IMG/VR virus record: IMGVR_UViG_3300021185_001145
Coordinates: 1 to 64,000 of that record
Source: a virus
Direction: 5' to 3' (one strand)
DNA: 64,000 nt
The translations under genes and the position numbers were made by a program. This document shows, in pieces, positions 1-64,000 of the stretch. Positions within the stretch are counted from its first letter, which is position 1; the number at the start of each line of letters is the position of its first letter. The notes beneath the pieces are model-generated. The model was not told the DNA's origin, made no database searches, and saw only the letters and a list, made by a program, of their open reading frames with translations.

Positions 1-847
1 CAGGACCAGCAATACCATCTGCGGTTAGACCGTTTGCGGCTTGCCATGCTTTCAAGGCACGTTCTGTACCTGGACCAAAATCACCATCAGCACCGACACC
101 CAATGCTTCTTGCATCAGTTTCACACCGTCACCTTTAGCGCCTTTGCGTAGTACGCCGATATCATCTAGGATGTCCTGAATGTCATCATCGTCTGCCGCC
201 AAGTCTTCTGCGTCCATACCTAACACTTTCAATGCATTAGTATAACGCTTCTTGCGGTCGTCTAGTCCAATCGAACCGCCGTTAATTTTCTTTGTCATGC
301 GTTTAACGTCATCACCATCTGCAATATCGTTTAGATTGTTTGCATCCCAAAACCAACATGCACTTTCAATAGCACCTGCTGGAGTTGCAACATATTCTGC
401 CGCTTCTTCTGCACTCATACCTACAGACTTACCGAACCGTGTATAGTTATCACGACCAGTAAGTTGCTTCAGACCACGACCACGAAAACGCCAACCATCA
501 CCTTCTTGTGTGTTGCCCATTTTGTATTTACGATATGTATCATTGTAAACACGGTTCGCAATCATTTCTGGATTTCGTGCATATTCATCTGCATCTGCTT
601 TTGGCGCACTGCCAAAATAACGTCCAAAGACTGAACGCAATGCTTTTGAGGAATAGTTTAGATTTTCTTCTAGGCGTTTGAAGCCTGCACTTTCATGGGC
701 GCACTGACTAAGAAAGTGTGCTACCCTGCGCTCTGTTGTAATCCCATACTTGGGTAACAGTTCGCATAACGCATCATACCAGTTGTCTGGGTTGTCAGAG
801 ATAATTTCTCCAAGATGCTCTTTTGTAAAATCGAATTCAAAACTCAT
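1..847 (-). CDS. Endolysin: GH19 chitinase-like muramidase with C-terminal peptidoglycan-binding domain (partial)
   Basis: The frame begins at ATG 847 and is still open at the window edge, with about 282 residues visible. Residues 43-56 (AHFLSQCAHESAGF) carry the GH19 catalytic glutamate, E52. GRGLKQLTGRDNY at about 123-135 is the conserved GH19 substrate-cleft segment. From about residue 231 there is a peptidoglycan_binding_1 repeat (LRKGAKGDGVKLMQEALG, then DGDFGPGTERALKAWQ). GH19 enzymes with this tail are common phage lysins that degrade the host wall at lysis, so cell lysis is the likely role. This differs from T4, whose lysozyme e is GH24. It lies downstream of hsp20 behind a hairpin terminator; no TATAAATA box is visible in the short gap, so its own promoter was not found. 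The C-terminal end is missing only because the window stops. Confidence 0.9.
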   Translation of the reverse strand, partial: MSFEFDFTKEHLGEIISDNPDNWYDALCELLPKYGITTERRVAHFLSQCAHESAGFKRLEENLNYSSKALRSVFGRYFGSAPKADADEYARNPEMIANRVYNDTYRKYKMGNTQEGDGWRFRGRGLKQLTGRDNYTRFGKSVGMSAEEAAEYVATPAGAIESACWFWDANNLNDIADGDDVKRMTKKINGGSIGLDDRKKRYTNALKVLGMDAEDLAADDDDIQDILDDIGVLRKGAKGDGVKLMQEALGVGADGDFGPGTERALKAWQAANGLTADGIAGP

Positions 848-875
848 TTGGTCTTGCCCTTTTTGCTAAAGTGAA

Positions 876-901
876 GAAAGGGCAGTAACAACCACCCTTT
901 C
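876..901 (-). terminator. Hairpin terminator after hsp20
   Basis: Perfect 7-bp inverted repeat GAAAGGG/CCCTTTC (895-901 and 876-882) with a 12-nt loop, followed leftward by a T-rich stretch (TTCACTTT). It begins 11 bases after the hsp20 stop and sits before the endolysin gene. An alternative pairing with GCCCTTT further downstream is possible. Confidence 0.5.
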
Positions 902-911
902 TATTATCATG

Positions 912-1328
912 TTAATTCAAAGAAATCTTTTTAGGCTTCTGCTCCTCTGGAACAAATTCCTCAAGCAGAATACAAAGCATGCCGTCAGTAAGTTCTGCAC
1001 TTTTGACTTCTACATTGTCTGCGATTTTGAATTTATGATTGAACCCTCGTTTAGCAATTCCACGATGAATCCACTGAACCTTGTCAACATCATCTTCAAG
1101 AGGATTACCTGGTTGACCAGATACCTCAAGAGTGTTCTTAACAAGTTCAACGTCAATATCAGATTTACTAAAGCCTGCGACAGCCATTTCAATTAAGTAT
1201 TGATTGCCTGTTCGACTAACGTTATAGGGTGGGTATGTTACTTTTTTGGTTCCTTGCTGAATTCGTGTAATGTCATCAAACAGGGTTCCGATACCGTCCG
1301 CAAAGAACGGGTCTAATAGTCTTGTCAT
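912..1328 (-). CDS. Small heat-shock protein, Hsp20/alpha-crystallin family
   Basis: 138 residues. The N-terminus (MTRLLDPFFADGIGTLFDD) matches the IbpA/Hsp20 style, and residues ~36-125 form the alpha-crystallin domain (YLIEMAVAGFSKSDIDVEL, then a GIAKRGFNHKF segment equivalent to the GIARRNFERSF strand of IbpA). The usual C-terminal I-x-I/V anchoring motif is not clear; the tail ends KPKKISLN. sHsps hold unfolding proteins for refolding, and phage copies are frequent in marine T4-like genomes, where a scaffolding or assembly role has been proposed. A TATAAATA box at 1390-1397 upstream indicates late expression, which fits help during virion assembly. Confidence 0.92.
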   Translation of the reverse strand: MTRLLDPFFADGIGTLFDDITRIQQGTKKVTYPPYNVSRTGNQYLIEMAVAGFSKSDIDVELVKNTLEVSGQPGNPLEDDVDKVQWIHRGIAKRGFNHKFKIADNVEVKSAELTDGMLCILLEEFVPEEQKPKKISLN

Positions 1329-1389
1329 TTTTTTCTCCTTTTAATAAAAAGCAAGATTGTTAATTGTGTACCCTTACGGCGTACAACTT

Positions 1390-1397
1390 TATTTATA
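1390..1397 (-). promoter_or_regulatory. T4-type late promoter (TATAAATA) for hsp20
   Basis: Exact TATAAATA on the minus strand, overlapping the end of the dUTPase gene. The predicted start of transcription is about 1383, giving a ~55-nt leader before hsp20. No -35 box is expected for gp55-type promoters. Confidence 0.75.
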
Positions 1398-1911
1398 CAC
1401 CAGTTGACCCAAAACCACCATCTCGGTCAGTTTTTTGTGCTGGTGCATTTTGCAAAGGCATGATTGCAAAGTTTGGTTGATACAACAGTTCTGCTTGGCA
1501 GACACGTTCACCATTTTCAATACTCACCTGTACATCAGAGATATTTGTAATCATGGCAAACACTGGGTCAACGTAATCTTCATCAATTACACCTTCAGCA
1601 TTCGCAAGGACAAGTCCTCGCTTCAGCGATAAACCAGACCGTGCATGTAAGCGTACACTACACTGATTTGGAATATCGAAGATTAGTCCTGTCGGTACTA
1701 GATATCTAGCACCAGGAAAGATTGTCAGTTTTCCGTTCTCAGGAAACACTGACATTTTAATATTGGTTGCAGTATGGCATTTGACTTCTGTATCGGCAGG
1801 AATATAAGCATGTAAATCGAAACATGCACTGCCCGATGTTGCAACTACGGGGTCTAAAACATCATCATTCATTTTATAGTAGCCAAGCGGCTGTGGCACA
1901 GTCAATTGCAT
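1393..1911 (-). CDS. dut: dUTP diphosphatase (dUTPase)
   Basis: 172 residues with all five trimeric dUTPase motifs: motif 1 SGSACFDLHAYI (26-37), motif 2 ARSGLSLKRG (90-99), motif 3 NAEGVIDEDY (104-113, uracil-binding hairpin with catalytic Asp), motif 4 GERVCQAELL (134-143), and the C-terminal P-loop-like motif 5 RDGGFGSTG (163-171). It hydrolyses dUTP to dUMP and PPi, keeping uracil out of phage DNA and feeding thymidylate synthesis. It follows regA with 3 bases between stop and start, in the 45-44-62-regA operon. The sequence between motifs 1 and 2 is longer than in compact bacterial enzymes. Confidence 0.95.
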   Translation of the reverse strand: MQLTVPQPLGYYKMNDDVLDPVVATSGSACFDLHAYIPADTEVKCHTATNIKMSVFPENGKLTIFPGARYLVPTGLIFDIPNQCSVRLHARSGLSLKRGLVLANAEGVIDEDYVDPVFAMITNISDVQVSIENGERVCQAELLYQPNFAIMPLQNAPAQKTDRDGGFGSTGV

Positions 1912-1914
1912 AAT

Positions 1915-2319
1915 TTAAGATACCTTCTTTTTTCCAATATTATATTTTGCGACTAGTTCCCATTCGTTTCTGTCTTTATGGGGAAGAATTTTTATTTGTG
2001 ATAGGGGTGCAATAGGTTCTGCAATTTTCTCATCTTCAACAACAGAAATCAATTTCCATTCGACAAGAAGGTTTACAATCGTATTGCGTCTTGCAATATC
2101 GCCTTCTGCAAAATTACTAGGCTTGCCATCTAGTCCAAACAATTCTTTGAAGTGTACGATATAGTATCGACCCTTCTTATGTAAGATATGACAAGACTGA
2201 TATAGTTTCTTGTCTTTCCTAGATGCAACACCAATCCTTGTTAGCGTTTCTCGCACTTTGAGAAAGTCATCTTCTTTCTCCAACTTCACCTCAATTAGGT
2301 CTTCAACTGCTACGTTCAT
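1915..2319 (-). CDS. regA: RegA translational repressor
   Basis: 134 residues, clearly like T4 RegA (122 aa): DDFLKVRETLTRIGVASRKD, LYQSCHILHKKGRYYIVHF and the C-terminal EWELVAKYNIGKKK all match recognisable T4 blocks. RegA binds translation-initiation regions of early mRNAs and blocks ribosome entry. Its start overlaps the end of gp62 (ATGA, 4 bases), so it is translationally coupled. The order 45-44-62-regA is the T4 order, but no DNA polymerase gene 43 follows here; dut does instead. Confidence 0.96.
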   Translation of the reverse strand: MNVAVEDLIEVKLEKEDDFLKVRETLTRIGVASRKDKKLYQSCHILHKKGRYYIVHFKELFGLDGKPSNFAEGDIARRNTIVNLLVEWKLISVVEDEKIAEPIAPLSQIKILPHKDRNEWELVAKYNIGKKKVS

Positions 2320-2711
2320 TTCATCAATCCACCTTTACTTAATTTATTCTTAATTTCATTAATATGTTCATTAGTTAGAATTTTCGCCGCTTCTTCAGCC
2401 TTTGCACGACTATAACCGTAGAACTCCTGTATCATAGACAACTCATCGTTTTTCTCTGGTTTAATCCATTTAGAAAAACGTTTACGCTTTCTAATAGTAT
2501 TTAGCAGGAATTCATATTGTAGAATTTTATCTGCACCAGAACGAAAGTTCATCTCATTCGCCATACCGATAGTATCTTCAAAGTAAGACAGTGAACGATT
2601 AGTCAGAAATGGTTCATAACCTTTTTCTGCAAGTTCATCATTCTCTGTATTTCTCATCATATTGGTCTTTGTGACATTGATACTATTCACATAATCAAAC
2701 GGACTACTCAT
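2316..2711 (-). CDS. 62: Clamp-loader small subunit, gp62-like
   Basis: 131 residues, shorter than T4 gp62 (187 aa). The segment KILQYEFLLNTIRKRKRFSKWIKP is the recognisable gp62 block, and the position between 44 and regA confirms identity. gp62 joins four gp44 subunits to form the ATP-driven loader that opens the gp45 clamp onto primer-template DNA. The N-terminal part (FDYVNSINVTK) carries the usual start of the family. The shorter C-terminal arm suggests a reduced collar region compared with T4. Confidence 0.88.
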   Translation of the reverse strand: MSSPFDYVNSINVTKTNMMRNTENDELAEKGYEPFLTNRSLSYFEDTIGMANEMNFRSGADKILQYEFLLNTIRKRKRFSKWIKPEKNDELSMIQEFYGYSRAKAEEAAKILTNEHINEIKNKLSKGGLMK

Positions 2712-2722
2712 TATATATGCTC

Positions 2723-3661
2723 CTAGTTAAACTCACATTCAACCATGATTTCGGTTAGACATGCTACAAGATTAATTTCTTGGTCAGAAACAAAAGCAGA
2801 TTTGTATTGATAATCTGCAAGGGTTACGACCAACTGTGGGATTGAACGTGATGCAACATGCGTTGATGCACCATCATACAGTTTACGAAACAATTGGGCA
2901 GGGTCATTGTCAAGGTTCAATGCTACCCATTTGCGGACCTCTTTGAAGTTTTTAGATTTCAAATCACGCACAAGGTCTTTGAAGTTTGCATCACTCGATA
3001 CCTGCAAGATACCTTCGTCAATAGTACCACTTGCACCATAACGCTGTAATTCATTTAGAATACGGCGATTGTCTGGGAAGTGTCGATTGATTAGTTCAGC
3101 AACAACCTTTTCGTTTGCTTGCACCTCTTCTGTTTGAAGAACATTCAAAACACGCTTGAAGAATTGACCTGCTAGTTTAGGTTTCTCTGCATTACCGATT
3201 TTAAAATCAATAACAGAACACCGACTATGCAAGGGTGCAATGATACGGTTCTTGAAGTTGCAGGTGAGAATGAAAGAACAGTTCTTTGAGAACTCTTCAA
3301 TAAACCCACGCAATGCAGGTTGAGTAGACTGTGGATTGAGATAGTCTGCCTCATCAAGAATTACGACTTTACGATTACCGCCAAGCGAGACAGTAGAAGC
3401 AAAGTTTTTGATATCGTTGCGGAGTGTATCAATACCACCATTCATAGAACCGTTGATAACGATATAATCCGCACCGATTTGTTCACACAAAGCACGGGCA
3501 ACTGTAGTCTTACCTGTACCTTGTGTGCCTGACAATAGAAGGTTTGGTAACTCTTCATTGTCAACAAACTCCTGAAAAGTCTTCTTCAGACCAGCAGGAA
3601 GAATAGTATCTTCAATTTTATTTGGGCGATACTTTTCAACCCAAAGAAATTCATCACGCAT
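2723..3661 (-). CDS. 44: Clamp-loader ATPase subunit, gp44
   Basis: 312 residues, close to T4 gp44 (319). AAA+ motifs: Walker A SGTQGTGKT (44-52), Walker B ILDEADYL (101-108) and sensor 1/arginine-finger region with SRC (146-148). The N-terminal WVEKYRPNKIEDTILP is diagnostic of RFC/gp44 loaders. It hydrolyses ATP to load gp45 at replication forks. It is followed after 11 bases by gene 62 and preceded by gene 45. Confidence 0.97.
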   Translation of the reverse strand: MRDEFLWVEKYRPNKIEDTILPAGLKKTFQEFVDNEELPNLLLSGTQGTGKTTVARALCEQIGADYIVINGSMNGGIDTLRNDIKNFASTVSLGGNRKVVILDEADYLNPQSTQPALRGFIEEFSKNCSFILTCNFKNRIIAPLHSRCSVIDFKIGNAEKPKLAGQFFKRVLNVLQTEEVQANEKVVAELINRHFPDNRRILNELQRYGASGTIDEGILQVSSDANFKDLVRDLKSKNFKEVRKWVALNLDNDPAQLFRKLYDGASTHVASRSIPQLVVTLADYQYKSAFVSDQEINLVACLTEIMVECEFN

Positions 3662-3690
3662 ATTTCACCTCATAATATAGATAATTTAAT

Positions 3691-4356
3691 TTAAGCAACG
3701 TAGGTTGAAGCAGATTCCGTAGTGATAAAGTAAGTGACTTTACTACCAGTCCATCGGCTGATACCCTTTGAGGTGATTTCAACTTGATAGTCACCAGAAA
3801 TCATTTTCAGATTTTCTGTTCGGAATATCATGTTGAAAGTACCAGTTGCCTCAGCATCAACCTCAACATCAAACGTATTCGAAGTAGAGTTTTTACTGTC
3901 ATAGGCTGTCAATGTAATGTTACCACCATTACCGACAACAGCAACTTCTGGCGCTTGCAGAATAGATGCCGCTCTTAGAACCTCAGCAATTTGTGCTTGA
4001 GATACTTTGAAAGAAATTTCTGCACTCTCTAATAGAGGTGAAAGGTCTTTATCTGGAGGTGTGACAATCATTGTTTTGTCGGTGTAATAGTATGTTGATT
4101 TGTTCTTACCTGAAGAAACAACAACAGAGTTTTCACCAAACTCAAAATCTGGGTTTTCAAACAACGAGATTGTTGCAATAAATTGGTTCAAGTCATAAAT
4201 TGCAAATGGAGTATCAAAGGATTCTGAGACATTTGCTTCTGCCAGAATATTCTTTTGACTGCTCACAGTTCGTAGCGTATCACCATCAACGGCAATGCCA
4301 GTATTGATAGTAGAAAAGTTCTTCAATACGCTCAAGGTATCATTACTAATTTTCAT
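3691..4356 (-). CDS. 45: Sliding clamp, gp45
   Basis: 221 residues (T4 gp45 is 228). The N-terminus MKISNDTLSVLKNFSTINTG and the two-fold domain pattern match gp45, a trimeric ring that tethers DNA polymerase and, in T4, also activates late transcription with gp33 and gp55. The presence of gp55 and many TATAAATA promoters in the same window makes the second role likely here too. The ATG overlaps the stop of the upstream DUF5664 gene by 4 bases (ATGA), so the two are coupled. Confidence 0.95.
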   Translation of the reverse strand: MKISNDTLSVLKNFSTINTGIAVDGDTLRTVSSQKNILAEANVSESFDTPFAIYDLNQFIATISLFENPDFEFGENSVVVSSGKNKSTYYYTDKTMIVTPPDKDLSPLLESAEISFKVSQAQIAEVLRAASILQAPEVAVVGNGGNITLTAYDSKNSTSNTFDVEVDAEATGTFNMIFRTENLKMISGDYQVEITSKGISRWTGSKVTYFITTESASTYVA

Positions 4357-4787
4357 TCGGTTTCTCCATTTAATATATTATCAGCATTTGCTAGTGTCAT
4401 ATGTATCCACTTAGCACATTCTTTTGCGGTCATTGCATGTTCATCAACAGCAGGCATTCTATCATCTTGACCAATACCTCTAATCACAGATGCACTAAGC
4501 ATCATTGCAGAGGACATAATCAAGGCAACATGGGGTAGACCACTACCACCTTCGCCGTCATCGTAATTACGACCACGTTCGAAATCTTCAATATGTCTTT
4601 TCAGACTGTCAATCATTTGCTGGTAGGGCAGACCCTTTTCCCAGTTTCGATTATCGTATTTGTTTGCACCATATTCAAGTGCCGCGGCACCAGCCGCTAA
4701 CGCCTCTAAAGGCAACTGTCGAAAGTAAGGAACACCAATCGCTTCTCGCATTGCGCCAGTCTCTGATGTTTTCCAATTTTTTGTCAT
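4353..4787 (-). CDS. DUF5664 / dATP-dGTP diphosphohydrolase-like protein (MazG-like fold)
   Basis: 144 residues. RQLPLEALAAGAAALEYGANKYDNRNW, then DSLKRHIEDFERG and a DDGEGGSGLPH segment, follow the pattern of the phage DUF5664 / dATP-dGTP diphosphohydrolase N-terminal family, an all-alpha NTP-pyrophosphatase-like fold with acidic metal ligands. A role in clearing or tuning a purine dNTP pool is inferred from family. It is the first gene after a sigma70-type promoter (4812-4840) and is coupled to gene 45 by an ATGA overlap, so nucleotide-pool and replication functions start together. Confidence 0.72.
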   Translation of the reverse strand: MTKNWKTSETGAMREAIGVPYFRQLPLEALAAGAAALEYGANKYDNRNWEKGLPYQQMIDSLKRHIEDFERGRNYDDGEGGSGLPHVALIMSSAMMLSASVIRGIGQDDRMPAVDEHAMTAKECAKWIHMTLANADNILNGETE

Positions 4788-4811
4788 CTCATCTCCTTAA
4801 ATAATATAGCC

Positions 4812-4840
4812 ATAATAACAGGTAAAGGGAGGAATGTCAA
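4812..4840 (-). promoter_or_regulatory. Sigma70-type promoter for the DUF5664-45-44-62-regA-dut operon
   Basis: On the minus strand: TTGACA (4840-4835), 17-bp spacer, TATTAT (4817-4812). The transcription start is expected near 4805, leaving a short leader to ATG 4787 with a GGAGATGAG-type ribosome-binding site. The -35 box lies inside the hairpin that probably ends the upstream MoxR transcript. Confidence 0.8.
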
Positions 4841-4855
4841 GTGACAAACCCCCCT
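4824..4855 (-). terminator. Imperfect hairpin terminator after the MoxR gene, overlapping the next promoter
   Basis: Minus-strand RNA can fold AAGGG-G-GG..TGTCA / TGACA..CC-U-CCCUU around a 2-nt CU loop, with a following UUUACCUGUUAUUAU tract. It includes the -35 box of the downstream promoter, so one element may end one transcript and start the next. Confidence 0.4.
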
Positions 4856-4871
4856 TGCGCCGCCCTCCGAA

Positions 4872-6047
4872 TTAGAATGGTGCATAATCGTCTTTTGTTT
4901 CAGGCGCAGTCTCGCCTTCTTCGGTTGTTGAAACAATCGCCTCAGCATCTACTTTGGTGTAGAGGTCTAGGAATGAAGTTTTGGTTTCTTCATCAAAGCG
5001 GTTCACACAAAGTTCAATTGCTTTCATCTTCTCACCGAAGATAGCGTAGGCTTGGGCAATGTGAACCAGACGGCGAGTGGCGATAATCTCATCAACACCA
5101 CCTTCGTAAAATGTTTTACGAATGATATCTGCCCAGTCAACCAACTTGCCGATGAACCCGTCATCTTCAATCTTCAGAGACTTGAACACTTTGCCGAGAA
5201 TTTTTTTCTCAACTGAGGTGCTTGCATACTCTTGCTCAACAGTAATTGGGAAACGCTCAAGGAACGCTTCATCAAGGATTTGAGCGGCGATGAAACGACC
5301 GTCATCAGAACCTTTACCTTTAGTGTTAGCAGTGGCAACAACGTTGAAACCAGGTGCTGGTTCAACAATCTCACCAGTCTTTTTGTTGATGTAAGGCTTG
5401 CCTTCCATGATTGCTTGAATTGCAAGCAACTTGTTAGAACCACGGTCAATCTCATCAAGAACAAGAACAGCACCACGGCGCATCGCATTCAGAACAGGAC
5501 CTTCACGATAGACAACGTTACCGTTGACTAGTGTATTGCCACCAATCAAATCATCTTCATCAGTCTCAATTGAAACAGACACTTTAATCATCTCACGGTT
5601 TGAAGCCGCACAAGCCTGTTCGACCATGAACGTTTTACCGTTACCAGATAGACCAGTCACCATGACAGGATAGAACATTTTAGAAACAAGAATGTTTTTC
5701 AAATCATTGAAGAACCCGAAAGGCACATAAAGCGCATCTTTGGCAGGGACAAAATTTTCTGAAATAGTCTGGGTCATAGTCACAGGTTTCATCGGGATGA
5801 CTTGAGCAACAGCCATAGCAGGTGCTTCAACAGCAGGCGCTACAGTCTGAGCGGTGATAGCATCAGCGGTAGGCAGACGATACTGACCACGACCAATACG
5901 AAATTCAGGTTTAGTAAAAATAAAGCGTGGGCGCTTGGCACCCATCTCTTCGGCGAGGTCGCAAATTTCTTGCTTGGTCACAACAGGACCAAACTTTGCA
6001 ACAGCGGCTTCAACGAAGGAATTCTGTTCAGTTGTCATTTTCATCAT
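4872..6047 (-). CDS. MoxR-type AAA+ ATPase (CobS-like)
   Basis: 391 residues. Residues ~1-60 form a small N-terminal region ending RIGRGQYRLP, followed by an Ala/Pro-rich linker (61-90) and an AAA+ core with Walker A GLSGNGKT (132-139) and Walker B VLVLDEID (194-201). Marine T4-like phages carry this gene annotated as cobS, but it belongs to the broad MoxR group, whose members act with VWA-domain partners as chaperones that remodel or insert cofactors. The VWA/HEXXH protein encoded just upstream is the obvious partner. It has its own consensus promoter (6110-6138). Starts at 6047, 6044 or 6038 are all possible (MMKM). Cobalt chelation itself is not supported. Confidence 0.88.
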   Translation of the reverse strand: MMKMTTEQNSFVEAAVAKFGPVVTKQEICDLAEEMGAKRPRFIFTKPEFRIGRGQYRLPTADAITAQTVAPAVEAPAMAVAQVIPMKPVTMTQTISENFVPAKDALYVPFGFFNDLKNILVSKMFYPVMVTGLSGNGKTFMVEQACAASNREMIKVSVSIETDEDDLIGGNTLVNGNVVYREGPVLNAMRRGAVLVLDEIDRGSNKLLAIQAIMEGKPYINKKTGEIVEPAPGFNVVATANTKGKGSDDGRFIAAQILDEAFLERFPITVEQEYASTSVEKKILGKVFKSLKIEDDGFIGKLVDWADIIRKTFYEGGVDEIIATRRLVHIAQAYAIFGEKMKAIELCVNRFDEETKTSFLDLYTKVDAEAIVSTTEEGETAPETKDDYAPF

Positions 6048-6109
6048 AATATAGCCTCATTAGAGTTTTCACAAATCGGGGAGAACACTTTCGCCCCATC
6101 AACATATAC

Positions 6110-6138
6110 ATTATAGGTGGTTTTGCCTAGAATGTCAA
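6110..6138 (-). promoter_or_regulatory. Consensus sigma70 promoter for the MoxR-type ATPase gene
   Basis: Minus strand TTGACA (6138-6133), 17-bp spacer, TATAAT (6115-6110): both hexamers are exact consensus. Upstream lies a phased AT-rich repeat (6139-6187). Start expected near 6103, about 55 nt before the ATG. Confidence 0.9.
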
Positions 6139-6187
6139 GGATTATTTTGGTTTATTTTGGTTTATTTCGTGGTTTTTTTGGTTTATG
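6139..6187 (-). repeat. Phased AACCAAAATA repeats upstream of the MoxR promoter
   Basis: On the minus strand, copies of AAACCAAAATA recur with about 10-bp spacing immediately upstream of the -35 box, the position and base content of an UP element or intrinsically curved DNA. The same motif stands upstream of the promoters at 8579-8607 and 8667-8695 and, in shorter form, at 53957-53977. Part of the repeat is also the end of the 55-aa gene at 6142-6309. Confidence 0.7.
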
Positions 6188-6309
6188 TGAGAAGTGACTA
6201 TATCAAGCATCATTTTTGTCGCTTCGATTTGGTCTCGATTGCCATTTCTCACAGCCATCATATAGTTTTCTTGCGCCATTTTGATATCATTATCAGTAAC
6301 ATCAATCAC
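6142..6309 (-). CDS. Small protein (55 aa), GTG start, coupled to the VWA gene
   Basis: Unrecognised. The frame starts with GTG at 6309, overlapping the VWA stop in a GTGA tetramer, and a GGAG sequence 8 bases upstream is a good ribosome-binding site, which favours GTG over the internal ATG at 6279. The product begins MIDVTDNDIKMAQENYMM and continues as a charged helix-like segment. Its last dozen codons are read from the AACCAAAATAA repeats, giving a Gln/Asn/Lys-rich tail (INQKNHEINQNKPK). Operon position between the VWA protein and the MoxR ATPase suggests an accessory role with them; function unknown. Confidence 0.55.
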   Translation of the reverse strand: MIDVTDNDIKMAQENYMMAVRNGNRDQIEATKMMLDIVTSHINQKNHEINQNKPK

Positions 6310-8546
6310 GCCGCAATCTCCATCAGACGGTTTAGCAATACACGGTTTGCTGTTTTGCTCTTAGAGTTTTTCATAAACGCTGTTTTCAATCGTGCTTTTG
6401 AAGCACCAGCATCAACATCTAACCCAGTGTCAGTGGTTGTCATATCATCACCACCAGGGATTAAGAAGTATGACTGGTAGCCAGCATTGTTCACTTCAAG
6501 GAACTTTTTAGAACGAATGCTTTTCACAACGTCTTGGTCGTAAATGCCGTAACGTGCCGCTTGACCACGAATTTCACGAGGACGATTGTCCATGATGAAG
6601 AACCCGATAGTGTTGACACTGTGGCGGTCGCCAATCATTTCGATTAGTGTATTAGTAACTGAGCGATTTTTCACAGTGTATTGTTGCTTGGTCACAGTAT
6701 CTTGGATGACAGTTGTTTTGCGGTAGCCACCGACATAAACACCAGTTTCACGTTTTTCAGTATCACCATCATACTGAACAACTGCATTACATGCGTGGCT
6801 TTCACCGTCAGTCAGGACAACCAAGTTCGCAACTTGAACACGGGTGCGCTCACGGAACTTTTTGATAACATCAGGCATCAGGGTCAATGCATCATCAAGC
6901 GGAGTGCCGCCCAATTGCAAGGCTTGTGGAATATCAAAACGATAGTAACGACCGTTTGCGAGACATTCACGCATTGCCAACATACCCTTACATGCATCAT
7001 TGAATTCTGTCAATTTCATTTCACTGTTGAACAGTGTCATTAAAGACACCTGACGGTCAGAAGGAATTAAAGTACCCACTGGCTGAGACAGCAAATAATC
7101 TTTTTTGATTTTCTGTTTGGCACGGATTTCAAGGCGCTTCATCTCATTACCATCACGATAATAAGTATCCGCAGAGTAGTGGTCAGAGAAAGCATAAACT
7201 TCAAAAGGGATTTTTACTTTCTTGCAGAACATTACAAGGTTCAACAACTGGTCGATAGTCGCCGCCATGTTGCCAGCCATAGAACCAGACCAATCAAGTA
7301 ACATACTGAAACCGTGGTTCTTACCGCCAGTGACAGTAGTAACACGCTTAAACAGGTCATCATTATACTTGTATGAATAGATTTTTGACATATCAAGTTG
7401 ACCAGTTTTAGCAGTTGACGCCCGCTTGAATTCATCAGCCTTTTTCTTCAGTTCGAATTCTTTAACCATGTAGTTCACAACCTTCTGGTTGCTTTTACGC
7501 CACTCAGTCCATTTCGCATCAACTTCAGCCTCAACAGCGGCAGAGGTAAACATTTGTTTGTACTGAGAATTGATTTCACTGAAAGGCACGATAAAATCAT
7601 CAGACTTGAGAGTACCAAGAGTAAGATATTCAAACTCTTGACCACCCTGCTTCATCAGAGTACCTTCATTAGAGCGGAACGCCGCATCAGTCTGGCTTTC
7701 GATTAATTCTTCAGGAGACGAAGGCGTATCATCAATTTCTTCATCATCATAATCGTCATAATCATCATCCTCATAGTCACCAGAACCAGAAGTATCAGTA
7801 TCGTCATCGTCACCATCTTCATCAGAAGCAGTGCCTTTGCCACTTTCGAATTGCTCACCTTCTTCATCATTATCATCAGAACCGTCGGTGTCAGTACCTT
7901 CATTGTCTTGGTCATCATCATCAGAATTGTCACCAGAAGCGCCAGAAAGCAATTCTTCTACTTTCTCTTCCATCTCTTGTTCAGCCTGTTCAATTTGCTG
8001 ACCATAGAGGTCTTGAGAAATCTGCATAACATCTTCAAATGTCTCAGCGGCTTCAATCTTCTGAACCCACTCTGCTTCTTCACCTTCGAACTTGAGGTTC
8101 ACAAGAGTACCTAGTTTGAAGTGAAGATTAAGACGGTCAATGAACGCCATTTCAGTAATGTCTTTACCAGCAATACCGAAGAAATCACGCTCAAGTAATT
8201 CAGCGTAACCTTCACGATATGCCTTTGTAAGACCTGGGTATTTTGCTTTGATTTTCTTCTCAATCCGAGCGTCTTCTACAATGTTCACAAAACCTTTGAA
8301 GGCTGGACCACCAGTAGAGACTGCATCATGCCAACCCGCTTCTGGTGTCCAGAGAGCGTGACCGACTTCATGGCTTGTCATCAAATCATAGAGATTGACA
8401 CTCAAACCATCTTTAAGATTGGGAAGGGTGAGAACACGGTTCTTTACGTCAAAAGATGCAGTCGGCACGTTTTGATGCTGAACAGTTAAGTTCTCTGTCG
8501 CCATCAGTTTGGCGAGTTGGGACTTTGTATTTGCTATCTTATTCAT
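6306..8546 (-). CDS. VWA-domain protein with HEXXH metallopeptidase-like N-terminus (CobT-like)
   Basis: 746 residues from ATG 8546. An upstream in-frame ATG at 8567 is disfavoured because the nearest promoter would begin transcription about 5 bases before it. Residues 59-63 are HEVGH, with NIVEDARIE at 88-96 supplying a third acidic ligand, the layout of a gluzincin peptidase-like domain also seen in CobT/DUF2201 relatives. Residues ~209-280 are almost continuous Asp/Glu/Ser. A C-terminal von Willebrand A domain has MIDAS DWSGS (418-422), a later threonine-containing region (LGGTPLDDAL) and LTDGES. MoxR/VWA pairs act as metal-dependent remodelling machines; the partner ATPase is encoded next. 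Whether the HEXXH site cleaves peptides is untested. Confidence 0.87.
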   Translation of the reverse strand: MNKIANTKSQLAKLMATENLTVQHQNVPTASFDVKNRVLTLPNLKDGLSVNLYDLMTSHEVGHALWTPEAGWHDAVSTGGPAFKGFVNIVEDARIEKKIKAKYPGLTKAYREGYAELLERDFFGIAGKDITEMAFIDRLNLHFKLGTLVNLKFEGEEAEWVQKIEAAETFEDVMQISQDLYGQQIEQAEQEMEEKVEELLSGASGDNSDDDDQDNEGTDTDGSDDNDEEGEQFESGKGTASDEDGDDDDTDTSGSGDYEDDDYDDYDDEEIDDTPSSPEELIESQTDAAFRSNEGTLMKQGGQEFEYLTLGTLKSDDFIVPFSEINSQYKQMFTSAAVEAEVDAKWTEWRKSNQKVVNYMVKEFELKKKADEFKRASTAKTGQLDMSKIYSYKYNDDLFKRVTTVTGGKNHGFSMLLDWSGSMAGNMAATIDQLLNLVMFCKKVKIPFEVYAFSDHYSADTYYRDGNEMKRLEIRAKQKIKKDYLLSQPVGTLIPSDRQVSLMTLFNSEMKLTEFNDACKGMLAMRECLANGRYYRFDIPQALQLGGTPLDDALTLMPDVIKKFRERTRVQVANLVVLTDGESHACNAVVQYDGDTEKRETGVYVGGYRKTTVIQDTVTKQQYTVKNRSVTNTLIEMIGDRHSVNTIGFFIMDNRPREIRGQAARYGIYDQDVVKSIRSKKFLEVNNAGYQSYFLIPGGDDMTTTDTGLDVDAGASKARLKTAFMKNSKSKTANRVLLNRLMEIAA

Positions 8547-8578
8547 AATGTATCTCGCTTTTCTCACTCTATATATGC

Positions 8579-8607
8579 ATTCTACACGGTAGAAGCAGAG
8601 AAGTCAA
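8579..8607 (-). promoter_or_regulatory. Sigma70-type promoter P1 for the VWA gene
   Basis: Minus strand TTGACT (8607-8602), 17-bp spacer, TAGAAT (8584-8579), preceded by AAATAACCAAAATAATCC. Start near 8572 gives a ~25-nt leader to ATG 8546. Confidence 0.7.
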
Positions 8608-8649
8608 GGATTATTTTGGTTATTTCGCAATTAATTTGGAAGCACCAAA

Positions 8650-8686
8650 ACCCCATCAACACTACTAATATAGTGCATAATGGGGT
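8650..8686. promoter_or_regulatory. Two-tier dyad covering promoter P2 (candidate operator)
   Basis: Outer arms ACCCCAT (8650-8656) and ATGGGGT (8680-8686) enclose inner arms CACTA (8660-8664) and TAGTG (8671-8675). The dyad is centred close to the -10 box of P2 (8667-8672) and its start site, the classic position of a repressor operator; it could also be a 5'-end hairpin. Confidence 0.45.
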
Positions 8687-8695
8687 CAATGTCAA
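8667..8695 (-). promoter_or_regulatory. Sigma70-type promoter P2 for the VWA gene
   Basis: Minus strand TTGACA (8695-8690), 17-bp spacer, TATATT (8672-8667). Upstream are several AACCAAAATAA copies (8696-8733). It lies in tandem with P1, 88 bp further upstream. Confidence 0.75.
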
Positions 8696-8727
8696 GGGTT
8701 AATTTGGTTTATTTTGGATTATTTTGG

Positions 8728-9408
8728 TTATTTTATAGCAATCGCACCCACAAACAGATGATTTTGCCAAAATGTCTGAACACTGCTAAAACCAGCATAT
8801 TCAAGCATTTCATTCAATTCAGACCATGTATTTGGCTTTAACATGTTGCGTAACGTCTGTTCTTTGTTCATAATATCTTCTGCGTTGAAACTCTCACGCT
8901 TATGGTCATAGAACATGAATGTCAGTATATCTTGCACTTTAGGAGAGCAAGAATATGTCTTCTCTGCAAAGATAAACGCACCACCCGGATTGAGTGCTTC
9001 ATATACGTTATTCAACACTTCTTGTCTATCTTTGCGTGGCATGAACTGTAGTGTAAAGATTGAAGTGACTAAAGACGCATTGTGCATATGAACATCACGC
9101 ACATCTTCGAAACGCAATTCTAGGTCGTCAACTTCATGCTTACGCATTCTCTCATCCATCGCTTCTTTGAAGCCATCTGCCATTTCAAAACCGACATAAT
9201 GAGCATGTGGCGCAAATGTATTTTGCTCAATCATTGCACCTAGTGTCTTGCCTGTAGAACAACCCAAATCATATACGTTTGTATCGTCCTCAACAAAATA
9301 TTTTGACATCTTAACAATGTCATCGTGTAGTACAGAATACCCACGAATTGATTGGTCTATGTGATTATCGAAACCCTCTTCACGGTGTGCAAAAGTAAAA
9401 TCAGCCAT
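8728..9408 (-). CDS. CmoA-like carboxy-SAM synthase / SAM-dependent methyltransferase-fold protein
   Basis: 226 residues. It follows E. coli CmoA along most of its length: SIRGY (20-24), motif I VYDLGCSTG (45-53), NASLVTSIFTLQFMP (110-124), LNPGGAFIFAEK (139-150), YDHKRESF (167-174) and a C-terminal FWQNHLFVGAIAIK. CmoA converts SAM and prephenate to carboxy-SAM, which CmoB uses for tRNA wobble uridine; no CmoB is visible here. The ATG overlaps the stop of the DNA methyltransferase by 8 bases, so the two are translationally coupled. By eye, the position of E. coli Arg199 (carboxylate contact) reads Glu (K-E-Q for K-R-S), with an Arg one helical turn later, so substrate must be tested. A plain methyltransferase is the alternative. 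Confidence 0.8.
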   Translation of the reverse strand: MADFTFAHREEGFDNHIDQSIRGYSVLHDDIVKMSKYFVEDDTNVYDLGCSTGKTLGAMIEQNTFAPHAHYVGFEMADGFKEAMDERMRKHEVDDLELRFEDVRDVHMHNASLVTSIFTLQFMPRKDRQEVLNNVYEALNPGGAFIFAEKTYSCSPKVQDILTFMFYDHKRESFNAEDIMNKEQTLRNMLKPNTWSELNEMLEYAGFSSVQTFWQNHLFVGAIAIK

Positions 9409-10540
9409 TATTGTATCCCTTCAAAACGTTTTCATAAATGCTAGTTGCAACTGCTTTATACATCAATGGAGCAACTGCACGACCAAGACGCTCTACCTGA
9501 GCATCAAATTCACCTGTCAAAATAAAGTCTTCTGGGAAACCCATCAGACGTTTACACTCTTTAATAGTCAACTTACGATTTGCTTCTGGGTGAAATACAC
9601 CAGACATTCCTCGCTTCTGACCTTGCTGAGTTAGTGTTGGAGATGGCATATCTGGACAAGGGCGTATCATGTTGAAACAACTTGCCTTTGGATTCCATTC
9701 TCTAAACTGTGGGTCACTCGGTTTTGTATGTTTCTTTGGGTTGAACGGAAGAGGTGTGATAAACTTCTTCTGATATGAACCCTCAACAAAATCAAGTAAC
9801 ATCTGAACTTCTTCTTCATCATTCTCAATATCTGCTAGTGCTTCACGCATTGAAATATGCTTGTCGATTGTAGGGGCAGGAAAGATGTTATGCAAGTTTA
9901 AAAAAGACAAACCAACTTTATCTGCTACATCTTCACGCACACAAATAAAGATTGTACGTTCTCTTGCTTGAGGTACGCCATAGTTTGCACCATTCAAAAC
10001 TTCGTATGTAACATTGTAACCAATTGCCTCAAACGCATTGATAAACGCATTCAGTTTACTTTTTGCTTCACCAAATGTGATACCCTTGACGTTCTCTGCA
10101 ACAATTACTTTCGGTTGAATACCTTCTGCAATACGAATGAATTCATAGAACAAATCTTCGATTGCAACTTGCTTCTTTCCGTCAGAGTAACTTTTCTCTT
10201 TACCCCAACCTTTTTCTCGCTTACCAGCAACGGAGAAAGCAGAACAAGGGGGAGACCCATCAAGTATGTCGAGTTCGCCCTTTTGTACTCCTGCCATGCT
10301 AAGGAAGTCTTCTGCGCTGTATTTCTTAATGTCATCAACTAGAACTTTCGTATCGGGAAAGTTTGCAGTGTATGTTTCAACAGCGGCTTCTACAAACTCA
10401 TTAATCAGTAATATGTCTGAACCTGCTAGACGATACCCCAATGAAGAACCGCCACCACCAGCAAAACAACTGATAGTAGTGAACTTCTTTTGAGATGAAA
10501 GTGCTTTCACATCATCAACATTATATTTTTCATATCTCAT
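9401..10540 (-). CDS. C5-cytosine DNA methyltransferase with Asn-to-Arg change in motif X (candidate carboxymethyltransferase)
   Basis: 379 residues with the full M.HhaI-type motif series: motif I ISCFAGGGGSSLGYRLAG (23-40), catalytic motif IV SPPCSAFS (96-103, nucleophile C99), motif VI AENVKGI (148-154), motif VIII QARERTIFI (191-199), motif IX LTIKECKRLMGFPEDF (324-339) and motif X. Motif X reads ERLGRAVAPLM, with Arg354 (codon 9481-9479) where the family has Asn in GNAV/GNSV. The equivalent Asn in M.MpeI, when changed to Lys, permits carboxy-SAM use. It has its own promoter (10573-10601) flanked by direct repeats, and is coupled to the CmoA-like gene. No restriction endonuclease is adjacent, so it modifies phage DNA, probably for protection. 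Confidence 0.93.
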   Translation of the reverse strand: MRYEKYNVDDVKALSSQKKFTTISCFAGGGGSSLGYRLAGSDILLINEFVEAAVETYTANFPDTKVLVDDIKKYSAEDFLSMAGVQKGELDILDGSPPCSAFSVAGKREKGWGKEKSYSDGKKQVAIEDLFYEFIRIAEGIQPKVIVAENVKGITFGEAKSKLNAFINAFEAIGYNVTYEVLNGANYGVPQARERTIFICVREDVADKVGLSFLNLHNIFPAPTIDKHISMREALADIENDEEEVQMLLDFVEGSYQKKFITPLPFNPKKHTKPSDPQFREWNPKASCFNMIRPCPDMPSPTLTQQGQKRGMSGVFHPEANRKLTIKECKRLMGFPEDFILTGEFDAQVERLGRAVAPLMYKAVATSIYENVLKGYNNG

Positions 10541-10547
10541 ATTTTAT

Positions 10548-10596
10548 ACACTTTTCTACGGTTATTTAAAGTATAGTAACACACTTTTCTGCGGTT
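10548..10596 (-). repeat. Pair of 16-bp direct repeats flanking the methyltransferase promoter
   Basis: ACACTTTTCTACGGTT (10548-10563) and ACACTTTTCTGCGGTT (10581-10596) differ at one base and are 33 bp apart, about three helical turns. One fills the -35/-10 spacer and the other covers the transcribed leader before ATG 10540. This looks like a paired operator. Confidence 0.6.
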
Positions 10597-10601
10597 GTCA
10601 A
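10573..10601 (-). promoter_or_regulatory. Sigma70-type promoter for the DNA methyltransferase gene
   Basis: Minus strand TTGACA (10601-10596), 17-bp spacer, TACTAT (10578-10573). The -35 overlaps the end of the upstream asparagine-synthetase-like gene. Start near 10566, 26 nt before the ATG. Confidence 0.75.
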
Positions 10602-11410
10602 GCAAAAAGTGAAGGAGTTGCAGAATAATTTACATAGTCTCTAACCAAGTCCATGGTTCTACCCCTATTGCGATAGTTCAATTCTTTGTCTTCAAGCAAC
10701 TGTTCGAAATACTCAGGAATACCAGCAACCAACTGTAGATTAGCATGTTTACGCTTTTTGGGTAGTTTTTCGAATTCTTCATATGCTTCGATAATTGGTG
10801 CTTTCTGATATGGCTTGTTAAAGAAATCGTGGTCGTACCGCATCATCCACTCTTTCACACTTTCACGCACATAAGGTGCGACTAAGTTCGCTTCTATCTC
10901 TTCACACAACTGTTCTTGCTGTAGAATGCCAGCAGGATTCTCTGCACCAAAGTAATCATTGCGAAACTTATCAAACAACTCTTTCGTATGCTTGAAGTGA
11001 ATGTTTGCACGTTTTGATACACCATACCAACCATCTGCGGCAACACCAGACAATACATGCTTCTCTTTAATATGAGGATAAACATAAAGAAACGGGAATG
11101 TACATTCTACATGTGTCTTCTTCTTACAGTCATAGTAACGCATCAGACGCAAGAAATCATCTTTCACATTATTGACTGGTACATCAATCTCATGGTGATT
11201 CCAACCATATATCTCAGCCGCTTCTTTCGCCGCTAAACTATCGACTGTTTCTTGACCATTCACATACATCGTATATGTGTGTACGTTTTTTCCTAAACGC
11301 ATTGCAGAAAATGCACAAGTCAAACTATCGACACCACCAGACATTAAAACAGCAACGTCTTTTCCAGGTGCTTCATCTTCTACTATTTTTGTTATTAAAT
11401 CATCAATCAT
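10598..11410 (-). CDS. Asparagine-synthetase-like ATP-dependent PP-loop protein
   Basis: 270 residues. PP-loop SGGVDS at 24-29 binds ATP pyrophosphate, and LSGVAADGWYG (120-130) corresponds to the LSGxGADExFGGY block of the C-terminal domain of AsnB. There is no N-terminal glutaminase domain, so it would need ammonia or another amine as nucleophile. AsnB-type domains adenylate a carboxylate and then form an amide. Its start overlaps the dCMP deaminase stop (ATGA), and the carboxy-SAM-linked methyltransferase pair follows directly. I infer a possible role amidating a carboxymethylated base. Other PP-loop roles such as tRNA or cofactor modification are not excluded. Confidence 0.75.
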   Translation of the reverse strand: MIDDLITKIVEDEAPGKDVAVLMSGGVDSLTCAFSAMRLGKNVHTYTMYVNGQETVDSLAAKEAAEIYGWNHHEIDVPVNNVKDDFLRLMRYYDCKKKTHVECTFPFLYVYPHIKEKHVLSGVAADGWYGVSKRANIHFKHTKELFDKFRNDYFGAENPAGILQQEQLCEEIEANLVAPYVRESVKEWMMRYDHDFFNKPYQKAPIIEAYEEFEKLPKKRKHANLQLVAGIPEYFEQLLEDKELNYRNRGRTMDLVRDYVNYSATPSLFA

Positions 11411-11841
11411 TTTATTTTACTTACTTGTACGCCACTACGCAATAAGAACTGAATGCCCTCATCTGTCTTGTAGTGGTCTCTATAATATACAGTATCAATA
11501 CCTGCTTGATATATCAACTTAGCACAGTCAATGCATGGTGATGCTGTGCAGAATAAAATTGCGTCATCTGCGCTATCGTTTCCTCTTGCAATCTTTGTAA
11601 TTGCATTTGCTTCTGCATGTAGCACTTCTTTTTTTGTGTTACCATCTTCATCTTCACATACATTAGACCAACCAGCAGGCATACCGTTGTATCCAATAGA
11701 AATAATTCTATCGTCTTTCACAACAACACAACCCACTTTAAGACGTTCCGCAGAAGATAACTGTGCGTACACTTCTGCGGCGTCCATATGCGCTTTAATG
11801 AATTTGCTCTTCACTATCTGCGCCCTCTTCTGCATCTTCAA
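11407..11841 (-). CDS. cd: dCMP deaminase
   Basis: Up to 144 residues. Zinc and catalytic motifs: HAEANAI (zinc His and proton-shuttle Glu) and PCIDC (two zinc cysteines), with KVGCVVVKDDRIISIGYNGMPAG typical of dCMP deaminases such as T4 Cd. It converts dCMP to dUMP for thymidylate synthesis. The longest frame starts with TTG (11841) and overlaps the upstream gene by 47 bases; ATG codons at 11835 and 11787 are alternatives, the last giving MDAAEVYAQLSSAERLKVG, which aligns with the T4 start. Coupled to the asparagine-synthetase-like gene. Confidence 0.9.
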   Translation of the reverse strand: MKMQKRAQIVKSKFIKAHMDAAEVYAQLSSAERLKVGCVVVKDDRIISIGYNGMPAGWSNVCEDEDGNTKKEVLHAEANAITKIARGNDSADDAILFCTASPCIDCAKLIYQAGIDTVYYRDHYKTDEGIQFLLRSGVQVSKIK

Positions 11842-12196
11842 TCTGCATTTGCTCTAATGCCTCTGCTGGCATTTCTTCATACAACTCTTGGTTCTTATGC
11901 CAGACGTTGAATACGCTTTGAACATCTTCTTCACGGTGCGTTGTGGAATCAGCAAGTTCATCGTATACTTTTTTCTCATACTCACCGAACTTTGGGTTCA
12001 TCCACATGTGAATATCTTCGCCAGTTGCCATATCAGTTACTTCAACGAATACGACTTCTTGTGTCTCTAAAACGAACACTGCGGTCATTGCGTCATCGAA
12101 CTGAAGAACCCAGGAATCACCAAAGTCTTCAAATAAGAATGGTCCGCCTTCGACAATGCGTAGACCTGTTGCTTCAATTAGTTGTTGAAAATTCAT
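11795..12196 (-). CDS. Acidic hypothetical protein (133 aa)
   Basis: Not recognised. The first ~75 residues look like a beta-rich domain (VVFVEVTDMATGEDIHMW within alternating hydrophobic strands), followed by a charged helical C-terminus ending in a run of Glu/Asp/Gln. It has a good ribosome-binding site (GGAGAG before ATG 12196) and lies between the deformylase-like gene and dCMP deaminase, with which it overlaps depending on the deaminase start. No transmembrane segment. Probably a cytoplasmic early protein by operon position. Confidence 0.7.
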   Translation of the reverse strand: MNFQQLIEATGLRIVEGGPFLFEDFGDSWVLQFDDAMTAVFVLETQEVVFVEVTDMATGEDIHMWMNPKFGEYEKKVYDELADSTTHREEDVQSVFNVWHKNQELYEEMPAEALEQMQIEDAEEGADSEEQIH

Positions 12197-12207
12197 AATA
12201 TCTCTCC

Positions 12208-12891
12208 TTAAATAAGTCTATGAATAGCGTACTGTTTACCAAGACGCTTGTTTCGTTTTTTCATTGCCATGTGTTTCTGTAAAGGTGAAACGAACTTCCA
12301 GAAAGGTTTACCTCTACTGAGTGCATAATTCTGAATGTAGTATCTACTCCATTCGTGTTGTACTCTTTCTCTATGCTCCTGATTAGAAACATCATAATAG
12401 ATAATGTCTGCAAATACTGGACGCTCAATATTCAAATACAACGCAGGATAACTTGCAGAAATCTCTCTACCTTTATGACCCTCATCAGATAACGCTTTAA
12501 TTTTAGAATTGATGAATGTCTCATACTCTGGTTCATCATCTGCACGTTGTTCAACAGGTTTTGGGTTTACAATGATAAAGAAATCATAATTGACACCCAC
12601 TTGTGATGCATGAATTGATGGACCGCTTCTGTTCTTTGACATTCTGAACAATACTTCAGCGAGTAAAGATGCTTCCATAACAAAAACAAAACCATCTTCC
12701 ATTTTCAATACAGGTGGTTTATCAAAAGGGTAATGAGCGCATGTTGTAAATGGCTTCATATTCTTTTTATCCAAATCAGTCTTAAAAGAAAAATACTTCA
12801 TAAGTTTCTCTACGTCAGGAACTTGTTGAACACTCTTCATCATTTCAGCGACTTCTTTACGCTCTTCTTTTACTTGTTCTACTTCACTCAT
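12208..12891 (-). CDS. Peptide-deformylase-like protein lacking catalytic residues
   Basis: 227 residues. The three deformylase motifs can be placed in order: GPSIHASQVGV (90-100) for GLAAPQVG, REISASYPALYLNIERP (142-158) for EGCLSxPGxxxxVxRP, and QHEWSRYYIQ (178-187) for QHExDHLxG. The zinc cysteine of EGCLS is absent and the second histidine of HExxH is replaced (HEWSR), so metal binding and deformylation are unlikely. Active deformylases occur in marine T4-like phages, so this appears to be a relative whose active site has been lost, perhaps kept for binding. Start overlaps gp46 stop (ATGA). Family assignment is by eye and moderately sure. Confidence 0.6.
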   Translation of the reverse strand: MSEVEQVKEERKEVAEMMKSVQQVPDVEKLMKYFSFKTDLDKKNMKPFTTCAHYPFDKPPVLKMEDGFVFVMEASLLAEVLFRMSKNRSGPSIHASQVGVNYDFFIIVNPKPVEQRADDEPEYETFINSKIKALSDEGHKGREISASYPALYLNIERPVFADIIYYDVSNQEHRERVQHEWSRYYIQNYALSRGKPFWKFVSPLQKHMAMKKRNKRLGKQYAIHRLI

Positions 12892-14600
12892 TTTGCAATC
12901 CTCGAATAATTTTTCACTTTCTCAAATTGAATGACACTGTGAAATTTGTCAAACAATTGGTCACCTTTGTGTGAGATAACAAACACATTAGTATCATTAC
13001 TTAGGGTGTCTAAAATCTTCATAAATTCTTCAGTACCACCCCCATCAAGCGAACTATCGAAAACTTCATCAAGTATCAGAAGGTTTGTATTTACTGAATT
13101 TTTCATCTTAGCAACTGAGCGCCATGTGAAAAGTAATGCTAAATCAATACGCATCTTTTCGCCCTCAGAGAAACTATCATAGGAAAAATCATCTCTATGG
13201 CGAGACTTGATAGTTTCATTAAATGCTTCATCAAGTTCAAACTGAACAAAGAAATCCATGCTAGATAGATACTTGTTGACCAGTTTGTTGATGATAGGTA
13301 GATACTGTCGAATAATCTTTGTCTTAATACCAGTATCTTTCAACAGTGTTGCCGCATGGTTTTGAACATACTGTTGGTCAATCAACTTCTCTTTTGCTGT
13401 AGAAAGTATCTGAATATTCTTCTTCAACTTATCAATCTGACCAGCATCATTCTCTTTAGTCTCTTCAGTCAGTAGTGTATTCAACTCTTTCTGCAATTTA
13501 GAAATGTATTTTTGAAGACCACTGATACTAGACTGTTCAACCGATATGTCTTGGTTAAGAGTAGAGATTTTACTTTGAACATCAGCAATAATAGAAAGAC
13601 GTTCTTCAGTCTCTTTCATCTTACTTTTTAGTTCAGGTAATGCACTTTCAACATTTGTAATGCGTTCTTGAAAATCGCTTACTTTTGACACTTTGAATTG
13701 TTCATCAATGTTTTGGTCACATGTTGGACAATGCTCATTCTCTTCATAGAATGAAATTTCTTCTTGGTGCTTCGTTACTGTTCTGTTAAGTTTTTTACGC
13801 ATTTCTGACAAGTCTCGCAACAATTTGTCTTGCTTTGCTTTGTCTGTGATTGTGTCTGACAATTCTCGGACTTCTTCATGTAGTACATCGACCTGCGCCT
13901 CATGGCTTGCGATTGCGCTACTTGATGCGGTAATTTCCTCATTAGACTGCTTCACCTTTTCTGCTTTGTCGGTTTCAAGGGTTTCAATGTAATCAGTCTG
14001 TAGACGTAACTTCTCTCTTGTTAAGTCTAGGTTATAATTACAATCAATCAAGTCCTGCTTTACTTTACCTGCACGACTTTTTAACAGTGAATTCATTACA
14101 CTGAAAATTTCAATATCAAGTAGGTTCTCAATAACTTCTCTTCGGTTTGATGCAGACAATTGCATGAATGGCGTAAACGATGCAGAACCAAGAATAATTA
14201 CTTGTGTGAACGACTTGTAGTTTAGTTTGAGAATAGTCTTCTCTAACATCTCTTGTTGGTCACGATTGTTTGCATTTTCATCAACAGGAATACCGTTGAC
14301 TTCAATCTCAAAGATATTCTTTTTGATACCTCTACGAACAAGATATTCTTTGCGACCAATACTAAATTCTGCTTCAACCAAAGCACCATTACCATTGATA
14401 CTATTAATCAACTGACCCTTACTAATCTTACGAAAGGGTTTACCAAACAGAGCAAAAGTCAACGCATCTAAAATGGTCGACTTACCAGCACCGTTGTTGC
14501 CAACGATAAGTGTATTGGGTGAGCGGTCAAACTGAACTTCTGTAAAGGCGTTGCCAGTTGACAGAAAGTTCTTCCAGCGGATACTTTTAAACTTAATCAT
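12888..14600 (-). CDS. 46: Recombination endonuclease subunit gp46 (Rad50/SbcC-like)
   Basis: 570 residues (T4 gp46 is 560). ABC ATPase head: Walker A GNNGAGKST (34-42), signature-type DSFSEGEKMRIDLALLF and Walker B LLILDEVFDSSLD near residue 505. Between them runs a long coiled coil (about 170-420) broken by the zinc hook CPTC (291-294). With gp47 it resects double-strand breaks to start recombination-dependent replication and degrades host DNA. Coupled to gp47 by a 4-base overlap. Confidence 0.97.
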   Translation of the reverse strand: MIKFKSIRWKNFLSTGNAFTEVQFDRSPNTLIVGNNGAGKSTILDALTFALFGKPFRKISKGQLINSINGNGALVEAEFSIGRKEYLVRRGIKKNIFEIEVNGIPVDENANNRDQQEMLEKTILKLNYKSFTQVIILGSASFTPFMQLSASNRREVIENLLDIEIFSVMNSLLKSRAGKVKQDLIDCNYNLDLTREKLRLQTDYIETLETDKAEKVKQSNEEITASSSAIASHEAQVDVLHEEVRELSDTITDKAKQDKLLRDLSEMRKKLNRTVTKHQEEISFYEENEHCPTCDQNIDEQFKVSKVSDFQERITNVESALPELKSKMKETEERLSIIADVQSKISTLNQDISVEQSSISGLQKYISKLQKELNTLLTEETKENDAGQIDKLKKNIQILSTAKEKLIDQQYVQNHAATLLKDTGIKTKIIRQYLPIINKLVNKYLSSMDFFVQFELDEAFNETIKSRHRDDFSYDSFSEGEKMRIDLALLFTWRSVAKMKNSVNTNLLILDEVFDSSLDGGGTEEFMKILDTLSNDTNVFVISHKGDQLFDKFHSVIQFEKVKNYSRIAK

Positions 14601-15673
14601 ATTTTATCAATACTCATTGCCTCTTGATACAAATTACGCATCAAAGAATTTAACTTTCCTTTGTCAGCATCAATTTCAAGACCATCAATATACTTACCTA
14701 AGATAGTCATTGTATCTTCTGCTTCATTCACCATGTCATCGTCTTCTAACTCATCCATGTTCATATGGTCTTCGACAATCGACATTTGTGCAGGATTGCA
14801 CTGATATAACTGGTCGACAAACATATCAAACCAGTATGGGTTGTTCTTCGATTGAACTACCACTTTCAATTGTTTACCAGTATACTCTAAAATTTTGTCT
14901 TTGTCAAGTTCTAATTCGGTAAATTCTTCGACTGAACTATCGTTGTAGAAGACTTTGTGGAACATGCGGTACGGATTTCTGATAAATTCGAGGTTGCGAG
15001 TATCAGTATCAAACACATGGAAGCCACGATAATCATTGTAGTCTGACCAAGTGAGTTCGTATGGATTGCCCAAATAATGTATGCGCCCATCATCACTTTT
15101 ATGATGATAGTGACCTGTAAATACTGTGTCATAACGATTGAACAGAGATTTATCCATTCCGTGGTCATTCTCAAAACCTTTCATCATAGCAAACCCAGAC
15201 AACTCTAGGTGACCCATGAGAATATCTGCTTTTGCTGTTTCAATAAAATCAATGCTGTCTGTATAATTACCAGAGCAAATCCAAGGTAGCATAGCGATGG
15301 GCGTACCATCAAACTCTACAATCTGTGCTTCAGGATATGTGATGATATTGCTATAATCACTCAGCAACAAATCAGGCGAATTGATTTCGTTTGTGTTTTT
15401 ATAATAGGTGTCGTGGTTACCAATCAGAGTATGTACTTGTACATTACGTTCTGCTAGTGGGTCAAACCACATCTTCTTTGCACGTTCAAGTGTTGCAAAG
15501 TTTACATATTTACGTCTATCGAATGTATCACCGAGGTCAATGATTGTATCAATATTATTTTCATCAATAAACGGAATAACGATGTTAGAATAAAACTCTT
15601 CGTAATAATCTAAAAATGCTACACTATCATTCCTAGCACCAAAGTGCTGGTCTGTAATCAGTAGTAGTTTCAT
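14597..15673 (-). CDS. 47: Recombination endonuclease subunit gp47 (Mre11/SbcD-like)
   Basis: 358 residues. Metallophosphoesterase motifs in order: ITDQHFGARND, DLGDTFDRRKYV, IGNHDTYYKN, MGHLELS and FTGHYHHK supply the two-metal site. It is the nuclease partner of gp46. Its ATG shares one base with the gp55 stop, so the gp55-47-46 block is tightly packed and probably one transcript from the promoter at 16346-16374. Confidence 0.97.
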   Translation of the reverse strand: MKLLLITDQHFGARNDSVAFLDYYEEFYSNIVIPFIDENNIDTIIDLGDTFDRRKYVNFATLERAKKMWFDPLAERNVQVHTLIGNHDTYYKNTNEINSPDLLLSDYSNIITYPEAQIVEFDGTPIAMLPWICSGNYTDSIDFIETAKADILMGHLELSGFAMMKGFENDHGMDKSLFNRYDTVFTGHYHHKSDDGRIHYLGNPYELTWSDYNDYRGFHVFDTDTRNLEFIRNPYRMFHKVFYNDSSVEEFTELELDKDKILEYTGKQLKVVVQSKNNPYWFDMFVDQLYQCNPAQMSIVEDHMNMDELEDDDMVNEAEDTMTILGKYIDGLEIDADKGKLNSLMRNLYQEAMSIDKI

Positions 15674-16269
15674 TATTCTTCACCTTTGTCTTCACCATTA
15701 ATCAATCTCTCTGCTTCTTGCTCTTCAAGCAGTTTTTCAATACCACGCTTCTTACGCTTTTCATTCTTCTTGCGCTTAGTTTCTTCGTAGTCGCCAATGA
15801 AAGATTCCATATGACCATTAGAAATATAGTGAATTTCATCTAAGTCATCACTATGTTCACTCAACTCAGCAAGTTCACCAAAGATGCTTGCTTTTTCAGT
15901 TGCTTTGTACTTGATATATGTCTGTCTTTTTTCTTTTTGAATACGTCTAATGTATGCATAGTAAATGATTTGCGTAAAATATGCAAACGGATTATTAGAT
16001 TTTTCTGGATTAAAATTGTCTATGTACGCCAGTGCGTTCTCAATTCCATCACTAATCATATCGTCTTTATATGTGTAATTCATAAAGTTTGGTCTATACG
16101 ATAGTCTTTGAGCGATAAGAAGAAAACACGAACCGATGTATTCTGTAACTCTAGGTCTTGGGTCACCACATGCTTCTGCTTCAAGAACCTTGTTGCGATA
16201 CTCAGTAAGCGCCTCAAGAAACTTCTTGTTGTCAACGTAGTGATTACTACTACTTTTCTTTTTTGTCAT
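15673..16269 (-). CDS. 55: Late-promoter sigma factor gp55
   Basis: 198 residues (T4 gp55 is 185). The central block DMISDGIENALAYIDNFNPEKSNNPFAYFTQI with the following YYAYIRRIQKEKRQ matches the sigma region-2-like core of gp55, which recognises TATAAATA. Many exact TATAAATA boxes stand upstream of virion genes in this window, matching its expected targets. The N-terminal ~40 and C-terminal ~50 residues are Lys/Glu-rich. It follows a sigma70-type promoter with a ~70-nt leader and a GAGG ribosome-binding site. Confidence 0.93.
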   Translation of the reverse strand: MTKKKSSSNHYVDNKKFLEALTEYRNKVLEAEACGDPRPRVTEYIGSCFLLIAQRLSYRPNFMNYTYKDDMISDGIENALAYIDNFNPEKSNNPFAYFTQIIYYAYIRRIQKEKRQTYIKYKATEKASIFGELAELSEHSDDLDEIHYISNGHMESFIGDYEETKRKKNEKRKKRGIEKLLEEQEAERLINGEDKGEE

Positions 16270-16345
16270 TAATTAAATACCTCATTTATTTGTCCTGTAT
16301 CAAGTGTCATTCACTTGCTCTTGGAAACAACTTTAACTGTGTACC

Positions 16346-16374
16346 ATCATACTACATGTTGATACAAATGTCAA
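16346..16374 (-). promoter_or_regulatory. Sigma70-type promoter for the gp55-47-46 operon
   Basis: Minus strand TTGACA (16374-16369), 17-bp spacer, TATGAT (16351-16346). Start near 16339. It stands back to back with the rightward promoter at 16421-16449 in a 227-bp gene-free region. Confidence 0.8.
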
Positions 16375-16420
16375 GGGAATAATAGGATTAATTTATTTGG
16401 GAGGAAATACCAGGAAGTGC

Positions 16421-16449
16421 TTGACAAATCTCAGGAACCCTGTTATTAT
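16421..16449 (+). promoter_or_regulatory. Rightward sigma70-type promoter pointing antisense into the gene after uvsW
   Basis: Plus strand TTGACA (16421-16426), 17-bp spacer, TATTAT (16444-16449), start near 16456. No convincing rightward gene follows, and the transcript would run antisense through 16497-16931 and into uvsW. The -10 and start region (TGTTATTATACAGATGT) is nearly identical to that of the promoter at 53978-54006. Confidence 0.7.
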
Positions 16450-16496
16450 ACAGATGTTGTCAATGATATGCATAGAAGTATTTAATGCTTAGTTGC

Positions 16497-16931
16497 TTAA
16501 TGAAATGTTTTATCTTTCATCTCTGCTAATGCTTCTAACTCTTCCAGCATTTCTAGTTCTTCGTCAGAGGGTCCGGACATCTCGTCTAACTTCTCACTTG
16601 AAGATTTGAAGTCAATCTCATCATCAGCATTCGACCACTTCTTCTGTACATTTATATAGTAGTCTTTAAATGACTGCATTGGGTTCACAACAGTAATCAG
16701 TGTGTCATAGTATATAGGGATATACTCATCAGCGGTAAATGGAATCCACGGAGTGACGCTCATCAATGAAGTCTCTGCGCTACGCCCAGTAATAACATTC
16801 ACTGCAAACACGTTCTTCCCAAACACAACAGAGTTACCGTTTGCGTCTTCTCCTTCAAACATGTCACAGATAACATCTTCCATGCTTACAAGTTTGAGTA
16901 TTTTAATACCGTGTGCTTTTGTAATTTTCAT
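16497..16931 (-). CDS. Hypothetical protein, possibly Sm-like N-terminal domain (144 aa)
   Basis: Unrecognised with certainty. The first ~60 residues (MKITKAHGIKILKLVSMEDV, then GNSVVFGKNVFAVNV) have the short-strand pattern of Sm-like folds seen in marine phage proteins, followed by PWIPFTADEYIPIYYDTLITVVNP and a strongly acidic helical C-terminus. It is coupled to uvsW by an ATGA overlap, suggesting a role in recombination, replication or RNA handling. A rightward promoter just beyond its 3' end could produce antisense RNA against it. Confidence 0.65.
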   Translation of the reverse strand: MKITKAHGIKILKLVSMEDVICDMFEGEDANGNSVVFGKNVFAVNVITGRSAETSLMSVTPWIPFTADEYIPIYYDTLITVVNPMQSFKDYYINVQKKWSNADDEIDFKSSSEKLDEMSGPSDEELEMLEELEALAEMKDKTFH

Positions 16932-18379
16932 ATGTCTATTTTATACATCTTTACTTTGAATTTTTCTTCGTTGTATATTTTCATACGTTCTAAGAAATGT
17001 TCTAGTGTGAAGTTCCTTTTACTTTTCCATTTTAAATCGTCAACAATATCATATAAAGTTGCCGCCGTTTTGGTGTCACTCTTTCTCAAACCTCTGCCAA
17101 TAGACTGTAGATTTCGTACTCTCGACTTCGATGGTGAAGCGAAAATAATGTTGTGAAGATTTCGAATGTTCACACCAGTAGAGAATGTTCCATAACTTGC
17201 AATGATAATTGCGTTCTCTGACTGTTCTGTAATTCTTCTAATCTCTTCACGGTCTGTCGAATCCGTACCTCCATGTACAAAGAATACTTTTCTTTCTTCT
17301 CCTACACGACTATTTATATCATCAAAAAGAACCCTGCCGTGCTTCTCAACATATTGGAATAGTAATAGTGTATTACCTTCTTGGCTGATTGTCAAGTTTC
17401 TTATGAACCTATTTCTCTTCTCATGTCTAACGATAAAGTCCATTTCTTGCTGATATGTCATTTTAACAGCATCTTTACGTTCTTGGTCGCTGTAACTGAG
17501 TGCAAGACTTTTGATTTGAAACTCTGCTAGTTGCTTATTATCTATAAGTTCTTTTGTAGTGGTAACTTTCTTCACAGGACCAAACAGACCTTCAAGAACA
17601 AGTTTGTGTGTCAATGTGCCGTCTAGTGTACCAGTCAGACCAAATCTATACTTCGTATCAGTCATCTTTTCTAAGATACTAGTCAGAGATTTTGCTTTGA
17701 ACAAGTGTGCTTCGTCCCCAATAATTAGGTCGAATTGGTCAAAGTAGTCTTTACGCATCTTATAGATTGATTGCCATGTAGAAACGATAACCTGCTTATC
17801 AGATACTTTATCAAGCCCAGCCATAACTTTATGACAATGATTATCTGCATCCCAACCATAGTCACCAAAGTCTGATACAAGTTGGTGTACGAGTGAAGTT
17901 GTAGGTACAATGATTAGTGTCTTTTCGCTATACCAGCGAACAAGCATGTAGATAATTAATGACTTACCTGATGCTGTGGGTGATAGCAATAAACATCTGC
18001 GATTGCGTACTGCATGAATAAATGCTTTGAACTGATAGTCTCTTGGACTAAATGGTAGAGATAGTTCATCAGAAAATTCTTTTGCTTCAATTGCAGAAAA
18101 CTCATCTGCCGCTTCAACAGAACTATCATATTCAATCTCATAGTCTCTACTCTCTGCAAATTTATGTAGATATGGTAGTAGACCGAGATAAAGTCTTTTC
18201 GTCATCACATTGTATAGACGTATCTTTCCATCCCACATTTTATTGCGAAATGAAGGCATGAACTGGTGACCAGGCACAAGAAATGTAAAGTAGTCTTGTA
18301 CTTCGTATGCTGTACCAGCATCACATGTTACTTTAATGTGAACTTCGTCTATCTTGGAGACGAAAAGTTTTTCTGACAT
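16928..18379 (-). CDS. uvsW: RNA-DNA and DNA helicase UvsW
   Basis: 483 residues (T4 UvsW is 503). SF2 helicase motifs: Q-like PRDYQFKAFIHAV, motif I SPTASGKS (133-140), motif II DEAH (222-225), motif III FGLTGTLDG, and motif VI-type QSIGRGLRKSD near residue 430. An N-terminal ~100-residue substrate-recognition domain precedes the helicase core, as in T4. UvsW unwinds R-loops and branched recombination intermediates, switching phage replication from origins to recombination. It abuts uvsY with no gap. Confidence 0.96.
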   Translation of the reverse strand: MSEKLFVSKIDEVHIKVTCDAGTAYEVQDYFTFLVPGHQFMPSFRNKMWDGKIRLYNVMTKRLYLGLLPYLHKFAESRDYEIEYDSSVEAADEFSAIEAKEFSDELSLPFSPRDYQFKAFIHAVRNRRCLLLSPTASGKSLIIYMLVRWYSEKTLIIVPTTSLVHQLVSDFGDYGWDADNHCHKVMAGLDKVSDKQVIVSTWQSIYKMRKDYFDQFDLIIGDEAHLFKAKSLTSILEKMTDTKYRFGLTGTLDGTLTHKLVLEGLFGPVKKVTTTKELIDNKQLAEFQIKSLALSYSDQERKDAVKMTYQQEMDFIVRHEKRNRFIRNLTISQEGNTLLLFQYVEKHGRVLFDDINSRVGEERKVFFVHGGTDSTDREEIRRITEQSENAIIIASYGTFSTGVNIRNLHNIIFASPSKSRVRNLQSIGRGLRKSDTKTAATLYDIVDDLKWKSKRNFTLEHFLERMKIYNEEKFKVKMYKIDI

Positions 18380-18817
18380 TTAGATAGCACCGTTGGTAAA
18401 TTTTCGCCAGTCGATTGCGGATTTGATGAGAAATCCTCGGTCACGCAACGATTTGATGATTGCGTCACAGAAGTCTACTTTCTCTTTTTGGTGTGCGATT
18501 TTTAGAGTGCGTTCAATCACCTGTCTGTCGCTATCAACATGTCTAGGGATATCTGCACGAAGGACCTTTTTGGGAAAAGGTTCCCAACCATGCTCTCGCA
18601 AGTCTTCTTCTGCTAACTCGCCTGCATAGTATTCGTATTTGATTTGTTGATAGATTTTTAGGTCTGCTTCTAGTTTGCGTAGTAGAAGTTTTTCTGTCGT
18701 ATAGACTTTATAATATTTTTGATGAAGTCTAGGTATTTTAAGTGCCTCTTCATCAAGCATGTCATCTACAAAATTCACATCTTCTTTCCAAAGATTTTGT
18801 ATATCTTCAAGTTTCAT
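18380..18817 (-). CDS. uvsY: Recombination mediator UvsY
   Basis: 145 residues (T4 UvsY is 137). Begins MKLEDIQNLWKEDVNFV like T4 MRLEDLQEELKKDV, contains KLEADLKIYQQIKYEYYAGE and ends with VDFCDAIIKSLRDRGFLIKSAIDWRKF, matching the T4 C-terminal block. UvsY loads UvsX recombinase onto gp32-covered single strands. uvsX and gene 32 are outside this window. A 20-bp palindrome lies just upstream. Confidence 0.93.
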   Translation of the reverse strand: MKLEDIQNLWKEDVNFVDDMLDEEALKIPRLHQKYYKVYTTEKLLLRKLEADLKIYQQIKYEYYAGELAEEDLREHGWEPFPKKVLRADIPRHVDSDRQVIERTLKIAHQKEKVDFCDAIIKSLRDRGFLIKSAIDWRKFTNGAI

Positions 18818-18846
18818 TCAATCACCTCAATGTTGTAATCATTATC

Positions 18847-18866
18847 TACAAGTATATATGCTTGTA
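18847..18866. promoter_or_regulatory. 20-bp palindrome upstream of uvsY
   Basis: TACAAG (18847-18852) and CTTGTA (18861-18866) flank an AT-only core; only one base pair in the 20 is broken. It is in the 50-bp gap between the tube-like gene and uvsY, so it could be an operator for a dimeric repressor or a weak terminator hairpin. Confidence 0.4.
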
Positions 18867-18867
18867 A

Positions 18868-19356
18868 TTATAGTCTGTTTATCTCATATGCTCTAAATCT
18901 AAATGATGCTGAACCAAGAACGGTGTCTGCACTTCCTGCGTTTGAAAACTGTAAATCGCCATTCGATACTGGAAAGATATCAATGAATGTGATTTCAAGA
19001 ATTGGGTTACCAGAGTTTGACAGTATAAACAATGTTGCGTCTTTGTATACTTCGCCCTCTTTAAACTGAGTAAAGGATTCTGGGAATGCTAGTTGCGTCA
19101 TCCAGTCATGTATCTCTTGCCAGTTCTTTAGTTCTTCATCTACAATAAATTCTACTGACAATTCACCGTAAGTTATCTTGTCGCCAGGAACTGGTCTGTC
19201 GATAAGAGGGTTTGGTTGTACTGCTTCGCCAATTGTCATTGACGGAATATTACAATCAGTAACAAAGAAAGGGAAGACGCCAAGACCTTGAATTTCGAAT
19301 TTGAAATTATTAATCTTTGCCTCATTCATGTTACTCGGCTGATTTTGGACGCTCAT
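18868..19356 (-). CDS. Tail tube/tail completion-type virion protein (gp19/gp54/gp3 position)
   Basis: 162 residues. INNFKFEIQGLGVFPFFVTDCNIPSM near the N-terminus, a KITYGELSVEFIVDEELKNW segment and the C-terminal SFRFRAYEI follow the beta-sandwich pattern of the T4 gp19 tail-tube superfamily. In marine T4-like phages the slot after gp23 and before uvsY holds a tail completion (gp3) or tube-like protein, so a tail-end or tube role is inferred. Late: a TATAAATA box (19606-19613) drives the pair with the 72-aa gene upstream. Which T4 gene it equals is uncertain. Confidence 0.65.
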   Translation of the reverse strand: MSVQNQPSNMNEAKINNFKFEIQGLGVFPFFVTDCNIPSMTIGEAVQPNPLIDRPVPGDKITYGELSVEFIVDEELKNWQEIHDWMTQLAFPESFTQFKEGEVYKDATLFILSNSGNPILEITFIDIFPVSNGDLQFSNAGSADTVLGSASFRFRAYEINRL

Positions 19357-19571
19357 TTTTCTAGTTTCCTATTCATGTTTTCTCTAATATCAACAACCTG
19401 CTCGGTTTCGATAATGTCGATTATAGTATTTGTGAGACTGATTTCCTTCTGTACCCACCACATTTTCTGCTTTAGTTTATCTAGTTCTTTTTGGTAAAAC
19501 TCTAGTTCTTGTTCTTTTCTGAGTTTACTATCAATCAAGTCTTGTATTAATATAATCTTTCCAAAAGACAT
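19353..19571 (-). CDS. Small coiled-coil protein (72 aa)
   Basis: Unrecognised. Almost entirely helical: residues ~12-45 (DSKLRKEQELEFYQKELDKL) form a heptad-like coiled coil. The stop overlaps the start of the tube-like gene by 4 bases, and an exact late promoter lies 35 bases upstream, so it is probably a virion or assembly protein made late. Confidence 0.75.
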   Translation of the reverse strand: MSFGKIILIQDLIDSKLRKEQELEFYQKELDKLKQKMWWVQKEISLTNTIIDIIETEQVVDIRENMNRKLEK

Positions 19572-19605
19572 TCGACACCTGCATTGTTGCTACTGTTTCC
19601 ACTAC

Positions 19606-19613
19606 TATTTATA
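19606..19613 (-). promoter_or_regulatory. Late promoter (TATAAATA) for the 72-aa and tube-like genes
   Basis: Exact TATAAATA, start near 19600, ~29-nt leader. It lies immediately downstream of the gp23 terminator, so this unit is insulated from capsid transcription. Confidence 0.8.
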
Positions 19614-19615
19614 CA

Positions 19616-19647
19616 AACAAAAAAAGGGAGCCCCGAAGGACTCCCTT
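19616..19647 (-). terminator. Strong intrinsic terminator after gp23
   Basis: Minus strand stem AAGGGAGTCC / GGGCTCCCTT closed by a UUCG tetraloop, followed by an uninterrupted T-rich tract (TTTTTTTGTTTG). Ten-base-pair stem with one G-U. This is the clearest rho-independent terminator in the window. Confidence 0.95.
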
Positions 19648-19684
19648 AAAGTTGGGTAGGTTAACCCTACTCTTGTAGTATCAA

Positions 19685-20938
19685 TTACAGAATGTTTGCA
19701 ACTGAGAAACCACGGTAGTAAGTGTTGACACGCTGTGTCAATGCACCTGCACCAGCAGTTGTACCTTGAGCGAATGGGTTCGCAACCATGCCGTAGCGTG
19801 TTTTGAAACCAATCTTAGGCTGGAAGGTGTTCTCACCAACCGCACGAACCATTTGCAACGGCACGTATGGGCAGTAGAAGATACCAGCGTCATATGCGCT
19901 GTCGCCTTTATAACCTACGACACAGAAATCGCCAGTTGCATATGGGTCAACATATACTTTTGTGCGACCGTTAAGTACACCAGCAAATGTGTTGCCAGTT
20001 GTGTCTACTTGCAGGTTAGTGTTCAGTGCAGGGTTGTAATCCATGATACCTGCGGCTGCCAAAGCAGATGCAACATCAGAAGATACGATGATAAAGTTAC
20101 CTTTACCTCTGCGTGTTTCACGGGCGATTACGTTTGCTTCACGCTCGATTTGGAACATCAGACCTTTGTAACGCTCAATAGACCAGCGACCATCAGCATC
20201 AGCGGCAACGTCAAACGCACCAGCAGTTGCACCAGGCTTGGCTGAACGATAGATAGTACGCATTACTTCGCGGTTGATTTCAGCAAGAATTTCGCCAGAC
20301 AAGATGTTGGCAAGTTCTGTTTCAGCGTCAAGACCGTGTACTGCTTTCAGGTCCTGTGCAAGTTCAACAGTGTATTCTGCTTTCAACGCACGGGTTTTGG
20401 CTTCAACAGAAATCTTCTCTACTGAGAATTGCATTTCGTTGAAAGTTCCGCCACCAGAAGAACCGAGTGCTTCAGCCGCGGCTGTAGTCATACCAGTACC
20501 TGTAGTGTAACCGTTTGTATCTGGGTCAGCATCCATTGGACCTACAGTGTTAGCATGTGTGCCAGCACCAGAGAAGTCTGTGTCTGCTTCGTTGTAGAAT
20601 GCTTCTGCGCCAGCGCCGTCTTTGGCACGCATTGCAAAGATAAGACCAGTAGGTGCAGTCATTGGCTGTACACCTGCAACGTCATATGCAATCAACTGAG
20701 GCATAGAACGTCTTACCAATGAAATCAATACTGGGTCAAAGTTTTGTACGTTGCCAGTAGCGTTCAATGGAGCGGCTTCAAACAGACCCATTTGCTCATT
20801 TTGCTCACGGATTGCTTTTTCTTGGTTTTCAAGAAGTACGGCTGTTACCGCTTTCTTGTATGGGTCCTGGATGGCAGGCGCATCGGCATGCTCCAGAATT
20901 GGTTCCCATTTTTTCTGGGATTCTTCAGAAAGATACAT
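19685..20938 (-). CDS. 23: Major capsid protein gp23
   Basis: 417 residues (T4 gp23 is 521, marine relatives are shorter). Typical blocks: NFDPVLISLVRRSMPQLIAYDVAGVQPMT, TGLIFAMRAK, KAEYTVELAQDLKAVHGLDAE, NREVMRTIYRSA and C-terminal RYGMVANPF. The prohead protease site (L-x-E) is probably LFE at 52-54, giving a mature start at Ala55. HK97-fold hexamer subunit of the head. Own late promoter upstream and a strong terminator downstream fit very high expression. Confidence 0.98.
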   Translation of the reverse strand: MYLSEESQKKWEPILEHADAPAIQDPYKKAVTAVLLENQEKAIREQNEQMGLFEAAPLNATGNVQNFDPVLISLVRRSMPQLIAYDVAGVQPMTAPTGLIFAMRAKDGAGAEAFYNEADTDFSGAGTHANTVGPMDADPDTNGYTTGTGMTTAAAEALGSSGGGTFNEMQFSVEKISVEAKTRALKAEYTVELAQDLKAVHGLDAETELANILSGEILAEINREVMRTIYRSAKPGATAGAFDVAADADGRWSIERYKGLMFQIEREANVIARETRRGKGNFIIVSSDVASALAAAGIMDYNPALNTNLQVDTTGNTFAGVLNGRTKVYVDPYATGDFCVVGYKGDSAYDAGIFYCPYVPLQMVRAVGENTFQPKIGFKTRYGMVANPFAQGTTAGAGALTQRVNTYYRGFSVANIL

Positions 20939-21011
20939 ATCTTTTCTCCTTAAAGTTATAGTTTAGTCAAACTGTTAATATAAACATTCAAAAATAACAT
21001 ATTCATATTAG

Positions 21012-21019
21012 TATTTATA
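21012..21019 (-). promoter_or_regulatory. Late promoter (TATAAATA) for gp23
   Basis: Exact TATAAATA, start near 21006, ~68-nt leader ending in an AAGGAGAAAAG-type ribosome-binding site before ATG 20938. Confidence 0.85.
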
Positions 21020-21024
21020 TGACA

Positions 21025-22131
21025 TTACTTTTTCATGCTTGAAAGTGTTCTAGCGTAAACACTCATGCTCTCGGATAGTGATTCCGCTTGCGGAGCATCC
21101 ACACTGTCTTCTTTTTCTGCGCCAGTTGCCCTTACTTTAGGGAAATATGATTCCTTGATAGTTTCTAACTTCTCACGGTACTGGTCAATAGTCTCAAACT
21201 CTACGCCTTCAGCCAGAGCCTTCACTTTGTCTGCTTGTGTGTCGGTCAAACCAACAACTGCTTCTGTAAGTGCATTTTCTGCCTTGATTGCATCAAGTTC
21301 TTTCTTCATAGCAACGTTTTTCTCAAACTCTTCATTGAGTTTTGCTTCCAAGTCATCAGATTTAGTTGCGAGTTCGTCAACTAGGTCTGCTTTCTCTTCA
21401 GGAACGTCAATATAATTTTCTACGAAAAGATTTTTCAATCCATTCATAAATTCTTCAGCGATTTCTGTACGAATTCCACGCTCAATTGCAAGTGCGTTTT
21501 CTTTAACCCACTCTTCAACAACGTAATTCAGATAACCATCTACTTTTTCTGCAAGTTCGCCACGGGCTTCTTCCAGTTTAGCATCGTAATCCGCTTGAGC
21601 GGCTTCGTTGATGGCGTCAAGTTGTTCTGCAACTTTCGCTTTAACAGCGGCTTCGAAAATCGTTTGCGCTTTTTCTTTAAATTCTTCTGACAATTCAGCA
21701 TCAGAACCAGAAAGAAGTGCATCAACGTCTTCTGCAACGTCAACAGTAAGTTCTACTTCTTCCTTCATCTTCTTCTCTTTGTCTTTTGATGCGTAGAGTT
21801 TTTTACCTTCAGCGGCTTCTTCCTCTTCGTCATCATCATCATCGTCATCGTCACCATCTTCGTCATCGTCATCGTCTTCAGCGTCATCTTCTTCAGACTT
21901 AACGGACTTTTTGGCTTCGTCTAGTTCTTCAGTTGCATCTTCATCAGATACTTCTTCAGCAACTACTTCTTCTTCAGCAACCGCTTCTTCGGCAACTGTT
22001 TCTTCAGAAGTTTCAGCAACTACTTCTTCAGCCATATCTTCGGAATCCTGAACTGCTTCAAGGTCCTCTGAAATCGCTTCTTCAGTTTTTACTTCTTCTT
22101 CATTGATTTGCTCTGCAAATTTCTTTAGCAT
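21025..22131 (-). CDS. 22: Prohead scaffold core protein gp22-like
   Basis: 368 residues, highly charged and helical. Residues ~15-75 are Glu/Val/Ala-rich repeats, ~80-105 an Asp/Glu run, and the rest long helices containing NGLKNLFVENYIDVPEEKADLVDEL, the recognisable gp22 core block. Scaffold assembled inside the prohead and then cut by gp21; multiple I/L-x-E sites occur. Position between gp21 and gp23 is the T4 order. Longer than T4 gp22 (269) because of the acidic N-terminal extension. Confidence 0.9.
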   Translation of the reverse strand: MLKKFAEQINEEEVKTEEAISEDLEAVQDSEDMAEEVVAETSEETVAEEAVAEEEVVAEEVSDEDATEELDEAKKSVKSEEDDAEDDDDDEDGDDDDDDDDEEEEAAEGKKLYASKDKEKKMKEEVELTVDVAEDVDALLSGSDAELSEEFKEKAQTIFEAAVKAKVAEQLDAINEAAQADYDAKLEEARGELAEKVDGYLNYVVEEWVKENALAIERGIRTEIAEEFMNGLKNLFVENYIDVPEEKADLVDELATKSDDLEAKLNEEFEKNVAMKKELDAIKAENALTEAVVGLTDTQADKVKALAEGVEFETIDQYREKLETIKESYFPKVRATGAEKEDSVDAPQAESLSESMSVYARTLSSMKK

Positions 22132-22168
22132 GAGATTAATCTCCTTTTATGAAAGTTATTATCATATC

Positions 22169-22176
22169 TATTTATA
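22169..22176 (-). promoter_or_regulatory. Late promoter (TATAAATA) for gp22
   Basis: Exact TATAAATA at the end of the gp21 frame, start near 22163, ~32-nt leader with AAAAGGAGATT ribosome-binding site. Confidence 0.8.
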
Positions 22177-22180
22177 AACA

Positions 22181-22825
22181 CTACAATTTTTGAATGAAGT
22201 CAGAGAATAACCTTATCTTCACTTCTTCAAGTTGAAATGATGAAGCACGTTTAATTTGCTTTTCATATTCCCCGATGGTGTTCTCTTTCAATACACCGTT
22301 ATCCCAAATCCACTCTTTGCCTTCCATGATACCGTCAACAAATGCGTCTGGTGCAGACGGGTCTGCAACGATATCTGCGGCGGTGGCAAGATAAAAATCT
22401 GATTGTACAACGTTAGTACCATTAGATTGTTTAAGTGAACCCATACCACGAGAAGATACTCCCAAACGGGCACCCTCTGCCATAAGGTTCTTCACGATTT
22501 TGCCCATTGGCGTATCTGTGATTTTCGCTTTACCCATGAAGTTGTCGCCGTCACGATAAAGTTCTTTAATCATATGAGATACACGGTCTAAATTGATAGT
22601 AGGACCATCTGGATGTCCTAGTTCACCGAATGCTCTGTTTTCAGTAATGTACGCATCAGTATAACGCTTCACTTCTTTTTCAAGAACGTCTGCTGGATAA
22701 ACACGCCCATTTCTATTCTTTTTGTTTGCCTGCATAAAGACGCCAGAAATATAAAACTGCTTTTCGCCTGCAATTTCTTCAGTGATATACTCTACGTCTT
22801 CAACTGTTTCTGTAATTAATTTCAT
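22181..22825 (-). CDS. 21: Prohead core protease gp21
   Basis: 214 residues (T4 gp21 is 212). FYISGVFMQANKKNRNGRVYP starts the protease fold; GELGHPDGP supplies the catalytic His and GARLGVSSRGMGSL the catalytic Ser, as in the S77 herpes-protease-like family. It cleaves scaffold and gp23 at L/I-x-E sites. Start overlaps the upstream core protein by 4 bases. Confidence 0.95.
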   Translation of the reverse strand: MKLITETVEDVEYITEEIAGEKQFYISGVFMQANKKNRNGRVYPADVLEKEVKRYTDAYITENRAFGELGHPDGPTINLDRVSHMIKELYRDGDNFMGKAKITDTPMGKIVKNLMAEGARLGVSSRGMGSLKQSNGTNVVQSDFYLATAADIVADPSAPDAFVDGIMEGKEWIWDNGVLKENTIGEYEKQIKRASSFQLEEVKIRLFSDFIQKL

Positions 22826-23259
22826 TTGTTGAAGCCCCTTGTTGTTCTTTTCCTGTTAGTCAATTTGCGCTTAATCGCCGCTCTGCTACCTTTTGCTTTT
22901 CTTTTACGAGCCGCTTTCTTTTGAGCAATTTTTCTATTGCGTCTTTCAGAAGCAGACATGCGTACAACGCTTTGACTTCCATCACCTTTAGTTCTATATT
23001 TACTGTCTGTGGCAACTACTTTACGTCTTTGCACAACACCACCACGAATTCGATTAACACGCTTTATTCTTGCTTCATCAACCTCTTCATCTTCATCATC
23101 AATCTCTTCAAGCATTTCGTTAGCAATTAACGTCTTAAATTCATTAAATAGTTCATCTACCTTACTATTTATAACGGATTCGAACACTTTATTTGTTTCA
23201 AGTGCATCGCCGTTTTCAATTGCGTTAATTAACTCTTTGCTCATTTTACTGCGCCCCAT
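22822..23259 (-). CDS. Prohead core protein (gp68-like), acidic N-terminus and very basic C-terminus
   Basis: 145 residues. The N-terminal ~60 residues (DALETNKVFESVINSKVDEL, then LIANEMLEEID) resemble the small T4 core protein gp67; an acidic run (EEIDDEDEEVDEA) follows, then about 75 residues dominated by Arg and Lys ending KRTTRGFNK. Position between 20 and 21 matches T4 genes 67/68. The basic tail could contact DNA or the acidic gp22 core. Exact T4 counterpart uncertain. A TATAAATA inside the gene (23166-23173) may promote gp21. Confidence 0.72.
   Translation of the reverse strand: MGRSKMSKELINAIENGDALETNKVFESVINSKVDELFNEFKTLIANEMLEEIDDEDEEVDEARIKRVNRIRGGVVQRRKVVATDSKYRTKGDGSQSVVRMSASERRNRKIAQKKAARKRKAKGSRAAIKRKLTNRKRTTRGFNK
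23166..23173 (-). promoter_or_regulatory. Possible internal late promoter upstream of gp21
   Basis: Exact TATAAATA inside the gp68-like coding region, about 340 nt upstream of gp21. It may be chance in coding sequence. Confidence 0.35.
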
Positions 23260-23621
23260 GAGAATTCAACTGCTTTTGCAAAGTTTGCTTTACTTTTGCC
23301 TAGCATATCTGTGAACTTCGTTTTATTTTTATCATTAAGGGCATCAATAACTTTTAATATTACGTTTGCAGTTTGCATATCAACTTTAATAGACTTACCG
23401 TCTTTAAGTTTTACATCCATCGCCTGCTTCTTTTTTGAAATTGATTTAATCGTATCAATGGCATCTTCATCCATCATAAAGGTGTCTGCTTCTGAATCCA
23501 GTACATCCTCTACGTCAACGTTATCAATATCAAATTCAATATCTTTGTCCTGTAGACGGATGTGACCATCTTCAGATTCCGATATTTTTAATGACTGTTT
23601 CAACTCCTTAAAGGTTTTCAT
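23241..23621 (-). CDS. Hypothetical prohead-core-region protein (126 aa)
   Basis: Unrecognised. Begins MKTFKELKQSLKISESEDGH, has an acidic middle (DIDNVDVEDVLDSEADTFMMDED) and a C-terminal domain with KLKDGKSIKVDMQTANVILKV and KANFAKAVEFSWGAVK. It overlaps the next gene by 19 bases and follows a 55-aa core-like gene, in the T4 67/68 interval, so a scaffold-associated role is inferred from place alone. Confidence 0.7.
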   Translation of the reverse strand: MKTFKELKQSLKISESEDGHIRLQDKDIEFDIDNVDVEDVLDSEADTFMMDEDAIDTIKSISKKKQAMDVKLKDGKSIKVDMQTANVILKVIDALNDKNKTKFTDMLGKSKANFAKAVEFSWGAVK

Positions 23622-23624
23622 TTT

Positions 23625-23792
23625 TTATTGTTCCTTTTCAGTTTCCACATTAAGCATAGATGATGCAATCTCTTTTTTCTTGGATTCGATTTTCTCATAT
23701 GCTTTTTTGGATAGCACCGAATTTACTGTATCTTGTAATGCCGATGCATCTGTCTGTTCTGCATTTTTAATAATGTCAATTGCTGTAGTCAT
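23625..23792 (-). CDS. Small prohead core protein (gp67-like, 55 aa)
   Basis: A 55-codon frame filling the gap between gp20 and the 126-aa gene; its ATG (23792) directly follows the gp20 stop. Product starts MTTAIDIIKNAEQTDASALQ and contains KKAYEKIESKKKEIASSML. Small size, charge and site match T4 gp67, and the helix pattern recurs in the N-terminus of the 145-aa core protein (VINSKVDELFNEFKTLIANEML). gp67 is needed for prohead core assembly. Confidence 0.7.
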   Translation of the reverse strand: MTTAIDIIKNAEQTDASALQDTVNSVLSKKAYEKIESKKKEIASSMLNVETEKEQ

Positions 23793-25277
23793 TTAAAAGT
23801 CCCCATCATCTGTTTCAATTTCACCGCTGTCAATCTCTTTTTTGATTTGAGCGTCTAGTTGTTCAATATCTTCATCAGTATATTTCAATACGTCTTTCAT
23901 CACTTGTTGGCGAGAGAAATACTTCCCAACATATTGGTCATACTCTGAAACAAGAGCAAGTCTCTCACGCATAATCTCTTGGTTCTTAACTTCTGTAAAG
24001 TATGTATCTGCACGGAAATCATAGTAAATGCCATCTTTAACATTGTCCCACTCTTCTGGAGATATCACACCTTTCAGTATCAACTGCTTTCTTAGTAGGT
24101 CATCAAATAGATGTGTAAAACGAATTCTAATCTTTTTGATAAACTTATTAAATTTCAGTTCATCTCTTGTGACTTCATCGCCACCGCCAAATGATACTGT
24201 ATTCTCATTATCTAAACGAGATGATGGTACGTTCAATGACTTATAAAGTTTCTTCTGAAAATACTGAACATCATCCATTTCGCCGAGGTTTTGACCACCA
24301 GCAAGTGTATCTACTTCTGTACCCCTACCACCTTCACGGCGAGGCATCCAAAAATCTTCAAGCATTGACATGTGTTTTCTGTCACCGTCAATCTCGCCTG
24401 TAGAAGCATTATATACAATCTTATTCTTATAACGTGCCATAATGTCACGCAAATATGCTTCTGCTTTACCCTTAGGTAAGTTACCAACATCTACATAGAA
24501 AATGCGGCGCTCTGGCGCTCTTGATAGTCTGTAAATAACAACTGCATCTTCAACTGCACGGAGTTGATTTAATGGTTTGATTGCTTTGTGTAGATAAGAA
24601 TATACAGTCTTACCACTAGTATCAAGCAAACCAGAAGTTACATATGAGATAGAATCCTTAGAAATCTTTACTCCGTTACCTGCACCCTCTAAACCATTTT
24701 CATTGAATACGAAATACTCTTCATACTCTTTATATGTATCTACGTTAGTTTCTTCGTCCTTTTCCTTGATAGGTCTACGGACTTTCTTAATCTGTCTTGG
24801 GTCTATGTAACGTAATTCTTTCAAACCTGCTTGTGGTTCATTTACATCAATTACGTTATGATAGTGTAGACGACCATCAATATACCAACGCTTAAAAATG
24901 TCTGCGCCATTACTCCCAAAATCGAGAAGACGTAGAACATTCGAAAATTCTTCTGTAATGCGCTTTTTAACAGACGCACCATATTCTAAATTGTCAGTAA
25001 TTACCTCTACAGGTGCTTCAGTACCCTCTTGCACAACTGCTTCATTGACAATATCATCAATTGCAGTTTCACATTCAGGCGTACCTGCCATGTCACGATA
25101 ACGATTAATTAAATCAGTTTCGTTTTTAGAAGTACCTTCCAAATCAATATATTGACCGAAAACGCCACCTTCTGATACCTGAACAGCCCCATCGTCATTT
25201 GTCGGGGGGACAAACGATGGAGTATCCTGATTTGCATCAGAAGCACGGTTAATTTCGAATCCGAATAACTTTGCCAT
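23793..25277 (-). CDS. 20: Portal vertex protein gp20
   Basis: 494 residues (T4 gp20 is 524). Recognisable blocks: SLANRYRDM-like LINRYRDMAGTPECETAIDDIVNEA, GRLHYHNVID, YSYLHKAIKPLNQLRAVEDAVVIYRLSRAPERRIFYVDVGNLPK and the MLEDFWMPRREGGRGTEVDTL segment used in marine g20 surveys. Dodecameric ring for DNA passage and prohead initiation. Late promoter immediately upstream. Confidence 0.98.
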   Translation of the reverse strand: MAKLFGFEINRASDANQDTPSFVPPTNDDGAVQVSEGGVFGQYIDLEGTSKNETDLINRYRDMAGTPECETAIDDIVNEAVVQEGTEAPVEVITDNLEYGASVKKRITEEFSNVLRLLDFGSNGADIFKRWYIDGRLHYHNVIDVNEPQAGLKELRYIDPRQIKKVRRPIKEKDEETNVDTYKEYEEYFVFNENGLEGAGNGVKISKDSISYVTSGLLDTSGKTVYSYLHKAIKPLNQLRAVEDAVVIYRLSRAPERRIFYVDVGNLPKGKAEAYLRDIMARYKNKIVYNASTGEIDGDRKHMSMLEDFWMPRREGGRGTEVDTLAGGQNLGEMDDVQYFQKKLYKSLNVPSSRLDNENTVSFGGGDEVTRDELKFNKFIKKIRIRFTHLFDDLLRKQLILKGVISPEEWDNVKDGIYYDFRADTYFTEVKNQEIMRERLALVSEYDQYVGKYFSRQQVMKDVLKYTDEDIEQLDAQIKKEIDSGEIETDDGDF

Positions 25278-25307
25278 AAATAAAATTCCTATCTAATTGT
25301 TCAAAAT

Positions 25308-25340
25308 GAGGGAGCCTATAATATATTTATAGACCCCCTC
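25308..25340 (-). terminator. Hairpin between gp19 and gp20 that encloses a late promoter
   Basis: Minus strand arms GAGGGGGTCTATA and TATAGGCTCCCTC pair over 13 positions (two G-U in RNA) around a 7-nt loop, followed by ATTTTG. The wobble pairs exist only in the leftward RNA, so the hairpin is directional. The TATAAATA box for gp20 spans the arm-loop junction. Confidence 0.6.
25324..25331 (-). promoter_or_regulatory. Late promoter (TATAAATA) for gp20
   Basis: Exact TATAAATA, start near 25318, ~40-nt leader. It is embedded in the hairpin that probably stops gp19 transcripts. Confidence 0.8.
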
Positions 25341-25347
25341 AGAACGA

Positions 25348-25869
25348 TTAGATGACCGCATTGCTTACATCAGTCCAGTAATCATACTGGAATGTGCATG
25401 TAAACTCTTCGATTGTGTCATTGGAATCCCAAGCAACATCAATTGGTGAGAGGTCTACTGGGAAGATACCAATAAATTGATACGTCTTCAGTACGTTTCC
25501 ACCTTTGCCGAACTGCTTGATAGAACCTTCTGACTTCTGAAGAAGTGGTGAGGGTGTACCAATGTTCGCAATATGCGAGTTGATTGAGGACATCCAACGC
25601 TCAAGACCGTTGCGTACTGCAAAGTCTTCATCGTTGATAATAGTTACAGTCCATTCAGCGAATGTTCTGTTACCTGCGATTTTCATTGTGCGACCGAAGT
25701 ATGGTACCTCGATAACACCTAGTGTGTCTCCTGGCAACTGAGATGCTTTTGCCATGAAAGTGAATTTATCAGAACCACCAAATGGGTTTGTAATCTCACA
25801 TTCAAACAGATTGCTTCTTGCGCCGCCACCGGTTAGTTCACTTCTGAACCCGTCAATTGTAAAAGCCAT
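25348..25869 (-). CDS. 19: Tail tube protein gp19
   Basis: 173 residues (T4 gp19 is 163). FTFMAKASQLPGDTLGVIEVPYFGRTMKIAGNRTFAEWTVTIINDEDF is the hallmark tube-protein stretch, and the C-terminus closes with TIEEFTCTFQYDYW. Hexameric rings stack inside the gp18 sheath. Neighbours gp18 upstream and gp20 downstream reproduce T4 order 18-19-20. Confidence 0.95.
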   Translation of the reverse strand: MAFTIDGFRSELTGGGARSNLFECEITNPFGGSDKFTFMAKASQLPGDTLGVIEVPYFGRTMKIAGNRTFAEWTVTIINDEDFAVRNGLERWMSSINSHIANIGTPSPLLQKSEGSIKQFGKGGNVLKTYQFIGIFPVDLSPIDVAWDSNDTIEEFTCTFQYDYWTDVSNAVI

Positions 25870-25894
25870 GTTTTTTTCTCCTAGTTATCTGTTA

Positions 25895-27766
25895 TTAAAA
25901 TTGACCTACAACTTCAGAGAAGTCTACGCCTGTTCTAACAGCAACAAAGTTCAACTGAATGAAGTTGATAGAGCGGGCTGGTTTGATGTAGATATCACCA
26001 ATAAACTCGTTTCTGTCAATTACTTCACCAGTGTTGTTGCTTTCGTCACATACAACTCGGAAGTCATAAATGCCACGGCGACCTTGTACGTCACGCAAGA
26101 ACGGTTCTACAAGATTGCGGAACTGTGAGCGGGTGAACTGGTCATTAAACTCAAACAATGAGTATTTAGCGGCAGTTGCGATTGCTTTTTCAAGCACGAT
26201 GAACAAACGTCTTACGTTAATTCTATCGAATGCACTTGGTTTAGCAAGTAGTGTCTTGTCACCAAACAAGATTGTACCTTCGCCCGGGAATGTAAGAATT
26301 GGGTTAACGCCATTCTTATAAAGTTCGTCACGGAAAGTTTTACTTGGAGACCATGCAGTTTTAACAACGTTCTTAATTTGACCGCGGTTAAATCCAGCAG
26401 GTGACCACCATGCATCTCTTTCGTCAGTAGAACGAACAACCAGACCAGCAACGTCACCGTTGAATGGTACCCAACGATATACATCGTTGTACTTGTCGTA
26501 CTGGTATTTCCAGTTACCATCTAGGAATGCATATGAAGATGAAGGCAGGCTGTCACGGAATTCAACAATATCTGTTGCTTCGCTACCAGCGTTGTTCACA
26601 CAATCTGCAAATTCAGGTGATAGGAATGCAACACAATCAAGTCGTGCTTCACAAACTGCAATCAGGTGAAGAGCGATTGTTTGGTTAGCGTCTGCACCAA
26701 GAATAAGTGATACGTCTACTTCTTCTGCGTTTGCGAACATGTCATAACCAGCGATGATTTGAGCATCAGTTGCGGCAGAACCATCAGCACCACCAGCAAG
26801 TGACCATGTAGATGGTACTGTAATTGGTGAAGAGTTATAGTCAACTGTATCTGCGGCGGCTGTATCCCAAGTGTTGGAACCCATTGCATGGTCTACCCAA
26901 CGAACCCAGTTAGAACGTCTTGCGATTACTTGCTTGTATGCGTTAGTAGAACCGTCTGCATTCAAAGCACCTGGTGCTTTAGAAACGAATGCGAACTTTT
27001 CAATAACTTCGCCTTTAGTTCCAGAAATTTCACCATCTTCGTCAATTACTGCGATGTGAATTTCATCATTAGATGCGCCACGCTTCTCTGCATATGGTGA
27101 TGTACCTGGGGCACCATCAAATGATGTTGCATATTCCCATTCTGCTACAACGTCACCAGCGGTGACATCAACAGAAAATGCTGAGTTAAGTGTTGCACCT
27201 GCGTCTGTTACTGCGGTTACGATTTTAGTTTCACCAGCAGAGATGACAAGAGAACCTACGGATAGGAATTCATCGGCATCTGTTAGAGTGAGTGCAGTAC
27301 CTACTGTGTCTACAGTCAGCGTTTGGCGGAATGCCGCGGCTGTTGCACAAACAGAAACTTTCAGTGAGTTACCAATCAGTCCGGCATGTTTTGCCACAAA
27401 ATACTGATTTGCTACAACGTTCTGACCGCCTTCGAAATTTTGTTCCCAGTCTTCATCATTTTGAATAAGAACACCAGTACCTGCTGTTCCTGCATTAAGT
27501 TGACCTGTCTGTTCGACACGGACAACCTGAAGGCTGTTACCGTATGCTAAAAAGTTAGCACCAGTATAAAAATGCACCGCTGTATCATTGGTAGGTTTAC
27601 CAAACATATTGGCAAGCGAATCCTCGTTTCCGAGCAACTTGCGTTCCATGATTGGACCCCAACCAAAATTGCCAGCAATACAACCACCAGTCGCCGCAAC
27701 GGCTGGTACTACGGTAGTTAAGTCAATTTCTGTGACATTAACACCTGGACTTAGTTGAAATGGCAT
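25895..27766 (-). CDS. 18: Contractile tail sheath gp18
   Basis: 623 residues (T4 gp18 is 659). N-terminus QLSPGVNVTEIDLTTVVPAVAATGG, central KWKYQYDKYNDVYRWVPFNGD-type block, then GFNRGQIKNVVKTAWSPSKTFRDELYKNGVNPI and C-terminal RNLVEPFLRDVQGRRGIYDFRVVCD are classic sheath core elements. Surface-exposed middle domains (about 80-280) are the variable part. It contracts to drive the tube through the cell envelope. Confidence 0.98.
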   Translation of the reverse strand: MPFQLSPGVNVTEIDLTTVVPAVAATGGCIAGNFGWGPIMERKLLGNEDSLANMFGKPTNDTAVHFYTGANFLAYGNSLQVVRVEQTGQLNAGTAGTGVLIQNDEDWEQNFEGGQNVVANQYFVAKHAGLIGNSLKVSVCATAAAFRQTLTVDTVGTALTLTDADEFLSVGSLVISAGETKIVTAVTDAGATLNSAFSVDVTAGDVVAEWEYATSFDGAPGTSPYAEKRGASNDEIHIAVIDEDGEISGTKGEVIEKFAFVSKAPGALNADGSTNAYKQVIARRSNWVRWVDHAMGSNTWDTAAADTVDYNSSPITVPSTWSLAGGADGSAATDAQIIAGYDMFANAEEVDVSLILGADANQTIALHLIAVCEARLDCVAFLSPEFADCVNNAGSEATDIVEFRDSLPSSSYAFLDGNWKYQYDKYNDVYRWVPFNGDVAGLVVRSTDERDAWWSPAGFNRGQIKNVVKTAWSPSKTFRDELYKNGVNPILTFPGEGTILFGDKTLLAKPSAFDRINVRRLFIVLEKAIATAAKYSLFEFNDQFTRSQFRNLVEPFLRDVQGRRGIYDFRVVCDESNNTGEVIDRNEFIGDIYIKPARSINFIQLNFVAVRTGVDFSEVVGQF

Positions 27767-27867
27767 ATTTCATTCTCCTTTGTTTATAAATCAATTTGTT
27801 ATGAAGAATATGGGTTAATCAAATTCTTTGTTTAACATTATTATTTAGTATTCTTCAGTTTTATAGA

Positions 27868-29505
27868 TTACCAGTCATTTCCCCATTTAAGTGCTTTCTC
27901 AGTGGACCAAAGTGTACCACTTGTATCAACATATGTTGCCTCGGATGCACTTACACCATCATCAATAAATCCGAAAGGGGTTAATTCTTCATCAATCATT
28001 TCACGGTTAAATTCTTCTAGTTTTCGTCTGAAATCCATGTTAGTAAGTTCTCTGAAGTATTTCTGAGAAGTCATCCACGAAAACAAAACGAGACACATAA
28101 CTAAGTCATCATGTGCGCCGCTTTCTGCTTCATAAGATTGCGCTTTACTTACAAATGTATTTAATTCAGATATAATATCAAAATCATTCAAAATCAATTG
28201 GTCAGACACAATCAAATCTTTTAGGGTCTGACACCCAACACGTTTTACATATTTAGATGTTTTCACACCCATAGATATATTCTTACCGAATCCAGCACCA
28301 ATCTGTTGACCTGCTCGACCCATTTGGGCGACACTCATCAAATTTTCATACTCTAAGTCCGAATGTAGAATATCTGCTACTTGTTGACCTACATCATTAA
28401 TCTCAACAAGAACATATGCTTCGTTATATTTATTACCCGCTGTCTTTACAACTTGTGGATAAAGTAGGGGTGATATGTTCTTATTTCTATATTTTGCAAC
28501 TACTTTATATGGCATTACTGATATGTCGATAACAACAAATGCTGAGTAATCAGCACCAGTACCTCTTGATGTATCTACGATGATTGCATAAGAATGGTCT
28601 GTTATCGGTTCTTCAAATATCGAAGTGCCTTCTCTATTATATTTAGCCGTTTCGTATGTTAGAGTTCTGAGTTTAGAACCTGGAATAAGTGTGTTCGATG
28701 ACCCAATAAATTCACATTCAAATTCAACTCTGAATTGGTCTTCAGATGTGTTCGCAATCTGTTCATTCTTCCATTTTTCATCACGACCTGGGATATCTGA
28801 CCAATGAACATCAATTCTTTGATATGAGTTTCTACCCTTCTCACTGTCTGTCCACAATTTGTAGAACATATTTAGACCATTTGGGGTTGATGTAATCAGA
28901 ACCTTAGTAGTCTTACCAGATGAAATAGTAGGGTATACAGATGCAAAAAACTCATCTTGCAGATTTGCAGGAATAAATGCAAATTCGTCTAAGTAGATAA
29001 GATTGAATGAACCACCACGAACCGCAGAAGAAGATGTAGCAGAACTTAGAATTTTTGAACCATTCTCTAGTTCAATATTACCCTTATTCCATTCTACAAC
29101 GCCTTGTTGCATCCATTTCGGTAGTGCTTCATATGCTCTTTGAATACGAGACAGAATTTCTCTTGCTTGTGCTAGTTTATGTGCTAAGATAGCAATATTA
29201 TATTCTTCATTGAACAATACTGCATGTAATAGTAGTGCCGCAATCGTAGTAGTTTTACCAGACTGTCTAGGCATCTTACAAATAACAAATCTGTTACTCT
29301 GTACTTTATTAATAATATCTGTTTGGAATGAATATGGGACGAATGGTACAAATCCCTCATCAACGTTTACAATCTTGACATAGTGTTCAATAAAATATTC
29401 TGGGTCACCCGCACACTTTACCCACTCATCTACTTGGTCTTGCGTAAACTGAGTTGATATGTTTGCTCTTTTTAGATTTGGGTTACCGAGATAGTTTTCA
29501 CTCAC
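27868..29505 (-). CDS. 17: Terminase large subunit gp17
   Basis: 545 residues (T4 gp17 is 610). ATPase motifs: Walker A KMPRQSGKTTT (77-87), Walker B LIYLDEFAFI (169-178) and coupling TS(T)PNG; C-terminal nuclease acids in IVDTSRGTGADYSAFVVID and GAHDDLVMCL. DNA packaging motor and headful nuclease. Start overlaps gp16 by 8 bases. Confidence 0.98.
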   Translation of the reverse strand: MSENYLGNPNLKRANISTQFTQDQVDEWVKCAGDPEYFIEHYVKIVNVDEGFVPFVPYSFQTDIINKVQSNRFVICKMPRQSGKTTTIAALLLHAVLFNEEYNIAILAHKLAQAREILSRIQRAYEALPKWMQQGVVEWNKGNIELENGSKILSSATSSSAVRGGSFNLIYLDEFAFIPANLQDEFFASVYPTISSGKTTKVLITSTPNGLNMFYKLWTDSEKGRNSYQRIDVHWSDIPGRDEKWKNEQIANTSEDQFRVEFECEFIGSSNTLIPGSKLRTLTYETAKYNREGTSIFEEPITDHSYAIIVDTSRGTGADYSAFVVIDISVMPYKVVAKYRNKNISPLLYPQVVKTAGNKYNEAYVLVEINDVGQQVADILHSDLEYENLMSVAQMGRAGQQIGAGFGKNISMGVKTSKYVKRVGCQTLKDLIVSDQLILNDFDIISELNTFVSKAQSYEAESGAHDDLVMCLVLFSWMTSQKYFRELTNMDFRRKLEEFNREMIDEELTPFGFIDDGVSASEATYVDTSGTLWSTEKALKWGNDW

Positions 29506-29938
29506 TGTCTTCTACCCTTGCACCTTTTGCGAGTTGTAAAAGTTGTTTCTGTAACTCTTTTGTACTACCAACGAATACTGTATTGTTCTGTACTGCTTTT
29601 GCTGGTCCAGCGTATTCTTCTTTGTCCAATTCTTTCTTTTGCTTATGAACATCAAGTAGTTCTTTGTTTGCATCAACCATAGTTTTGATTAGCGTAGATG
29701 CAACTTCATATGCACGAGGTTGTTCACTCTCTTTTGCAAGTTGCAAGATACCGTCAACTGCGTCTTCACCTTTTTCGATAAGTTTCGCAATATTAGATTT
29801 TGCCTTTACAAAATCTTCATCAGCATCTACATTAGAACTAGGAATAATTGAAGGTGCTAAGATTTCTTGCTCTGCTTCAATAATTTCTGAGTTAATGTTT
29901 AGTGCATCTTCTAGTTTTTCTTCTACTGTTTTTCTCAT
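29498..29938 (-). CDS. 16: Terminase small subunit gp16
   Basis: 146 residues (T4 gp16 is 164). Mostly helical with a central coiled-coil pattern (AKSNIAKLIEKGEDAVDGIL, YEVASTLIKTMVDANKELLDVHKQKKEL), as in T4-type small terminases that form rings and stimulate gp17. Identity rests on this pattern and on the position before gp17. Confidence 0.9.
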   Translation of the reverse strand: MRKTVEEKLEDALNINSEIIEAEQEILAPSIIPSSNVDADEDFVKAKSNIAKLIEKGEDAVDGILQLAKESEQPRAYEVASTLIKTMVDANKELLDVHKQKKELDKEEYAGPAKAVQNNTVFVGSTKELQKQLLQLAKGARVEDSE

Positions 29939-29956
29939 TCTGTAATCACCTTATTA

Positions 29957-30721
29957 TTACGGAGCCTCGCCAGCGGCGGTACTCTCAGTAAATCCAAAGT
30001 CGCCTGTAGTCAAACCATTTGCGTCATCTGCGGTTGAAGTCGTTGTTGCACCTTCAAACTGACCATCGTTAAACTGATTTTCGCCTATTGTGCTTACAAC
30101 GGCAGATGTGACAAGTTGACCTTCACGGACTGCGCCGTAGATATTACTCTTCATTGTAAAAGATAAAGACCATATCAATGAACGTCTTGTTTCAAAATCA
30201 CCATCATAAACATCTTCTTGTTGTAAACTGTTTAGAATGATTGGAATGTCTCTTGTTATTTCCAACTCAGGAAACTCTTTAATTGTTACATTAAAATGTG
30301 GTGTGAAGTATGGCAAAATCTGTTCAAGTATCTGCGTACCATCTTCAGCATTTTTAGTCATTATGGATAGAGTAAAATCGAAAGTATATGGTACAGGAGC
30401 AAAAGTGTATTTCACACCTTCACCTTCTTTTTGATTTGAAAGTCTTTGACTTGAACTAATCTTTCTCTCTGCATCATATGTCATAGTATCCATTTCGAAT
30501 GCCATGCGTGGGAGAGTGATAGCAGTTTCTTGGTCAAATTGTCCAGCATCAAGTCTTGCTAAAAACTTCTGTTTAGGTCCATATGAAATAGGTACTTTTC
30601 TTCTTTCAATTTCTGCACCTGCACTATCAAATCTTCTAACATAAATGTCATTGAAAAGATTACCGAAAACGATAACCATTTTTCTAATAGATGCATGATA
30701 AAATGTATGCCCTAATGCCAT
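29957..30721 (-). CDS. 15: Tail sheath stabiliser/completion protein gp15
   Basis: 254 residues (T4 gp15 is 272). Begins MALGHTFYHASIRKMVIVFGNLFNDIYVRR, with RRKVPISYGPKQKFLARL, then TFDFTLSIMTKNAEDGTQILEQILPYFTPHFNVTI and SLIWSLSFTMKSNIYG, all aligned with gp15 blocks. It caps the sheath end for head joining. The C-terminal ~40 residues are Thr/Ala/Gly-rich and probably disordered. Confidence 0.94.
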   Translation of the reverse strand: MALGHTFYHASIRKMVIVFGNLFNDIYVRRFDSAGAEIERRKVPISYGPKQKFLARLDAGQFDQETAITLPRMAFEMDTMTYDAERKISSSQRLSNQKEGEGVKYTFAPVPYTFDFTLSIMTKNAEDGTQILEQILPYFTPHFNVTIKEFPELEITRDIPIILNSLQQEDVYDGDFETRRSLIWSLSFTMKSNIYGAVREGQLVTSAVVSTIGENQFNDGQFEGATTTSTADDANGLTTGDFGFTESTAAGEAP

Positions 30722-30724
30722 AAT

Positions 30725-31585
30725 TTAATACTCCTCACTGAATGGGTTGTCTTCTGTAAAGTCGATAATGCTATCTGCGTCTGCTTTGAATGCATCGTTA
30801 TCTGCACTAGTTTCAGGCATTACCATCGTTTCTTTAACACCAAGAACATAAGACGCACCAGAAGTATCGCCATTTACTGTTCCACCTGTATTAAAGTTAC
30901 CATTAATTGTTTTGATTGTGAGAATTTTAGATGCTGGGTTCCAATCAGAAACTATTGCTTTTGCAGTAAAGTCTGCTAATGTAGCACCCTGATATATTTC
31001 TTCATTGACAGTATAATCTCCAGTACCATCACCTAGTGTTAGTTGAATTGTATACTGTAGTGCAGTGACTTCATCATCAATCTCTGCGACACCAGTATCA
31101 ATCTTCTCACCATTGTATTCGAACAGTTCTGTAGATAGTCTGTAAATATATGTTTTACCAATCTGATAATACACTTCTTCATCTTCAACGAATTTGATTT
31201 CAAGTAGATTATCTGTGAGTGGGAAATATAGTAAATCGCCTTCTCTGGGTCTTGTGAAAGACATACCAGCGGCAGTTGCATCTTCTTCAAAACGAGAGTT
31301 TGCAACAACAAAATTCTGTGTATCTCTAATCTCTACGCCAAATTTAGACAAAAGGTCGCCGTCACCAGCAAAACCATCTACACCCTGTACATACATTTCA
31401 ATAGTAAACTCATCTTCAAATGAAGAGTTTCTTACTTCATTAAAGATATCATCTACATGTGTATATTGTCGGGGAATGTACCTAATGTCTTGACCATAGA
31501 TTTGTATGGCTTCAACTACTAGGTCATTAGTTAGAGATTGTTCTTCTGTGTTTGTGTAGAAATTAAAATACTGGTTCGTTGCCAT
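30725..31585 (-). CDS. 14: Neck protein gp14
   Basis: 286 residues (T4 gp14 is 256). Start MATNQYFNFYTNTEEQSLTNDLVVEAIQIYGQDIRYIPR and FTIEMYVQGVDGFAGDGDLLSKFG identify it. Residues ~190-260 hold an extra Gly-rich module (YTVNEEIYQGA, then NFNTGGTVNGDTSGASYVLG) of the kind found in phage fibre proteins and also in the gp8 gene of this genome, accounting for the extra length. Neck component closing the portal with gp13. Confidence 0.95.
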   Translation of the reverse strand: MATNQYFNFYTNTEEQSLTNDLVVEAIQIYGQDIRYIPRQYTHVDDIFNEVRNSSFEDEFTIEMYVQGVDGFAGDGDLLSKFGVEIRDTQNFVVANSRFEEDATAAGMSFTRPREGDLLYFPLTDNLLEIKFVEDEEVYYQIGKTYIYRLSTELFEYNGEKIDTGVAEIDDEVTALQYTIQLTLGDGTGDYTVNEEIYQGATLADFTAKAIVSDWNPASKILTIKTINGNFNTGGTVNGDTSGASYVLGVKETMVMPETSADNDAFKADADSIIDFTEDNPFSEEY

Positions 31586-31597
31586 TGTTGACTATCC

Positions 31598-32341
31598 TCA
31601 CCCTGTATAGAAATCAACAGGCAACTCATGTGTTAAACTCATCTGTTCTTCAAGTTCTGCAATTTCTTGCTTTGCTTCTTCCAAAATAGCACGCCCATTC
31701 ATTGTGACGCCGCCTGGAAGTGCAATACCCTCATACTTAGATACGTTCATACCCCATTGCTCTTTGATTTGTGCAGTTGCATATTCTCTTAAAAATCTAT
31801 CGCCCCAAATTTGTGAGAATGTAGATGGGTCAATTATCTTATAGCATTCTACGATAACATAGTCATCCACAGAAAGATTGTCAGACCAGTCCATATCAAT
31901 ATGTACACGGTCAGTATGTCTTTCATGTCTGATTGGGTTCACACCATTAAAGAGGTCATCTAACATTGTTAGATGTGAACGCATTGTTACATATTCTGAA
32001 GCAGAGGCAGATGTAAAGTCAAAAACATCATTCAAATGCATTTGATAGCGAACATCAAACATGCTTGAAGATGAAGTTGCATTATCAACGCTCAAGACAC
32101 GCAAAACCGAGGTCACACTATCGTCTACTGTGATGTATTCGTTGTCAATGTCTGTCTGAGTTATTTGGTGTTTGACATAAGTACGAGTAATAGCGTCAGA
32201 ATGATAATCTTGAAAATATTCAATCGCATCATCTATTCTATCTTCTACTTGGTCAGGTGATACGTTAATTTGAATAACACCCTTGCCCAATTTTCTTAGG
32301 CAATATTCTTTAAACTCTGTTCTGCTGGTCGGTGTTGCCAT
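31598..32341 (-). CDS. 13: Neck protein gp13
   Basis: 247 residues (T4 gp13 is 309). FKEYCLRKLGKGVIQINVSPDQVEDRIDDAIEYFQDYHSDAI at residues 10-51 is the conserved gp13 start, with WGDRFLREYATAQIKEQWGMN later. Head-tail connector that binds the portal. The upstream 109-bp gap holds a GC-rich hairpin and no clear exact late promoter, so it may be read from further upstream. Confidence 0.94.
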   Translation of the reverse strand: MATPTSRTEFKEYCLRKLGKGVIQINVSPDQVEDRIDDAIEYFQDYHSDAITRTYVKHQITQTDIDNEYITVDDSVTSVLRVLSVDNATSSSSMFDVRYQMHLNDVFDFTSASASEYVTMRSHLTMLDDLFNGVNPIRHERHTDRVHIDMDWSDNLSVDDYVIVECYKIIDPSTFSQIWGDRFLREYATAQIKEQWGMNVSKYEGIALPGGVTMNGRAILEEAKQEIAELEEQMSLTHELPVDFYTG

Positions 32342-32414
32342 TAGTTTCTATACCCTCTGAAATGCTGTTCTTATAATACTATTTAGTTCACGGAGAACCA
32401 CCAGCAACAAGTTT

Positions 32415-32436
32415 GTGTGGGGGTTGCCCCCCACAC
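32415..32436. terminator. GC-rich hairpin between the 2032-aa gene and gp13
   Basis: GTGTGGGGG / CCCCCACAC, a perfect 9-bp stem with a 4-nt loop. On the plus strand it is followed by TGTTTTGCTTTTTC; on the minus strand, the direction of the flanking genes, no U tract follows. It may act as a processed 3' end, a barrier, or a stop for antisense transcription. Confidence 0.5.
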
Positions 32437-32450
32437 TGTTTTGCTTTTTC

Positions 32451-35400
32451 TTAGGCTTGACTTTCAGACCAAGATATCTTACCAGTCACGAAGAATGGGT
32501 TAGTACCCGAAATGTCAGATGTTGACTGTGGCTGAACTGCGATAGTCAGCAAGTCAGGACCGTTCGGGAAGATACCGTCACCACCTAGAATTGAGTTACC
32601 AAGTTCAAGCAACTCGCCGAGGTCAATATCAAGTGAACCTGCAGAACCTTTTACTGCGTAAATGGTTGTTCCGCCAGTTAGTGTATCACCGTGGTCGTGG
32701 TCAATAATCTGTGACAACGATGGTGATTCCGCACCTTGGAAATCTGCTTTCGATGGAATCGAGTTCAGAATTAAGAAGATTTCAACGTCTTTCGAAGTAG
32801 TGATACCCGCTTGACGCAATCTCAACTGCATTCTGTTAATGATTTCACGCTCACCAACTGCACCAGTCAAAGCAGAATCCACAGAAGGTGAAAGTCTCAG
32901 TGACACTAGTGGGATTGGTCTGTCAAGTTCAATTGCTGTAACTTCACCATTGACCAATGTCGCCGCACTTGCAATGTTTGCAGTACCTGGTTCTGTGTTT
33001 GTCGCAGGATACGATGTAAACACTTTAGAAGTTGCACCGTCAAGTTTAACTTGTGTTACATATGTACCTTCAGGTAACAAAGACGAACCACTAACTGTAA
33101 TCTGAGAACCGACAACTGTTGCAGTAGCGTTTGCTTCTGTACATGGGATTGCATATACGAACACACGGGAACCATTCAGCGTAATAACATCGAATGTTGA
33201 TTCCGCATTGGATGGGAATGTTCTGCTTGCGCCGTTAGTAAATGCGAACGGTTTAGAGTTACGAGAGAACAAGTACGCTTTATCGTCATCAAATCTACCA
33301 TCCATGATGATTGAAGTACCGAAGTGGAACAGTGTAGGCGCAGTAGTTGCGGCTGGACCGTTTTCAATCTCATAGCGCCCTGGAAGGTTACCAGAACGGA
33401 AGTAGGATTCGCCAAGTCTGTTATTGTGTACAAACTCATGCATGTAGCGGATATGTCCTTCACGGTCTTTGAAACCGAAGCGAACTTTACCAGCACCGTA
33501 CCAAGAGTAGTCAGCATAACACATATGCAACTTGGTTGTATCAAGTTTAAATCCTGATGGACCTTGACCATTAGCAGTATCAATATTCCACTCACTCTGT
33601 GGTGCTTTACGGTTTTCAGTCTTAGTGACTTTAATACCCTTAGAAGTAATACCACGATAAGCAGGCTGTACGACCATTCTCAAGTCAGAAGATACTTCAA
33701 CAATCTTATAAGACTGTCCACGAATTACAACTCTATCACCAGCAACCACTTGCGTAGTAAACGATGTGTCGTTACCAGTAATCACCTGAGAGTTTCTTGT
33801 TGCAGTAACAGAACCCGCCAACTGGAGAGTAGATGAACGTACAACAGCGGAGAGTGTATTACCATCATATTCGAAGAAGAATCCGTTTTGGTCATCAAAC
33901 ATACCTGCACGAACAAAACTATCTTGCCAGCCGTTTCTTACATATGTTGGGAACCCAGATGCTTTTGCTTCATCAGGAACTTCAGCCATTACATATTGGA
34001 ACTGGAATGGAGTTGGTATTGCACTTACTGTGAATACACCATTATATGGGTTATTCGACAATGGTCCAACTGTAGCACCAGCAATCGTAACGGAATCACC
34101 AACTGCTAAGTTATGCTGTTCTTGTGTGTTCACAGTAGCAGTTGTAGTGCTTGACTTAATCAACGACCTCAAGATACGAGGTGGGTTGAAGTTGATTGCA
34201 AGCGAGTTCTGAATACCTTTACCTGACTGGTATCTGAAGTATTTACGAGATTGACGAACAATCTTACTATCAGGAGAAGTACCTGCCGTAATATCTACAC
34301 CACCATCAAATGATTTATGCAAAGAATATCCATCAGGACGTAGCATAATCTGAGTAGTGAAGTAGTATGCAGAAGGTGTTGCTTGGTCTTCAGTTGGTGC
34401 ATCAAACACACGAAGTTTTTCATCTGTCTGAATATCACGAACAGTCAAAGTATAAACATAGTCAGGACCAGTTACATAGATTTCATCGAAACGCTTGAAC
34501 GTTGTCAAGAAGTTTGTACCAGAACCTGTAATTTCAACATTTCCGTCTTCAAATGTTATCAGACCAGAACCAGAAATTGCTTTAACAAGTGAACGTGCCT
34601 TAAGTGTGTGTACACCTGTTTGAGCGCCCAGACCAGTTTCAATGTTATTAAGTGCAGAATCCGAAGAAACAGCAAGTTTAATTTTGTCTGCCGCAGTAAC
34701 AATAACGTTAAATACGTTGTCTGTTTCATCGGTCAACATTGAAGTATTACCTGTACCTGGGTCGTATGTTACAACTTCACCAGTAATCAGGTTGTGTGGG
34801 GCGTCAAATGTAATTTCACCTGTAAGACCATCAATGTCTGTGGATTCAAATGTATATGCTCTCAATGGAATCTTAAAGTCTGTTGCAAGAACAAACTCAT
34901 TTGGATTTGGAGTTTCTTCAATGATTGCAAATACGCCATCATAAGCACCTCTAAGAGAATCCACCAAGAATTCTTGTTCACCAACAACTCCTGTGTCATT
35001 AAGTATAACTGAACCAGTAGCACCTGTGACAATAAAGCGGATTTCCCACCAGTTTGTCATACTGCCAACTCTACGGTTAATACGAGATGTTGGGTCAAAC
35101 TCTACGTTCACACCAAGATTACCACCATTATCTACTAAGATAGCAGAAACATCTTTTGTTGTCCACTGAATATCGCTTCTGAATGTGGTTGTATCTGCAC
35201 CACCAGAGCGACCGATAAAGTATTCAGTATTATCGCCAGTAAACTTAATCTTAACATATTCACGACTTTCGTTAAAGTCACCACGATACTCTACACCAAT
35301 GATTGAAGCGCCTGTTGGAGTAATTCCTAGAGGAGTTTCAATGTTGATAAATTCAGTAACAGTCGAGTTATTTGAACGACCAACTGCGGCTGTTGTTGCT

Positions 35401-38400
35401 TGTGCAGTTGTATCAACAACTTGAGAAAGTGACAAACGGGAATCGTTTACACGGTTCAAGTTATATGCAGTGTTATTTGTCAATCCACCAATTACTGTAG
35501 ATACTACATGACTTTCAAATTTAATGTAATTCGTATCAGTTCCTGGAGTAGAAGGGTCACCACTTCCAACACCTACTTCACCAGTCACGGCAGGTTCATC
35601 AAATGCTATATATGCATTATGACTTGCCAGAGTGAATGAGTAAGTTGTAGTAGTTGCGGCATGTGATGTGCCTGTTATACCACTATATGAATTCCATGCT
35701 TGTGCGGCGGCATCCCATTCCCAAACACTTGGTCTATCTGTATTTCCGATAGAACCAACATCACTCAATGTTACTTCATAATCTTGAGCGACAAATGATT
35801 TAACTGTTGGGTTTTGTTCGTTCTCGCCAATATAGTCACCATTAACGATGAATGCTCCACCTTCTGCATCACCTACAAGAGTTGTAGTATATGTTTGCGT
35901 TGCTGGTTCATTCTGACCTGATGCATAATATTTTGCTTCTGATTGTGCAATAATTTTGTGGTTGTTCACATAGAATGTATTGTACAAGTCATTTTCTGTA
36001 ATGAAGCCGACTGTAAATTGGTCAGGATACCCAACGATATCATCTGTATTTGGTGCAATGTCCAATGTAATTCTAAACAAGTCTGGTGAAACAACAGCAA
36101 TTGTAGCATCGAATGTTTCATCTGCAATTGTCTGTACAGAACCTGAACTATCAGCAAATTTGAAACGTTGCCCAGCCGCATAGTCTGTTGCATCAACTGT
36201 GATGGTTGCAGACTGACCACTAGTAATTCCGTGGTCTGGTTGGTAAATAGTGTTTTTATCTGAACTTAGGTCAGCGACAAACATGTAATAAACATCTGAG
36301 TTATCTCCAGCAGACCCAGTGTATATAGAGTTGTTTGTAAAGTATGCAAACTCCTCAGAGGCTGTACCAAAATCAAAGTTTATTCTAAATGTACCGTCAC
36401 CGAAAACTGTTTGAGGTGAAGTAGTAGAAGACGCCGATGTTGCGTTTCTTAGTACGTTTGCTCTTGTTGGTTTAATTGTACCAAATCTACTATTCTGCAA
36501 GTCCGCTCTTGAAGAGAAGATATCTTTAGTGAGGTCTCCACCACCACTAGCAACACCATCAGCCTTACCTTGGAATGCGAGAACCCTAGAAGGATTTACA
36601 CCACCAAGACCGTACCCACTTGGGTCAAGTGCAAGGTCAGCACCAGAATGTTCATAACTCTGTGCTTTGAACAATGCTTTTTGTGCTTCAGTAAGTTCCA
36701 TACGAATGTGGAAACGAATTGTACCTGAAGAGATAAGGGTCGAACTTTCGTTCAAGTCATATCTGAAATTTCCTCGACCACCGTAAGTGGAACTTGTTGA
36801 TGAAACAGCCGAAGTGATATCAAAACTGTTATTAAGTTCAGTAGACGATTCCGAATCGACACCATCGCCCTCTGGGTTGTTTGGACCTGTACCAAAAGTG
36901 ATAGTACCGTTACCGTTCGGGTTATACAATGTGATGGTGCTGAGTTCGTTTGAAGCCTCAAAGTCACCATCTGCTTCACCCATATAGTCAAGGAAAAGTT
37001 TTGCGCCGCCTGCGATGAGACCATCAAGATAACCTGTGTAGCCACCAAATGCGTTAGCAACGCTAAGTCTGTGTTGGTTTTCACCATTACCTTGACCACG
37101 AAGACGAACGGCTGTCACTACATATCGGTTAGCAGTAACCGCACTTGTTGGGGCTGAGTTAGTATCATCACCTGTTGGTGGTGCTGTGTCGTTGACATAA
37201 TATGCCGAAGACTGTGGGGAGTTATACTCAGTATAAATTTGGTCATGGCGAGGCCATACTCTCCATGCTTTATATACTAGTCCAAGACGACCCGCACCAA
37301 CTGAGTTTGTGATTGTAGAAAGTGAAACTACACTACCAAGGCTGTAATTGCTATGTAACTTGATTGTATCTGCATCAATTACTTCAACAAAGTATACAGT
37401 ACCATCTACTAATCCACCATCAGAGGCTTCAAAGAATGGTGAGTTGAAGAGCAAGCAAGATTTATTTGGTAGGTCGTGACCAGGCCATGATACAGTATTG
37501 TTCACGGCATCAAATGAATTTGTTTGTAGATACAAACTATAAGTCGATTGATGGTCCCATGTAACAACTTTATTTTGTCTTACGTTACCACGCCCAGTAT
37601 CTTCTGCCGATGTAACTGCGATATTCGTAATGAAGTTTGCATCAGTATCTAAGAATGGACGACCATCTGGAGCGGTCGCTGTTGGGTTTGCGATAGTAAG
37701 AGACTTAGGACCAATTGTGTTACGAAGATATACTTTTGTACCAATTGCGAAACCGTGAGTTTCTTTTGTAACAACATCAATCTTGGAAGGTGCGCCACCA
37801 TCTGTCTGTGCGCCATCAATGACGGAAACTGGGAGAGGGCTTCCTTCAAAAAATTTGGCTGGCACGATTGTAGTGTAACCACCTGAGATATCACCAGTTG
37901 TAGATGCAGGAACGTCAAGTTCGAAGAAGAATGTGTTCTGCCCATCAACACCAGAAATAGTGAAGAAGCCTTCTGCTTGATAATCGTCAAGACCTTGAAC
38001 AGATACGGGTAGACCTAATTCCAAGTTATGATTAATGCTAGTTGTAACTTTAACCTGCTTAGAACCAGCAACTGCGTCAACAGAAAGAATACCATCAATT
38101 GGTTTGTCACCAGAAGAAGAGTATACTGTTGGAATGTTGTTTACTGATTGAAGTGTTTCCCACTTAGTTGACTGTAGACCATATTCAAAGTCAGTATCAA
38201 TCAAGTTACCTGGGTTAGATACACGAATTTTACCAACAGCATCAAGCAAATCTTCAGCAACAGTCATAACTTCGGAATCTTTGTTTACAAAGACCTGAAT
38301 ATTATCACCGCCACCGATATCGTCATCACCTGCGGTATCGTAATCTAAGTTGATTGTTGTTAATTCGGTTGCTTCACTAAAAGACCAAGTGCCTTTATAG

Positions 38401-38549
38401 TTCTGCGAATTGAATTGGTATAGTGTTTTCGCCGCGGTTGTATCAGTAATGAGAAGAACTTTCTCTTTACCGTGATGCCCTTTGAATGACACTGTACCGG
38501 CTGTTTTGTCAAAGGTGACATATGCCGATGGAATTAAATGTCTTGCCAT
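32451..38549 (-). CDS. Giant virion protein, probable tail fibre/baseplate-associated (2032 aa)
   Basis: 2032 residues. Starts MARHLIPSAYVTFDKTAGTV and is made of repeated beta-rich domains, with several versions of a HxLxxGxxVxV strand pair (HNLELGLPVSVQGLDDY, HGFAIGTKVYLRN, HNLITGEVVTYDPGTG, HNLAVGDSVTIAGA), typical of marine T4-like giant structural proteins. No catalytic domain was seen. It follows its own late promoter at 38596-38603. A role in the distal tail or host contact is inferred from size, repeats and position after the gp9/10-like gene. Confidence 0.8.
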   Translation of the reverse strand: MARHLIPSAYVTFDKTAGTVSFKGHHGKEKVLLITDTTAAKTLYQFNSQNYKGTWSFSEATELTTINLDYDTAGDDDIGGGDNIQVFVNKDSEVMTVAEDLLDAVGKIRVSNPGNLIDTDFEYGLQSTKWETLQSVNNIPTVYSSSGDKPIDGILSVDAVAGSKQVKVTTSINHNLELGLPVSVQGLDDYQAEGFFTISGVDGQNTFFFELDVPASTTGDISGGYTTIVPAKFFEGSPLPVSVIDGAQTDGGAPSKIDVVTKETHGFAIGTKVYLRNTIGPKSLTIANPTATAPDGRPFLDTDANFITNIAVTSAEDTGRGNVRQNKVVTWDHQSTYSLYLQTNSFDAVNNTVSWPGHDLPNKSCLLFNSPFFEASDGGLVDGTVYFVEVIDADTIKLHSNYSLGSVVSLSTITNSVGAGRLGLVYKAWRVWPRHDQIYTEYNSPQSSAYYVNDTAPPTGDDTNSAPTSAVTANRYVVTAVRLRGQGNGENQHRLSVANAFGGYTGYLDGLIAGGAKLFLDYMGEADGDFEASNELSTITLYNPNGNGTITFGTGPNNPEGDGVDSESSTELNNSFDITSAVSSTSSTYGGRGNFRYDLNESSTLISSGTIRFHIRMELTEAQKALFKAQSYEHSGADLALDPSGYGLGGVNPSRVLAFQGKADGVASGGGDLTKDIFSSRADLQNSRFGTIKPTRANVLRNATSASSTTSPQTVFGDGTFRINFDFGTASEEFAYFTNNSIYTGSAGDNSDVYYMFVADLSSDKNTIYQPDHGITSGQSATITVDATDYAAGQRFKFADSSGSVQTIADETFDATIAVVSPDLFRITLDIAPNTDDIVGYPDQFTVGFITENDLYNTFYVNNHKIIAQSEAKYYASGQNEPATQTYTTTLVGDAEGGAFIVNGDYIGENEQNPTVKSFVAQDYEVTLSDVGSIGNTDRPSVWEWDAAAQAWNSYSGITGTSHAATTTTYSFTLASHNAYIAFDEPAVTGEVGVGSGDPSTPGTDTNYIKFESHVVSTVIGGLTNNTAYNLNRVNDSRLSLSQVVDTTAQATTAAVGRSNNSTVTEFINIETPLGITPTGASIIGVEYRGDFNESREYVKIKFTGDNTEYFIGRSGGADTTTFRSDIQWTTKDVSAILVDNGGNLGVNVEFDPTSRINRRVGSMTNWWEIRFIVTGATGSVILNDTGVVGEQEFLVDSLRGAYDGVFAIIEETPNPNEFVLATDFKIPLRAYTFESTDIDGLTGEITFDAPHNLITGEVVTYDPGTGNTSMLTDETDNVFNVIVTAADKIKLAVSSDSALNNIETGLGAQTGVHTLKARSLVKAISGSGLITFEDGNVEITGSGTNFLTTFKRFDEIYVTGPDYVYTLTVRDIQTDEKLRVFDAPTEDQATPSAYYFTTQIMLRPDGYSLHKSFDGGVDITAGTSPDSKIVRQSRKYFRYQSGKGIQNSLAINFNPPRILRSLIKSSTTTATVNTQEQHNLAVGDSVTIAGATVGPLSNNPYNGVFTVSAIPTPFQFQYVMAEVPDEAKASGFPTYVRNGWQDSFVRAGMFDDQNGFFFEYDGNTLSAVVRSSTLQLAGSVTATRNSQVITGNDTSFTTQVVAGDRVVIRGQSYKIVEVSSDLRMVVQPAYRGITSKGIKVTKTENRKAPQSEWNIDTANGQGPSGFKLDTTKLHMCYADYSWYGAGKVRFGFKDREGHIRYMHEFVHNNRLGESYFRSGNLPGRYEIENGPAATTAPTLFHFGTSIIMDGRFDDDKAYLFSRNSKPFAFTNGASRTFPSNAESTFDVITLNGSRVFVYAIPCTEANATATVVGSQITVSGSSLLPEGTYVTQVKLDGATSKVFTSYPATNTEPGTANIASAATLVNGEVTAIELDRPIPLVSLRLSPSVDSALTGAVGEREIINRMQLRLRQAGITTSKDVEIFLILNSIPSKADFQGAESPSLSQIIDHDHGDTLTGGTTIYAVKGSAGSLDIDLGELLELGNSILGGDGIFPNGPDLLTIAVQPQSTSDISGTNPFFVTGKISWSESQA

Positions 38550-38595
38550 TTTTTGTGTTCTCCCAAAATTTACATTAAGATTTGATTATCAAATA

Positions 38596-38603
38596 TATTT
38601 ATA
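38596..38603 (-). promoter_or_regulatory. Late promoter (TATAAATA) for the 2032-aa protein gene
   Basis: Exact TATAAATA, start near 38590, ~41-nt leader. Confidence 0.8.
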
Positions 38604-38611
38604 CGACAAAC

Positions 38612-38854
38612 TTATCCGCCAAATCCGATATGATATGCCGTGATATAGTCTCTAATATCTTCATCCTGAATTCTCAATGTACCTCGAATGTTGATATCTG
38701 TTGCCAGTTTACTGGATTGTACTGCCGCATCGGCAATACGCTGTGTTGTGATTGCTTGGTCTGCATCAAGCACATTAACTACATTAATTAAGTCATTTGT
38801 TCTAGTCACCCACTGGGTAATAGAATTTGAATTGTTTAAAGTTGCGATTGTCAT
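38612..38854 (-). CDS. Small virion structural protein (80 aa)
   Basis: 80 residues, MTIATLNNSNSITQWVTRTN then DLINVVNVLDADQAITTQRI. The opening resembles the start of many marine T4-like structural and fibre proteins (TIATLNxSNTxxxWxxxTNxLI), and residues ~40-65 resemble fibre shaft repeats. Probably a fibre attachment or trimerisation piece. Late promoter at 38877-38884. Not recognised beyond this. Confidence 0.7.
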   Translation of the reverse strand: MTIATLNNSNSITQWVTRTNDLINVVNVLDADQAITTQRIADAAVQSSKLATDINIRGTLRIQDEDIRDYITAYHIGFGG

Positions 38855-38871
38855 TGGTTTCCCCTATGCTA

Positions 38872-39132
38872 TCATTTATTTATAAGTTGAGTGAGTAAAG
38901 ATTTGATATCTTTTAAATCATTTTCTAAACTATTTAGTCGTTTCGTGTTTGCCGCTTGCTCTTCTTTCAATCTTTTCTTTTCTAAGTAACTATCAATTTC
39001 TTCATCACTTAGAGTAGGTATAATTGCTTTTGAGTATGGGTCACGAATAAGATTAGGTTTATCGTGTATCCCCAAGTAAACATCGTCTACTTGGGGTTTG
39101 ATTTCAGTTTCAATCAAATTTTTATCTGGCAT
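38872..39132 (-). CDS. Hypothetical protein with C-terminal coiled coil (86 aa)
   Basis: Starts MPDKNLIETEIKPQVDDVYL; residues ~45-86 form a coiled coil (EEQAANTKRLNSLENDLKDI). The middle RDPYSKAIIP resembles small proteins encoded beside giant baseplate genes in marine T4-like phages. Only 2 bases separate it from the upstream giant gene, so the two are probably co-translated. Function unknown. Confidence 0.72.
   Translation of the reverse strand: MPDKNLIETEIKPQVDDVYLGIHDKPNLIRDPYSKAIIPTLSDEEIDSYLEKKRLKEEQAANTKRLNSLENDLKDIKSLLTQLINK
38877..38884 (-). promoter_or_regulatory. Late promoter (TATAAATA) for the 80-aa structural gene
   Basis: Exact TATAAATA overlapping the last codons of the 86-aa gene, start near 38871. 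Confidence 0.75.
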
Positions 39133-39134
39133 TA

Positions 39135-42100
39135 TTAAGTGCTACCTGTTAATATTCTCAAATCTTGTGCATAAGGTACTCTTGATTTACTGTCAGTAAA
39201 CAAACATACTTTTACTGCAAATGTTACAAAGTTCCCAAATTCAACACCATCTTTGTTCGTGTACGTTACTGTACCGCCTGCAGGCTTCCATTCGTAGTCA
39301 AAAGTATCACCTTCATACTCTGAGAATGTCTGCTTTTGTTGCAAGTCCATGCGTACATATGGTGTATCGTCAAATTCACTAGCATCACCAGAAGAAAGAA
39401 TTTTATAGTAAACTTCAATCTCTGAACCACGAGGACGATAAGAACGCATTCTAACAGAAATGTTATCAGATGCAACTCTATCTTCAGGAATTGTTACTTG
39501 TTTTGTAACGTATCTTGCCTGTGCATTTCCGTCAAGTGCGCTTGTCTCACCTAAAATCACAAAGACTGGTGCAACTTCACCTGAACCTGCGGCGACTGTT
39601 AGTGTTGGTGTTTCATAGTAACCCGTACCTTCATTTGTAACACGAATTCCAATAAAGTCACCACTATTATATAGTCCTTCAAATTCAGTACCATCTGAGA
39701 TGACACCTTCTGCGATAAAGCCACTACCAATACCTGTAAGTGTTATACCACCATTTGCTGTTGTGGGTGGATTAGCAGGGTCATAACCTGTACCAACACT
39801 CTGAAGTACAATTTCTTCAGAACTAATCTGACCATCATTAATCAATTGGTCGATTAGCAATGCTCTTGCAGGTTCGATATCAATTGCTGGAGAAACGTCT
39901 ACGCTTGAACTAGTCATATTGTACTTGAAGTAGAATGTACCTGCTTCAGGACCTGCGCCCATTTCTCTATTTGCAAATACGTTCTCATCAGGAATATATT
40001 CAGTCCACCCAGTATCAATTGCTTGCTCTGGTTCAAGTGCTTCATTTTCAGCATTTACTAAAGATGTACCTTTATAGTAGAATTTAATATCTGTAGCATC
40101 ACTTGGGTCAATTGTCTCAACAACTGATTTGAATACTTGCCACGGATACATATCTTCACTTTCGTACTGACCAAGAACGGCTTCACCAACAACACTAGTA
40201 TCAAAGTTCGCTTTGTAAAGTCTGAACATCAAATCTTGTGTTTGTTCTGCGGTCCATGTAGAAGCGTTTTGTGACTTGAACAATGAACCAGCATATGGCT
40301 GTTCTGTAATTCTATTCGAAGAACCCAGAATTTCTGCACCCATTTCAGTGATATATGTCTCATAATTGTTAGAGTTTGACAAGAGAACAACCGCATATTC
40401 GCCAGGCTCCAAGTAAACGGGAGATGGAAATGCTACTTCTGTTGGTGATGCAAGAACACTTTCATTATCGAATGGGTTCTCTGGCAGAACAACATCAGCA
40501 GGCGGAATATCGACTTTACCAAATGGAACAATCAATGCGCTGTCTGGGTAACCGTTGTTTGTCGGTCTAATCTGTACAGATACAGGAATTTGCTCATCTT
40601 TACTTCTGAAGAACAAGTCAATCTTTGTGATGTAAACACCATTCGGGTGCTTCTGTGCATCAACCAAGATTGTTTCTGCAACTGGGTCATACCAACCAAC
40701 AACTCTGCTTGAACGGCGGCGAGATACAATTCTACTTGTTGCCGAACGAACAGTTCTTGTTTGTGTAACAGTCTCACGAATAAGTGCAGGTACACGGGTT
40801 GTAACTGTAGTATTCTGCATAATTTTCTTTTGACCTGTTGCACGATAAGTTGCATCAGCCGAAGTTGTACAGTCCCTTGGGTCTGCTTTATTCGGGTCGT
40901 CAAGTATGCGGAAGACACGTTCACCAGTCTTAAATCTCAAGCCAGTCTCACCTTCATTAGGTAAGTTGAATATGCCTGATAGAGTACCAGAACCATCTGT
41001 CTTCAATGCGTCACCGTCTTGCGCTGTAGTCAATCCAGACAAACGAGCGGTTGGCGGTCTACGGGTAACTGTAGCACCAGTAGCATCTTGTACACTAGTA
41101 ACTGTACCTACAATTTCCAAAGTCCTAGAGTTATCTGCAATGATTTGGTCAATCTCTGCTTGTGTACCTGGGTTCTGTTCTGTAATAATATCGTCAACTG
41201 TACGCTTAATATCATAAGTTGCTTCAAACTGAAACTTAATCTCATAGAAGTTACGCATTGGTCCAGGACCATAGTTCACACGACCAGTTGGGTTAATCCA
41301 AACACGAAGATATTGGTTGCCCCTTCTGCTATAGATACCTGCTTGTACGTTACGTCCATTCGGATATGTTGCAGTCCAGTTAGTATCTGTTTGGAATACA
41401 GAACCTGCACGAACACCTGAGAAACGACCTGCTAAGAAGCGGTTCGTACTAAAGCGCCACCACCAGCGGCGTCTCCACCAACGTCTGAACCAACGTCTGC
41501 GGGTATTCGCAAATCTGACAACAATATACTCTGAAGACGCATTCAAGTCACCACGGACCTGAATACCAGTAACTTTCAGAGTTTTTGCACGAATTTTATT
41601 TCCGTTTACATCATTACCTAAAATACTTGTAATATTGTATGTTTTAATAATACGTCTTCTATGTCTACGACCAACAGCAGGTGACCATTTACCAGAAACG
41701 GTTGCTTGTTGAATAACAGTACGCTTAACGATACGAGTAGAGAATGTATCTTCTGCGGTTAGTCCTTCAGCAACAAGTCTGCCTGTTGAACCGTCATGTC
41801 CAGCAACAATATTACCTCGACCCAAAATCGTTGTTGGGTCGTCAACATCATACACAAGAACTTCTTCTTTTTGCAAAAAGCGTTTTTCTTGTGCAGTTGC
41901 ATCGTTAGGATAAGTCAACTGTGTACCGACAATATCAAGTGTGTTTGCTGGTTTACAATATGCCGCAACCGCTTTGTTATCGAACCATGGGTATACAGTT
42001 GTATTTGGCTTCATGCCTGATACATTAAAGAATACTTCTTTTGCTCTCATCCATGGGATGATAGTCAAGTCTACAACTTTGTTACCTAATGAACGTCTAA

Positions 42101-45100
42101 CTGTTCTCATACCCCAACGTGTACGAATACCTGTACGAGTTTGTCTACGAGTTGTTACAGTAGTTGCTCTTGTGATGCGGTCTGTTCTACGAATAACTGC
42201 ACGTCCTCTAACAGAACGAGATGCCGCAGACCTGAAAGATGGGTCACGCCATGTAGAACTTCTTACGCTACTTCTTGTGTTTGTAGTACGACCAGTCCAT
42301 GTTGTCTGCCAGTTGTTCCACTGAACACCACCACCGAAGCGTCTACGAAATCTTGTTCTGCGATTAAGTCTACCCAGAATACCTCTAAACGCATCATTCT
42401 CACCTGCAATGTTTACATTGACAGTCGGACGCTGTTCAGTGTCAATCCAGTTGTCAGTATGCGGAGAAAGTTCCATCGTACCAACAAAGTTTGCAATGTT
42501 GTATGGGTTGACGTTAATTGCTTTAGAACACAGAGGAATTTCAACAAAAATTTCTGGTGTATATGGTAGTGTAATAAGTTCGCCAGTCAGCATAACATCG
42601 TTACTATCATCTTCATCATACTCCATTGCAACATTTTCTGTTTCGAATGGAGGACGAAGTTCACCTTCTTCAAAGTCAATTGAACAATCGTGGTCTGGGT
42701 TTGATACGTCACCAACTTGGTGTCCGTTGAAACCATCTACAAGCATACCCGTTTTAAGACCTACAGTACCGTCTGGGTTCTGAATTGTCAATGCGTCTGC
42801 TTCACCTTCAAGTGAATTCAATGCAGACATATATTCAAGGTCATTTAGACGTACTTCAATATCTGCAATATCCCTAGAGGTATAGTTTTTCTGAGGAATA
42901 TATTCATAAAGAACATCATCAGGTTGGAATGTATATGCAGGAACATCCAACAAGAACAACGTCAATGCTGTTTCGGGTTCTGGTGGATACTCTGGGCGCA
43001 ATGAAGATACACCCTTAACTAGTTTAAATTCTTGGTCGGCAGTCAGAATAAGTCTGTCTCTACGGTCAAGATAGTATGAGAAGTCAACTTCAACTGTGCT
43101 TGTTGGTAGGGGAAGAACAACACCCTCAAGGTCTGTGAATGATGTAACATTAGATAATGCCGCATCAATGGTGTCATTAGAAACAATAGCATCTTGTCTT
43201 CTACCGCGGAAATCTAGTACGTTTCTCAATTCATACAACTGACCAGTAGTTGCAGAAGAGAACTGTGGAATATTTTCATATGAAACATCTGAGTATGAGT
43301 TTACTGTAAACATACCAGACGCACCCGATGTAATGTGCTGGAAGTATCTAAACTGTACAACCAACTGACCAACAGGAAGCGTTGAACCAGTAATAAATTT
43401 CAGTGAACCATAATCATAGAAGTTATCTTTTTGCCCATTATTCAATTCAAAAAGAGATGCTTGGTTAGTAAATTCTATGTCGCCATCAGCATTTACTAGA
43501 TTTCCGTTTACATCAATAGTAAAGTCTGTTAATGTAATACCCGAATTCGCATCGCCAGAATCCCAAATACCGACAACATCAAAAATGTCTGAAGTAAAGA
43601 GACTTAATATGGGGTTCGTTGATAAAGCAGGTGCTTCATATGTGTAAGTGTTTGTTGCGAGAGTTTTCGCTTTCTCTGCGCCATTGTTTAAGTTTAGTGT
43701 TGTTAGAATATTAAATGTAGTACCCGCAGAAGGAGCCACTGCACCAGAAACACCATCTGTTGCAGGGAATGATACACGCAATGTATCTGCGGCGTCATCT
43801 GGACGACCCAAATCAATAGAAAGTTCTACGCCAGATGTTGGACCCAAATCTACGATATCGCCTGGTCCATATGAGAACCCATTGCTGTCTGTAAAACTGC
43901 CAGAAGCAAGTGTCATTGTATAGAACAATTGTGCTACTGTACCAGAGATACTACCTGCACTTGGGTAGAATAAGTTATTACTATCTGAAGAAACGATAGG
44001 TGCGGAATCTAATCCACCGCTACCTGCGTTTGGAATAGTAATATTATTGTATTGTACTTGATATGAATAGTCAATATCATTTGTGCCGCCTTCGCTTGCA
44101 AGAAGTCCACCAGACTTAATTGAGCGAATATTTTCATAAGGCAGTTCAAAGATTAGAGAGTTAATACCTGCTTCAAATAGAATTGTAGTATTGTTCGCTT
44201 CTTCACTCACTTTACCATCAATAGCAATTCTTGCGCTTGCATCGAAGTCATATGCACCAGATGTTAATGTTGCAACTGCTAGACTTTCTAGGTTATCAAA
44301 CGTATCTCTGATAATTGAAATTTCATACAAATATGTTCTGTTTTTAATGTCTACTTGATTGCCGCTACCAAAATCTGTAATGTCTTTTTCTGAGAAGCGA
44401 ACCATGCGTACTTTTGCAGTACCAATCTTTGCATAGTTTTCATATACCCACTGAGGAATAGTATTATTAGTAAATGCCTCTCCAGAATTACTTGAAGTTG
44501 AGTAATATTGTGTTGCACCGTCAGGAGAATATATTTGTACATCTCTTCCTGATTGCCCAACAAAATTTCCGTCCCAATCACCTAGAGTTGCAAGACTATA
44601 ATCGTTATTGACATTTGTAGTACCAGTCAAACGAAACCATGTAACGTCTCCTGTAGTATCAGTTACAATTTCTGCAATGACACCCCATTTGTTGCCAGCC
44701 GCGCCATTAAAGCGAAGTGTGTTACCAACTGCAACTTCACTTATTCCTGCACTCGTACCTGCGACAGTGATTGTTAGATGTGATGTAGTGATTGATACCC
44801 AAGCACCGTAATCATAACCCAATTGATATTGAGCATTCAACAAGTCTACTTGTTCTTGGTTATCAACATCGAACATATTGAAGTGTCTATTTGTAATAAC
44901 ATAGTTACCAAATTCAACACCGATGTTGTTACTTTCTGCAACATCAAATTCTCTTGCTTTATCAAGTTCTGCAAGAGTTTGAATTGGTGTTTCGAATGAA
45001 CGACCACCAACGTATGCACGCCCTGGACCAATATCCAGAGTGAGTTTATCTTCATATGATTGAACATTTTCAACTACATCAAGTGAGAATGGGTCAACAA

Positions 45101-46076
45101 CAAAGTTACCATGAATGTCATATACTGTTTTTGCCATCTCATCGCCGATTGCAGAATATACTGGTACCTTGACATGTTTATCAACACCACCTGCATTCAA
45201 ACGAGCAATTTCAATAAAGTCAATATCAGAAACGCCGTCAATAACTTCTTGATTAGTTAAAGTAATACTCGGAATATATGTGTTTTTACGGACTAAGTTA
45301 AGGTCCATACGATATCTGTGACCACCAGGTGCGGTATAGTTGTAAGAACCTTCCGCTGGGTCAAGTAGTGAGTTATCATCATCTTCATCGACAATTGTAT
45401 GCGTAATATCCATGCCAACACGACATGTTGCTGGATGATTGCCATCATACTGAGAAGATATCACAAGAGTTTGTGCAGGGTTATGTACAAACAAACCGTT
45501 AATGTAGAATACACCTTCATCAACTGAGATTGTTGTTGCTTCACCTTCACGTCCACCTGCGACAACACCAGTGTCAACAGATGAAGATATTTCCGCAATT
45601 GCAGTTTGGGACTCATCGGTCTCCAAGTAAATTAACTCGGAGCCGAGAGTACCAGTACCCGATACTAGGGTACAAAACAACAACGGAGGGGTAGTATCCG
45701 ATGAGGCACGATAGTCAATAACAAACCATCTAGTTTCTTCAAAAGAGGGAATCGGCGTGGTGGCGTTATCCCTAGTTTTAATAAACTTACCCTTTAAGTT
45801 AGCGAGACTTGCTGTTGAAACGTCAACATTATCCAATTGCTCATTAAGAACAATGTATTTTGCGCCGTTGTTAATAGAGGACTGTGCCCCGTACACGATA
45901 CTACCTTCACGGTAAATACCCGTACCAAACTCACCCATCTGATTTTGAATGATGGTCTGAAGTTGGGTCAGTTCCCTTGCTTGAACGGCATAACCAGGAC
46001 GAAAGAGAATTCTTAGAAAATCCTTCTCTTTGTCATAGTCATCATAATATGGATTAATGTTAAAATTAATTGGCAT
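39135..46076 (-). CDS. Giant DUF4815-type baseplate/fibre protein (2313 aa; gp9/gp10 position)
   Basis: 2313 residues. The N-terminus MPINFNINPYYDDYDKEKDF and LRILFRPGYAVQARELTQLQ is the DUF4815 signature found in phage baseplate-proximal proteins. Middle blocks SYEDKLTLDIGPGRAYVGGR and, later, WMRAKEVFFNVSGMKPNTTVYPWFDNKAV are characteristic of marine T4-like giants. Several Arg-rich patches occur (about 1239-1330; 1526-1542 RRRWFRRWWRRRWWWRF; about 1765-1795), unlike the acidic remainder. C-terminal ~150 residues have GxGY-type beta modules. It occupies the T4 gp9/gp10 slot after gp8. An AATAAATA late-like box is at 46132-46139. Confidence 0.82.
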   Translation of the reverse strand: MPINFNINPYYDDYDKEKDFLRILFRPGYAVQARELTQLQTIIQNQMGEFGTGIYREGSIVYGAQSSINNGAKYIVLNEQLDNVDVSTASLANLKGKFIKTRDNATTPIPSFEETRWFVIDYRASSDTTPPLLFCTLVSGTGTLGSELIYLETDESQTAIAEISSSVDTGVVAGGREGEATTISVDEGVFYINGLFVHNPAQTLVISSQYDGNHPATCRVGMDITHTIVDEDDDNSLLDPAEGSYNYTAPGGHRYRMDLNLVRKNTYIPSITLTNQEVIDGVSDIDFIEIARLNAGGVDKHVKVPVYSAIGDEMAKTVYDIHGNFVVDPFSLDVVENVQSYEDKLTLDIGPGRAYVGGRSFETPIQTLAELDKAREFDVAESNNIGVEFGNYVITNRHFNMFDVDNQEQVDLLNAQYQLGYDYGAWVSITTSHLTITVAGTSAGISEVAVGNTLRFNGAAGNKWGVIAEIVTDTTGDVTWFRLTGTTNVNNDYSLATLGDWDGNFVGQSGRDVQIYSPDGATQYYSTSSNSGEAFTNNTIPQWVYENYAKIGTAKVRMVRFSEKDITDFGSGNQVDIKNRTYLYEISIIRDTFDNLESLAVATLTSGAYDFDASARIAIDGKVSEEANNTTILFEAGINSLIFELPYENIRSIKSGGLLASEGGTNDIDYSYQVQYNNITIPNAGSGGLDSAPIVSSDSNNLFYPSAGSISGTVAQLFYTMTLASGSFTDSNGFSYGPGDIVDLGPTSGVELSIDLGRPDDAADTLRVSFPATDGVSGAVAPSAGTTFNILTTLNLNNGAEKAKTLATNTYTYEAPALSTNPILSLFTSDIFDVVGIWDSGDANSGITLTDFTIDVNGNLVNADGDIEFTNQASLFELNNGQKDNFYDYGSLKFITGSTLPVGQLVVQFRYFQHITSGASGMFTVNSYSDVSYENIPQFSSATTGQLYELRNVLDFRGRRQDAIVSNDTIDAALSNVTSFTDLEGVVLPLPTSTVEVDFSYYLDRRDRLILTADQEFKLVKGVSSLRPEYPPEPETALTLFLLDVPAYTFQPDDVLYEYIPQKNYTSRDIADIEVRLNDLEYMSALNSLEGEADALTIQNPDGTVGLKTGMLVDGFNGHQVGDVSNPDHDCSIDFEEGELRPPFETENVAMEYDEDDSNDVMLTGELITLPYTPEIFVEIPLCSKAINVNPYNIANFVGTMELSPHTDNWIDTEQRPTVNVNIAGENDAFRGILGRLNRRTRFRRRFGGGVQWNNWQTTWTGRTTNTRSSVRSSTWRDPSFRSAASRSVRGRAVIRRTDRITRATTVTTRRQTRTGIRTRWGMRTVRRSLGNKVVDLTIIPWMRAKEVFFNVSGMKPNTTVYPWFDNKAVAAYCKPANTLDIVGTQLTYPNDATAQEKRFLQKEEVLVYDVDDPTTILGRGNIVAGHDGSTGRLVAEGLTAEDTFSTRIVKRTVIQQATVSGKWSPAVGRRHRRRIIKTYNITSILGNDVNGNKIRAKTLKVTGIQVRGDLNASSEYIVVRFANTRRRWFRRWWRRRWWWRFSTNRFLAGRFSGVRAGSVFQTDTNWTATYPNGRNVQAGIYSRRGNQYLRVWINPTGRVNYGPGPMRNFYEIKFQFEATYDIKRTVDDIITEQNPGTQAEIDQIIADNSRTLEIVGTVTSVQDATGATVTRRPPTARLSGLTTAQDGDALKTDGSGTLSGIFNLPNEGETGLRFKTGERVFRILDDPNKADPRDCTTSADATYRATGQKKIMQNTTVTTRVPALIRETVTQTRTVRSATSRIVSRRRSSRVVGWYDPVAETILVDAQKHPNGVYITKIDLFFRSKDEQIPVSVQIRPTNNGYPDSALIVPFGKVDIPPADVVLPENPFDNESVLASPTEVAFPSPVYLEPGEYAVVLLSNSNNYETYITEMGAEILGSSNRITEQPYAGSLFKSQNASTWTAEQTQDLMFRLYKANFDTSVVGEAVLGQYESEDMYPWQVFKSVVETIDPSDATDIKFYYKGTSLVNAENEALEPEQAIDTGWTEYIPDENVFANREMGAGPEAGTFYFKYNMTSSSVDVSPAIDIEPARALLIDQLINDGQISSEEIVLQSVGTGYDPANPPTTANGGITLTGIGSGFIAEGVISDGTEFEGLYNSGDFIGIRVTNEGTGYYETPTLTVAAGSGEVAPVFVILGETSALDGNAQARYVTKQVTIPEDRVASDNISVRMRSYRPRGSEIEVYYKILSSGDASEFDDTPYVRMDLQQKQTFSEYEGDTFDYEWKPAGGTVTYTNKDGVEFGNFVTFAVKVCLFTDSKSRVPYAQDLRILTGST

Positions 46077-46131
46077 AATTGGTGTCTCGCTATCCTAAAT
46101 TCATCGGTTATAATTAAGTCTTATTCACAAC

Positions 46132-46139
46132 TATTTATT
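46132..46139 (-). promoter_or_regulatory. Late-like promoter (AATAAATA) for the 2313-aa gene
   Basis: One mismatch from TATAAATA, ~56 bp upstream of ATG 46076, in the only gene-free stretch before the gene. Confidence 0.45.
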
Positions 46140-46148
46140 ACCGTCGAT

Positions 46149-47447
46149 TTAGAATTCAACGATAAGTTTGATATCTTCAATTTGGTCAGCGGCACGGGTA
46201 ATCGGGCGTCTGTACTCAACATAAAGAATATCACCAGTGTAACGATTAAGGTCACCACCATCAACACCACCAGTGTCAATTGCGGCTGTTGCAGTTGAAC
46301 TGCCACCTGTAATAGTTTCACCAACAGCGAATGTACCCACAACATTAATCAACGAAACGATAGCGTTTGCTGTGTCATATGCAAGAACCTTAGCAGTTGC
46401 ACCAGATGTTCCGCCAGTAATGACTTCATCTTCTACAAAGTTGCCAGATACACCAGTTAGTGTAAGGTTCCAGTCTTGTGCGTATGTGCTGTTTGTAGCA
46501 ACTGCATCATCTGCCGACTGAGTTGGGTCACGAAGAATACCGATTTTACGATAGTCGTTGTTAGTTGGGAAGTTCCCGCCTTCACCATATTCCAAACGAG
46601 AGTTCAGCATCACATAGAAGCCGCCAAGTTCGTGAATTGGGTCGAATGCATGTCCGCCTTTTGGTGCAATAATAGCACGGGCAGTTGCGCCTGAACCAGT
46701 ACCATCTGAGATAGCGATATCTGCAAATGAGTATGCTGAACCGCGGTTCTGAACAGTGATTTTGGTGATAACACCATTATCAACAGTAGCAGTAGCAGTT
46801 GCGCTTGCACCATCACCACTGATAGTCACAGTTGGCGTTGCTGAGTAGTTTGTACCACCAGCAGTTACAAGAATAACGTCAAGTGCGCCGTCTGTGGCTG
46901 AACCTGAAGTTGCTGTATCTGCACGAACTGGTACCCACTCAGGAGTAACGAACTTGAGTGTTTCCGCCGCAGTGATTGTGTACATGTATTGCCACTTGTA
47001 CTCATCAGCAGTTGAGAATGGGTCAGCCGCAGTACCAGTAGGTTCAACAGTTGATGCACCACCACCATTGTTGAACAAGCACTTATAAACGTCAAACGAA
47101 GAGTTTACAACGTAAAATTCGTTTGAGAAAAGTGTCGAATCCTCATGGTCATACTGCGAATAAACAGAACCTGAGGTCCAGTCATAGCGTGGGATAACGT
47201 GAGCGACTTCACCAGATTGTACACGCTTGGCTGAAATCATGTCACGCCAATGGTCAAATTCAGTTTGGTCGAATGAATCCACAGGAGTTGGTGGTGTTAC
47301 ATCATCACCTGTTTCCCCTGCGCCTGTTCCCCATGGGTCTACACGCCCAATGAAGAGATACATATTTGTCGCGGCTGCCTCTGAAAAAGCCTCCACGAAT
47401 TGTTCCGAATTGTGTAAACGGAACTTGCTAGTTACGATTGCTGGCAT
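46149..47447 (-). CDS. 8: Baseplate wedge protein gp8
   Basis: 432 residues (T4 gp8 is 334). Ends match gp8: N-terminal AIVTSKFRLHNSEQF, GRVDPWG, HVIPRYDWTSG, and C-terminal ILYVEYRRPITRAADQIEDIKLIVEF versus the T4 MDQTEEINILFTF ending. The extra length comes from a central Gly-rich module (VTAGGTNYSATPTVTISGDG) and two copies of a VGETITGGSSTATA-like module near the C-terminus. Part of the wedge with gp6, gp7, gp10 and gp53. Confidence 0.92.
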   Translation of the reverse strand: MPAIVTSKFRLHNSEQFVEAFSEAAATNMYLFIGRVDPWGTGAGETGDDVTPPTPVDSFDQTEFDHWRDMISAKRVQSGEVAHVIPRYDWTSGSVYSQYDHEDSTLFSNEFYVVNSSFDVYKCLFNNGGGASTVEPTGTAADPFSTADEYKWQYMYTITAAETLKFVTPEWVPVRADTATSGSATDGALDVILVTAGGTNYSATPTVTISGDGASATATATVDNGVITKITVQNRGSAYSFADIAISDGTGSGATARAIIAPKGGHAFDPIHELGGFYVMLNSRLEYGEGGNFPTNNDYRKIGILRDPTQSADDAVATNSTYAQDWNLTLTGVSGNFVEDEVITGGTSGATAKVLAYDTANAIVSLINVVGTFAVGETITGGSSTATAAIDTGGVDGGDLNRYTGDILYVEYRRPITRAADQIEDIKLIVEF

Positions 47448-47510
47448 TTGTTATTACCTCCGAAGTGTTTAAATTACCTAAATATTATAATGATTTTCTA
47501 CCATCATACA

Positions 47511-47518
47511 TATTTATA
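47511..47518 (-). promoter_or_regulatory. Late promoter (TATAAATA), proximal, for gp8
   Basis: Exact TATAAATA, start near 47505, ~58-nt leader. A second exact box lies 54 bp upstream. Confidence 0.78.
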
Positions 47519-47564
47519 ATCAATGTTATCGTTGTTGTCCATAATAAATCTTTCTAAGACATAA

Positions 47565-47572
47565 TATTTATA
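47565..47572 (-). promoter_or_regulatory. Late promoter (TATAAATA), distal, for gp8
   Basis: Exact TATAAATA just inside the gap after gp7. Tandem with the proximal box. Confidence 0.65.
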
Positions 47573-47581
47573 AGACACGCT

Positions 47582-50500
47582 TTAGGGCAGTGTACCTATA
47601 ATATTATCGCTAGAATCCCTAATGTACCCTATCAAATTAGTGGATACTAGTTGAGAATTTGCAATGCTTCTAATTTGAGTGTTGTCTGGGTCTAAACCCT
47701 CAATAGTCTCATCTTCAATCTTATATATGAATCCGTTGAACAGGTTCATATTCTTATTAAACTGTTGTGTTTCATCCCTACCGACAACTTTAGTTTCAAT
47801 TTCTTCTGCAAATCCTAACTTACGGTGCAGTGTAGTTTCAACTGTCAAATCAGCATTTCTGAATATTAAACGCTTGATATGTTGTCCAGCATCCTGAACA
47901 GCAACATTCAGTTCTGCTTCTAATACTAGTTTCTCTATAGGTATATTTCTATATATAAAGTCTCTAGGAAGAACTTGTAAGAATGTTGGGTCGAGACTTC
48001 TAATAGTTTCGCTAGAAATATCGTCAATAATCAAGTCACCGTATTCATGCAGTTCTTTAAAGCCACTGAGAATTGTAATCTCTTGTAACCCTGGTTCTGC
48101 AACTTGCATTTCAACTGAAACAGATTGCGGTGAAGTGAGAAGATAGTTATGAGTTGTCCAATGTCTGTGAATTTCACGTTGCATTGCGACAGACAAATCA
48201 AGAACTTTAGAAATAGTCGGTCTTCTAAATGTAGAAGTCGAAACTTCTCTATTCAAGTTTAGACTTATTTCTTCTTCAAAATGTGATACTGGAACTGGGC
48301 TTTGAACATCAATGTCCAATTCAGTAGTACGTTCTATTGTTCTGAATGTTTCTACTTCTGCATTTGCATTCAGAGTTATATCTAATACTTGGGTTGTGTA
48401 CTTATCTACAAGTTGACTATCAATTCTAACATGAAGTGAAAGGTCTTTCGCCCAATCTTTGATATCTGTAAAGATGGCATCGACATCACTAATTGACTGA
48501 TTACCATCTAGGTCACGCAATTCACCAACACCAACCAAGACTACATTCTTGAATTGACTTGACCAAGTAACTTCTGGAAGTGACTTTTCAAGAATAGTTG
48601 GGATTTTGATTTGTAGTTCTGGTAAACGCTGTGCTTGACCAAATTCTTTTTTGATAACTGTTTTTCTAAACAGCGTATCACTCTTCAATTGAGTATTTAA
48701 TTCATCAGTATTTAATATTGTTATTGCTTTAGATACTTCAACAGTATTCTCAACAATAATATTTTCAATATCAGACCTAGTTGGGAATTCTAGTACAGGA
48801 ATTGGAGTTACATCCAAGTCTCTGAATTCCATTCTGATTTCAGGAATACGAAGTGCGAAGTTCTTCAGATTTGTTGGGTTAGTAACGAAACGCCCATCAC
48901 CAGAATTCGAACTACCAACAACAGATGGCGGTTGATATATCTCACCAGTTTTGTTGCCTAGTCCACCGTAAGTAACAGTTTCAGTGAAGTCAGTTTTAAA
49001 CAACATGATTGTTTTCTTATACTTCGGAATCTGAAGTCCACCAAGTCTTTCAGAGACAACCAAATCATTTGGGTCAGAAGTAAAGTTATTATACAAACCT
49101 GCTCTCAGGTTGTTAGTGATAAACACCTCACCAAAGAGTTCCATACCAGATGGGTGAACAAGTTTCTTGATTGTGTCACGATAGTTCTCAATAGACAAAC
49201 CAGTTCTAAGAACGTAAGAGAATGTTTGGTAGTATTTGTTATCTTGTAGATATTTCGCTTCAGACAAATGACCGTCATCGTTACGGAATATGCCTGGGTG
49301 TCGTGCAATCGAACCAGTTCCCAATGTCACACTAGCATCACCATTACCTAAAGACGATAAATCTATAGATGGATTTGCATAATACAAAGCACCAAAGTTC
49401 TGATTAAGAAGTTTTACTTCTTTAATTCTACCGATGTTACTGCCGTCAGATGTGATGGTAGCACCTGTACCTGTAGCAGACTGAATTGTTGCAACTGGTA
49501 CGCTTCTGTAACCAGAACCAAAGTTTGCCATTTTGAGTTCTTTAATAGAACCATCAGCAAGGAAATTAGAAGTGAAAGATACGCTCATCTCCGCAGTTTC
49601 ACCCTGTCCAGCATCGTATGTCGCACCAGTAATAGATGCAGTGAATTCAATGCGAATGAATTTATCACCATCAATTACATCTGTACCTAGTGTGTAGTTA
49701 CTGATGAGTGCTTGGTTTGTTACTGCGATATCTGCATCACCAACAGGTGCCGCTTGAACTGTCGCTAAGTCATCTCCAACCCAAACATTGAAGTAGTCGA
49801 ATAATACTGTACCGTTGTAATCATTGGCGCTAATATTGTTTAGCAGTCCAGTAGCAGTCCAGACACCTGGACCTTCTACTTTAAATATATACGATTTTGC
49901 AAATGTTGTAGTATCACCATTTAAGACATCTGCAACTTCAAAATTCAGAATAGGTGCGCCACTTACACCTCGCCCAGTATAATCTGTACTACCAGCGGCA
50001 TATTCCATACCATCTTCAGATACTTTCGAAACAAATGCAGATGCACCTGAACCGCCGATTGCGGCTGTGGATTCAAATACAACTGGGTCATTTACCTGAT
50101 AGTTGATACCTTTATTTACAAGGTTCAAGCCTTGAATATTACCAGGGAAGATAGATGAGATTTGTGCTGAAGCACCTACACCACTATCACCAACTGCCGT
50201 GTCGATATCTAAAAGTGTGCCTGCGCTATAACCTGTACCCTTTGACGTAACTTCAATAGTTGTAACCATTGGTACAATTCTAAAGTAGTATGGATTATTT
50301 GATGTATCTTTGTAATAAACAAATTCTCTATCATCTACGTCATCAGATGTTGATGAAAGAAAGTCACCCAATCCTGTTACGTTTGATAGATACGCTTCTG
50401 TAATTAGAGTATCGCCCAAGAAGAACTGAATGATACGTTCAACTTTTGCAGTCGCCCATGTTCTAGTTTCTTGTAAGTTAGTTTCAGGATTTGTATAGAT

Positions 50501-51289
50501 ATAATCCTGATAGATTGTTTGACCTGTTAAAGCGAAAACGTCATGGTTGTCATCGTTTAAGAAACGTATAGATGTGACTGTTTCCCACTTACCATCAGAT
50601 GCACGAAGAATATCATTTTTAGGATAATAGAATTCGACATTCTCATTGAACAGAATGTTGAATAGAAATTGATAAGATTTCTCTGTACCTTTAGATGCAT
50701 AGAATGAACGAATGTTCTTGATAAGAAACTTCTTATCAATTTCAATATCTTTTGGAATCTGTTTTAAGAATTCTGTTTCAAGTTGCTGTAAGTATAAATC
50801 AATACTTGTATCTACATCTGCGTTTGATGTAACGTTTTGAAGATTATAATCAACTTGACCTGGAGATGCTAACCACTCATAGTATGCCTCAAGAAAACGT
50901 TGAAACATAGGATATTCGGCAGAAACAAACCCGGGTAGTTGGTCACCAAGAGCATGTTTAATCGAAGTATCAATGTGCTTTACATTTGTAAGCGACCCAC
51001 CCATAGTGAGGTGATTGCCACACTGATAGAACAGTTTTGGCACAGGACCCATCGGAAGAACAATCTGAACAAGACCCTGAGATGTACCATTACCAGTAAC
51101 TTGAAAATCATAAGCGGAGCCATCACCCAAAACTCTATCAGTTTTGATGTAGAATGGATGACCAGGAGCCTGTACATTAAAAATGTAAGTAGTATTACTT
51201 TGCAAATCTAATGGTGGATTTGCAACTCCGTTTATTAGATAACCGCCATTATTCGGGGCAGCCGTGACTGTGTAAGTATATGTCTTCAT
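47582..51289 (-). CDS. 7: Baseplate wedge protein gp7-like with N-terminal cupredoxin-like domain
   Basis: 1235 residues (T4 gp7 is 1032). Residues 1-105 form a beta domain with GHPFYIKT (~43-50) and FYQCGNHLTMGG (~88-99): a His, then C-x2-H-x2-M, resembling the type-1 copper ligands of cupredoxins. From ~110 comes IKHALGDQLPGFVSAEYPMFQRFLEAYYEWL and IRSFYASKGTEKSYQFLFNILF, typical of marine T4-like gp7-position proteins; GxGY modules occur at ~365-430 and ~590-620. Identity as gp7 rests on position between gp6 and gp8. Late expression presumed from upstream baseplate transcripts. Confidence 0.8.
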   Translation of the reverse strand: MKTYTYTVTAAPNNGGYLINGVANPPLDLQSNTTYIFNVQAPGHPFYIKTDRVLGDGSAYDFQVTGNGTSQGLVQIVLPMGPVPKLFYQCGNHLTMGGSLTNVKHIDTSIKHALGDQLPGFVSAEYPMFQRFLEAYYEWLASPGQVDYNLQNVTSNADVDTSIDLYLQQLETEFLKQIPKDIEIDKKFLIKNIRSFYASKGTEKSYQFLFNILFNENVEFYYPKNDILRASDGKWETVTSIRFLNDDNHDVFALTGQTIYQDYIYTNPETNLQETRTWATAKVERIIQFFLGDTLITEAYLSNVTGLGDFLSSTSDDVDDREFVYYKDTSNNPYYFRIVPMVTTIEVTSKGTGYSAGTLLDIDTAVGDSGVGASAQISSIFPGNIQGLNLVNKGINYQVNDPVVFESTAAIGGSGASAFVSKVSEDGMEYAAGSTDYTGRGVSGAPILNFEVADVLNGDTTTFAKSYIFKVEGPGVWTATGLLNNISANDYNGTVLFDYFNVWVGDDLATVQAAPVGDADIAVTNQALISNYTLGTDVIDGDKFIRIEFTASITGATYDAGQGETAEMSVSFTSNFLADGSIKELKMANFGSGYRSVPVATIQSATGTGATITSDGSNIGRIKEVKLLNQNFGALYYANPSIDLSSLGNGDASVTLGTGSIARHPGIFRNDDGHLSEAKYLQDNKYYQTFSYVLRTGLSIENYRDTIKKLVHPSGMELFGEVFITNNLRAGLYNNFTSDPNDLVVSERLGGLQIPKYKKTIMLFKTDFTETVTYGGLGNKTGEIYQPPSVVGSSNSGDGRFVTNPTNLKNFALRIPEIRMEFRDLDVTPIPVLEFPTRSDIENIIVENTVEVSKAITILNTDELNTQLKSDTLFRKTVIKKEFGQAQRLPELQIKIPTILEKSLPEVTWSSQFKNVVLVGVGELRDLDGNQSISDVDAIFTDIKDWAKDLSLHVRIDSQLVDKYTTQVLDITLNANAEVETFRTIERTTELDIDVQSPVPVSHFEEEISLNLNREVSTSTFRRPTISKVLDLSVAMQREIHRHWTTHNYLLTSPQSVSVEMQVAEPGLQEITILSGFKELHEYGDLIIDDISSETIRSLDPTFLQVLPRDFIYRNIPIEKLVLEAELNVAVQDAGQHIKRLIFRNADLTVETTLHRKLGFAEEIETKVVGRDETQQFNKNMNLFNGFIYKIEDETIEGLDPDNTQIRSIANSQLVSTNLIGYIRDSSDNIIGTLP

Positions 51290-51292
51290 GGA

Positions 51293-53203
51293 TTAATACC
51301 CAGAACTGCTAGAACTACTGGAACTGCTTGATGTTGTTCCTGAGTAGGAAACACCTGTATTAATTGTTTCACCAACTGCGAGGTTTGTTGCACCAACATA
51401 TCTTGTCTGAGCATCAACCGCAGTTACGAGAATATCACCTTCAAGTATCTCCAAAATCTGATTTCTTACTGAGAATATGTCTTGATTTCTTGGATGAATT
51501 TCAACTACAAGTTCTTCATCTGCCGCACCCTCGGGTGTGAATGTTGCGCTGAATACGCCTGTGTCATAATTCACAAGACCTTTGTTTGTATCCACTAATC
51601 GTCTTTCACCAATAATATCTCTGTAAATGTTAATGGTACCAGCCCCATCATCAGAAAGATAGCAGTTAGGTTCGCCGAAATATGTAAACCCAGAAGTCTT
51701 AATCGAACCAAAGTGACCGACATGCGGATAAAATATTGCGTTTGAAAAAGATGCACTTACTGATTTAGATTTATTTGGAGTAAGAGGAATCTTTGTCGCA
51801 AGTTTAATTGATAGAGAAGAGTTTTCAATTGAAGGCGTAGAGGAATCAATTGTTCTCAAAAACTTAGAGTATTTAAAATATGAATTAAATTGCTCTAAGT
51901 CAATACGAGAAAAGTCAAGAATGCTTGCTTTGATTGCGCTTTCAATCAGCGTAGCAGATGCCGCACCAATTTCTCTATTGAAATATGCTTGAACTGAAGG
52001 TTTGATAAAGATATAAGATGGGTCTACAATCTCAGGAGTAATAGACACAACATTATTTACTTTAAGAATACTATCTTTAATTTGCTCTTTTGCAACTTCA
52101 TTAATTGTAAATCCTGATTTAGGTTTCAGAGCAATAAATACTTTACCGTAAACAGGTGGGTCGTTAGTTTCTCCACCCCAAGAAGATACTGCTTGAACAT
52201 CAGCATAGTTTTGTAGAATGCTTGTTTGGTAATCAGTAGCAGTTACAACACGACTTTGTGCATTAAAGTTTAGAGGCGCAAGATATCGGATACTTTCAAT
52301 GTCTTCTCTATCAGCACCACCAGAAGATTTAGTATTGCCTGCATCAAGAATAACAGTTTGCTCATAACCATTAATTGGTGATGTGAATGCGAATCCTGAA
52401 GCGTTGTTTGCATCAGCACCAGATGTTGAAATATACTCAATAATAACAACATTGTCATGGGCAAGGCTTTTGCCGACAGTACCGTTACCGAAATAGACTT
52501 CATACTTACCATTCTCTACTTCTTGTAAAAAGAAGACGGCTGAAGTTGTACCTAGACCTGTAATAGAAGTTGTCTTACTGAATTGAGTTGTTTCTAGGTT
52601 AGTTGAAGACCTCTGAACTTTAACATTCAGTGTAGATGTGTCTGCGTTTGGATTTTCTAAAACAAATCTTTGTGAAGGATTGTTTTTATCGTAAGTAAAT
52701 CTCTGTTCAATCTTAGTACCTTCATACAAATATATATTTCTTGTTTTGAAGATATTATAGTCACCTTCTGTACGATTGAAGATTGCATTTTCAGATTCCA
52801 AAGTATTGAAATAATATGCAGTCTTATCAATAGTAGTTTTGTATTTTGTGTATTTGGGTACAACAACACTTGTCGGAATCGGTGAGACTGAAGTAGGTAC
52901 TTTAACTTCAATGCTTACAAGAACCTTAGAACTTGCTTCTGAGCGTGGAGTATAACCCAACATCTTTGCTCTTGAAACAACATTATCTCTTTGCTTTGCT
53001 GTATCTAAGAACATTTCGTTTGATATCATGTTCATGTAGAACGCATTATAGTGCGTATTGTACGCAAGCAAATCCAATAAGACCGCCATGGAAGAACCCT
53101 CAAAATCAAAATCTTTAAATTCAGTTTGATTTTGTAAAAACCCTTTAAGGTTTGCCTTAATGGAATCAAAGTCTAGTTCATTGACTTTTAGATTTTCTGC
53201 CAT
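51293..53203 (-). CDS. 6: Baseplate wedge protein gp6 (baseplate J-like)
   Basis: 636 residues (T4 gp6 is 660). FEGSSMAVLLDLLAYNTHYNAFYMNMISNEMFLDTAKQRDNVVSRAKMLGYTPRS is the diagnostic gp6 N-terminal stretch. Middle GADREDIESIRYLAPLNFNAQSRVVTATDYQTSI is the baseplate_J core. The C-terminus ends in a poly-serine run (TSSSSSSSSSSGY). gp6 dimers form the inner baseplate ring joining wedges. Confidence 0.97.
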   Translation of the reverse strand: MAENLKVNELDFDSIKANLKGFLQNQTEFKDFDFEGSSMAVLLDLLAYNTHYNAFYMNMISNEMFLDTAKQRDNVVSRAKMLGYTPRSEASSKVLVSIEVKVPTSVSPIPTSVVVPKYTKYKTTIDKTAYYFNTLESENAIFNRTEGDYNIFKTRNIYLYEGTKIEQRFTYDKNNPSQRFVLENPNADTSTLNVKVQRSSTNLETTQFSKTTSITGLGTTSAVFFLQEVENGKYEVYFGNGTVGKSLAHDNVVIIEYISTSGADANNASGFAFTSPINGYEQTVILDAGNTKSSGGADREDIESIRYLAPLNFNAQSRVVTATDYQTSILQNYADVQAVSSWGGETNDPPVYGKVFIALKPKSGFTINEVAKEQIKDSILKVNNVVSITPEIVDPSYIFIKPSVQAYFNREIGAASATLIESAIKASILDFSRIDLEQFNSYFKYSKFLRTIDSSTPSIENSSLSIKLATKIPLTPNKSKSVSASFSNAIFYPHVGHFGSIKTSGFTYFGEPNCYLSDDGAGTINIYRDIIGERRLVDTNKGLVNYDTGVFSATFTPEGAADEELVVEIHPRNQDIFSVRNQILEILEGDILVTAVDAQTRYVGATNLAVGETINTGVSYSGTTSSSSSSSSSSGY

Positions 53204-53204
53204 T

Positions 53205-53606
53205 TTATCTTACTCTCTCTAAAAATGTTTCTACCGTATTGACTGAGGCAACGTTTTCGATATAGAAGTCGATACGAACTTTGAACCCATTCTCATCTGG
53301 GTATCCTTCTACATTAACACCTTCCAGTGTTATTCTACTTTCAAAGTTCTGCAATACTTCAACGATTGCAAGTTTCAGCATATCTTCAGTGAATTCACCG
53401 AATGGTTCAAACAAAGATGCTCTAATGTTACCACCAATCTCAGGATGAAAAGGTCTTTCATAGTGAGAGGTCATAAGAAGATTAATCATAGAACGCTTGA
53501 TTGCTTCAATGTCTTTCACTCGACCCAAGTCGCCAGTGACCGGGTGCGCCATGAAATTCATGTCGAAGTCCGAGTATGTTGCGTTAGGTGAACTTAATCT
53601 TGCCAT
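53205..53606 (-). CDS. 25: Baseplate wedge protein gp25
   Basis: 133 residues (T4 gp25 is 132). FMAHPVTGDLGRVKDIEAIKRSMINLLMTSHYERPFHPEIGGNIRASLFEPF is the gp25/T6SS TssE signature with the EIGG-type loop that nucleates sheath polymerisation. Exact late promoter 28 bp upstream. Confidence 0.97.
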   Translation of the reverse strand: MARLSSPNATYSDFDMNFMAHPVTGDLGRVKDIEAIKRSMINLLMTSHYERPFHPEIGGNIRASLFEPFGEFTEDMLKLAIVEVLQNFESRITLEGVNVEGYPDENGFKVRIDFYIENVASVNTVETFLERVR

Positions 53607-53633
53607 TTCTTTTCCCTAATAAATTCTTACTAT

Positions 53634-53641
53634 TATTTATA
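53634..53641 (-). promoter_or_regulatory. Late promoter (TATAAATA) for gp25 and gp6
   Basis: Exact TATAAATA in the gap after the PAAR gene, start near 53628, ~22-nt leader. Confidence 0.8.
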
Positions 53642-53651
53642 CAACGGACGT

Positions 53652-53948
53652 TCACCCGCCTATGCTAACTGTACCAGCCCCACCAGTAATCGACCCATCA
53701 TCACAAGGGTCACCTACTCTTGCCGCCGCTAGTCCCACAATCTTAACTGTACCACTTCCAGCATGAATTGGTGCTGTATGGTCTGCACAGACAGGAGGAA
53801 CAGCATGAGAAACAGTTAAATCTGTTGCACGACATGCAAGCGCACCCTCAATGGTGACAGTACCTTGTGACGGAGTATCAAGCACAGTTGTCCCATCACA
53901 TAGGTGTCCTGTATCTACTGCGTCTCCTTCTCTTGCCGATGCTGGCAT
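53652..53948 (-). CDS. PAAR-repeat spike-tip protein
   Basis: 98 residues. Repeated short beta turns around HLCDGTTVLDTPSQGTVTIEG, PVCADHTAPIHAGSGTVKIVG and GDPCDDGSITGGAGTVSIGG follow the PAAR pattern; two Cys and several His (HLCDG, CADH, IHAG) could bind the structural metal ion. PAAR proteins sharpen the gp5/VgrG spike. It lies directly after the spike gene in transcription order. Confidence 0.9.
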   Translation of the reverse strand: MPASAREGDAVDTGHLCDGTTVLDTPSQGTVTIEGALACRATDLTVSHAVPPVCADHTAPIHAGSGTVKIVGLAAARVGDPCDDGSITGGAGTVSIGG

Positions 53949-53977
53949 AACTTCTCCAAATTAATCCAAATTAACCC

Positions 53978-54006
53978 TTGACAGATTTAAAATAGTGTGT
54001 TACTAT
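53978..54006 (+). promoter_or_regulatory. Rightward sigma70-type promoter antisense to gp5
   Basis: Plus strand TTGACA (53978-53983), 17-bp spacer, TACTAT (54001-54006), start near 54013, preceded by CCAAATTAATCCAAATTAACCC like the upstream elements of the leftward promoters at 6110-8695. It points into the 3' end of the leftward gp5 gene; only a 23-codon frame without a good start signal follows. Confidence 0.7.
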
Positions 54007-54030
54007 ACAGATGTAGCCTTAAATGTATTA

Positions 54031-55047
54031 TTAGTTTATGTCTACTGTTGCACCTTTAAGCACCATTGCGCCTGCGGACTCTAACGTCATATTCCCATCA
54101 CATTTTTGAGTGATATTCCCAGTTGCTTTTAAATCTACATTACCTGTGACGTTGATTTTTACATCGCCACCTGTGACAGTGACATCAATACCACCACCAC
54201 CATCGACATAGAGAATGACGCCTGCGCCACCACTTGTCTGAACATTCAGACCTTGCCCGATAGATAATATTTGACCGCCTGTGATGGATTCGTTTAAATT
54301 CCCCGTAATAAATTCATTCTTATTATTAACAACCTTGACGTTCATATCACCGCCAGGGTTCATTTCCATACCTGTGCCTGTTCTATGTCTTACATCAACA
54401 CGTTCTGCACCTGGGCTGTCATCAATCTCTACTGAGTGACCAGATTCCGAAACTTGTGCTTGATTGTATGGATATACTGCGGCATATGAAGAAGCAGGTT
54501 CATCAAACGTACCTCCAGCACCATCAGGAATACCAGTCTTTGCATCTGCTTCTGCGTTTGCAATACCCGCTGGTTTTGTGCCAGTCGCCGCACCTGGGGT
54601 TCCAGCACCTACAGTATTTACTGCATCTTCAGGTGTTTGTGTATTACCAATTCCAGCAGGTCCTGGTTCGTTTGCAACTGCGGGTGAAGGTCTATCAGCA
54701 AGTGGGTTTGGTCCATCGTCACCTAAATCGTCTGCGTAACCACCGCCACCTTTTGTTGGCGTAATGCCTGTGACAGTTGGTTGCTGTGCCATCGGACCAT
54801 CATTGAAATAACCTACAACCCAATCACCAATTCTTGGTGGCGTAATTGTAGGTGTCGGAGATGGTGGATATACAACAGTAGACCACGGCAATGCTTCAGT
54901 CGGCAACTGTTCTACATCATCTGTATGAAATCCTAACGCACGAATACGAACACGACCTAGATTTTCTGGGTCATTTCTGTCTACAACTCTAGCACGGAAT
55001 TGTACTAGTGGTCCGCCGTTACCCTGATTTGACTTTTCTATTGGCAT
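54031..55047 (-). CDS. 5: Baseplate hub spike protein gp5-like (no lysozyme domain)
   Basis: 338 residues (T4 gp5 is 575). N-terminal OB-fold: VQFRARVVDRNDPENLGRVRIRALG and PRIGDWVVGYFNDGPMAQQPTVTG, as in gp5/VgrG. A Pro/Ala/Gly linker (110-190) stands where T4 has its lysozyme domain. The C-terminal ~120 residues are the beta-helix needle (GNLNESITGGQILSIGQGLN, VDLKATGNITQKCDGNMTLES). Cell-wall digestion at entry must come from elsewhere. Start lies inside the end of a 48-aa gene. Confidence 0.92.
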   Translation of the reverse strand: MPIEKSNQGNGGPLVQFRARVVDRNDPENLGRVRIRALGFHTDDVEQLPTEALPWSTVVYPPSPTPTITPPRIGDWVVGYFNDGPMAQQPTVTGITPTKGGGGYADDLGDDGPNPLADRPSPAVANEPGPAGIGNTQTPEDAVNTVGAGTPGAATGTKPAGIANAEADAKTGIPDGAGGTFDEPASSYAAVYPYNQAQVSESGHSVEIDDSPGAERVDVRHRTGTGMEMNPGGDMNVKVVNNKNEFITGNLNESITGGQILSIGQGLNVQTSGGAGVILYVDGGGGIDVTVTGGDVKINVTGNVDLKATGNITQKCDGNMTLESAGAMVLKGATVDIN

Positions 55048-55165
55048 CTTTCACCTCACTTATATCTTTCAAATGGTCGAATTCACCGACTTCACCTCGT
55101 TGAAACATCTCTTCCATGCTTGACGAAGGTTCGTTTTTCAACTTTTCTTTATTTTCTTTTTTCAT
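55019..55165 (-). CDS. Small charged protein (48 aa) upstream of gp5
   Basis: A 48-codon frame whose ATG (55165) shares one base with the stop of the P-loop gene (TAATG) and whose stop lies 29 bases inside gp5. Product starts MKKENKEKLKNEPSSSMEEM and contains FQRGEVGEFDHLKDISEVKD. Tight coupling on both sides and the gp5 ribosome-binding site (AGTGAGGTGAAAG) inside it support it being real. Function unknown; perhaps a baseplate assembly factor. Confidence 0.6.
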   Translation of the reverse strand: MKKENKEKLKNEPSSSMEEMFQRGEVGEFDHLKDISEVKDANRKVKSG

Positions 55166-56010
55166 TATTTACCAAAGAGTTCTTTTGTTTCTTTTGTTTT
55201 TGGGATGTTATTTTTAATCCAGTCAAATATTTGCTTCTGTACTTCTTTACGTTTAATAGGTCGTTTACCTTCTTTTTTAACTGTCAAGTAGGTAAAGTCT
55301 TTAATTACTTTCTCACCCTTACTATTTGGTTTATCAAAGAATATAGTATTTTCTCTGTTATTCAGAATGACTGCAACTTTACCATTGATACCTTTTGGGA
55401 TTGAACCAGATACAATCTGATACATTGTTTTTGCGGCACCCTCATGCGTCTTCAGCAAAATGTCTTCTGGTACAACACGGGCACGATTTGAGTTATTTGT
55501 AACAGCAACACGATAGTTTGTAAGCACCCAAACGATATGTACATTCTTAGGGTCATAACCAACTTCTTGTAGTTTTGGCATAACTTCAGTAATATCACCA
55601 ATCTCTTTAAGAGTGATATCGAAAATTATATTTGGTAGTCTGTCTTCCGATACATCAGCGAGAAGACCATCTAATGTTTTATCTTTGATGCCTGCATCTT
55701 TTACTGCCATATGAAGTTTGAATACGTCTTTAGGATTACGCAAATTCAAGTCTGCAAGTTCTGGGAACTTACCTTTTGTTTGGTTTAACTTTAGAAATGC
55801 TTTTTTCCACTCATCAACATCACGAATTTTAAAGTCATTACCTTGAAGAAAGTTTGAGATAGCAAACCCCTTACCTGAACCAGCGCCGCCAGCAAGAAAA
55901 ACAATCTGTCCATATTTTTTGCCGCCGTTAAATAGTATTTGCTTTTCTTGCAGGTCTTGAACTTCACTTTCCGTATCGTTCTGCAACCACTCGTTAAGTG
56001 ATAGTCTCAT
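55165..56010 (-). CDS. P-loop kinase/zeta-toxin-like NTPase in the baseplate operon
   Basis: 281 residues. IVFLAGGAGSGKGFAISNFL with Walker A GGAGSGKG (41-48) opens a kinase-like P-loop domain; NIIFDITLKEIGDI (about 127-140) may be the second strand, and VHIVWVLTNYRVAVTNNSNRARVVPEDIL resembles the phosphate-binding lid of zeta-toxin or polynucleotide-kinase-like enzymes (R-x-R-x-V-P). C-terminus is Lys-rich. The substrate is unknown. It sits between gp27 and gp5, where an NTPase is unexpected in a virion module; an assembly or host-takeover role is possible. Confidence 0.78.
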   Translation of the reverse strand: MRLSLNEWLQNDTESEVQDLQEKQILFNGGKKYGQIVFLAGGAGSGKGFAISNFLQGNDFKIRDVDEWKKAFLKLNQTKGKFPELADLNLRNPKDVFKLHMAVKDAGIKDKTLDGLLADVSEDRLPNIIFDITLKEIGDITEVMPKLQEVGYDPKNVHIVWVLTNYRVAVTNNSNRARVVPEDILLKTHEGAAKTMYQIVSGSIPKGINGKVAVILNNRENTIFFDKPNSKGEKVIKDFTYLTVKKEGKRPIKRKEVQKQIFDWIKNNIPKTKETKELFGK

Positions 56011-56024
56011 TGCTTTCTCCTAAA

Positions 56025-57284
56025 TTATGCTTCTGTTTTAACTTCTTCAAATGAACTGTCTTTAGCAACTTGTACAATTTGTCTGTAAGTTCCTCGGGTA
56101 AATGCGTGATTGATTGCAGTAATCATAGCGTTATTACTTAACTGCCTATCCATTGTTTCACCCTCTGTTTCTTTTGCTCCTGGGGAAGGTAGACGTAAAT
56201 CAACAACATCACCAATTTTTCTATTAGTAACACCAGGTAGTTTCAAGTCAATTTTAGTTGAACCGAACAATGCTCTTTGAGCAAGTGCCGCTGGTGCAAA
56301 TTCTTCAATCCCACTTGCAAACTCTTCTGCCGCATCAGTCAACAGAACACGAATGTTTGAAGAAGGTTCCATTATGTTATTTATCGCTTCTGCTCCGACA
56401 GTCATATTGGGTTCAAGTGATTTGAAACTCTCAAATATATCTGCTAGTTTTGTTTCAGTGATAGTAACTGCACCCGTAACTGGGTCAAATACTTGCATGG
56501 TGTTTGCTAATGCACCATTTAACATCTGTTGAAGATTGTTATTCTGTGATAATATTCTAAACTCTTCAATACCTTGCATTGCATTCAGTGTGTTTGCTTG
56601 AACGTTTTGTGGGTTTCTATGTAAGATTTCTCTTTGGTCTGAATCCCTAATCGGTTCAATATCTTCAATCATAGACTGTATGCTTCTAAAATGAAACCCT
56701 CTCAAATCTTCCCAAAATCTGTAATCTGAACCTGTCGGGTGTGCGGCAGATTGTGCAGTCTTTGACATTTCTAGCAATATTCTTGCTGGTGGAAAGTTTG
56801 GGAATGACATTCTTCTTGGCATAAGAGTAGGTTCTATATCAAACTCTTTGTCAATCGCAAGATTATCATCATACATCTTCTGTGCCATATCAGAAATAAG
56901 TTCACCATTAAAACCAAAACTAGCAGAAGTTTTCGTATTCTTTATCATCTCATGCGAACAGAAATGACAAACAAGCAACTGCATCTCATTGGCATCACTT
57001 CTGTTTGATACTTTGTAGATATAGAAAGACTGTTCGATTGTGTCTCCACCAGGAGTTTCGAATACAACTTCTAAATGTTCTTCACCAGAAATTGGTAGTT
57101 TTGAAGCAAGACCTACACCATCCATAAGTGCTAATGTGCCAGTCAAAAAAGGTTTGTACATATCTTCATAAATATGCAACTCTGTCATTATTTGGTGTAT
57201 TTTTACTGGCGTACCTGTTCCATGTTGAGGAATGATATCGAGCGTTATTGGCGTATAGTCAGTTGTATTTGTAATTTGCGACAT
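56025..57284 (-). CDS. 27: Baseplate hub protein gp27-like
   Basis: 419 residues (T4 gp27 is 391). HQIMTELHIYEDMYKPFLTGTLALMDGVGLASKLPISGEEHLEVVFETPG and FSIQS-like RFWEDLRGFHFRSIQSM follow the tube-like double domains of gp27, trimer that holds the gp5 spike. C-terminal TAINHAFTRGTYRQIVQVAKDS closes the second domain. Residues ~230-330 are a helical insertion. Encoded two genes upstream of gp5, an association expected for the hub. Confidence 0.88.
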   Translation of the reverse strand: MSQITNTTDYTPITLDIIPQHGTGTPVKIHQIMTELHIYEDMYKPFLTGTLALMDGVGLASKLPISGEEHLEVVFETPGGDTIEQSFYIYKVSNRSDANEMQLLVCHFCSHEMIKNTKTSASFGFNGELISDMAQKMYDDNLAIDKEFDIEPTLMPRRMSFPNFPPARILLEMSKTAQSAAHPTGSDYRFWEDLRGFHFRSIQSMIEDIEPIRDSDQREILHRNPQNVQANTLNAMQGIEEFRILSQNNNLQQMLNGALANTMQVFDPVTGAVTITETKLADIFESFKSLEPNMTVGAEAINNIMEPSSNIRVLLTDAAEEFASGIEEFAPAALAQRALFGSTKIDLKLPGVTNRKIGDVVDLRLPSPGAKETEGETMDRQLSNNAMITAINHAFTRGTYRQIVQVAKDSSFEEVKTEA

Positions 57285-57290
57285 GATGTA

Positions 57291-58067
57291 TTAACTCGTT
57301 TTTTTCAAAATAGAAGTCATTTCTGTTACGATGCTTGGTACGAATTCGGGTTTAATTAAACGAACTGCTCTTTTACTTAAATTCAACTCTTGCTCATAAA
57401 CAAGATTAGAGACTTCTCTTCTTTCATCTACAGGAACATCTGTGAACTGAGCATAATCTAATTTGTCGCCCGTAGTAGTATTTTCGTAATGATGAATTGC
57501 TCTTTCTGTTGAGGTTCTATATTGACCAAACTGCAAATTGCCTGTTAGTGTCTCATTATCTCTAATGATTATAGTTTCAGCCTGTCCACCTTTTTCAAAC
57601 TTCCCTTTAGTTTCTTCTATGATAATTCTACCCACAGAAGGATTCCATTCTACAACAACACCCTCTGAGGTATCATTAAATATCTTAGAGCCTGTTGCAA
57701 TATCACCACTGAACGAGTTTGTGTTCATAGTTATGCCTGGGTATTTTGCTTTCATAAAATTAACGAATGTGTTATAGTTCATACCAAACCCAAATCGACC
57801 ATCTTCTTGTAGATTTGTCATTAACACAATCCAGTGAAGACTAATATCGTCATAGTATTTGTGGGCAATCATTTCGGGTGTATCGCCATCTTGCATATCA
57901 TAAGTGTAAAACAGTCTTGCATTATCACGGACGACCTGTGCTATTTCTGCACGAACCATAATGTTTCGTACATTCTCTTCAACATCCTGTACAGTATATT
58001 TTGTTTCAGGATACTTTCTAAAAAGAAGACTTCTTTTTCTTGGTGCGAATTGATTAGTTTCAGCCAT
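57291..58067 (-). CDS. 53: Baseplate wedge protein gp53
   Basis: 258 residues (T4 gp53 is 196). DMQDGDTPEMIAHKYYDDISLHWIVLMTNLQ (about 56-86) is the LysM-like gp53 core. N-terminal RSLLFRKYPETKYTVQDVEENVRNIMVRAEI precedes it. The C-terminal half has a beta module with FNDTSEGVVVEWNPSVGRIIIEETKG. gp53 clamps wedges to each other around the hub. Confidence 0.92.
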   Translation of the reverse strand: MAETNQFAPRKRSLLFRKYPETKYTVQDVEENVRNIMVRAEIAQVVRDNARLFYTYDMQDGDTPEMIAHKYYDDISLHWIVLMTNLQEDGRFGFGMNYNTFVNFMKAKYPGITMNTNSFSGDIATGSKIFNDTSEGVVVEWNPSVGRIIIEETKGKFEKGGQAETIIIRDNETLTGNLQFGQYRTSTERAIHHYENTTTGDKLDYAQFTDVPVDERREVSNLVYEQELNLSKRAVRLIKPEFVPSIVTEMTSILKKTS

Positions 58068-58072
58068 GTCGA

Positions 58073-58888
58073 TTACATTCCCGCAATTGTTTCTTTAGTA
58101 AGATACTTTGTTTCTTTGAACTGCAACGTCAAGTCAACTTCTACAGGTTCACCATCAGCATGATATGCGGCGACACCAGAACCAGAATAGTTTATACTCA
58201 TATCAACAAGAACTGCATCAACATACCCATTGTATAAATCACCACTACTTACATTGATAGAGAACTTTGAAGGTGGTGTAAAGTATGATGTTTCGCCTGC
58301 GTTTTTGAATGCTGGGTGCATATGATATTTAAACATTTGAATAGCACCTGCAAGCACAGCCATTTCTGATTTATTTTTAGGGAAGAATTTGAAATCAAAT
58401 GAGAAGTTTCTAAAACCGATACCTCTAAACATAACCTCCATATGATTGTTTACTGCTTGGTTATTTGCTTTGTTATATGCATCTTGAGTTCCTGTCAATC
58501 CTGTAAAGGATTCTGCACCAGCAAGAGCATTTTGCATTGCACTAGAACCTGCTTCTTTGAGTGCGCCACCAATAGCGGCTGTGTTTACAGTACCAGCGTC
58601 CATCAAAGGCTTTAAGATATTAGAAATCTGACTTTCTTCATAGTTCGCAGAGTATTGAGTTTGCATAGTTTGAGGCATATATAGTCGAACAGACCCTGAG
58701 GAAAATGCCATCAGATTTGTCGAAACTGGAGTGTTTGGTGCAAACGCTTGACCCATCTCATTCAAAGCAGTGAATGTGATTGAAGGTCCTTCTCCATCTG
58801 GTGGAAACTGAGCGTTACTCGTTCCAAACATACTTTTACCCAACAAAGCGAGTGGGTTTGGTATATTAAATGACAGTGATAATCCCAT
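58073..58888 (-). CDS. 48: Baseplate tail-tube cap/initiator, gp48-like
   Basis: 271 residues. FRNFSFDFKFFPKNKSEMAVLAGAIQMFKYHMHPAF and the C-terminal INYSGSGVAAYHADGEPVEVDLTLQFKE are shared by gp48/gp54 tube-nucleating proteins. Residues ~60-140 are a helical, Ala/Gly-rich insertion. Shorter than T4 gp48 (364). The assignment to gp48 rather than gp54 is tentative; a second tube-like gene is at 60042-60683. Driven by a late promoter that overlaps the divergent one for gp4. Confidence 0.82.
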   Translation of the reverse strand: MGLSLSFNIPNPLALLGKSMFGTSNAQFPPDGEGPSITFTALNEMGQAFAPNTPVSTNLMAFSSGSVRLYMPQTMQTQYSANYEESQISNILKPLMDAGTVNTAAIGGALKEAGSSAMQNALAGAESFTGLTGTQDAYNKANNQAVNNHMEVMFRGIGFRNFSFDFKFFPKNKSEMAVLAGAIQMFKYHMHPAFKNAGETSYFTPPSKFSINVSSGDLYNGYVDAVLVDMSINYSGSGVAAYHADGEPVEVDLTLQFKETKYLTKETIAGM

Positions 58889-58907
58889 TGGGTTCCCTCT
58901 TTTATTT

Positions 58908-58915
58908 TATAAATA
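58908..58915 (+). promoter_or_regulatory. Rightward late promoter (TATAAATA) for gp4
   Basis: Exact TATAAATA on the plus strand, start near 58922, ~25-nt leader to ATG 58947. Faces the leftward box at 58927-58934. Confidence 0.8.
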
Positions 58916-58926
58916 CTTTACTACAT

Positions 58927-58934
58927 TATTTATA
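58927..58934 (-). promoter_or_regulatory. Leftward late promoter (TATAAATA) for gp48
   Basis: Exact TATAAATA on the minus strand, start near 58921, ~33-nt leader to ATG 58888. The two divergent boxes are 11 bp apart, with start sites essentially adjacent between them. Confidence 0.8.
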
Positions 58935-58946
58935 AGGACTACATGA

Positions 58947-59399
58947 ATGGCATACAAAGGTAAGTACAAACCCCAAAACCCAGAGAAGTACAAAGGCGAC
59001 CCTACTAAGATTATATATCGTTCTTTGTGGGAACGAAAGTTTATGGTGTATTGCGATACAAATGTAAACATATTGCAGTGGGCAAGTGAAGAAGTAATCA
59101 TACCGTACCGTGACCCAACATCAGGCAAGAATAGAAGATACTTTCCCGATTTTTGGGTAAAGATGAAGACTAAAGACGATACTATTGAGTGTAGTCTAAT
59201 CGAAGTCAAACCAAAGAAACAACTTAAAGCACCTGACCAATCTAAGAAGTATAACACACCTACTGGGCGTTTGTCAACCAAATATGTGCGTGAAGTAAAG
59301 ACTTATGCCGTGAATATGGCAAAGTTTGATGCGGCAAAAGAGTTTTGTGCCGATAGAAAGTGGTCTTGGAAAATTCTTACTGAAGAACATTTAACTTAG
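58947..59399 (+). CDS. 4: Head completion protein gp4 (TnsA-like nuclease fold)
   Basis: 150 residues, equal to T4 gp4 (150). MAYKGKYKPQNPEKYKGDPTKIIYRSLWERKFMVYCD and YFPDFWVKMKTKDDTIECSLIEVKPKKQ show the E...PDF/W...E-V-K pattern of the restriction-like nuclease fold (TnsA type). gp4 acts after packaging to prepare filled heads for tail joining. First gene of the rightward block. Confidence 0.95.
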   Translation: MAYKGKYKPQNPEKYKGDPTKIIYRSLWERKFMVYCDTNVNILQWASEEVIIPYRDPTSGKNRRYFPDFWVKMKTKDDTIECSLIEVKPKKQLKAPDQSKKYNTPTGRLSTKYVREVKTYAVNMAKFDAAKEFCADRKWSWKILTEEHLT

Positions 59400-59402
59400 T
59401 GT

Positions 59403-59410
59403 TATAAATA
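59403..59410 (+). promoter_or_regulatory. Late promoter (TATAAATA) for the 196-aa gene
   Basis: Exact TATAAATA on the plus strand just after the gp4 stop, start near 59417, ~25-nt leader. Confidence 0.8.
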
Positions 59411-59441
59411 GTCATATAGGTTTAACTGAGAGATTGTATAC

Positions 59442-60032
59442 ATGGCGGCAGTAGTATTTGACGATATTCTCTTGCAAGGTGTTAGGGCTGGACAGATACC
59501 AGCGAAGACAAGAAAAGCAAGAACTTGGTATCGTATGAAAGCAAAAGAGTTGGGTACGAAAACTACTCAAACATCATTAGTTTCTGACAGTGAGAGATTG
59601 AGAGGTCGAATACTGCCTGGGACTATGGTGTTCTACGTCTATGATGCAAAGGGTAAAAAGACACTCCCATATTACGATAGATTTCCATTGACCATTGTAG
59701 TTGAAAATACTACAGATGGTTTTTTGGGATTGAACTTACATTATCTGCCTTATCAAGCGAGAGCAAAATTGATGGATGCTTTATACACTCTTTCAAACAA
59801 TAAAAAATATGATGATACTACACGATTGAAATTGACTTATCAAACTCTAAAAGGTGCGGCGAAGTTAGCGGCATTTAAACCCTGTCTCAAAAGATATTTG
59901 AGTGGGCAAGTTAGAAGTAAATATGTTTATATCAACCCATCAGAATGGGACATTGCTTTATTTCTGCCAGTTGAAAACTTCAAGGGTGCAGGGAAAAGAA
60001 AAGTCTGGACTGATAGTGCATCAAAATATTAA
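59442..60032 (+). CDS. Conserved T4-like virion/assembly protein (possibly gp2, DNA end protector)
   Basis: 196 residues. The stretch RILPGTMVFYVYDAKGKKTLPYYDRFPLTIVVENTTDGFLGLNLHYLPYQAR and WDIALFLPVENFKGA is a widely conserved block in T4-like phages. T4 places gene 2 next to gene 4, so gp2 is the best positional guess, but I cannot confirm it from motifs. N-terminus is basic. Own exact late promoter shows late expression. A tail or hub assembly role is the alternative. Confidence 0.6.
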   Translation: MAAVVFDDILLQGVRAGQIPAKTRKARTWYRMKAKELGTKTTQTSLVSDSERLRGRILPGTMVFYVYDAKGKKTLPYYDRFPLTIVVENTTDGFLGLNLHYLPYQARAKLMDALYTLSNNKKYDDTTRLKLTYQTLKGAAKLAAFKPCLKRYLSGQVRSKYVYINPSEWDIALFLPVENFKGAGKRKVWTDSASKY

Positions 60033-60041
60033 GGACTGAAA

Positions 60042-60683
60042 ATGGACATCTCAAGTTTCGCCGCAAAATTATCATCTAGTGGACTACAAAAGTCTTCACA
60101 TTATCAGGTAGAATTTTTTCCACCAGGTGCTGTTGGTTCTGTTCCTTACGGTAACGCTACTGCACATTGTTATGTAAAAGATGTTTCTCTTCCAGGTAGA
60201 AATATCTCTACTTCAGAAATAAAATATGGTGGACTACCCACAACGAAACAAGCATATAACTCTATTCCAAATGATTGTACAATCACATTTATGGCTGATG
60301 GTGATATGCAAATCTGGAGACATTTTCAAGCATGGCAGAGAGCAATTCACGACCCACAGACTGGCGCTGTTGGGTACCCTGATGATTATAAGGGTGTCGT
60401 AAAGATTAAAACATTTTCTGTAGATGGTACTACTACACACGAACAATCACTACAAGATGCATTCCCTGAGAATTTAAGCGATATTCAATTGACGTATGGC
60501 GCAGAAGAACTTGCAACATTTTCAGTGACATTTTCATATACAAGAATTGAAGAAGGTTCGGGTATTGGTGGAGTTGGTGGTGCTACACCAGCACTTGCCG
60601 CAATCGGTGGACTTATACAGGCGATTGCGAATCCATCTATCTCGTTTAGTGTTGGTCCGTTCAACGGAAGAATTGGTTTTTAA
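60042..60683 (+). CDS. 54: Tail-tube-like baseplate protein (gp54-like)
   Basis: 213 residues. QVEFFPPGAV..., CYVKDVSLPGRNISTSEIKYGGLPTTKQAYNSIPNDCTITFMADGD and WRHFQAWQRAIHDPQTGAVGYPDDY match the tube-protein superfamily; FSVTFSYTRIEEGSG ends the fold, followed by a short Gly/Ile-rich tail. gp54 tops the baseplate and starts tube growth. Shorter than T4 gp54 (320), so the precise equivalence is open. Confidence 0.8.
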   Translation: MDISSFAAKLSSSGLQKSSHYQVEFFPPGAVGSVPYGNATAHCYVKDVSLPGRNISTSEIKYGGLPTTKQAYNSIPNDCTITFMADGDMQIWRHFQAWQRAIHDPQTGAVGYPDDYKGVVKIKTFSVDGTTTHEQSLQDAFPENLSDIQLTYGAEELATFSVTFSYTRIEEGSGIGGVGGATPALAAIGGLIQAIANPSISFSVGPFNGRIGF

Positions 60684-60737
60684 TTTAATACATATATAAT
60701 AATGATTATATAATTTTTTATAAAATGGAGAATATAC

Positions 60738-61475
60738 ATGGCGTTACCTAAAATTGACTTGCCCCTTTACACTACAGAAATTCCGTCTACTGGAAGACAA
60801 ATTAACTTTAGACCGTTTCTAGTTAAAGAAGAAAAGATTTTATTGATGGCTTTAGAGAGTGGCAAAGAAGAAGAAATTCACGGCGCAACTCTACAGATTA
60901 TTAGAAACTGTACTGCTGGCAATGACCCAGAACTTGATGTTGAAGGCATGGCAAATTTTGATGTTGAATGGATGTTTCTTCAAATTCGCAGAAGAAGTAT
61001 TGGTGATACAAGCACGTTAAGATTTAAACATAAGAATGGTATCAATAATAAAGGTGTGCCATGTGATAATACTATGAAAGTCGATGTTGACTTGAGTGAA
61101 GTTGAAGTGCATGGTGACATTAAACCACCAATTATTCATCTGACTGAAACTGTAGGTATGAAGATGAGATACCCGACTGTGCTTGAAGCGATGAGTATTG
61201 CAAAGGATGCGAGTGGTGGTGTCGATAAGATTTTGAAAGTTGTTGCGTCTTGTATTGAAATAATCTTTGATGGTGACGAAATGTTCCCTGCAAAGAACAG
61301 TACAGAACAAGAGATTAATGAATTTCTGGAAGGTTTGAATACAGAACAGTTTCAGAAGGTGAACGCATTCTTTGATAATATGCCTAGATTGCATAAGAAG
61401 ATACGTCATCAATGTAAAAAGTGTGATGAGATGATTGAACATAATGTGGAGGGTTTGTCGAGTTTTTTCGTATAA
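60738..61475 (+). CDS. 26: Baseplate hub assembly protein, gp26-like (T4 baseplate family)
   Basis: 245 residues (T4 gp26 is 208). MALPKIDLPLYTTEIPSTGRQINFRPFLVKEEKILLMALESGKEEEI is the hallmark of the T4 baseplate (gp26/gp51) family. C-terminal HQCKKCDEMIEHNVEGLSSFF has a CxxC pair. It is followed by a short frame and then the tape measure, the layout of tail-assembly chaperones. Its last codons contain the slippery heptamer T-TTT-TTC, so part of the product may extend into the next frame. GGAG ribosome-binding site 8 bases upstream. Confidence 0.87.
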   Translation: MALPKIDLPLYTTEIPSTGRQINFRPFLVKEEKILLMALESGKEEEIHGATLQIIRNCTAGNDPELDVEGMANFDVEWMFLQIRRRSIGDTSTLRFKHKNGINNKGVPCDNTMKVDVDLSEVEVHGDIKPPIIHLTETVGMKMRYPTVLEAMSIAKDASGGVDKILKVVASCIEIIFDGDEMFPAKNSTEQEINEFLEGLNTEQFQKVNAFFDNMPRLHKKIRHQCKKCDEMIEHNVEGLSSFFV

Positions 61476-61505
61476 TGCTGGACCATAATAAGTTGAAAAA
61501 CTTAT
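61448..61505 (+). promoter_or_regulatory. Candidate programmed -1 frameshift signal
   Basis: Internal Shine-Dalgarno-like GGAGGG (61448-61453), 9-base spacer, in-frame slippery heptamer T-TTT-TTC (61463-61469), stop TAA at 61473, and a hairpin ATAAGTT-GAAA-AACTTAT (61488-61505). Slipping by -1 after FF continues as RIMLDHNKL into the 63-aa frame, giving one ~311-aa fusion. The elements match the E. coli dnaX arrangement (SD about 10 nt upstream) and the lambda G-T logic. Confidence 0.7.
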
Positions 61506-61666
61506 ATGAAACAAATTTCGCTATGGTTCAGCATCACAAATACTCACTCACAGAAATCGAGAATATGATGCCGTGGGAGAGAGAAGTGTATGTTGGTATG
61601 TTAATTAATCATGTTCAGGAGCAAAACGAAAAAATTAAAGAACGAACTGCAAAAAGAAAAAGTTAA
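61475..61666 (+). CDS. 51: gp51-like small chaperone frame (63 aa), probably also made as a -1 fusion
   Basis: 63 residues: MLDHNKLKNLYETNFAMVQH then KYSLTEIENMMPWEREVYVG and a Lys/Glu-rich end. The EIENMMPWEREVY block is typical of the second tail-assembly chaperone in T4-like phages. ATG overlaps the upstream stop (TAATG) and has no proper ribosome-binding site of its own: the GGAGGG upstream is 21 bases away. Translation therefore depends on re-initiation or on the -1 frameshift. Confidence 0.8.
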   Translation: MLDHNKLKNLYETNFAMVQHHKYSLTEIENMMPWEREVYVGMLINHVQEQNEKIKERTAKRKS

Positions 61667-61688
61667 TGTCTATAAAAGAGAGCAATAA

Positions 61689-64000
61689 ATGGCAACGTTA
61701 AAAGACACAATTGATTCCATGAAGGATTCAAATTTTCAGAAATTTGCTTCTGACCAAGAGAAGCGAACCCGTGAAATTATGAATTCTATCGACCAGTATC
61801 AGAAAAATGTGTCTGGCGAAAGTAAAGCATATGCGGATGCTATTGCTGGCGCTGTTCAAAAATCTCAAGACCTGAGTGCATCACAACTTAAAGATGGTGT
61901 AAGAGGTCTAAAAGATATCGAAAATGTAATTAAAGCACAAACAGATATCTCAAAAGCAGACAGAGCAAATCTACTCAAAGCCACTGATATTGCGAAGATG
62001 CAGATGGAAGCAAAATCGCAAAGTGGCATTCTATCAAAAATGAAAGAAACAATTTCAAACAACGCAATTGATATCTCATCTGTTGCGGCAGGTCTGAGTG
62101 GGAACAGTCCTGCGATTATGTTTGCGACAAAGTATGTGTTAGACAAACGTAAGCAGTTAAAAGAAGAAAAAGCGGCACGCAAAAAAGCGATGGCTGAAGA
62201 ATCCTTAGAAAGACTTGAAAGTATTCAAGCCGCAAAGCAAAGCAATTCTAACGCAAAAGAAGAAGCAAAAATTTTAAAAGCAACTGGTGGTGGCGCTGTT
62301 TCAGGCGGACCAGCATCAGGTTCTAGTTCAGAACTTATTGTGTGGAATGAAATACAAGCAGAAGAACTAGAAAAAATTCGTATCGGAATCAATGCATTTC
62401 TCAATAATGAAATGATAGGAAGTCGAAATGAAGAAGAGAATAGAAGAGAAGGTAATCGCCAAACTGAAAAACTGATAGATGCTGTAGAAGGTATCGGAGT
62501 TGGTGGCGCTGTCGCAGGCGCAGGTGGTGAAGGTGGCAAAAGCGGTATTATGTCGATGCTCAGTGGTGCGCTTTCAACTATGGCTGGTGTACTGGGTGCT
62601 GGTGGTCTAAAGGGTTTATTTGGTAAACTCACAGGTCTGTTCGCAAAAGCAGGACCATTAGCGTCAACGATTGGTAGACTTGCAACTGCCGCGGCACCTA
62701 TTGCATCTGTTGCTGTTGGTGGCGCAATGATTGCTAAAGATGTTTATGACATGGCATCAGCCGCACTTGATAATGATATTACTACTGAGATTGAAGGTAA
62801 AGATATGGGTGGCGTCATCGGTGGCGCATTGCTCGGAACAGTCGGTATGTTTGTCGCTGGTCCTCTTGGTGCAGGTCTTGGTATGGCACTTGGTAATATG
62901 GTCGGTGGCTTTGTCGGAGATATTGTAGCACCAAACTACAATGAAGTATTATCAGAATCCCAAACAAAAATACAAGCATCAAAAGATGCGCTTTCTGCAT
63001 CATTAACAACTATCACAGACTTGTATAACAGTGGTGCTATAACAGAAGCAGAATATAACGAACAAAAAGCAGTCATTGAATCCCAACAAGCAATGAACGC
63101 TAAACATGAGCAAATGGCGGCTGATACTGCCGCACTACAAACAACAATGATGGCGAAGGGTCAAGCATATAATGACTTGAATGCATCTATTCAAGCGATG
63201 GAAGACCAAGGTCTTGTTGTCAGTCAGTCAATGTATGACACACTTGATGCACTTGAAACAGAATATGATACTGCTAAAGATGCATTTGACACAGCCTCCG
63301 CAGAACTTTCATCAACTGTAGACCCATCTTGGTATGACAATATTAAAACAGGATTGTTTGATTCCTGGAATATGCTAAGTGGTGCCGCCGCATCTGGTTT
63401 TGAAACAATGAAGTCTGGGTTTGAAAGTGCAAGAGGTTGGTTTGCTGAAAAGATTACTGCGCTTGATGAAGCATTTGGTATTTCAGAAGGTGTTCAAAAC
63501 GCAGTTGCGTATGTAGAAGAAAAAGCCGCCGCGCTTGCAACTACTGTCGGTGTCGCAGTTGCAGAGACAGCCGCCGCAGTAGATGAAGCAGTTGAAGACA
63601 GTCTTGCACAGTTGAACCTTGATGATGAATATCGTGCATTGAAAACTGGTACTGCCGCCGCTGTTGCAGGTGCTAAAGAAGCAATAGGCGAAGCCGCAGA
63701 ATATGCAGAAGAAATGGCACAAGAACTTGTTGACGGTGTTGACCTCAGTGATGGTGTTCAGTTAGAAGACGTTGGTGCGCTTGCAGGAAATCTTGCCGAA
63801 GTTGGTGCAGAAGTTGCTGGCGATGCCGCTGAAGCAATAAGCGATGCAACAAATGCCGCTATTGACGCAGTTGGTCTTAGAGATGAAGTTGAAGCAGTAC
63901 AAGAACTTGCAAGTGATGCTGTTGATGGTGCTGTTGCTCTTGTTGAAAAAGGCAAAGAAGAAGTTTCTGAAGCAGTTGCCGCTGGTGTCGCCGCAATGGG
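61689..64000 (+). CDS. Tape-measure/hub protein (gp29 position), partial
   Basis: Open frame from ATG 61689 to the window end (at least 770 residues). N-terminal ~220 residues are helical and charged (DSNFQKFASDQEKRTREIMN); then come Gly/Ala-rich hydrophobic segments (about 280-330 and GGVIGGALLGTVGMFVAGPL near 378-397), then long Ala/Glu/Asp helices with heptad repeats (AYVEEKAAALATTVGVAVAE). Length, helix content, hydrophobic patches and position after the chaperone pair are those of tape measures; T4 gp29 is the functional match. The large helical tail suggests a protein longer than T4 gp29 (590). Confidence 0.8.
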   Translation, partial: MATLKDTIDSMKDSNFQKFASDQEKRTREIMNSIDQYQKNVSGESKAYADAIAGAVQKSQDLSASQLKDGVRGLKDIENVIKAQTDISKADRANLLKATDIAKMQMEAKSQSGILSKMKETISNNAIDISSVAAGLSGNSPAIMFATKYVLDKRKQLKEEKAARKKAMAEESLERLESIQAAKQSNSNAKEEAKILKATGGGAVSGGPASGSSSELIVWNEIQAEELEKIRIGINAFLNNEMIGSRNEEENRREGNRQTEKLIDAVEGIGVGGAVAGAGGEGGKSGIMSMLSGALSTMAGVLGAGGLKGLFGKLTGLFAKAGPLASTIGRLATAAAPIASVAVGGAMIAKDVYDMASAALDNDITTEIEGKDMGGVIGGALLGTVGMFVAGPLGAGLGMALGNMVGGFVGDIVAPNYNEVLSESQTKIQASKDALSASLTTITDLYNSGAITEAEYNEQKAVIESQQAMNAKHEQMAADTAALQTTMMAKGQAYNDLNASIQAMEDQGLVVSQSMYDTLDALETEYDTAKDAFDTASAELSSTVDPSWYDNIKTGLFDSWNMLSGAAASGFETMKSGFESARGWFAEKITALDEAFGISEGVQNAVAYVEEKAAALATTVGVAVAETAAAVDEAVEDSLAQLNLDDEYRALKTGTAAAVAGAKEAIGEAAEYAEEMAQELVDGVDLSDGVQLEDVGALAGNLAEVGAEVAGDAAEAISDATNAAIDAVGLRDEVEAVQELASDAVDGAVALVEKGKEEVSEAVAAGVAAM

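Follow-up and report, generated by a model that had tools for sequence, protein, structure and literature searches.

Architecture and genomic context of the locus

The window analysed here covers bases 1 to 64,000 of an IMG/VR record of 83,590 bases that is itself a fragment, and carries three adjacent minus-strand genes encoding homologues of the amide ligase CmoY, the cytosine methyltransferase-family enzyme CmoX, and the carboxy-SAM synthase CmoA, transcribed in the order CmoY, CmoX, CmoA (Table 1). None of the three reading frames is interrupted and their catalytic residues are conserved, a gap of 57 bases lies between the CmoY stop and the CmoX start, and a dCMP-deaminase-like gene overlaps the CmoY start by 4 bases. 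An earlier note, made from the letters of this DNA, had placed three neighboring genes here, with the methyltransferase and CmoA genes sharing 8 bases; the open reading frames confirm the former on the minus strand, and the sharing is real. That note also reported no CmoB in the window, and this absence extends to the 83,590-base record (a fragment), in which TIGR00452 found no match. A ParBc-domain partner, common in other CmoX loci, was likewise searched for and not found in the 83,590-base record.

Table 1 Features of the cassette and of its source record (window positions unless stated otherwise)
Feature	Coordinates	Strand	Evidence or detail
cmoA, carboxy-SAM synthase homologue, 226 aa, last cassette gene	8728..9408	minus	TIGR00740, PHROG 4752, PDB, S-B43 identity
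cmoX, DNA cytosine C5-carboxymethyltransferase homologue, 379 aa	9401..10540	minus	PF00145, 8YF3, S-B43 identity
cmoY, AMP-forming amide ligase homologue, 270 aa	10598..11410	minus	PF00733, S-B43 identity, predicted fold
8-base overlap, cmoX end and cmoA start	9401..9408	minus	ORF coordinates; same overlap in close relatives L003-L007
tmRNA, permuted, alphaproteobacterial-type	L083:11581-11962 = record 75,581-75,962	minus	tag ANDNYMPEMALAA

The record belongs to a marine T4-like phage, and the strand of the cassette also encodes a sliding clamp, clamp loader, RegA, late sigma factor, and UvsY, along with the major head protein, prohead protease, portal, tail sheath, and terminase. Among isolates, the major head protein is nearest to that of the Methylophilales phage Melnitz (66%), followed by those of other T4-like phages including pelagiphages. 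Judging by the type of its tmRNA, the phage may infect an alphaproteobacterium, although Melnitz, which infects OM43, has a two-piece tmRNA closer to those of another host group (PMC9004378). Separately, three genes of the tail-tube family (PHROG 45) occur in this one phage (window 18868-19356, 25348-25869, and 60042-60683), one of them between UvsY and the major head protein, and a divergent peptide deformylase homologue (window 12208-12891; PF01327, E=6e-11) sits between recombination genes and the cassette. Membership of the cassette in a defence system was considered and rejected, as PADLOC matches for CmoX were to cytosine-methyltransferase models only (type II, DISARM, and Druantia types), and those for CmoA and CmoY were weak and generic.

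Sequence and structural features of the three enzymes

A corresponding trio from the Synechococcus phage S-B43 was published by Yang et al. (Nat Commun, 7 Dec 2025; PMC12783734; MN018232; PDB 8YF3), and serves as the main reference below. The window CmoA is 54% identical to its S-B43 counterpart and 58% identical to that of the Synechococcus phage S-CRM01. Its best NCBIfam model is TIGR00740 (residues 2-226, E=9e-36), matched with 124 bits and hence below the 193-bit cut-off; it also matches PHROG 4752, labelled tRNA methyltransferase, and the PDB sequences 4GEK (E=5e-27) and 1IM8 (E=5e-29). Structure prediction (pLDDT 84.6) gives a fold most similar to the crystal structures of CmoA in 4IWN, 4GEK, and 1IM8, with TM ~0.86. 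In E. coli CmoA, Arg199 is the only contact to the carboxylate of carboxy-SAM (Cx-SAM; PMC4482062). Positions mapped by alignment, with numbering offset from the 4GEK chain, revealed that the E. coli R199/E203 pair is swapped to Glu/Arg in the window protein: the R199 position holds Glu (window E183) in all aligned phage CmoA sequences, the active S-B43 enzyme included, except those of PaBG and TurkishDelight, while four residues beyond, where E. coli has Glu (E203), all but PaBG and Mcat8 hold Arg (window R187). Going by this swap, which is not mentioned in the S-B43 paper (PMC12783734), the carboxylate-binding arginine of phage CmoA appears to have moved by one helical turn.

CmoX matches PF00145 (E=4e-59) and TIGR00675 (above its cut-off), and its best PDB match is 8YF3, the S-B43 CmoX with Cx-SAM (E=1e-111), compared with 8e-26 for M.HaeIII. 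It is 55% identical to S-B43 CmoX and 50% identical to S-CRM01 CmoX; its SPPC motif (S96-P97-P98-C99) aligns with S95-C98 of the former, and C99, F26, E48, F49, D70, and R354 (equivalent to R350) are all kept in a residue comparison that left out the ENV-motif glutamate column, so that the nucleophile, the adenosine-binding residues, and the carboxylate-binding arginine are retained. The last of these residues is of particular weight, as R350 makes S-B43 CmoX carboxy-SAM specific (PMC12783734). At the R354 position, Arg was found in 81/81 CmoX sequences lying beside CmoA (79 IMG/VR loci, S-B43, and S-CRM01), in contrast to Asn in M.HaeIII (motif X) and Leu in the Melnitz methyltransferase, and therefore the identity of this residue tracks CmoA in these alignments. 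Asn as the control state is taken from the alignment with M.HaeIII and from PMC12783734; an HhaI sequence served as outgroup in the alignment and tree, and no claim depends on it alone. A FastTree phylogeny placed the window CmoX inside the Arg clade with loci L003-L007 (support 0.996) and Melnitz outside it. Sequence similarity to S-B43 is uneven along the protein, with 64% identity over residues 1-215 and 29% over residues 216-300, which hold the target-recognition region, so the GC target of S-B43, though the motif expected by analogy, need not carry over to the window phage.

CmoY contains an asparagine-synthetase-type domain with the PP-loop SGGVDS at 24-29, and matches PF00733 (E=3e-15) in its synthetase half only, the profile search finding no N-terminal glutaminase domain. 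Its predicted structure (pLDDT 87.8) most resembles beta-lactam synthetase and asparagine synthetase B, both of which activate a carboxylate by adenylation before amide formation. Against S-B43 CmoY, the window protein shows 49% identity, the same domain layout, and long common motifs (C.KKTH.ECTFPFLYV and SG..ADG.YGVSK). S-B43 CmoY also has no glutaminase domain, whereas a second ligase cluster has one (PMC12783734; here locus L077). The missing glutaminase domain thus makes ammonia from glutamine a less likely amine than an amino acid, and by analogy with S-B43 glycine is the one most likely joined by the window CmoY.

Linkage of the genes across IMG/VR loci and distant phages

Relatives of the CmoA-CmoX-CmoY system have already been surveyed in IMG/VR (PMC12783734). 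Our own linkage survey fetched 80 IMG/VR loci with CmoA alone as the query, of which 79 encode CmoX. CmoY, counted only where 2.2 kb or more of upstream sequence was available (50 loci), was present in 41. The single-strand order CmoY-CmoX-CmoA recurs in contigs down to ~57% CmoA identity, and relatives at 80-94% identity keep the frames of all three genes. Such linkage of CmoX (79/80), together with the recurring order, indicates that the adjacency is not chance. Even in very distant phages (Mcat8, TurkishDelight, and PaBG), an Arg-type methyltransferase is paired with a CmoA-like gene. Within the lineage of the window phage, CmoX and CmoA, mostly with CmoY, travel together.

Some loci hold other genes at the usual place of CmoY. 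Directly before CmoX, two of them (L034:4081-4866 and L045:4081-4866) encode a 262-aa P-loop kinase-like protein with weak AAA_18, AAA_33, and APS_kinase matches, for which a different hypermodification step is possible. A third (L077:3455-4858) encodes a 468-aa asparagine synthetase with a glutaminase domain, whose architecture suggests a simple carboxamide as the product.

A probable cytosine hypermodification pathway and its alternatives

Taken together, the three genes very probably form a cassette for hypermodification of DNA cytosine, a CmoA-CmoX-CmoY system orthologous to the S-B43 one and performing the same reactions. The observations on this phage are its gene set and gene order, the conservation of key residues, and the predicted folds; the reactions and final base are known from orthologues. 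CmoA would use the CO2 of host prephenate to convert SAM into carboxy-SAM, a product that S-B43 CmoA makes with tenfold the kcat of the E. coli enzyme (PMC12783734). With Arg354 holding the cofactor carboxylate, CmoX would then attack C6 of the target cytosine through Cys99 and move the carboxymethyl group to C5; S-B43 CmoX generates 5-carboxymethyl-dC in GC sites, and its wild type accepts Cx-SAM only, not SAM (PMC12783734). Finally, CmoY would use ATP to adenylate the DNA-borne carboxylate, after which AMP would be displaced by an amine (glycine being the most likely) to form the amide, as S-B43 CmoY ligates glycine to 5-carboxymethyl-dC with ATP (PMC12783734). The S-B43 virion DNA contains 5-glycylcarboxymethyl-dC by LC-MS, at ~75% of GC sites (PMC12783734). 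For the phage, the likely benefit would be protection against host nucleases.

This is the route that the earlier note had drawn from the sequence alone, and in its essentials the route is supported: the synthesis of carboxy-SAM by the CmoA-like protein, the carboxymethylation of cytosine C5 by the methyltransferase (R354 being kept here), and the activation and amidation of the carboxylate by the asparagine-synthetase-like enzyme have each been demonstrated for the S-B43 orthologues (PMC12783734), to which the window CmoA and CmoY are related at the identities given above. Its description of natural cytosine carboxymethylation as a candidate is superseded, since the chemistry was already published in December 2025.

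The alternative that survives best, though we consider it unlikely, is that carboxymethylation proceeds as proposed and CmoY joins an amine other than glycine, so that the final base is not 5gcxmC. An identity of just 49% between the two CmoY proteins leaves room for this, as does the replacement of CmoY by a glutaminase-fused synthetase (L077) or a P-loop kinase (L034) in nearby lineages, whereas the domain layout and long motifs held in common with S-B43 CmoY argue for glycine.

Less probable still is that the cassette has no activity or is used only in part, with modification incomplete and restriction evaded mainly by the loss of target sites. Counted over the 83,590-base record against expectations derived from trinucleotide counts, AGCT (0 vs 165 expected) and GATC (0 vs 292) are absent, and GGCC (2 vs 71), CCGG (11 vs 73), and CGCG (16 vs 120) are depleted; the relatives G002, G003, and G007 also have zero AGCT and GATC, whereas S-B43, S-CRM01, and G005 do not. 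This loss suggests that restriction in the host is strong. As GATC lacks a GC dinucleotide, its loss is irrelevant to CmoX. The absence of AGCT and near-absence of GGCC, however, are difficult to reconcile with complete protection at all GC sites. They suggest that these two sequences are left at least partly exposed, whether through incomplete modification or because CmoX does not target them. Against an idle cassette stand the intact frames and catalytic residues and their retention in relatives at 80-94% identity; further, modification of only ~75% of GC sites in S-B43 shows that modification and avoidance can coexist. An ordinary 5-methylcytosine enzyme beside a CmoA that serves tRNA cmo5U with a host CmoB is very improbable, and we rejected tRNA modification as the main role of CmoA: the PHROG 4752 label would suit it and a phage CmoB would be unnecessary if the host had one, but the record encodes no CmoB, CmoX adjoins CmoA in nearly every locus, every CmoA-linked homologue has Arg rather than Asn in motif X, and wild-type S-B43 CmoX takes Cx-SAM alone (PMC12783734).

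Returning to the S-B43-like pathway, a broader joint reading can be offered tentatively, and is in our view rather doubtful as a whole. Under it, CmoX of this clade would target a motif other than GC, the Glu/Arg swap in CmoA would be a functional rewiring whose looser product binding supplies cofactor for genome-wide modification, and the lineages that replace CmoY (e.g., with the P-loop kinase of L034 and L045) might make further undescribed derivatives of 5-carboxymethylcytosine.

Compared with known systems, the window cassette most closely resembles that of S-B43, which has the same three adjacent genes on one strand and a CmoX with identical residues at the cofactor, catalytic, and carboxylate-binding positions. 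The two differ in gene order (Y-X-A in the window, A-Y-X in S-B43) and probably in host group, given the tmRNA type and the capsid relative Melnitz. The carboxymethylcytosine pathway thus appears intact in a lineage of marine T4-like phages for which the tmRNA type and capsid relatives suggest heterotrophic bacterial hosts rather than cyanobacteria. In S-CRM01 (HQ615693), the CmoA and CmoX genes also overlap, in the order A-X, and no CmoY homologue was detected in that phage. The bacterial CmoA/CmoB pathway to tRNA cmo5U has the same CmoA fold and, by inference, the same carboxy-SAM chemistry; it is set apart by CmoB, absent from our record, and by its acceptor, which here would be DNA cytosine C5. 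In M.MpeI, the basic residue of the N374K variant, at the position corresponding to R350, admits Cx-SAM (PMC12783734), in agreement with the engineered enzyme that the earlier note had cited; that variant is engineered and has a CG target, whereas the window CmoX naturally has Arg there.

The related T4-like phage Melnitz provides a negative control. Its C5-methyltransferase is homologous to the window CmoX (46% identity) and has Leu at the Arg354 position, no CmoA match was found in Melnitz, and in Melnitz-3 (L084:4001-6185) the Leu-type methyltransferase is followed by a Tet_JBP-domain oxygenase annotated as hypothetical. A RimK-like ATP-grasp gene also lies 3 kb before this methyltransferase. 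The Melnitz pathway, as read from these genes, is probably 5-methylcytosine formation followed by TET/JBP-type oxidation. The two phages therefore offer a natural contrast for the residue of cofactor choice, with Arg accompanying CmoA in one and Leu accompanying a TET-like oxygenase in the other.

Follow-up and report, generated by a model that had tools for sequence, protein, structure and literature searches.

A predicted CmoA-CmoX-CmoY DNA hypermodification operon with arginine at motif X in a T4-like phage

The window, a stretch of 64,000 nucleotides taken from a virus record of 83,590 bases (IMGVR_UViG_3300021185_001145), contains three adjacent genes that most probably make up a CmoA-CmoX-CmoY DNA hypermodification operon, in which 5-carboxymethylcytosine (5cxmC) would be made and then ligated to glycine or another amine. 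We place the probability of this reading at roughly 93%. The discovery of such a carboxymethylation system belongs to earlier work, in which Yang et al. (Nat Commun, 7 December 2025; PMC12783734) described CmoA, CmoX, and CmoY of Synechococcus phage S-B43. The window amounts to an independent reading of that pathway, and a search of the literature other than preprints returned no further paper on a CmoX enzyme. The sequence-only reading of the window had proposed a natural DNA carboxymethyltransferase, and this proposal is supported by the biochemistry and crystal structure of a close homologue and by an association between Arg at motif X and CmoA, both presented below. What is observed directly in the window and its relatives is the sequence and the fold, the placement and conservation of residues, the association of genes, and purifying selection.

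In S-B43, CmoA makes carboxy-SAM (Cx-SAM), and CmoX, a homologue of the C5-methyltransferases, produces 5cxmC at GC motifs (PMC12783734). Wild-type S-B43 CmoX works with Cx-SAM only and refuses SAM, and in 8YF3, the structure of this enzyme crystallized with Cx-SAM, the cofactor carboxylate is contacted by Arg350, which takes the place of M.HhaI Asn304 (PMC12783734). CmoY, a homologue of asparagine synthetase, then joins glycine to the new carboxylate (PMC12783734). The window resembles S-B43 in having the same three genes side by side, with the same folds, the same cofactor-binding and catalytic residues, and Arg at the position of HhaI N304. It belongs to a different phage, however; the proteins are 49 to 54% identical, and the gene order is cmoY-cmoX-cmoA in the window versus cmoA-cmoY-cmoX in S-B43. 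An identity of about 50% leaves room for an altered target site or amine. The features of the window are listed in Table 1.

Table 1. Positions of the predicted operon, the Arg354 codon and nearby genes in the window.
Feature	Positions	Strand	Basis
cmoA, carboxy-SAM (Cx-SAM) synthase homologue, 226 aa	8728..9408	-	TIGR00740; similarity to S-B43 CmoA
cmoX, DNA cytosine C5-carboxymethyltransferase (predicted), 379 aa	9401..10540	-	PF00145; homology to S-B43 CmoX; 8YF3 fold
Arg354 codon CGT	9479..9481	-	Motif X; equivalent to S-B43 CmoX Arg350 and M.HhaI Asn304
cmoY, ATP-dependent (AMP-forming) amide ligase (predicted), 270 aa	10598..11410	-	PF00733, E 3e-15; homology to S-B43 CmoY
dCMP deaminase	11407..11841	-	PF00383, E 6.1e-23; phrog_174 dCMP deaminase, E 8.1e-54
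Peptide deformylase-like gene	12208..12891		PF01327, E 5.9e-11

The cmoX open reading frame encodes a full-length, intact homologue of C5 cytosine methyltransferases (PF00145, E = 4.2e-59). At the codon for residue 354 the plus strand reads ACG, giving CGT (Arg) on the minus strand, in the context L-G-R354-A-V-A-P. The sequence-only reading had stated that this Arg replaces the motif X Asn and had suggested alignment against M.HhaI as a check; position, residue, and column were all borne out. In a profile alignment of 38 window-type proteins and M.HhaI, the Arg354 column holds N304 of M.HhaI (QFGNSV), its Asn counterpart in M.HaeIII (IGNAV), and the Arg of the S-B43 enzyme (8YF3), while pairwise alignments put the GNAV of DNMT1 at the same column. 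The window enzyme has Arg where a SAM-using DNA (cytosine-5-)-methyltransferase is expected to have Asn. A comparable case is M.MpeI N374K, which, as cited in PMC12783734, is likewise a carboxymethyltransferase with a positive charge in place of the motif X Asn and the ability to use Cx-SAM. That enzyme is an engineered Lys variant of a CpG methyltransferase, whereas the Arg of the window enzyme occurs naturally and is conserved within a dedicated family.

The window CmoX also keeps the other residues assigned to cofactor binding and catalysis in 8YF3. F25, E47, F48, and D69 of its Cx-SAM pocket correspond to F26, E48, F49, and D70 in the window CmoX, and the catalytic motif is S96-P97-P98-C99, with Cys99 as the catalytic Cys. 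SPPC together with Arg at the S-B43 R350 position is the combination used in PMC12783734 to select 5,615 candidates for CmoX, some of them IMG/VR sequences, and the window enzyme has both. The nearest solved structure to its AlphaFold model (mean pLDDT 92.7) was 8YF3 (Z 46.3, rmsd 1.8 Å over 330 residues), followed by M.HaeIII (Z 32.4). M.MpeI (4DKJ; Z 29.3) matched the model in fold only, as the sequence match ended before motif X. Compared with four relatives at 83 to 94% identity, cmoX had a pN of 0.045 to 0.133 and a pS of 0.58 to 0.77, a dN/dS well below 1; cmoA and cmoY were likewise under purifying selection against close relatives.

Arg was conserved at motif X in 203 distinct related proteins, a set that includes some members retrieved via CmoA or CmoY, and it was encoded by all six Arg codons (AGA 87, CGT 51, CGC 27, CGA 16, AGG 14, and CGG 8). 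The use of all six codons points to selection on the residue itself, which bears out the earlier view that the Arg is not there by chance. We also counted CmoA neighbors among relatives retrieved by methyltransferase sequence only, with identical proteins counted once; the profile used for the broad scan stopped before motif X, 38 loci were found via the full window protein, and six came from annotated phages. CmoA was nearby in 91 of 121 Arg relatives (30 without) and in 0 of 26 relatives with Asn, Met, Leu, or Tyr at motif X. The corresponding Fisher test (P = 1.3e-13) ignores ancestry and overstates the association, since only about four switches of the Arg state occur in the 72-protein tree, two of them on well-supported branches. 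After correction for ancestry, the two independent contrasts on supported branches were too few for significance, and none ran in the opposite direction; each switch either agreed with the association or made no difference. A co-occurrence of Arg or Lys with cmoA-like neighbors, raised as a question in the sequence-only reading, was found for Arg, and no Lys occurred at this position among the relatives fetched by methyltransferase sequence. A single motif X residue is a good marker for the carboxymethylation pathway.

Many of the Arg-only loci end at contig ends. In Erwinia phage Y3, CmoA lies about 17 kb from the Arg CmoX on the same record, and in the viral contig G008 it also lies elsewhere on the record. 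In nine other viral contigs with Arg CmoX, CmoA was not found on the whole records; these have no end repeats and are perhaps fragments, one of them 76.9 kb long. Arg CmoX phages that lack a CmoA of their own could receive Cx-SAM from the host enzyme, by analogy with S-B43 CmoX, to which the CmoA of an E. coli host supplied it (PMC12783734).

These results bear on the simplest alternative, in which CmoX simply makes 5-methylcytosine like an ordinary methyltransferase, the change to Arg354 is neutral, and CmoA serves tRNA modification. The enzyme does have the overall fold and motifs of C5-methyltransferases, but the Arg is conserved through six codons and is associated with CmoA, the S-B43 enzyme, 52.5% identical to the window CmoX, refuses SAM, and S-B43 carries CmoA yet is reported without a CmoB homologue (PMC12783734). 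We regard this alternative as extremely improbable and rejected an ordinary methyltransferase with a neutral change because of the codon conservation and the CmoA association. The bacterial CmoA/CmoB pathway to cmo5U34 in tRNA does share a CmoA homologue and the donor Cx-SAM with the window, but its acceptor is tRNA, via CmoB, whereas in the window the acceptor would be DNA cytosine, via a C5-methyltransferase fold.

The gene for CmoA shares 8 bases with the end of cmoX. The protein matched TIGR00740 with an E-value of 8.7e-36, but its 123.8 bits fall under the curated cut-off of 193.3 for the equivalog. It is 53.5% identical over 228 aligned positions to the assayed S-B43 CmoA and 56.6% identical to the CmoA of phage S-CRM01; its solved relatives are 1im8, 4gek, and 4iwn. 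Based on the similarity to the assayed S-B43 protein, we filed it as a phage CmoA and not as the bacterial CmoA equivalog, and the earlier statement that a carboxy-SAM synthase homologue adjoins cmoX holds. In E. coli CmoA, Arg199 binds the carboxyl group of Cx-SAM (PMC3663124), whereas the window CmoA has Glu183 at this position. S-B43 CmoA likewise has Glu there, yet is active, so Arg199 is not defining for the phage branch. In 137 of 160 aligned phage CmoA proteins, the E. coli pair of Arg199 and Glu203, one helical turn apart, is swapped to Glu and Arg; the pair is E183 and R187 in the window and is swapped in the active S-B43 enzyme as well. The carboxylate-binding residue of phage CmoA may have shifted position.

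Directly upstream of cmoX lies cmoY, a gene absent from the finding of the sequence-only reading. CmoY is 49.4% identical to its S-B43 counterpart and places an asparagine-synthetase-like synthase domain next to cmoX. A phmmer search of solved structures gave no match for it; the likeness came from fold comparison, in which the AlphaFold model (pLDDT 92.9) matched asparagine and beta-lactam synthetases. CmoY shares with asparagine synthetase B and beta-lactam synthetase the ATP-dependent synthase domain and the SGGVDS loop, but it has no glutaminase domain, and its presumed substrate is a carboxyl on DNA.

CmoA and CmoX could act as proposed while CmoY uses an amine other than glycine, so that the final base differs from the glycine amide 5gcxmC. 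Consistent with this, CmoY is only about half identical to the S-B43 enzyme, it has His194 in place of a nearly invariant Trp (Trp in 41 of 44 aligned sequences, His in just two others), and other amines have been inferred for some other ligase clusters (PMC12783734). On the other hand, 54 of the 55 nearly invariant positions are common to the window CmoY and the glycine-using S-B43 enzyme, and the identity of the pair is well above the level of roughly 30% at which the published ligase network was drawn (PMC12783734), so the two probably belong to the same cluster. We consider a different amine unlikely, though worth keeping in mind, and glycine the probable substrate.

It is far less likely that 5cxmC is itself the final mark, with CmoY acting on something else. 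S-CRM01 (L003) has adjacent CmoA and CmoX and is not among the CmoY-matched records, as this alternative would allow; its mark may remain 5cxmC, or another ligase may act. However, cmoY lies directly upstream of cmoX both in the window and in S-B43, and native S-B43 phage DNA contained 5gcxmC, not 5cxmC (PMC12783734). Because S-B43 CmoY makes the glycine amide, 5cxmC is probably an intermediate in the window phage too.

We propose the following pathway, in which each chemical step, as well as glycine as the amine, is modeled on the assayed S-B43 homologues. CmoA would convert SAM and prephenate to Cx-SAM. CmoX would flip out the target cytosine, Cys99 would attack C6, and the carboxymethyl group of Cx-SAM would be transferred to C5, giving 5cxmC. 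Arg354 is predicted to hold the carboxylate of Cx-SAM and in this way to make CmoX select it over SAM. CmoY would then adenylate the carboxylate with ATP and couple it with an amine, of which glycine is the probable one. The modified cytosines probably shield the phage genome from host restriction, as suggested by the resistance to HhaI of DNA treated with S-B43 CmoX (PMC12783734). The sequence-only reading had named an R354N variant as an assay; in S-B43, R350N accepted neither cofactor and lost all activity with no switch to a methyltransferase (PMC12783734), so an inactive R354N enzyme would be no argument against a carboxymethyltransferase.

The target sequence of the window CmoX may be other than the GC motif of S-B43. 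The presumed target-recognition segment (residues 221 to 315) is 36% identical to that of S-B43 CmoX, compared with 63% for residues 1 to 220; an 8-residue insert that follows the catalytic motif in S-B43 is absent from the window enzyme; and in the tree the window CmoX groups with relatives on a well-supported branch that does not contain S-B43. Together these three differences make a non-GC target possible. In dinucleotide counts, GC was not depleted (observed/expected 1.02), and CG stood at 0.81. A bolder version, in which the window CmoX lies on a branch apart from S-B43 and has a non-GC target while CmoY adds a different amine, so that the final base would be one undescribed so far, seems to us improbable but not far-fetched. 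Because its branch and target-recognition region differ from those of the sole studied enzyme, the window CmoX is a useful second subject for studies of DNA site choice by carboxymethyltransferases, perhaps also for DNA labeling at non-GC sites.

By the gene set around the operon, the window is from a T4-like phage: nearby genes encode a clamp, a clamp loader, an SbcC/SbcD-like nuclease, a late sigma factor, and head and tail proteins. The dCMP deaminase gene lies upstream of cmoY, is transcribed in the same direction, and overlaps the cmoY start by 4 bases. The peptide deformylase-like gene adjoins the SbcC-like gene.

Several relatives had unusual arrangements. Two CmoX genes, adjacent and overlapping or nearly so and both with the motif X Arg, were present at 15 loci (L059, L060, L061, L062, L063, L064, L067, L069, L071, L073, L058, L022, L119, L120, and L122). 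A word search of the main text of PMC12783734 gave no apparent mention of such double genes. The paired enzymes may differ in target sequence. Some viral contigs, such as L063, carry one window-type and one S-B43-type CmoX side by side, which suggests that the two types are not redundant.

Other relatives depart from the usual residues or gene content. Methylophilales phage Melnitz-3 (L004:4010-5224), and also L287, has a CmoX-like methyltransferase with Leu at the Arg position (GLMVAP). The Melnitz-3 enzyme is 43% identical to the window CmoX; CmoA was not found in the 141 kb Melnitz-3 genome, and near the methyltransferase gene lie a gene with no assigned function and a RimK-like ATP-grasp gene. 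A methyltransferase branch comprising L032 to L042 and L306 mostly has Met in place of the motif X Asn (GMSVPP), with no CmoA in the loci. The contig L049 (G004; 76.9 kb, viral) has Arg CmoX and CmoY and no CmoA; either the contig is incomplete or Cx-SAM comes from a host CmoA. In Erwinia phage vB_EamM_Y3 (L006:4980-7109), an intein-like insert interrupts the CmoX catalytic motif between SPP and C, and it is probably also present in the kin of Y3, whose CmoX matches come as two pieces. Bacterial genome records, among them those of Streptomyces, Spirosoma, Hymenobacter, and a Scytonema plasmid, likewise contain Arg CmoX together with CmoA; these records include L291, L292, L296, L298, L299, L304, L305, and L289, along with more contigs and plasmids.

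Follow-up and report, generated by a model that had tools for sequence, protein, structure and literature searches.

This study provides computational evidence that the stand-alone AsnB-type protein encoded at 10598-11410 on the minus strand of the window, i.e., the whole 64,000-nucleotide stretch analyzed here (positions 1 to 64,000 of the IMG/VR virus record IMGVR_UViG_3300021185_001145, which has 83,590 bases), is, as judged from its sequence, a further member of an already published three-enzyme pathway, CmoA-CmoX-CmoY. The protein, CmoY, very probably functions as a ligase of carboxymethylated DNA that uses an alpha-amino acid, with glycine as the first candidate; this reading overlaps with that of a different amine, which is weighed below. 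The analysis was based on genes, domains, predicted fold, key residues, the gene cluster, and conserved linkage. Under this assignment, a T4-type phage gene that would be labeled "asparagine synthase" is read as encoding a specific step of DNA hypermodification.

The pathway was described for Synechococcus phage S-B43 by Yang et al. (Nat Commun, December 2025; PMC12783734), the sole description of the gene set found in our literature search; other literature using the term "carboxymethylcytosine" concerned, by title, mammalian epigenetics or sequencing software. As presented in that paper (PMC12783734), S-B43 CmoA makes carboxy-S-adenosylmethionine (carboxy-SAM), and CmoX, a C5-methyltransferase with Arg350 where HhaI has Asn304, uses carboxy-SAM, not SAM, as its cofactor and makes 5-carboxymethylcytosine at GC. 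CmoY, an AsnB-type ligase, joins glycine at the expense of ATP to 5-carboxymethylcytosine as an amide in cells and in vitro, where it acts on DNA, and its adenylation mechanism is a proposal of the same authors. The S-B43 phage DNA contains the glycine amide (5gcxmdC), the acid was not detected, and restriction resistance was demonstrated for the carboxymethylated form of DNA. The paper also delineates a second cluster of associated ligases that bear a glutaminase domain and are inferred to use ammonia. Since its survey used IMG/VR v4 and comprised 5,615 CmoX sequences, the window record or a near relative may be among them.

Gene cluster of the window

The open reading frame at 10598-11410 was confirmed with an ATG start and a length of 270 aa, and its coordinates and strand agree with the initial annotation, which had described it as a stand-alone AsnB-type domain beside a DNA methyltransferase. 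On the minus strand, the genes run in the order of a dCMP deaminase (11407-11841), the AsnB-type gene (cmoY), a C5-methyltransferase (cmoX, 9401-10540), and a CmoA homologue (8728-9408). The putative CmoY orthologue, a stand-alone AsnB-type ATP-PPi ligase domain, is separated by 57 bases from the gene of the putative CmoX orthologue, a cytosine-C5 carboxymethyltransferase of 379 aa, the end of which is overlapped by 8 bases by the gene of the CmoA homologue, a candidate carboxy-SAM synthase of 226 aa. The last of these had not been named in the initial annotation.

The methyltransferase neighbor was verified by its match to PF00145 at 4.2e-59. Among solved structures, it matched S-B43 CmoX (8YF3) at 1.1e-111, followed by HaeIII methylase at 8.5e-26, and the identity between the window and S-B43 is 52.5% for CmoX and 53.5% for CmoA. 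All nine S-B43 CmoX residues taken from PMC12783734 for comparison (F25, E47, F48, D69, S95, P96, P97, C98, and R350) are kept in the window CmoX, in which C98 and R350 correspond to Cys99, within SPPC 96-99, and to Arg354, which replaces the motif-X Asn. To our knowledge, and by comparison with Asn304 of HhaI, Arg at motif X is rare among C5-methyltransferases. A basic residue likewise replaces the motif-X Asn in S-B43 CmoX and in the engineered M.MpeI N374K, and that of S-B43 CmoX contacts the carboxyl of carboxy-SAM (PMC12783734).

The protein encoded at 8728-9408 aligns over its full length with solved CmoA proteins (1IM8, 4.9e-29; 4GEK, 4.5e-27), and it is termed a CmoA homologue because its match to TIGR00740 (8.7e-36, 123.8 bits) falls under the 193.3-bit equivalog cut-off. 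The Lys-Arg site of E. coli CmoA is Lys-Glu in both the window and S-B43 proteins. The arginine of this pair, which we take to be Arg199 by our own count, presumably has a functional role in the E. coli enzyme. Despite its Lys-Glu, S-B43 CmoA was reported as the faster enzyme (PMC12783734).

Concerning the genomic setting, PHROGs matches in the window comprise a clamp loader, processivity factor, translation repressor, late sigma factor, and UvsY-like protein, in addition to a portal, major head protein, terminase, and tail sheath; because of these replication, late sigma, UvsY-like, and virion proteins, the virus is considered to be a T4-type myovirus. The relatives of its gp46-type protein (best 12 of 3,139 records) are from Stenotrophomonas, Methylophilales, Prochlorococcus, and Synechococcus phages, at 48-51%. 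The photosystem gene PF00124, sought as a sign of a cyanobacterial host, was absent from the 83,590-base record, which is possibly a fragment. A gene on the minus strand at 12208-12891, located between the gp46-type gene and the deaminase cluster, codes for a protein of the peptide-deformylase type (PF01327, 5.9e-11).

The CmoY protein and its probable amine

Pfam Asn_synthase (PF00733) matches residues 18-140 of CmoY with E = 3e-15 and 57.2 bits against a cut-off of 21. As had been noticed from the sequence alone, the PP-loop (SGGVDS, residues 24-29) and the LSG block (LSGVAADG, residues 120-127) are kept and the glutaminase half is missing: the 270 aa hold the synthetase domain only, and Pfam detected no glutaminase domain in CmoY or in the seven neighboring proteins scanned. 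In the profile alignment, LSGVAADG is paired with the LSGEGSDE block of E. coli AsnB, so that Val123 of CmoY occupies the position of the AsnB Glu, a residue that presumably has a functional role in AsnB. A QueC/7-deazaguanine function was rejected, as the PP-loop similarity is weaker and partial: the QueC family PF06508 scored 29.7 bits (cut-off 22) over residues 20-82 only, compared with 57.2 for Asn_synthase, and the QueC model TIGR00364 scored 26.4 bits, below 150.3.

The AlphaFold2 model of CmoY, built from an alignment of 36 rows, had a mean pLDDT of 91.0 and a pTM of 0.88, and the fold predicted is that seen in the synthetase half of the asparagine and beta-lactam enzymes. The best solved matches by Foldseek were E. 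coli AsnB, beta-lactam synthetase, and carbapenam synthetase. By VIA-align, the model superposed on human ASNS with Z 22.7 (3.1 A, 256 residues), followed by beta-lactam synthetase (21.7), carbapenam synthetase (20.4), AsnB (20.0), and the hydroxyamidotransferase TsnB9 (16.6); LarE and other PP-loop enzymes reached Z 11.7 and below, the weaker rows including nitrile synthetase ArtA, NAD synthetase, GMP synthetase, and Cap9. CmoY thus shares the whole fold of the C-terminal domain of asparagine synthetase (1CT9, 6GQ3; Z 20.0-22.7, approximately 255 residues) and its PP-loop, but it lacks the glutaminase half, has Val123 aligned with the LSGE Glu, and is only 12-18% identical; the substrate of asparagine synthetase is aspartate, whereas that of CmoY would be a DNA-linked carboxyl. 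The beta-lactam (1MC1) and carbapenam (1Q19) synthetases, which also share the fold, use adenylate chemistry with an amine other than ammonia and close a ring on a small molecule. Unlike the single-domain CmoY, they are two-domain proteins of about 500 residues.

The nearest characterized relative is S-B43 CmoY (A0A514ABJ0, PMC12783734; phage record MN018232), likewise a lone AsnB-type ligase domain of 271 aa clustered with CmoX and CmoA, with 49.4% identity over residues 1-261 (97% of the length). Together with proteins of two other Synechococcus phages, it is the joint best match of the window CmoY, and the identity to S-B43-type proteins as a whole is 45-49%. The two clusters differ in gene order, which is A-Y-X in S-B43 and Y-X-A in the window, and in the dCMP deaminase that is upstream in the window alone. 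CmoY proteins were aligned in sets of 14 and then 36. The invariant columns of the 36-row alignment include S24, G26, D28, D57, K98, E102, G122, D126, R150, P179, N198, P200, Q202, K203, H222, Q226, E236, and N245, and an 11-row alignment that includes the window protein along with S-B43 CmoY has 60 invariant columns.

From the 49-54% identity of the three proteins, we infer that the window CmoA, CmoX, and CmoY catalyze the same reactions as their S-B43 counterparts, and the amine of the window CmoY is most likely glycine, given its similarity to the glycine-using S-B43 enzyme. As the two CmoY proteins differ at about half of their residues, the same pathway could end with another alpha-amino acid or a small amine. 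This alternative is nevertheless unlikely, as 57 positions show no variation in the 29 aligned rows that make up the window and S-B43 types, and no amine-making gene was recognized among the 36 window proteins scanned, several of which are unnamed.

The initial annotation had proposed that the protein activates a carboxyl group on modified DNA and couples ammonia or an amine, yielding a carbamoylmethyl or larger group. The kind of reaction and the larger group are upheld, as these were demonstrated for the 49% identical S-B43 protein, but ammonia and a carbamoylmethyl product are less likely. Ammonia is less likely than glycine because neither a glutaminase domain nor a glutaminase partner was found among CmoY and the seven neighbors scanned and because the S-B43 relative uses glycine. 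The AsnB-type fold of CmoY and the ammonia use inferred for glutaminase-bearing associated ligases would agree with 5-carbamoylmethylcytosine as the product; those ligases, however, form a cluster of their own (PMC12783734), apart from the S-B43-type proteins that the window CmoY resembles, and the Glu of AsnB is replaced by Val123. A product formed with ammonia is therefore regarded as very unlikely, and glycine is retained as the leading candidate.

Linkage of CmoY with CmoX and CmoA across loci

Scans of IMG/VR gave 31 loci with the window CmoY as the query, 29 with that of S-B43, 9 with that of Alexandravirus, and 6 with that of PaBG, and the best 80 of 513 relatives were taken from a scan with the window/S-B43-type alignment. 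After L119, L122, L124, and L128 were dropped as the same contigs as L064, L054, L066, and L070, 116 distinct loci were compared, which, being gathered by CmoY only, do not measure how frequently CmoX occurs without CmoY. Many of them are near-identical, and the 101 loci of the window/S-B43 type form 45 CmoY clusters at 90% identity.

Both CmoX and CmoA were present in the flank in 68 of these 101 loci, CmoX only in 14, CmoA only in 2, and neither in 17, many of which are truncated by contig ends. In the 82 loci with CmoX in the flank, it was invariably on the same strand as CmoY (82/82) and nearly always within 300 bases (81/82), and the diagnostic residue was Arg in all 77 sequences covering the position, 5 being too short. 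Among the 68 loci flanked by 1.5 kb or more on each side, 58 had CmoX (52 with CmoA, 6 with CmoX only) and 10 had neither. Counted by cluster, CmoX was in the flank in 40 of 45, and in 34 of the 37 that include a well-flanked locus. Four of the 10 well-flanked loci with neither gene (L112, L118, L129, and L130) have an Arg-type CmoX adjacent to CmoA elsewhere on the contig. The other six have no CmoX on their contigs of 5-18 kb, as found by whole-record search for L115, L116, L120, and L127 (6-18 kb) and on the entire contigs of L110 and L114 (5-7 kb). Because of this conserved linkage, the ligase appears to travel with the carboxymethyltransferase.

Linkage was also observed outside this group. 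All six PaBG-type loci have CmoA and an Arg-type CmoX; in a previous report, the asparagine synthase of phage PaBG was classed among metabolic genes (PMC7412058). The nine Alexandra-type loci have CmoA near CmoY and no CmoX within 8 kb, but in the one record of this type searched as a whole (NC_061445), an Arg-type CmoX lies further away, as it does in the related jumbo phages NC_061450, NC_047880, and OR620964. In Dickeya jumbo phages, a methyltransferase, an asparagine synthase, a DNA-cytosine methyltransferase, and two further genes were reported in 2018 to be common to AD1/Y3 and absent in JA11 (PMC6143709), a distribution compatible with the genes having been gained or lost together. No CmoA match was obtained on five contigs that carry CmoY and CmoX (L020-L024, 11.7-76.9 kb); they may be fragments, or carboxy-SAM may be supplied by the host. 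The sole CmoY relative in a GTDB pattern scan (1 of 28 pattern matches; L094, PAAV01000055.1) came from a Chloroflexi MAG, in which CmoX is adjacent to CmoY and CmoA is on another contig of the same assembly; these are probably phage contigs binned with the MAG.

These data bear on whether CmoY could be an auxiliary metabolic gene product that simply makes asparagine or another amino-acid amide from free metabolites. Such a function would fit the "asparagine synthase" annotation in several phage records and the fold family shared with asparagine synthetase. It is opposed by a score of 47 bits against the AsnB equivalog TIGR01536 (cut-off 267), by the linkage to an Arg-type CmoX, and by the DNA ligase activity demonstrated for the S-B43 protein (PMC12783734), and is thus extremely improbable; asparagine synthesis as an auxiliary metabolic function was rejected on domain content, scores, and linkage.

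The dCMP deaminase was confirmed by PF00383 (6.1e-23), and its gene is coupled to cmoY by an ATGA overlap, as first noticed; its listed start is TTG, and an in-frame ATG 6 bases further in, used in a relative (L002), is equally likely. From this coupling, a nucleotide-level role had been suggested; the enzyme would then act on a free modified dCMP. Adjacency of the two genes also occurs in the distant loci L105 and L106, in which CmoY is approximately 50% identical to the window protein and the deaminase is directly upstream with a gap of 11 bases, so the arrangement arose or persisted more than once. However, CmoY has the deaminase next to it at only 10 of the 116 loci, the other eight of these being close relatives, whereas 81 of the 101 window/S-B43-type loci have CmoX no more than 300 bases away, and S-B43 CmoY works on DNA in vitro (PMC12783734). 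The deaminase coupling therefore looks incidental, and since a dUTPase is also encoded in the window, the deaminase looks like an ordinary enzyme of the pyrimidine pool; it was not judged part of the CmoA-CmoX-CmoY pathway, and the suggested nucleotide-level role is hardly credible.

Proposed reactions and variants in other phages

In the proposed pathway leading to a ligated amino acid on DNA, CmoA (8728-9408) would convert SAM and prephenate to carboxy-SAM. In CmoX (9401-10540), Cys99 would attack C6 of a DNA cytosine and the carboxymethyl group would be transferred to C5, giving 5-carboxymethylcytosine, with Arg354 holding the carboxylate of the cofactor. CmoY (10598-11410) would bind ATP by its PP-loop and adenylate the DNA-borne carboxyl, and the NH2 of the amino acid, most likely glycine, would attack the adenylate, releasing AMP and forming the amide 5-glycyl-carboxymethylcytosine. 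The bulky modified base may help to shield the phage DNA from restriction. Phage Mu likewise has a DNA hypermodification that contains an amide, as proposed for CmoY, but it sits on N6 of adenine and is made by Mom, an unrelated protein. The window shows no GpC depletion (observed/expected 1.025) and hence no sign that the GC target of the S-B43 enzyme has been under selection.

A broader and rather doubtful idea, to which we assign a low probability, is that CmoY is an exchangeable slot in which the amine varies by phage lineage. The window clade might then use an alpha-amino acid other than glycine, the Alexandra-type jumbo phages a special amine or N-acyl amino acid provided through a DgcN-like (DUF1611) protein, sometimes with an alanine-racemase-like protein, and Y3-like phages might add tailoring by a 2-oxoglutarate oxygenase. 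If the amine does vary by clade, the CmoY enzymes would form a natural collection of ligases for labelling DNA, and the variation would explain the diversification of phage bases against restriction.

In Alexandra-type phages, CmoA and CmoY are separated by a DgcN-like DUF1611 gene (L034:4020-5054, L083:6953-8005, and L086:6956-8029). PF07755 was matched in all three scanned, and NF041892 was matched in L034 at 1.4e-91, below the cut-off; in L085 and L087, the gene was also assigned by its similar start. In L034, it is followed by an alanine-racemase-like gene (5051-5986). The DgcN-like protein may supply or acylate the amine of CmoY. The words "intein", "DUF1611", and "racemase" do not occur in the main text of PMC12783734.

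In both Erwinia phage Y3 (L040:7050-7688) and Salmonella phage Sen-NF (L037:6760-7404), the CmoY relative is followed by a gene for a 2-oxoglutarate/Fe(II) oxygenase, a possible tailoring enzyme. Sen-NF and vB-SscS-F1 are two phages whose CmoY relatives depart from the usual association with CmoA and an Arg-type CmoX. The CmoY relative of Sen-NF has 26.7% identity, and no PF00145, CmoX, or CmoA match was obtained in this phage. In Staphylococcus phage vB-SscS-F1, CmoA, CmoY, and a C5-methyltransferase (L035:6813-7817) lie in a row; the methyltransferase has GSPC and, at motif X, apparently Gly rather than Arg or Asn, although the alignment is weak there.

Carboxymethyl-adenine was considered for the Erwinia/Yersinia jumbo phages, in which CmoA and CmoY occur with no C5-methyltransferase nearby and a D12-type adenine methyltransferase was found near CmoY in the three phages scanned of four. 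It was rejected after whole-record searches gave an Arg-type CmoX, which is split by an intein, in all four records examined (L034, L038, L039, and L040). No literature combining intein, cytosine methyltransferase, and jumbo phage was found. The CmoX intein of the four Erwinia/Yersinia jumbo phages NC_047880, NC_061450, NC_061445, and OR620964 (L045-L048) has 349-357 residues and is matched by PF14890 in 4/4 (below the cut-off) and by TIGR01443 above the cut-off in both of the two scanned. It is inserted directly before the catalytic Cys (SPP, intein, then HN/C), and the motif-X Arg is kept.
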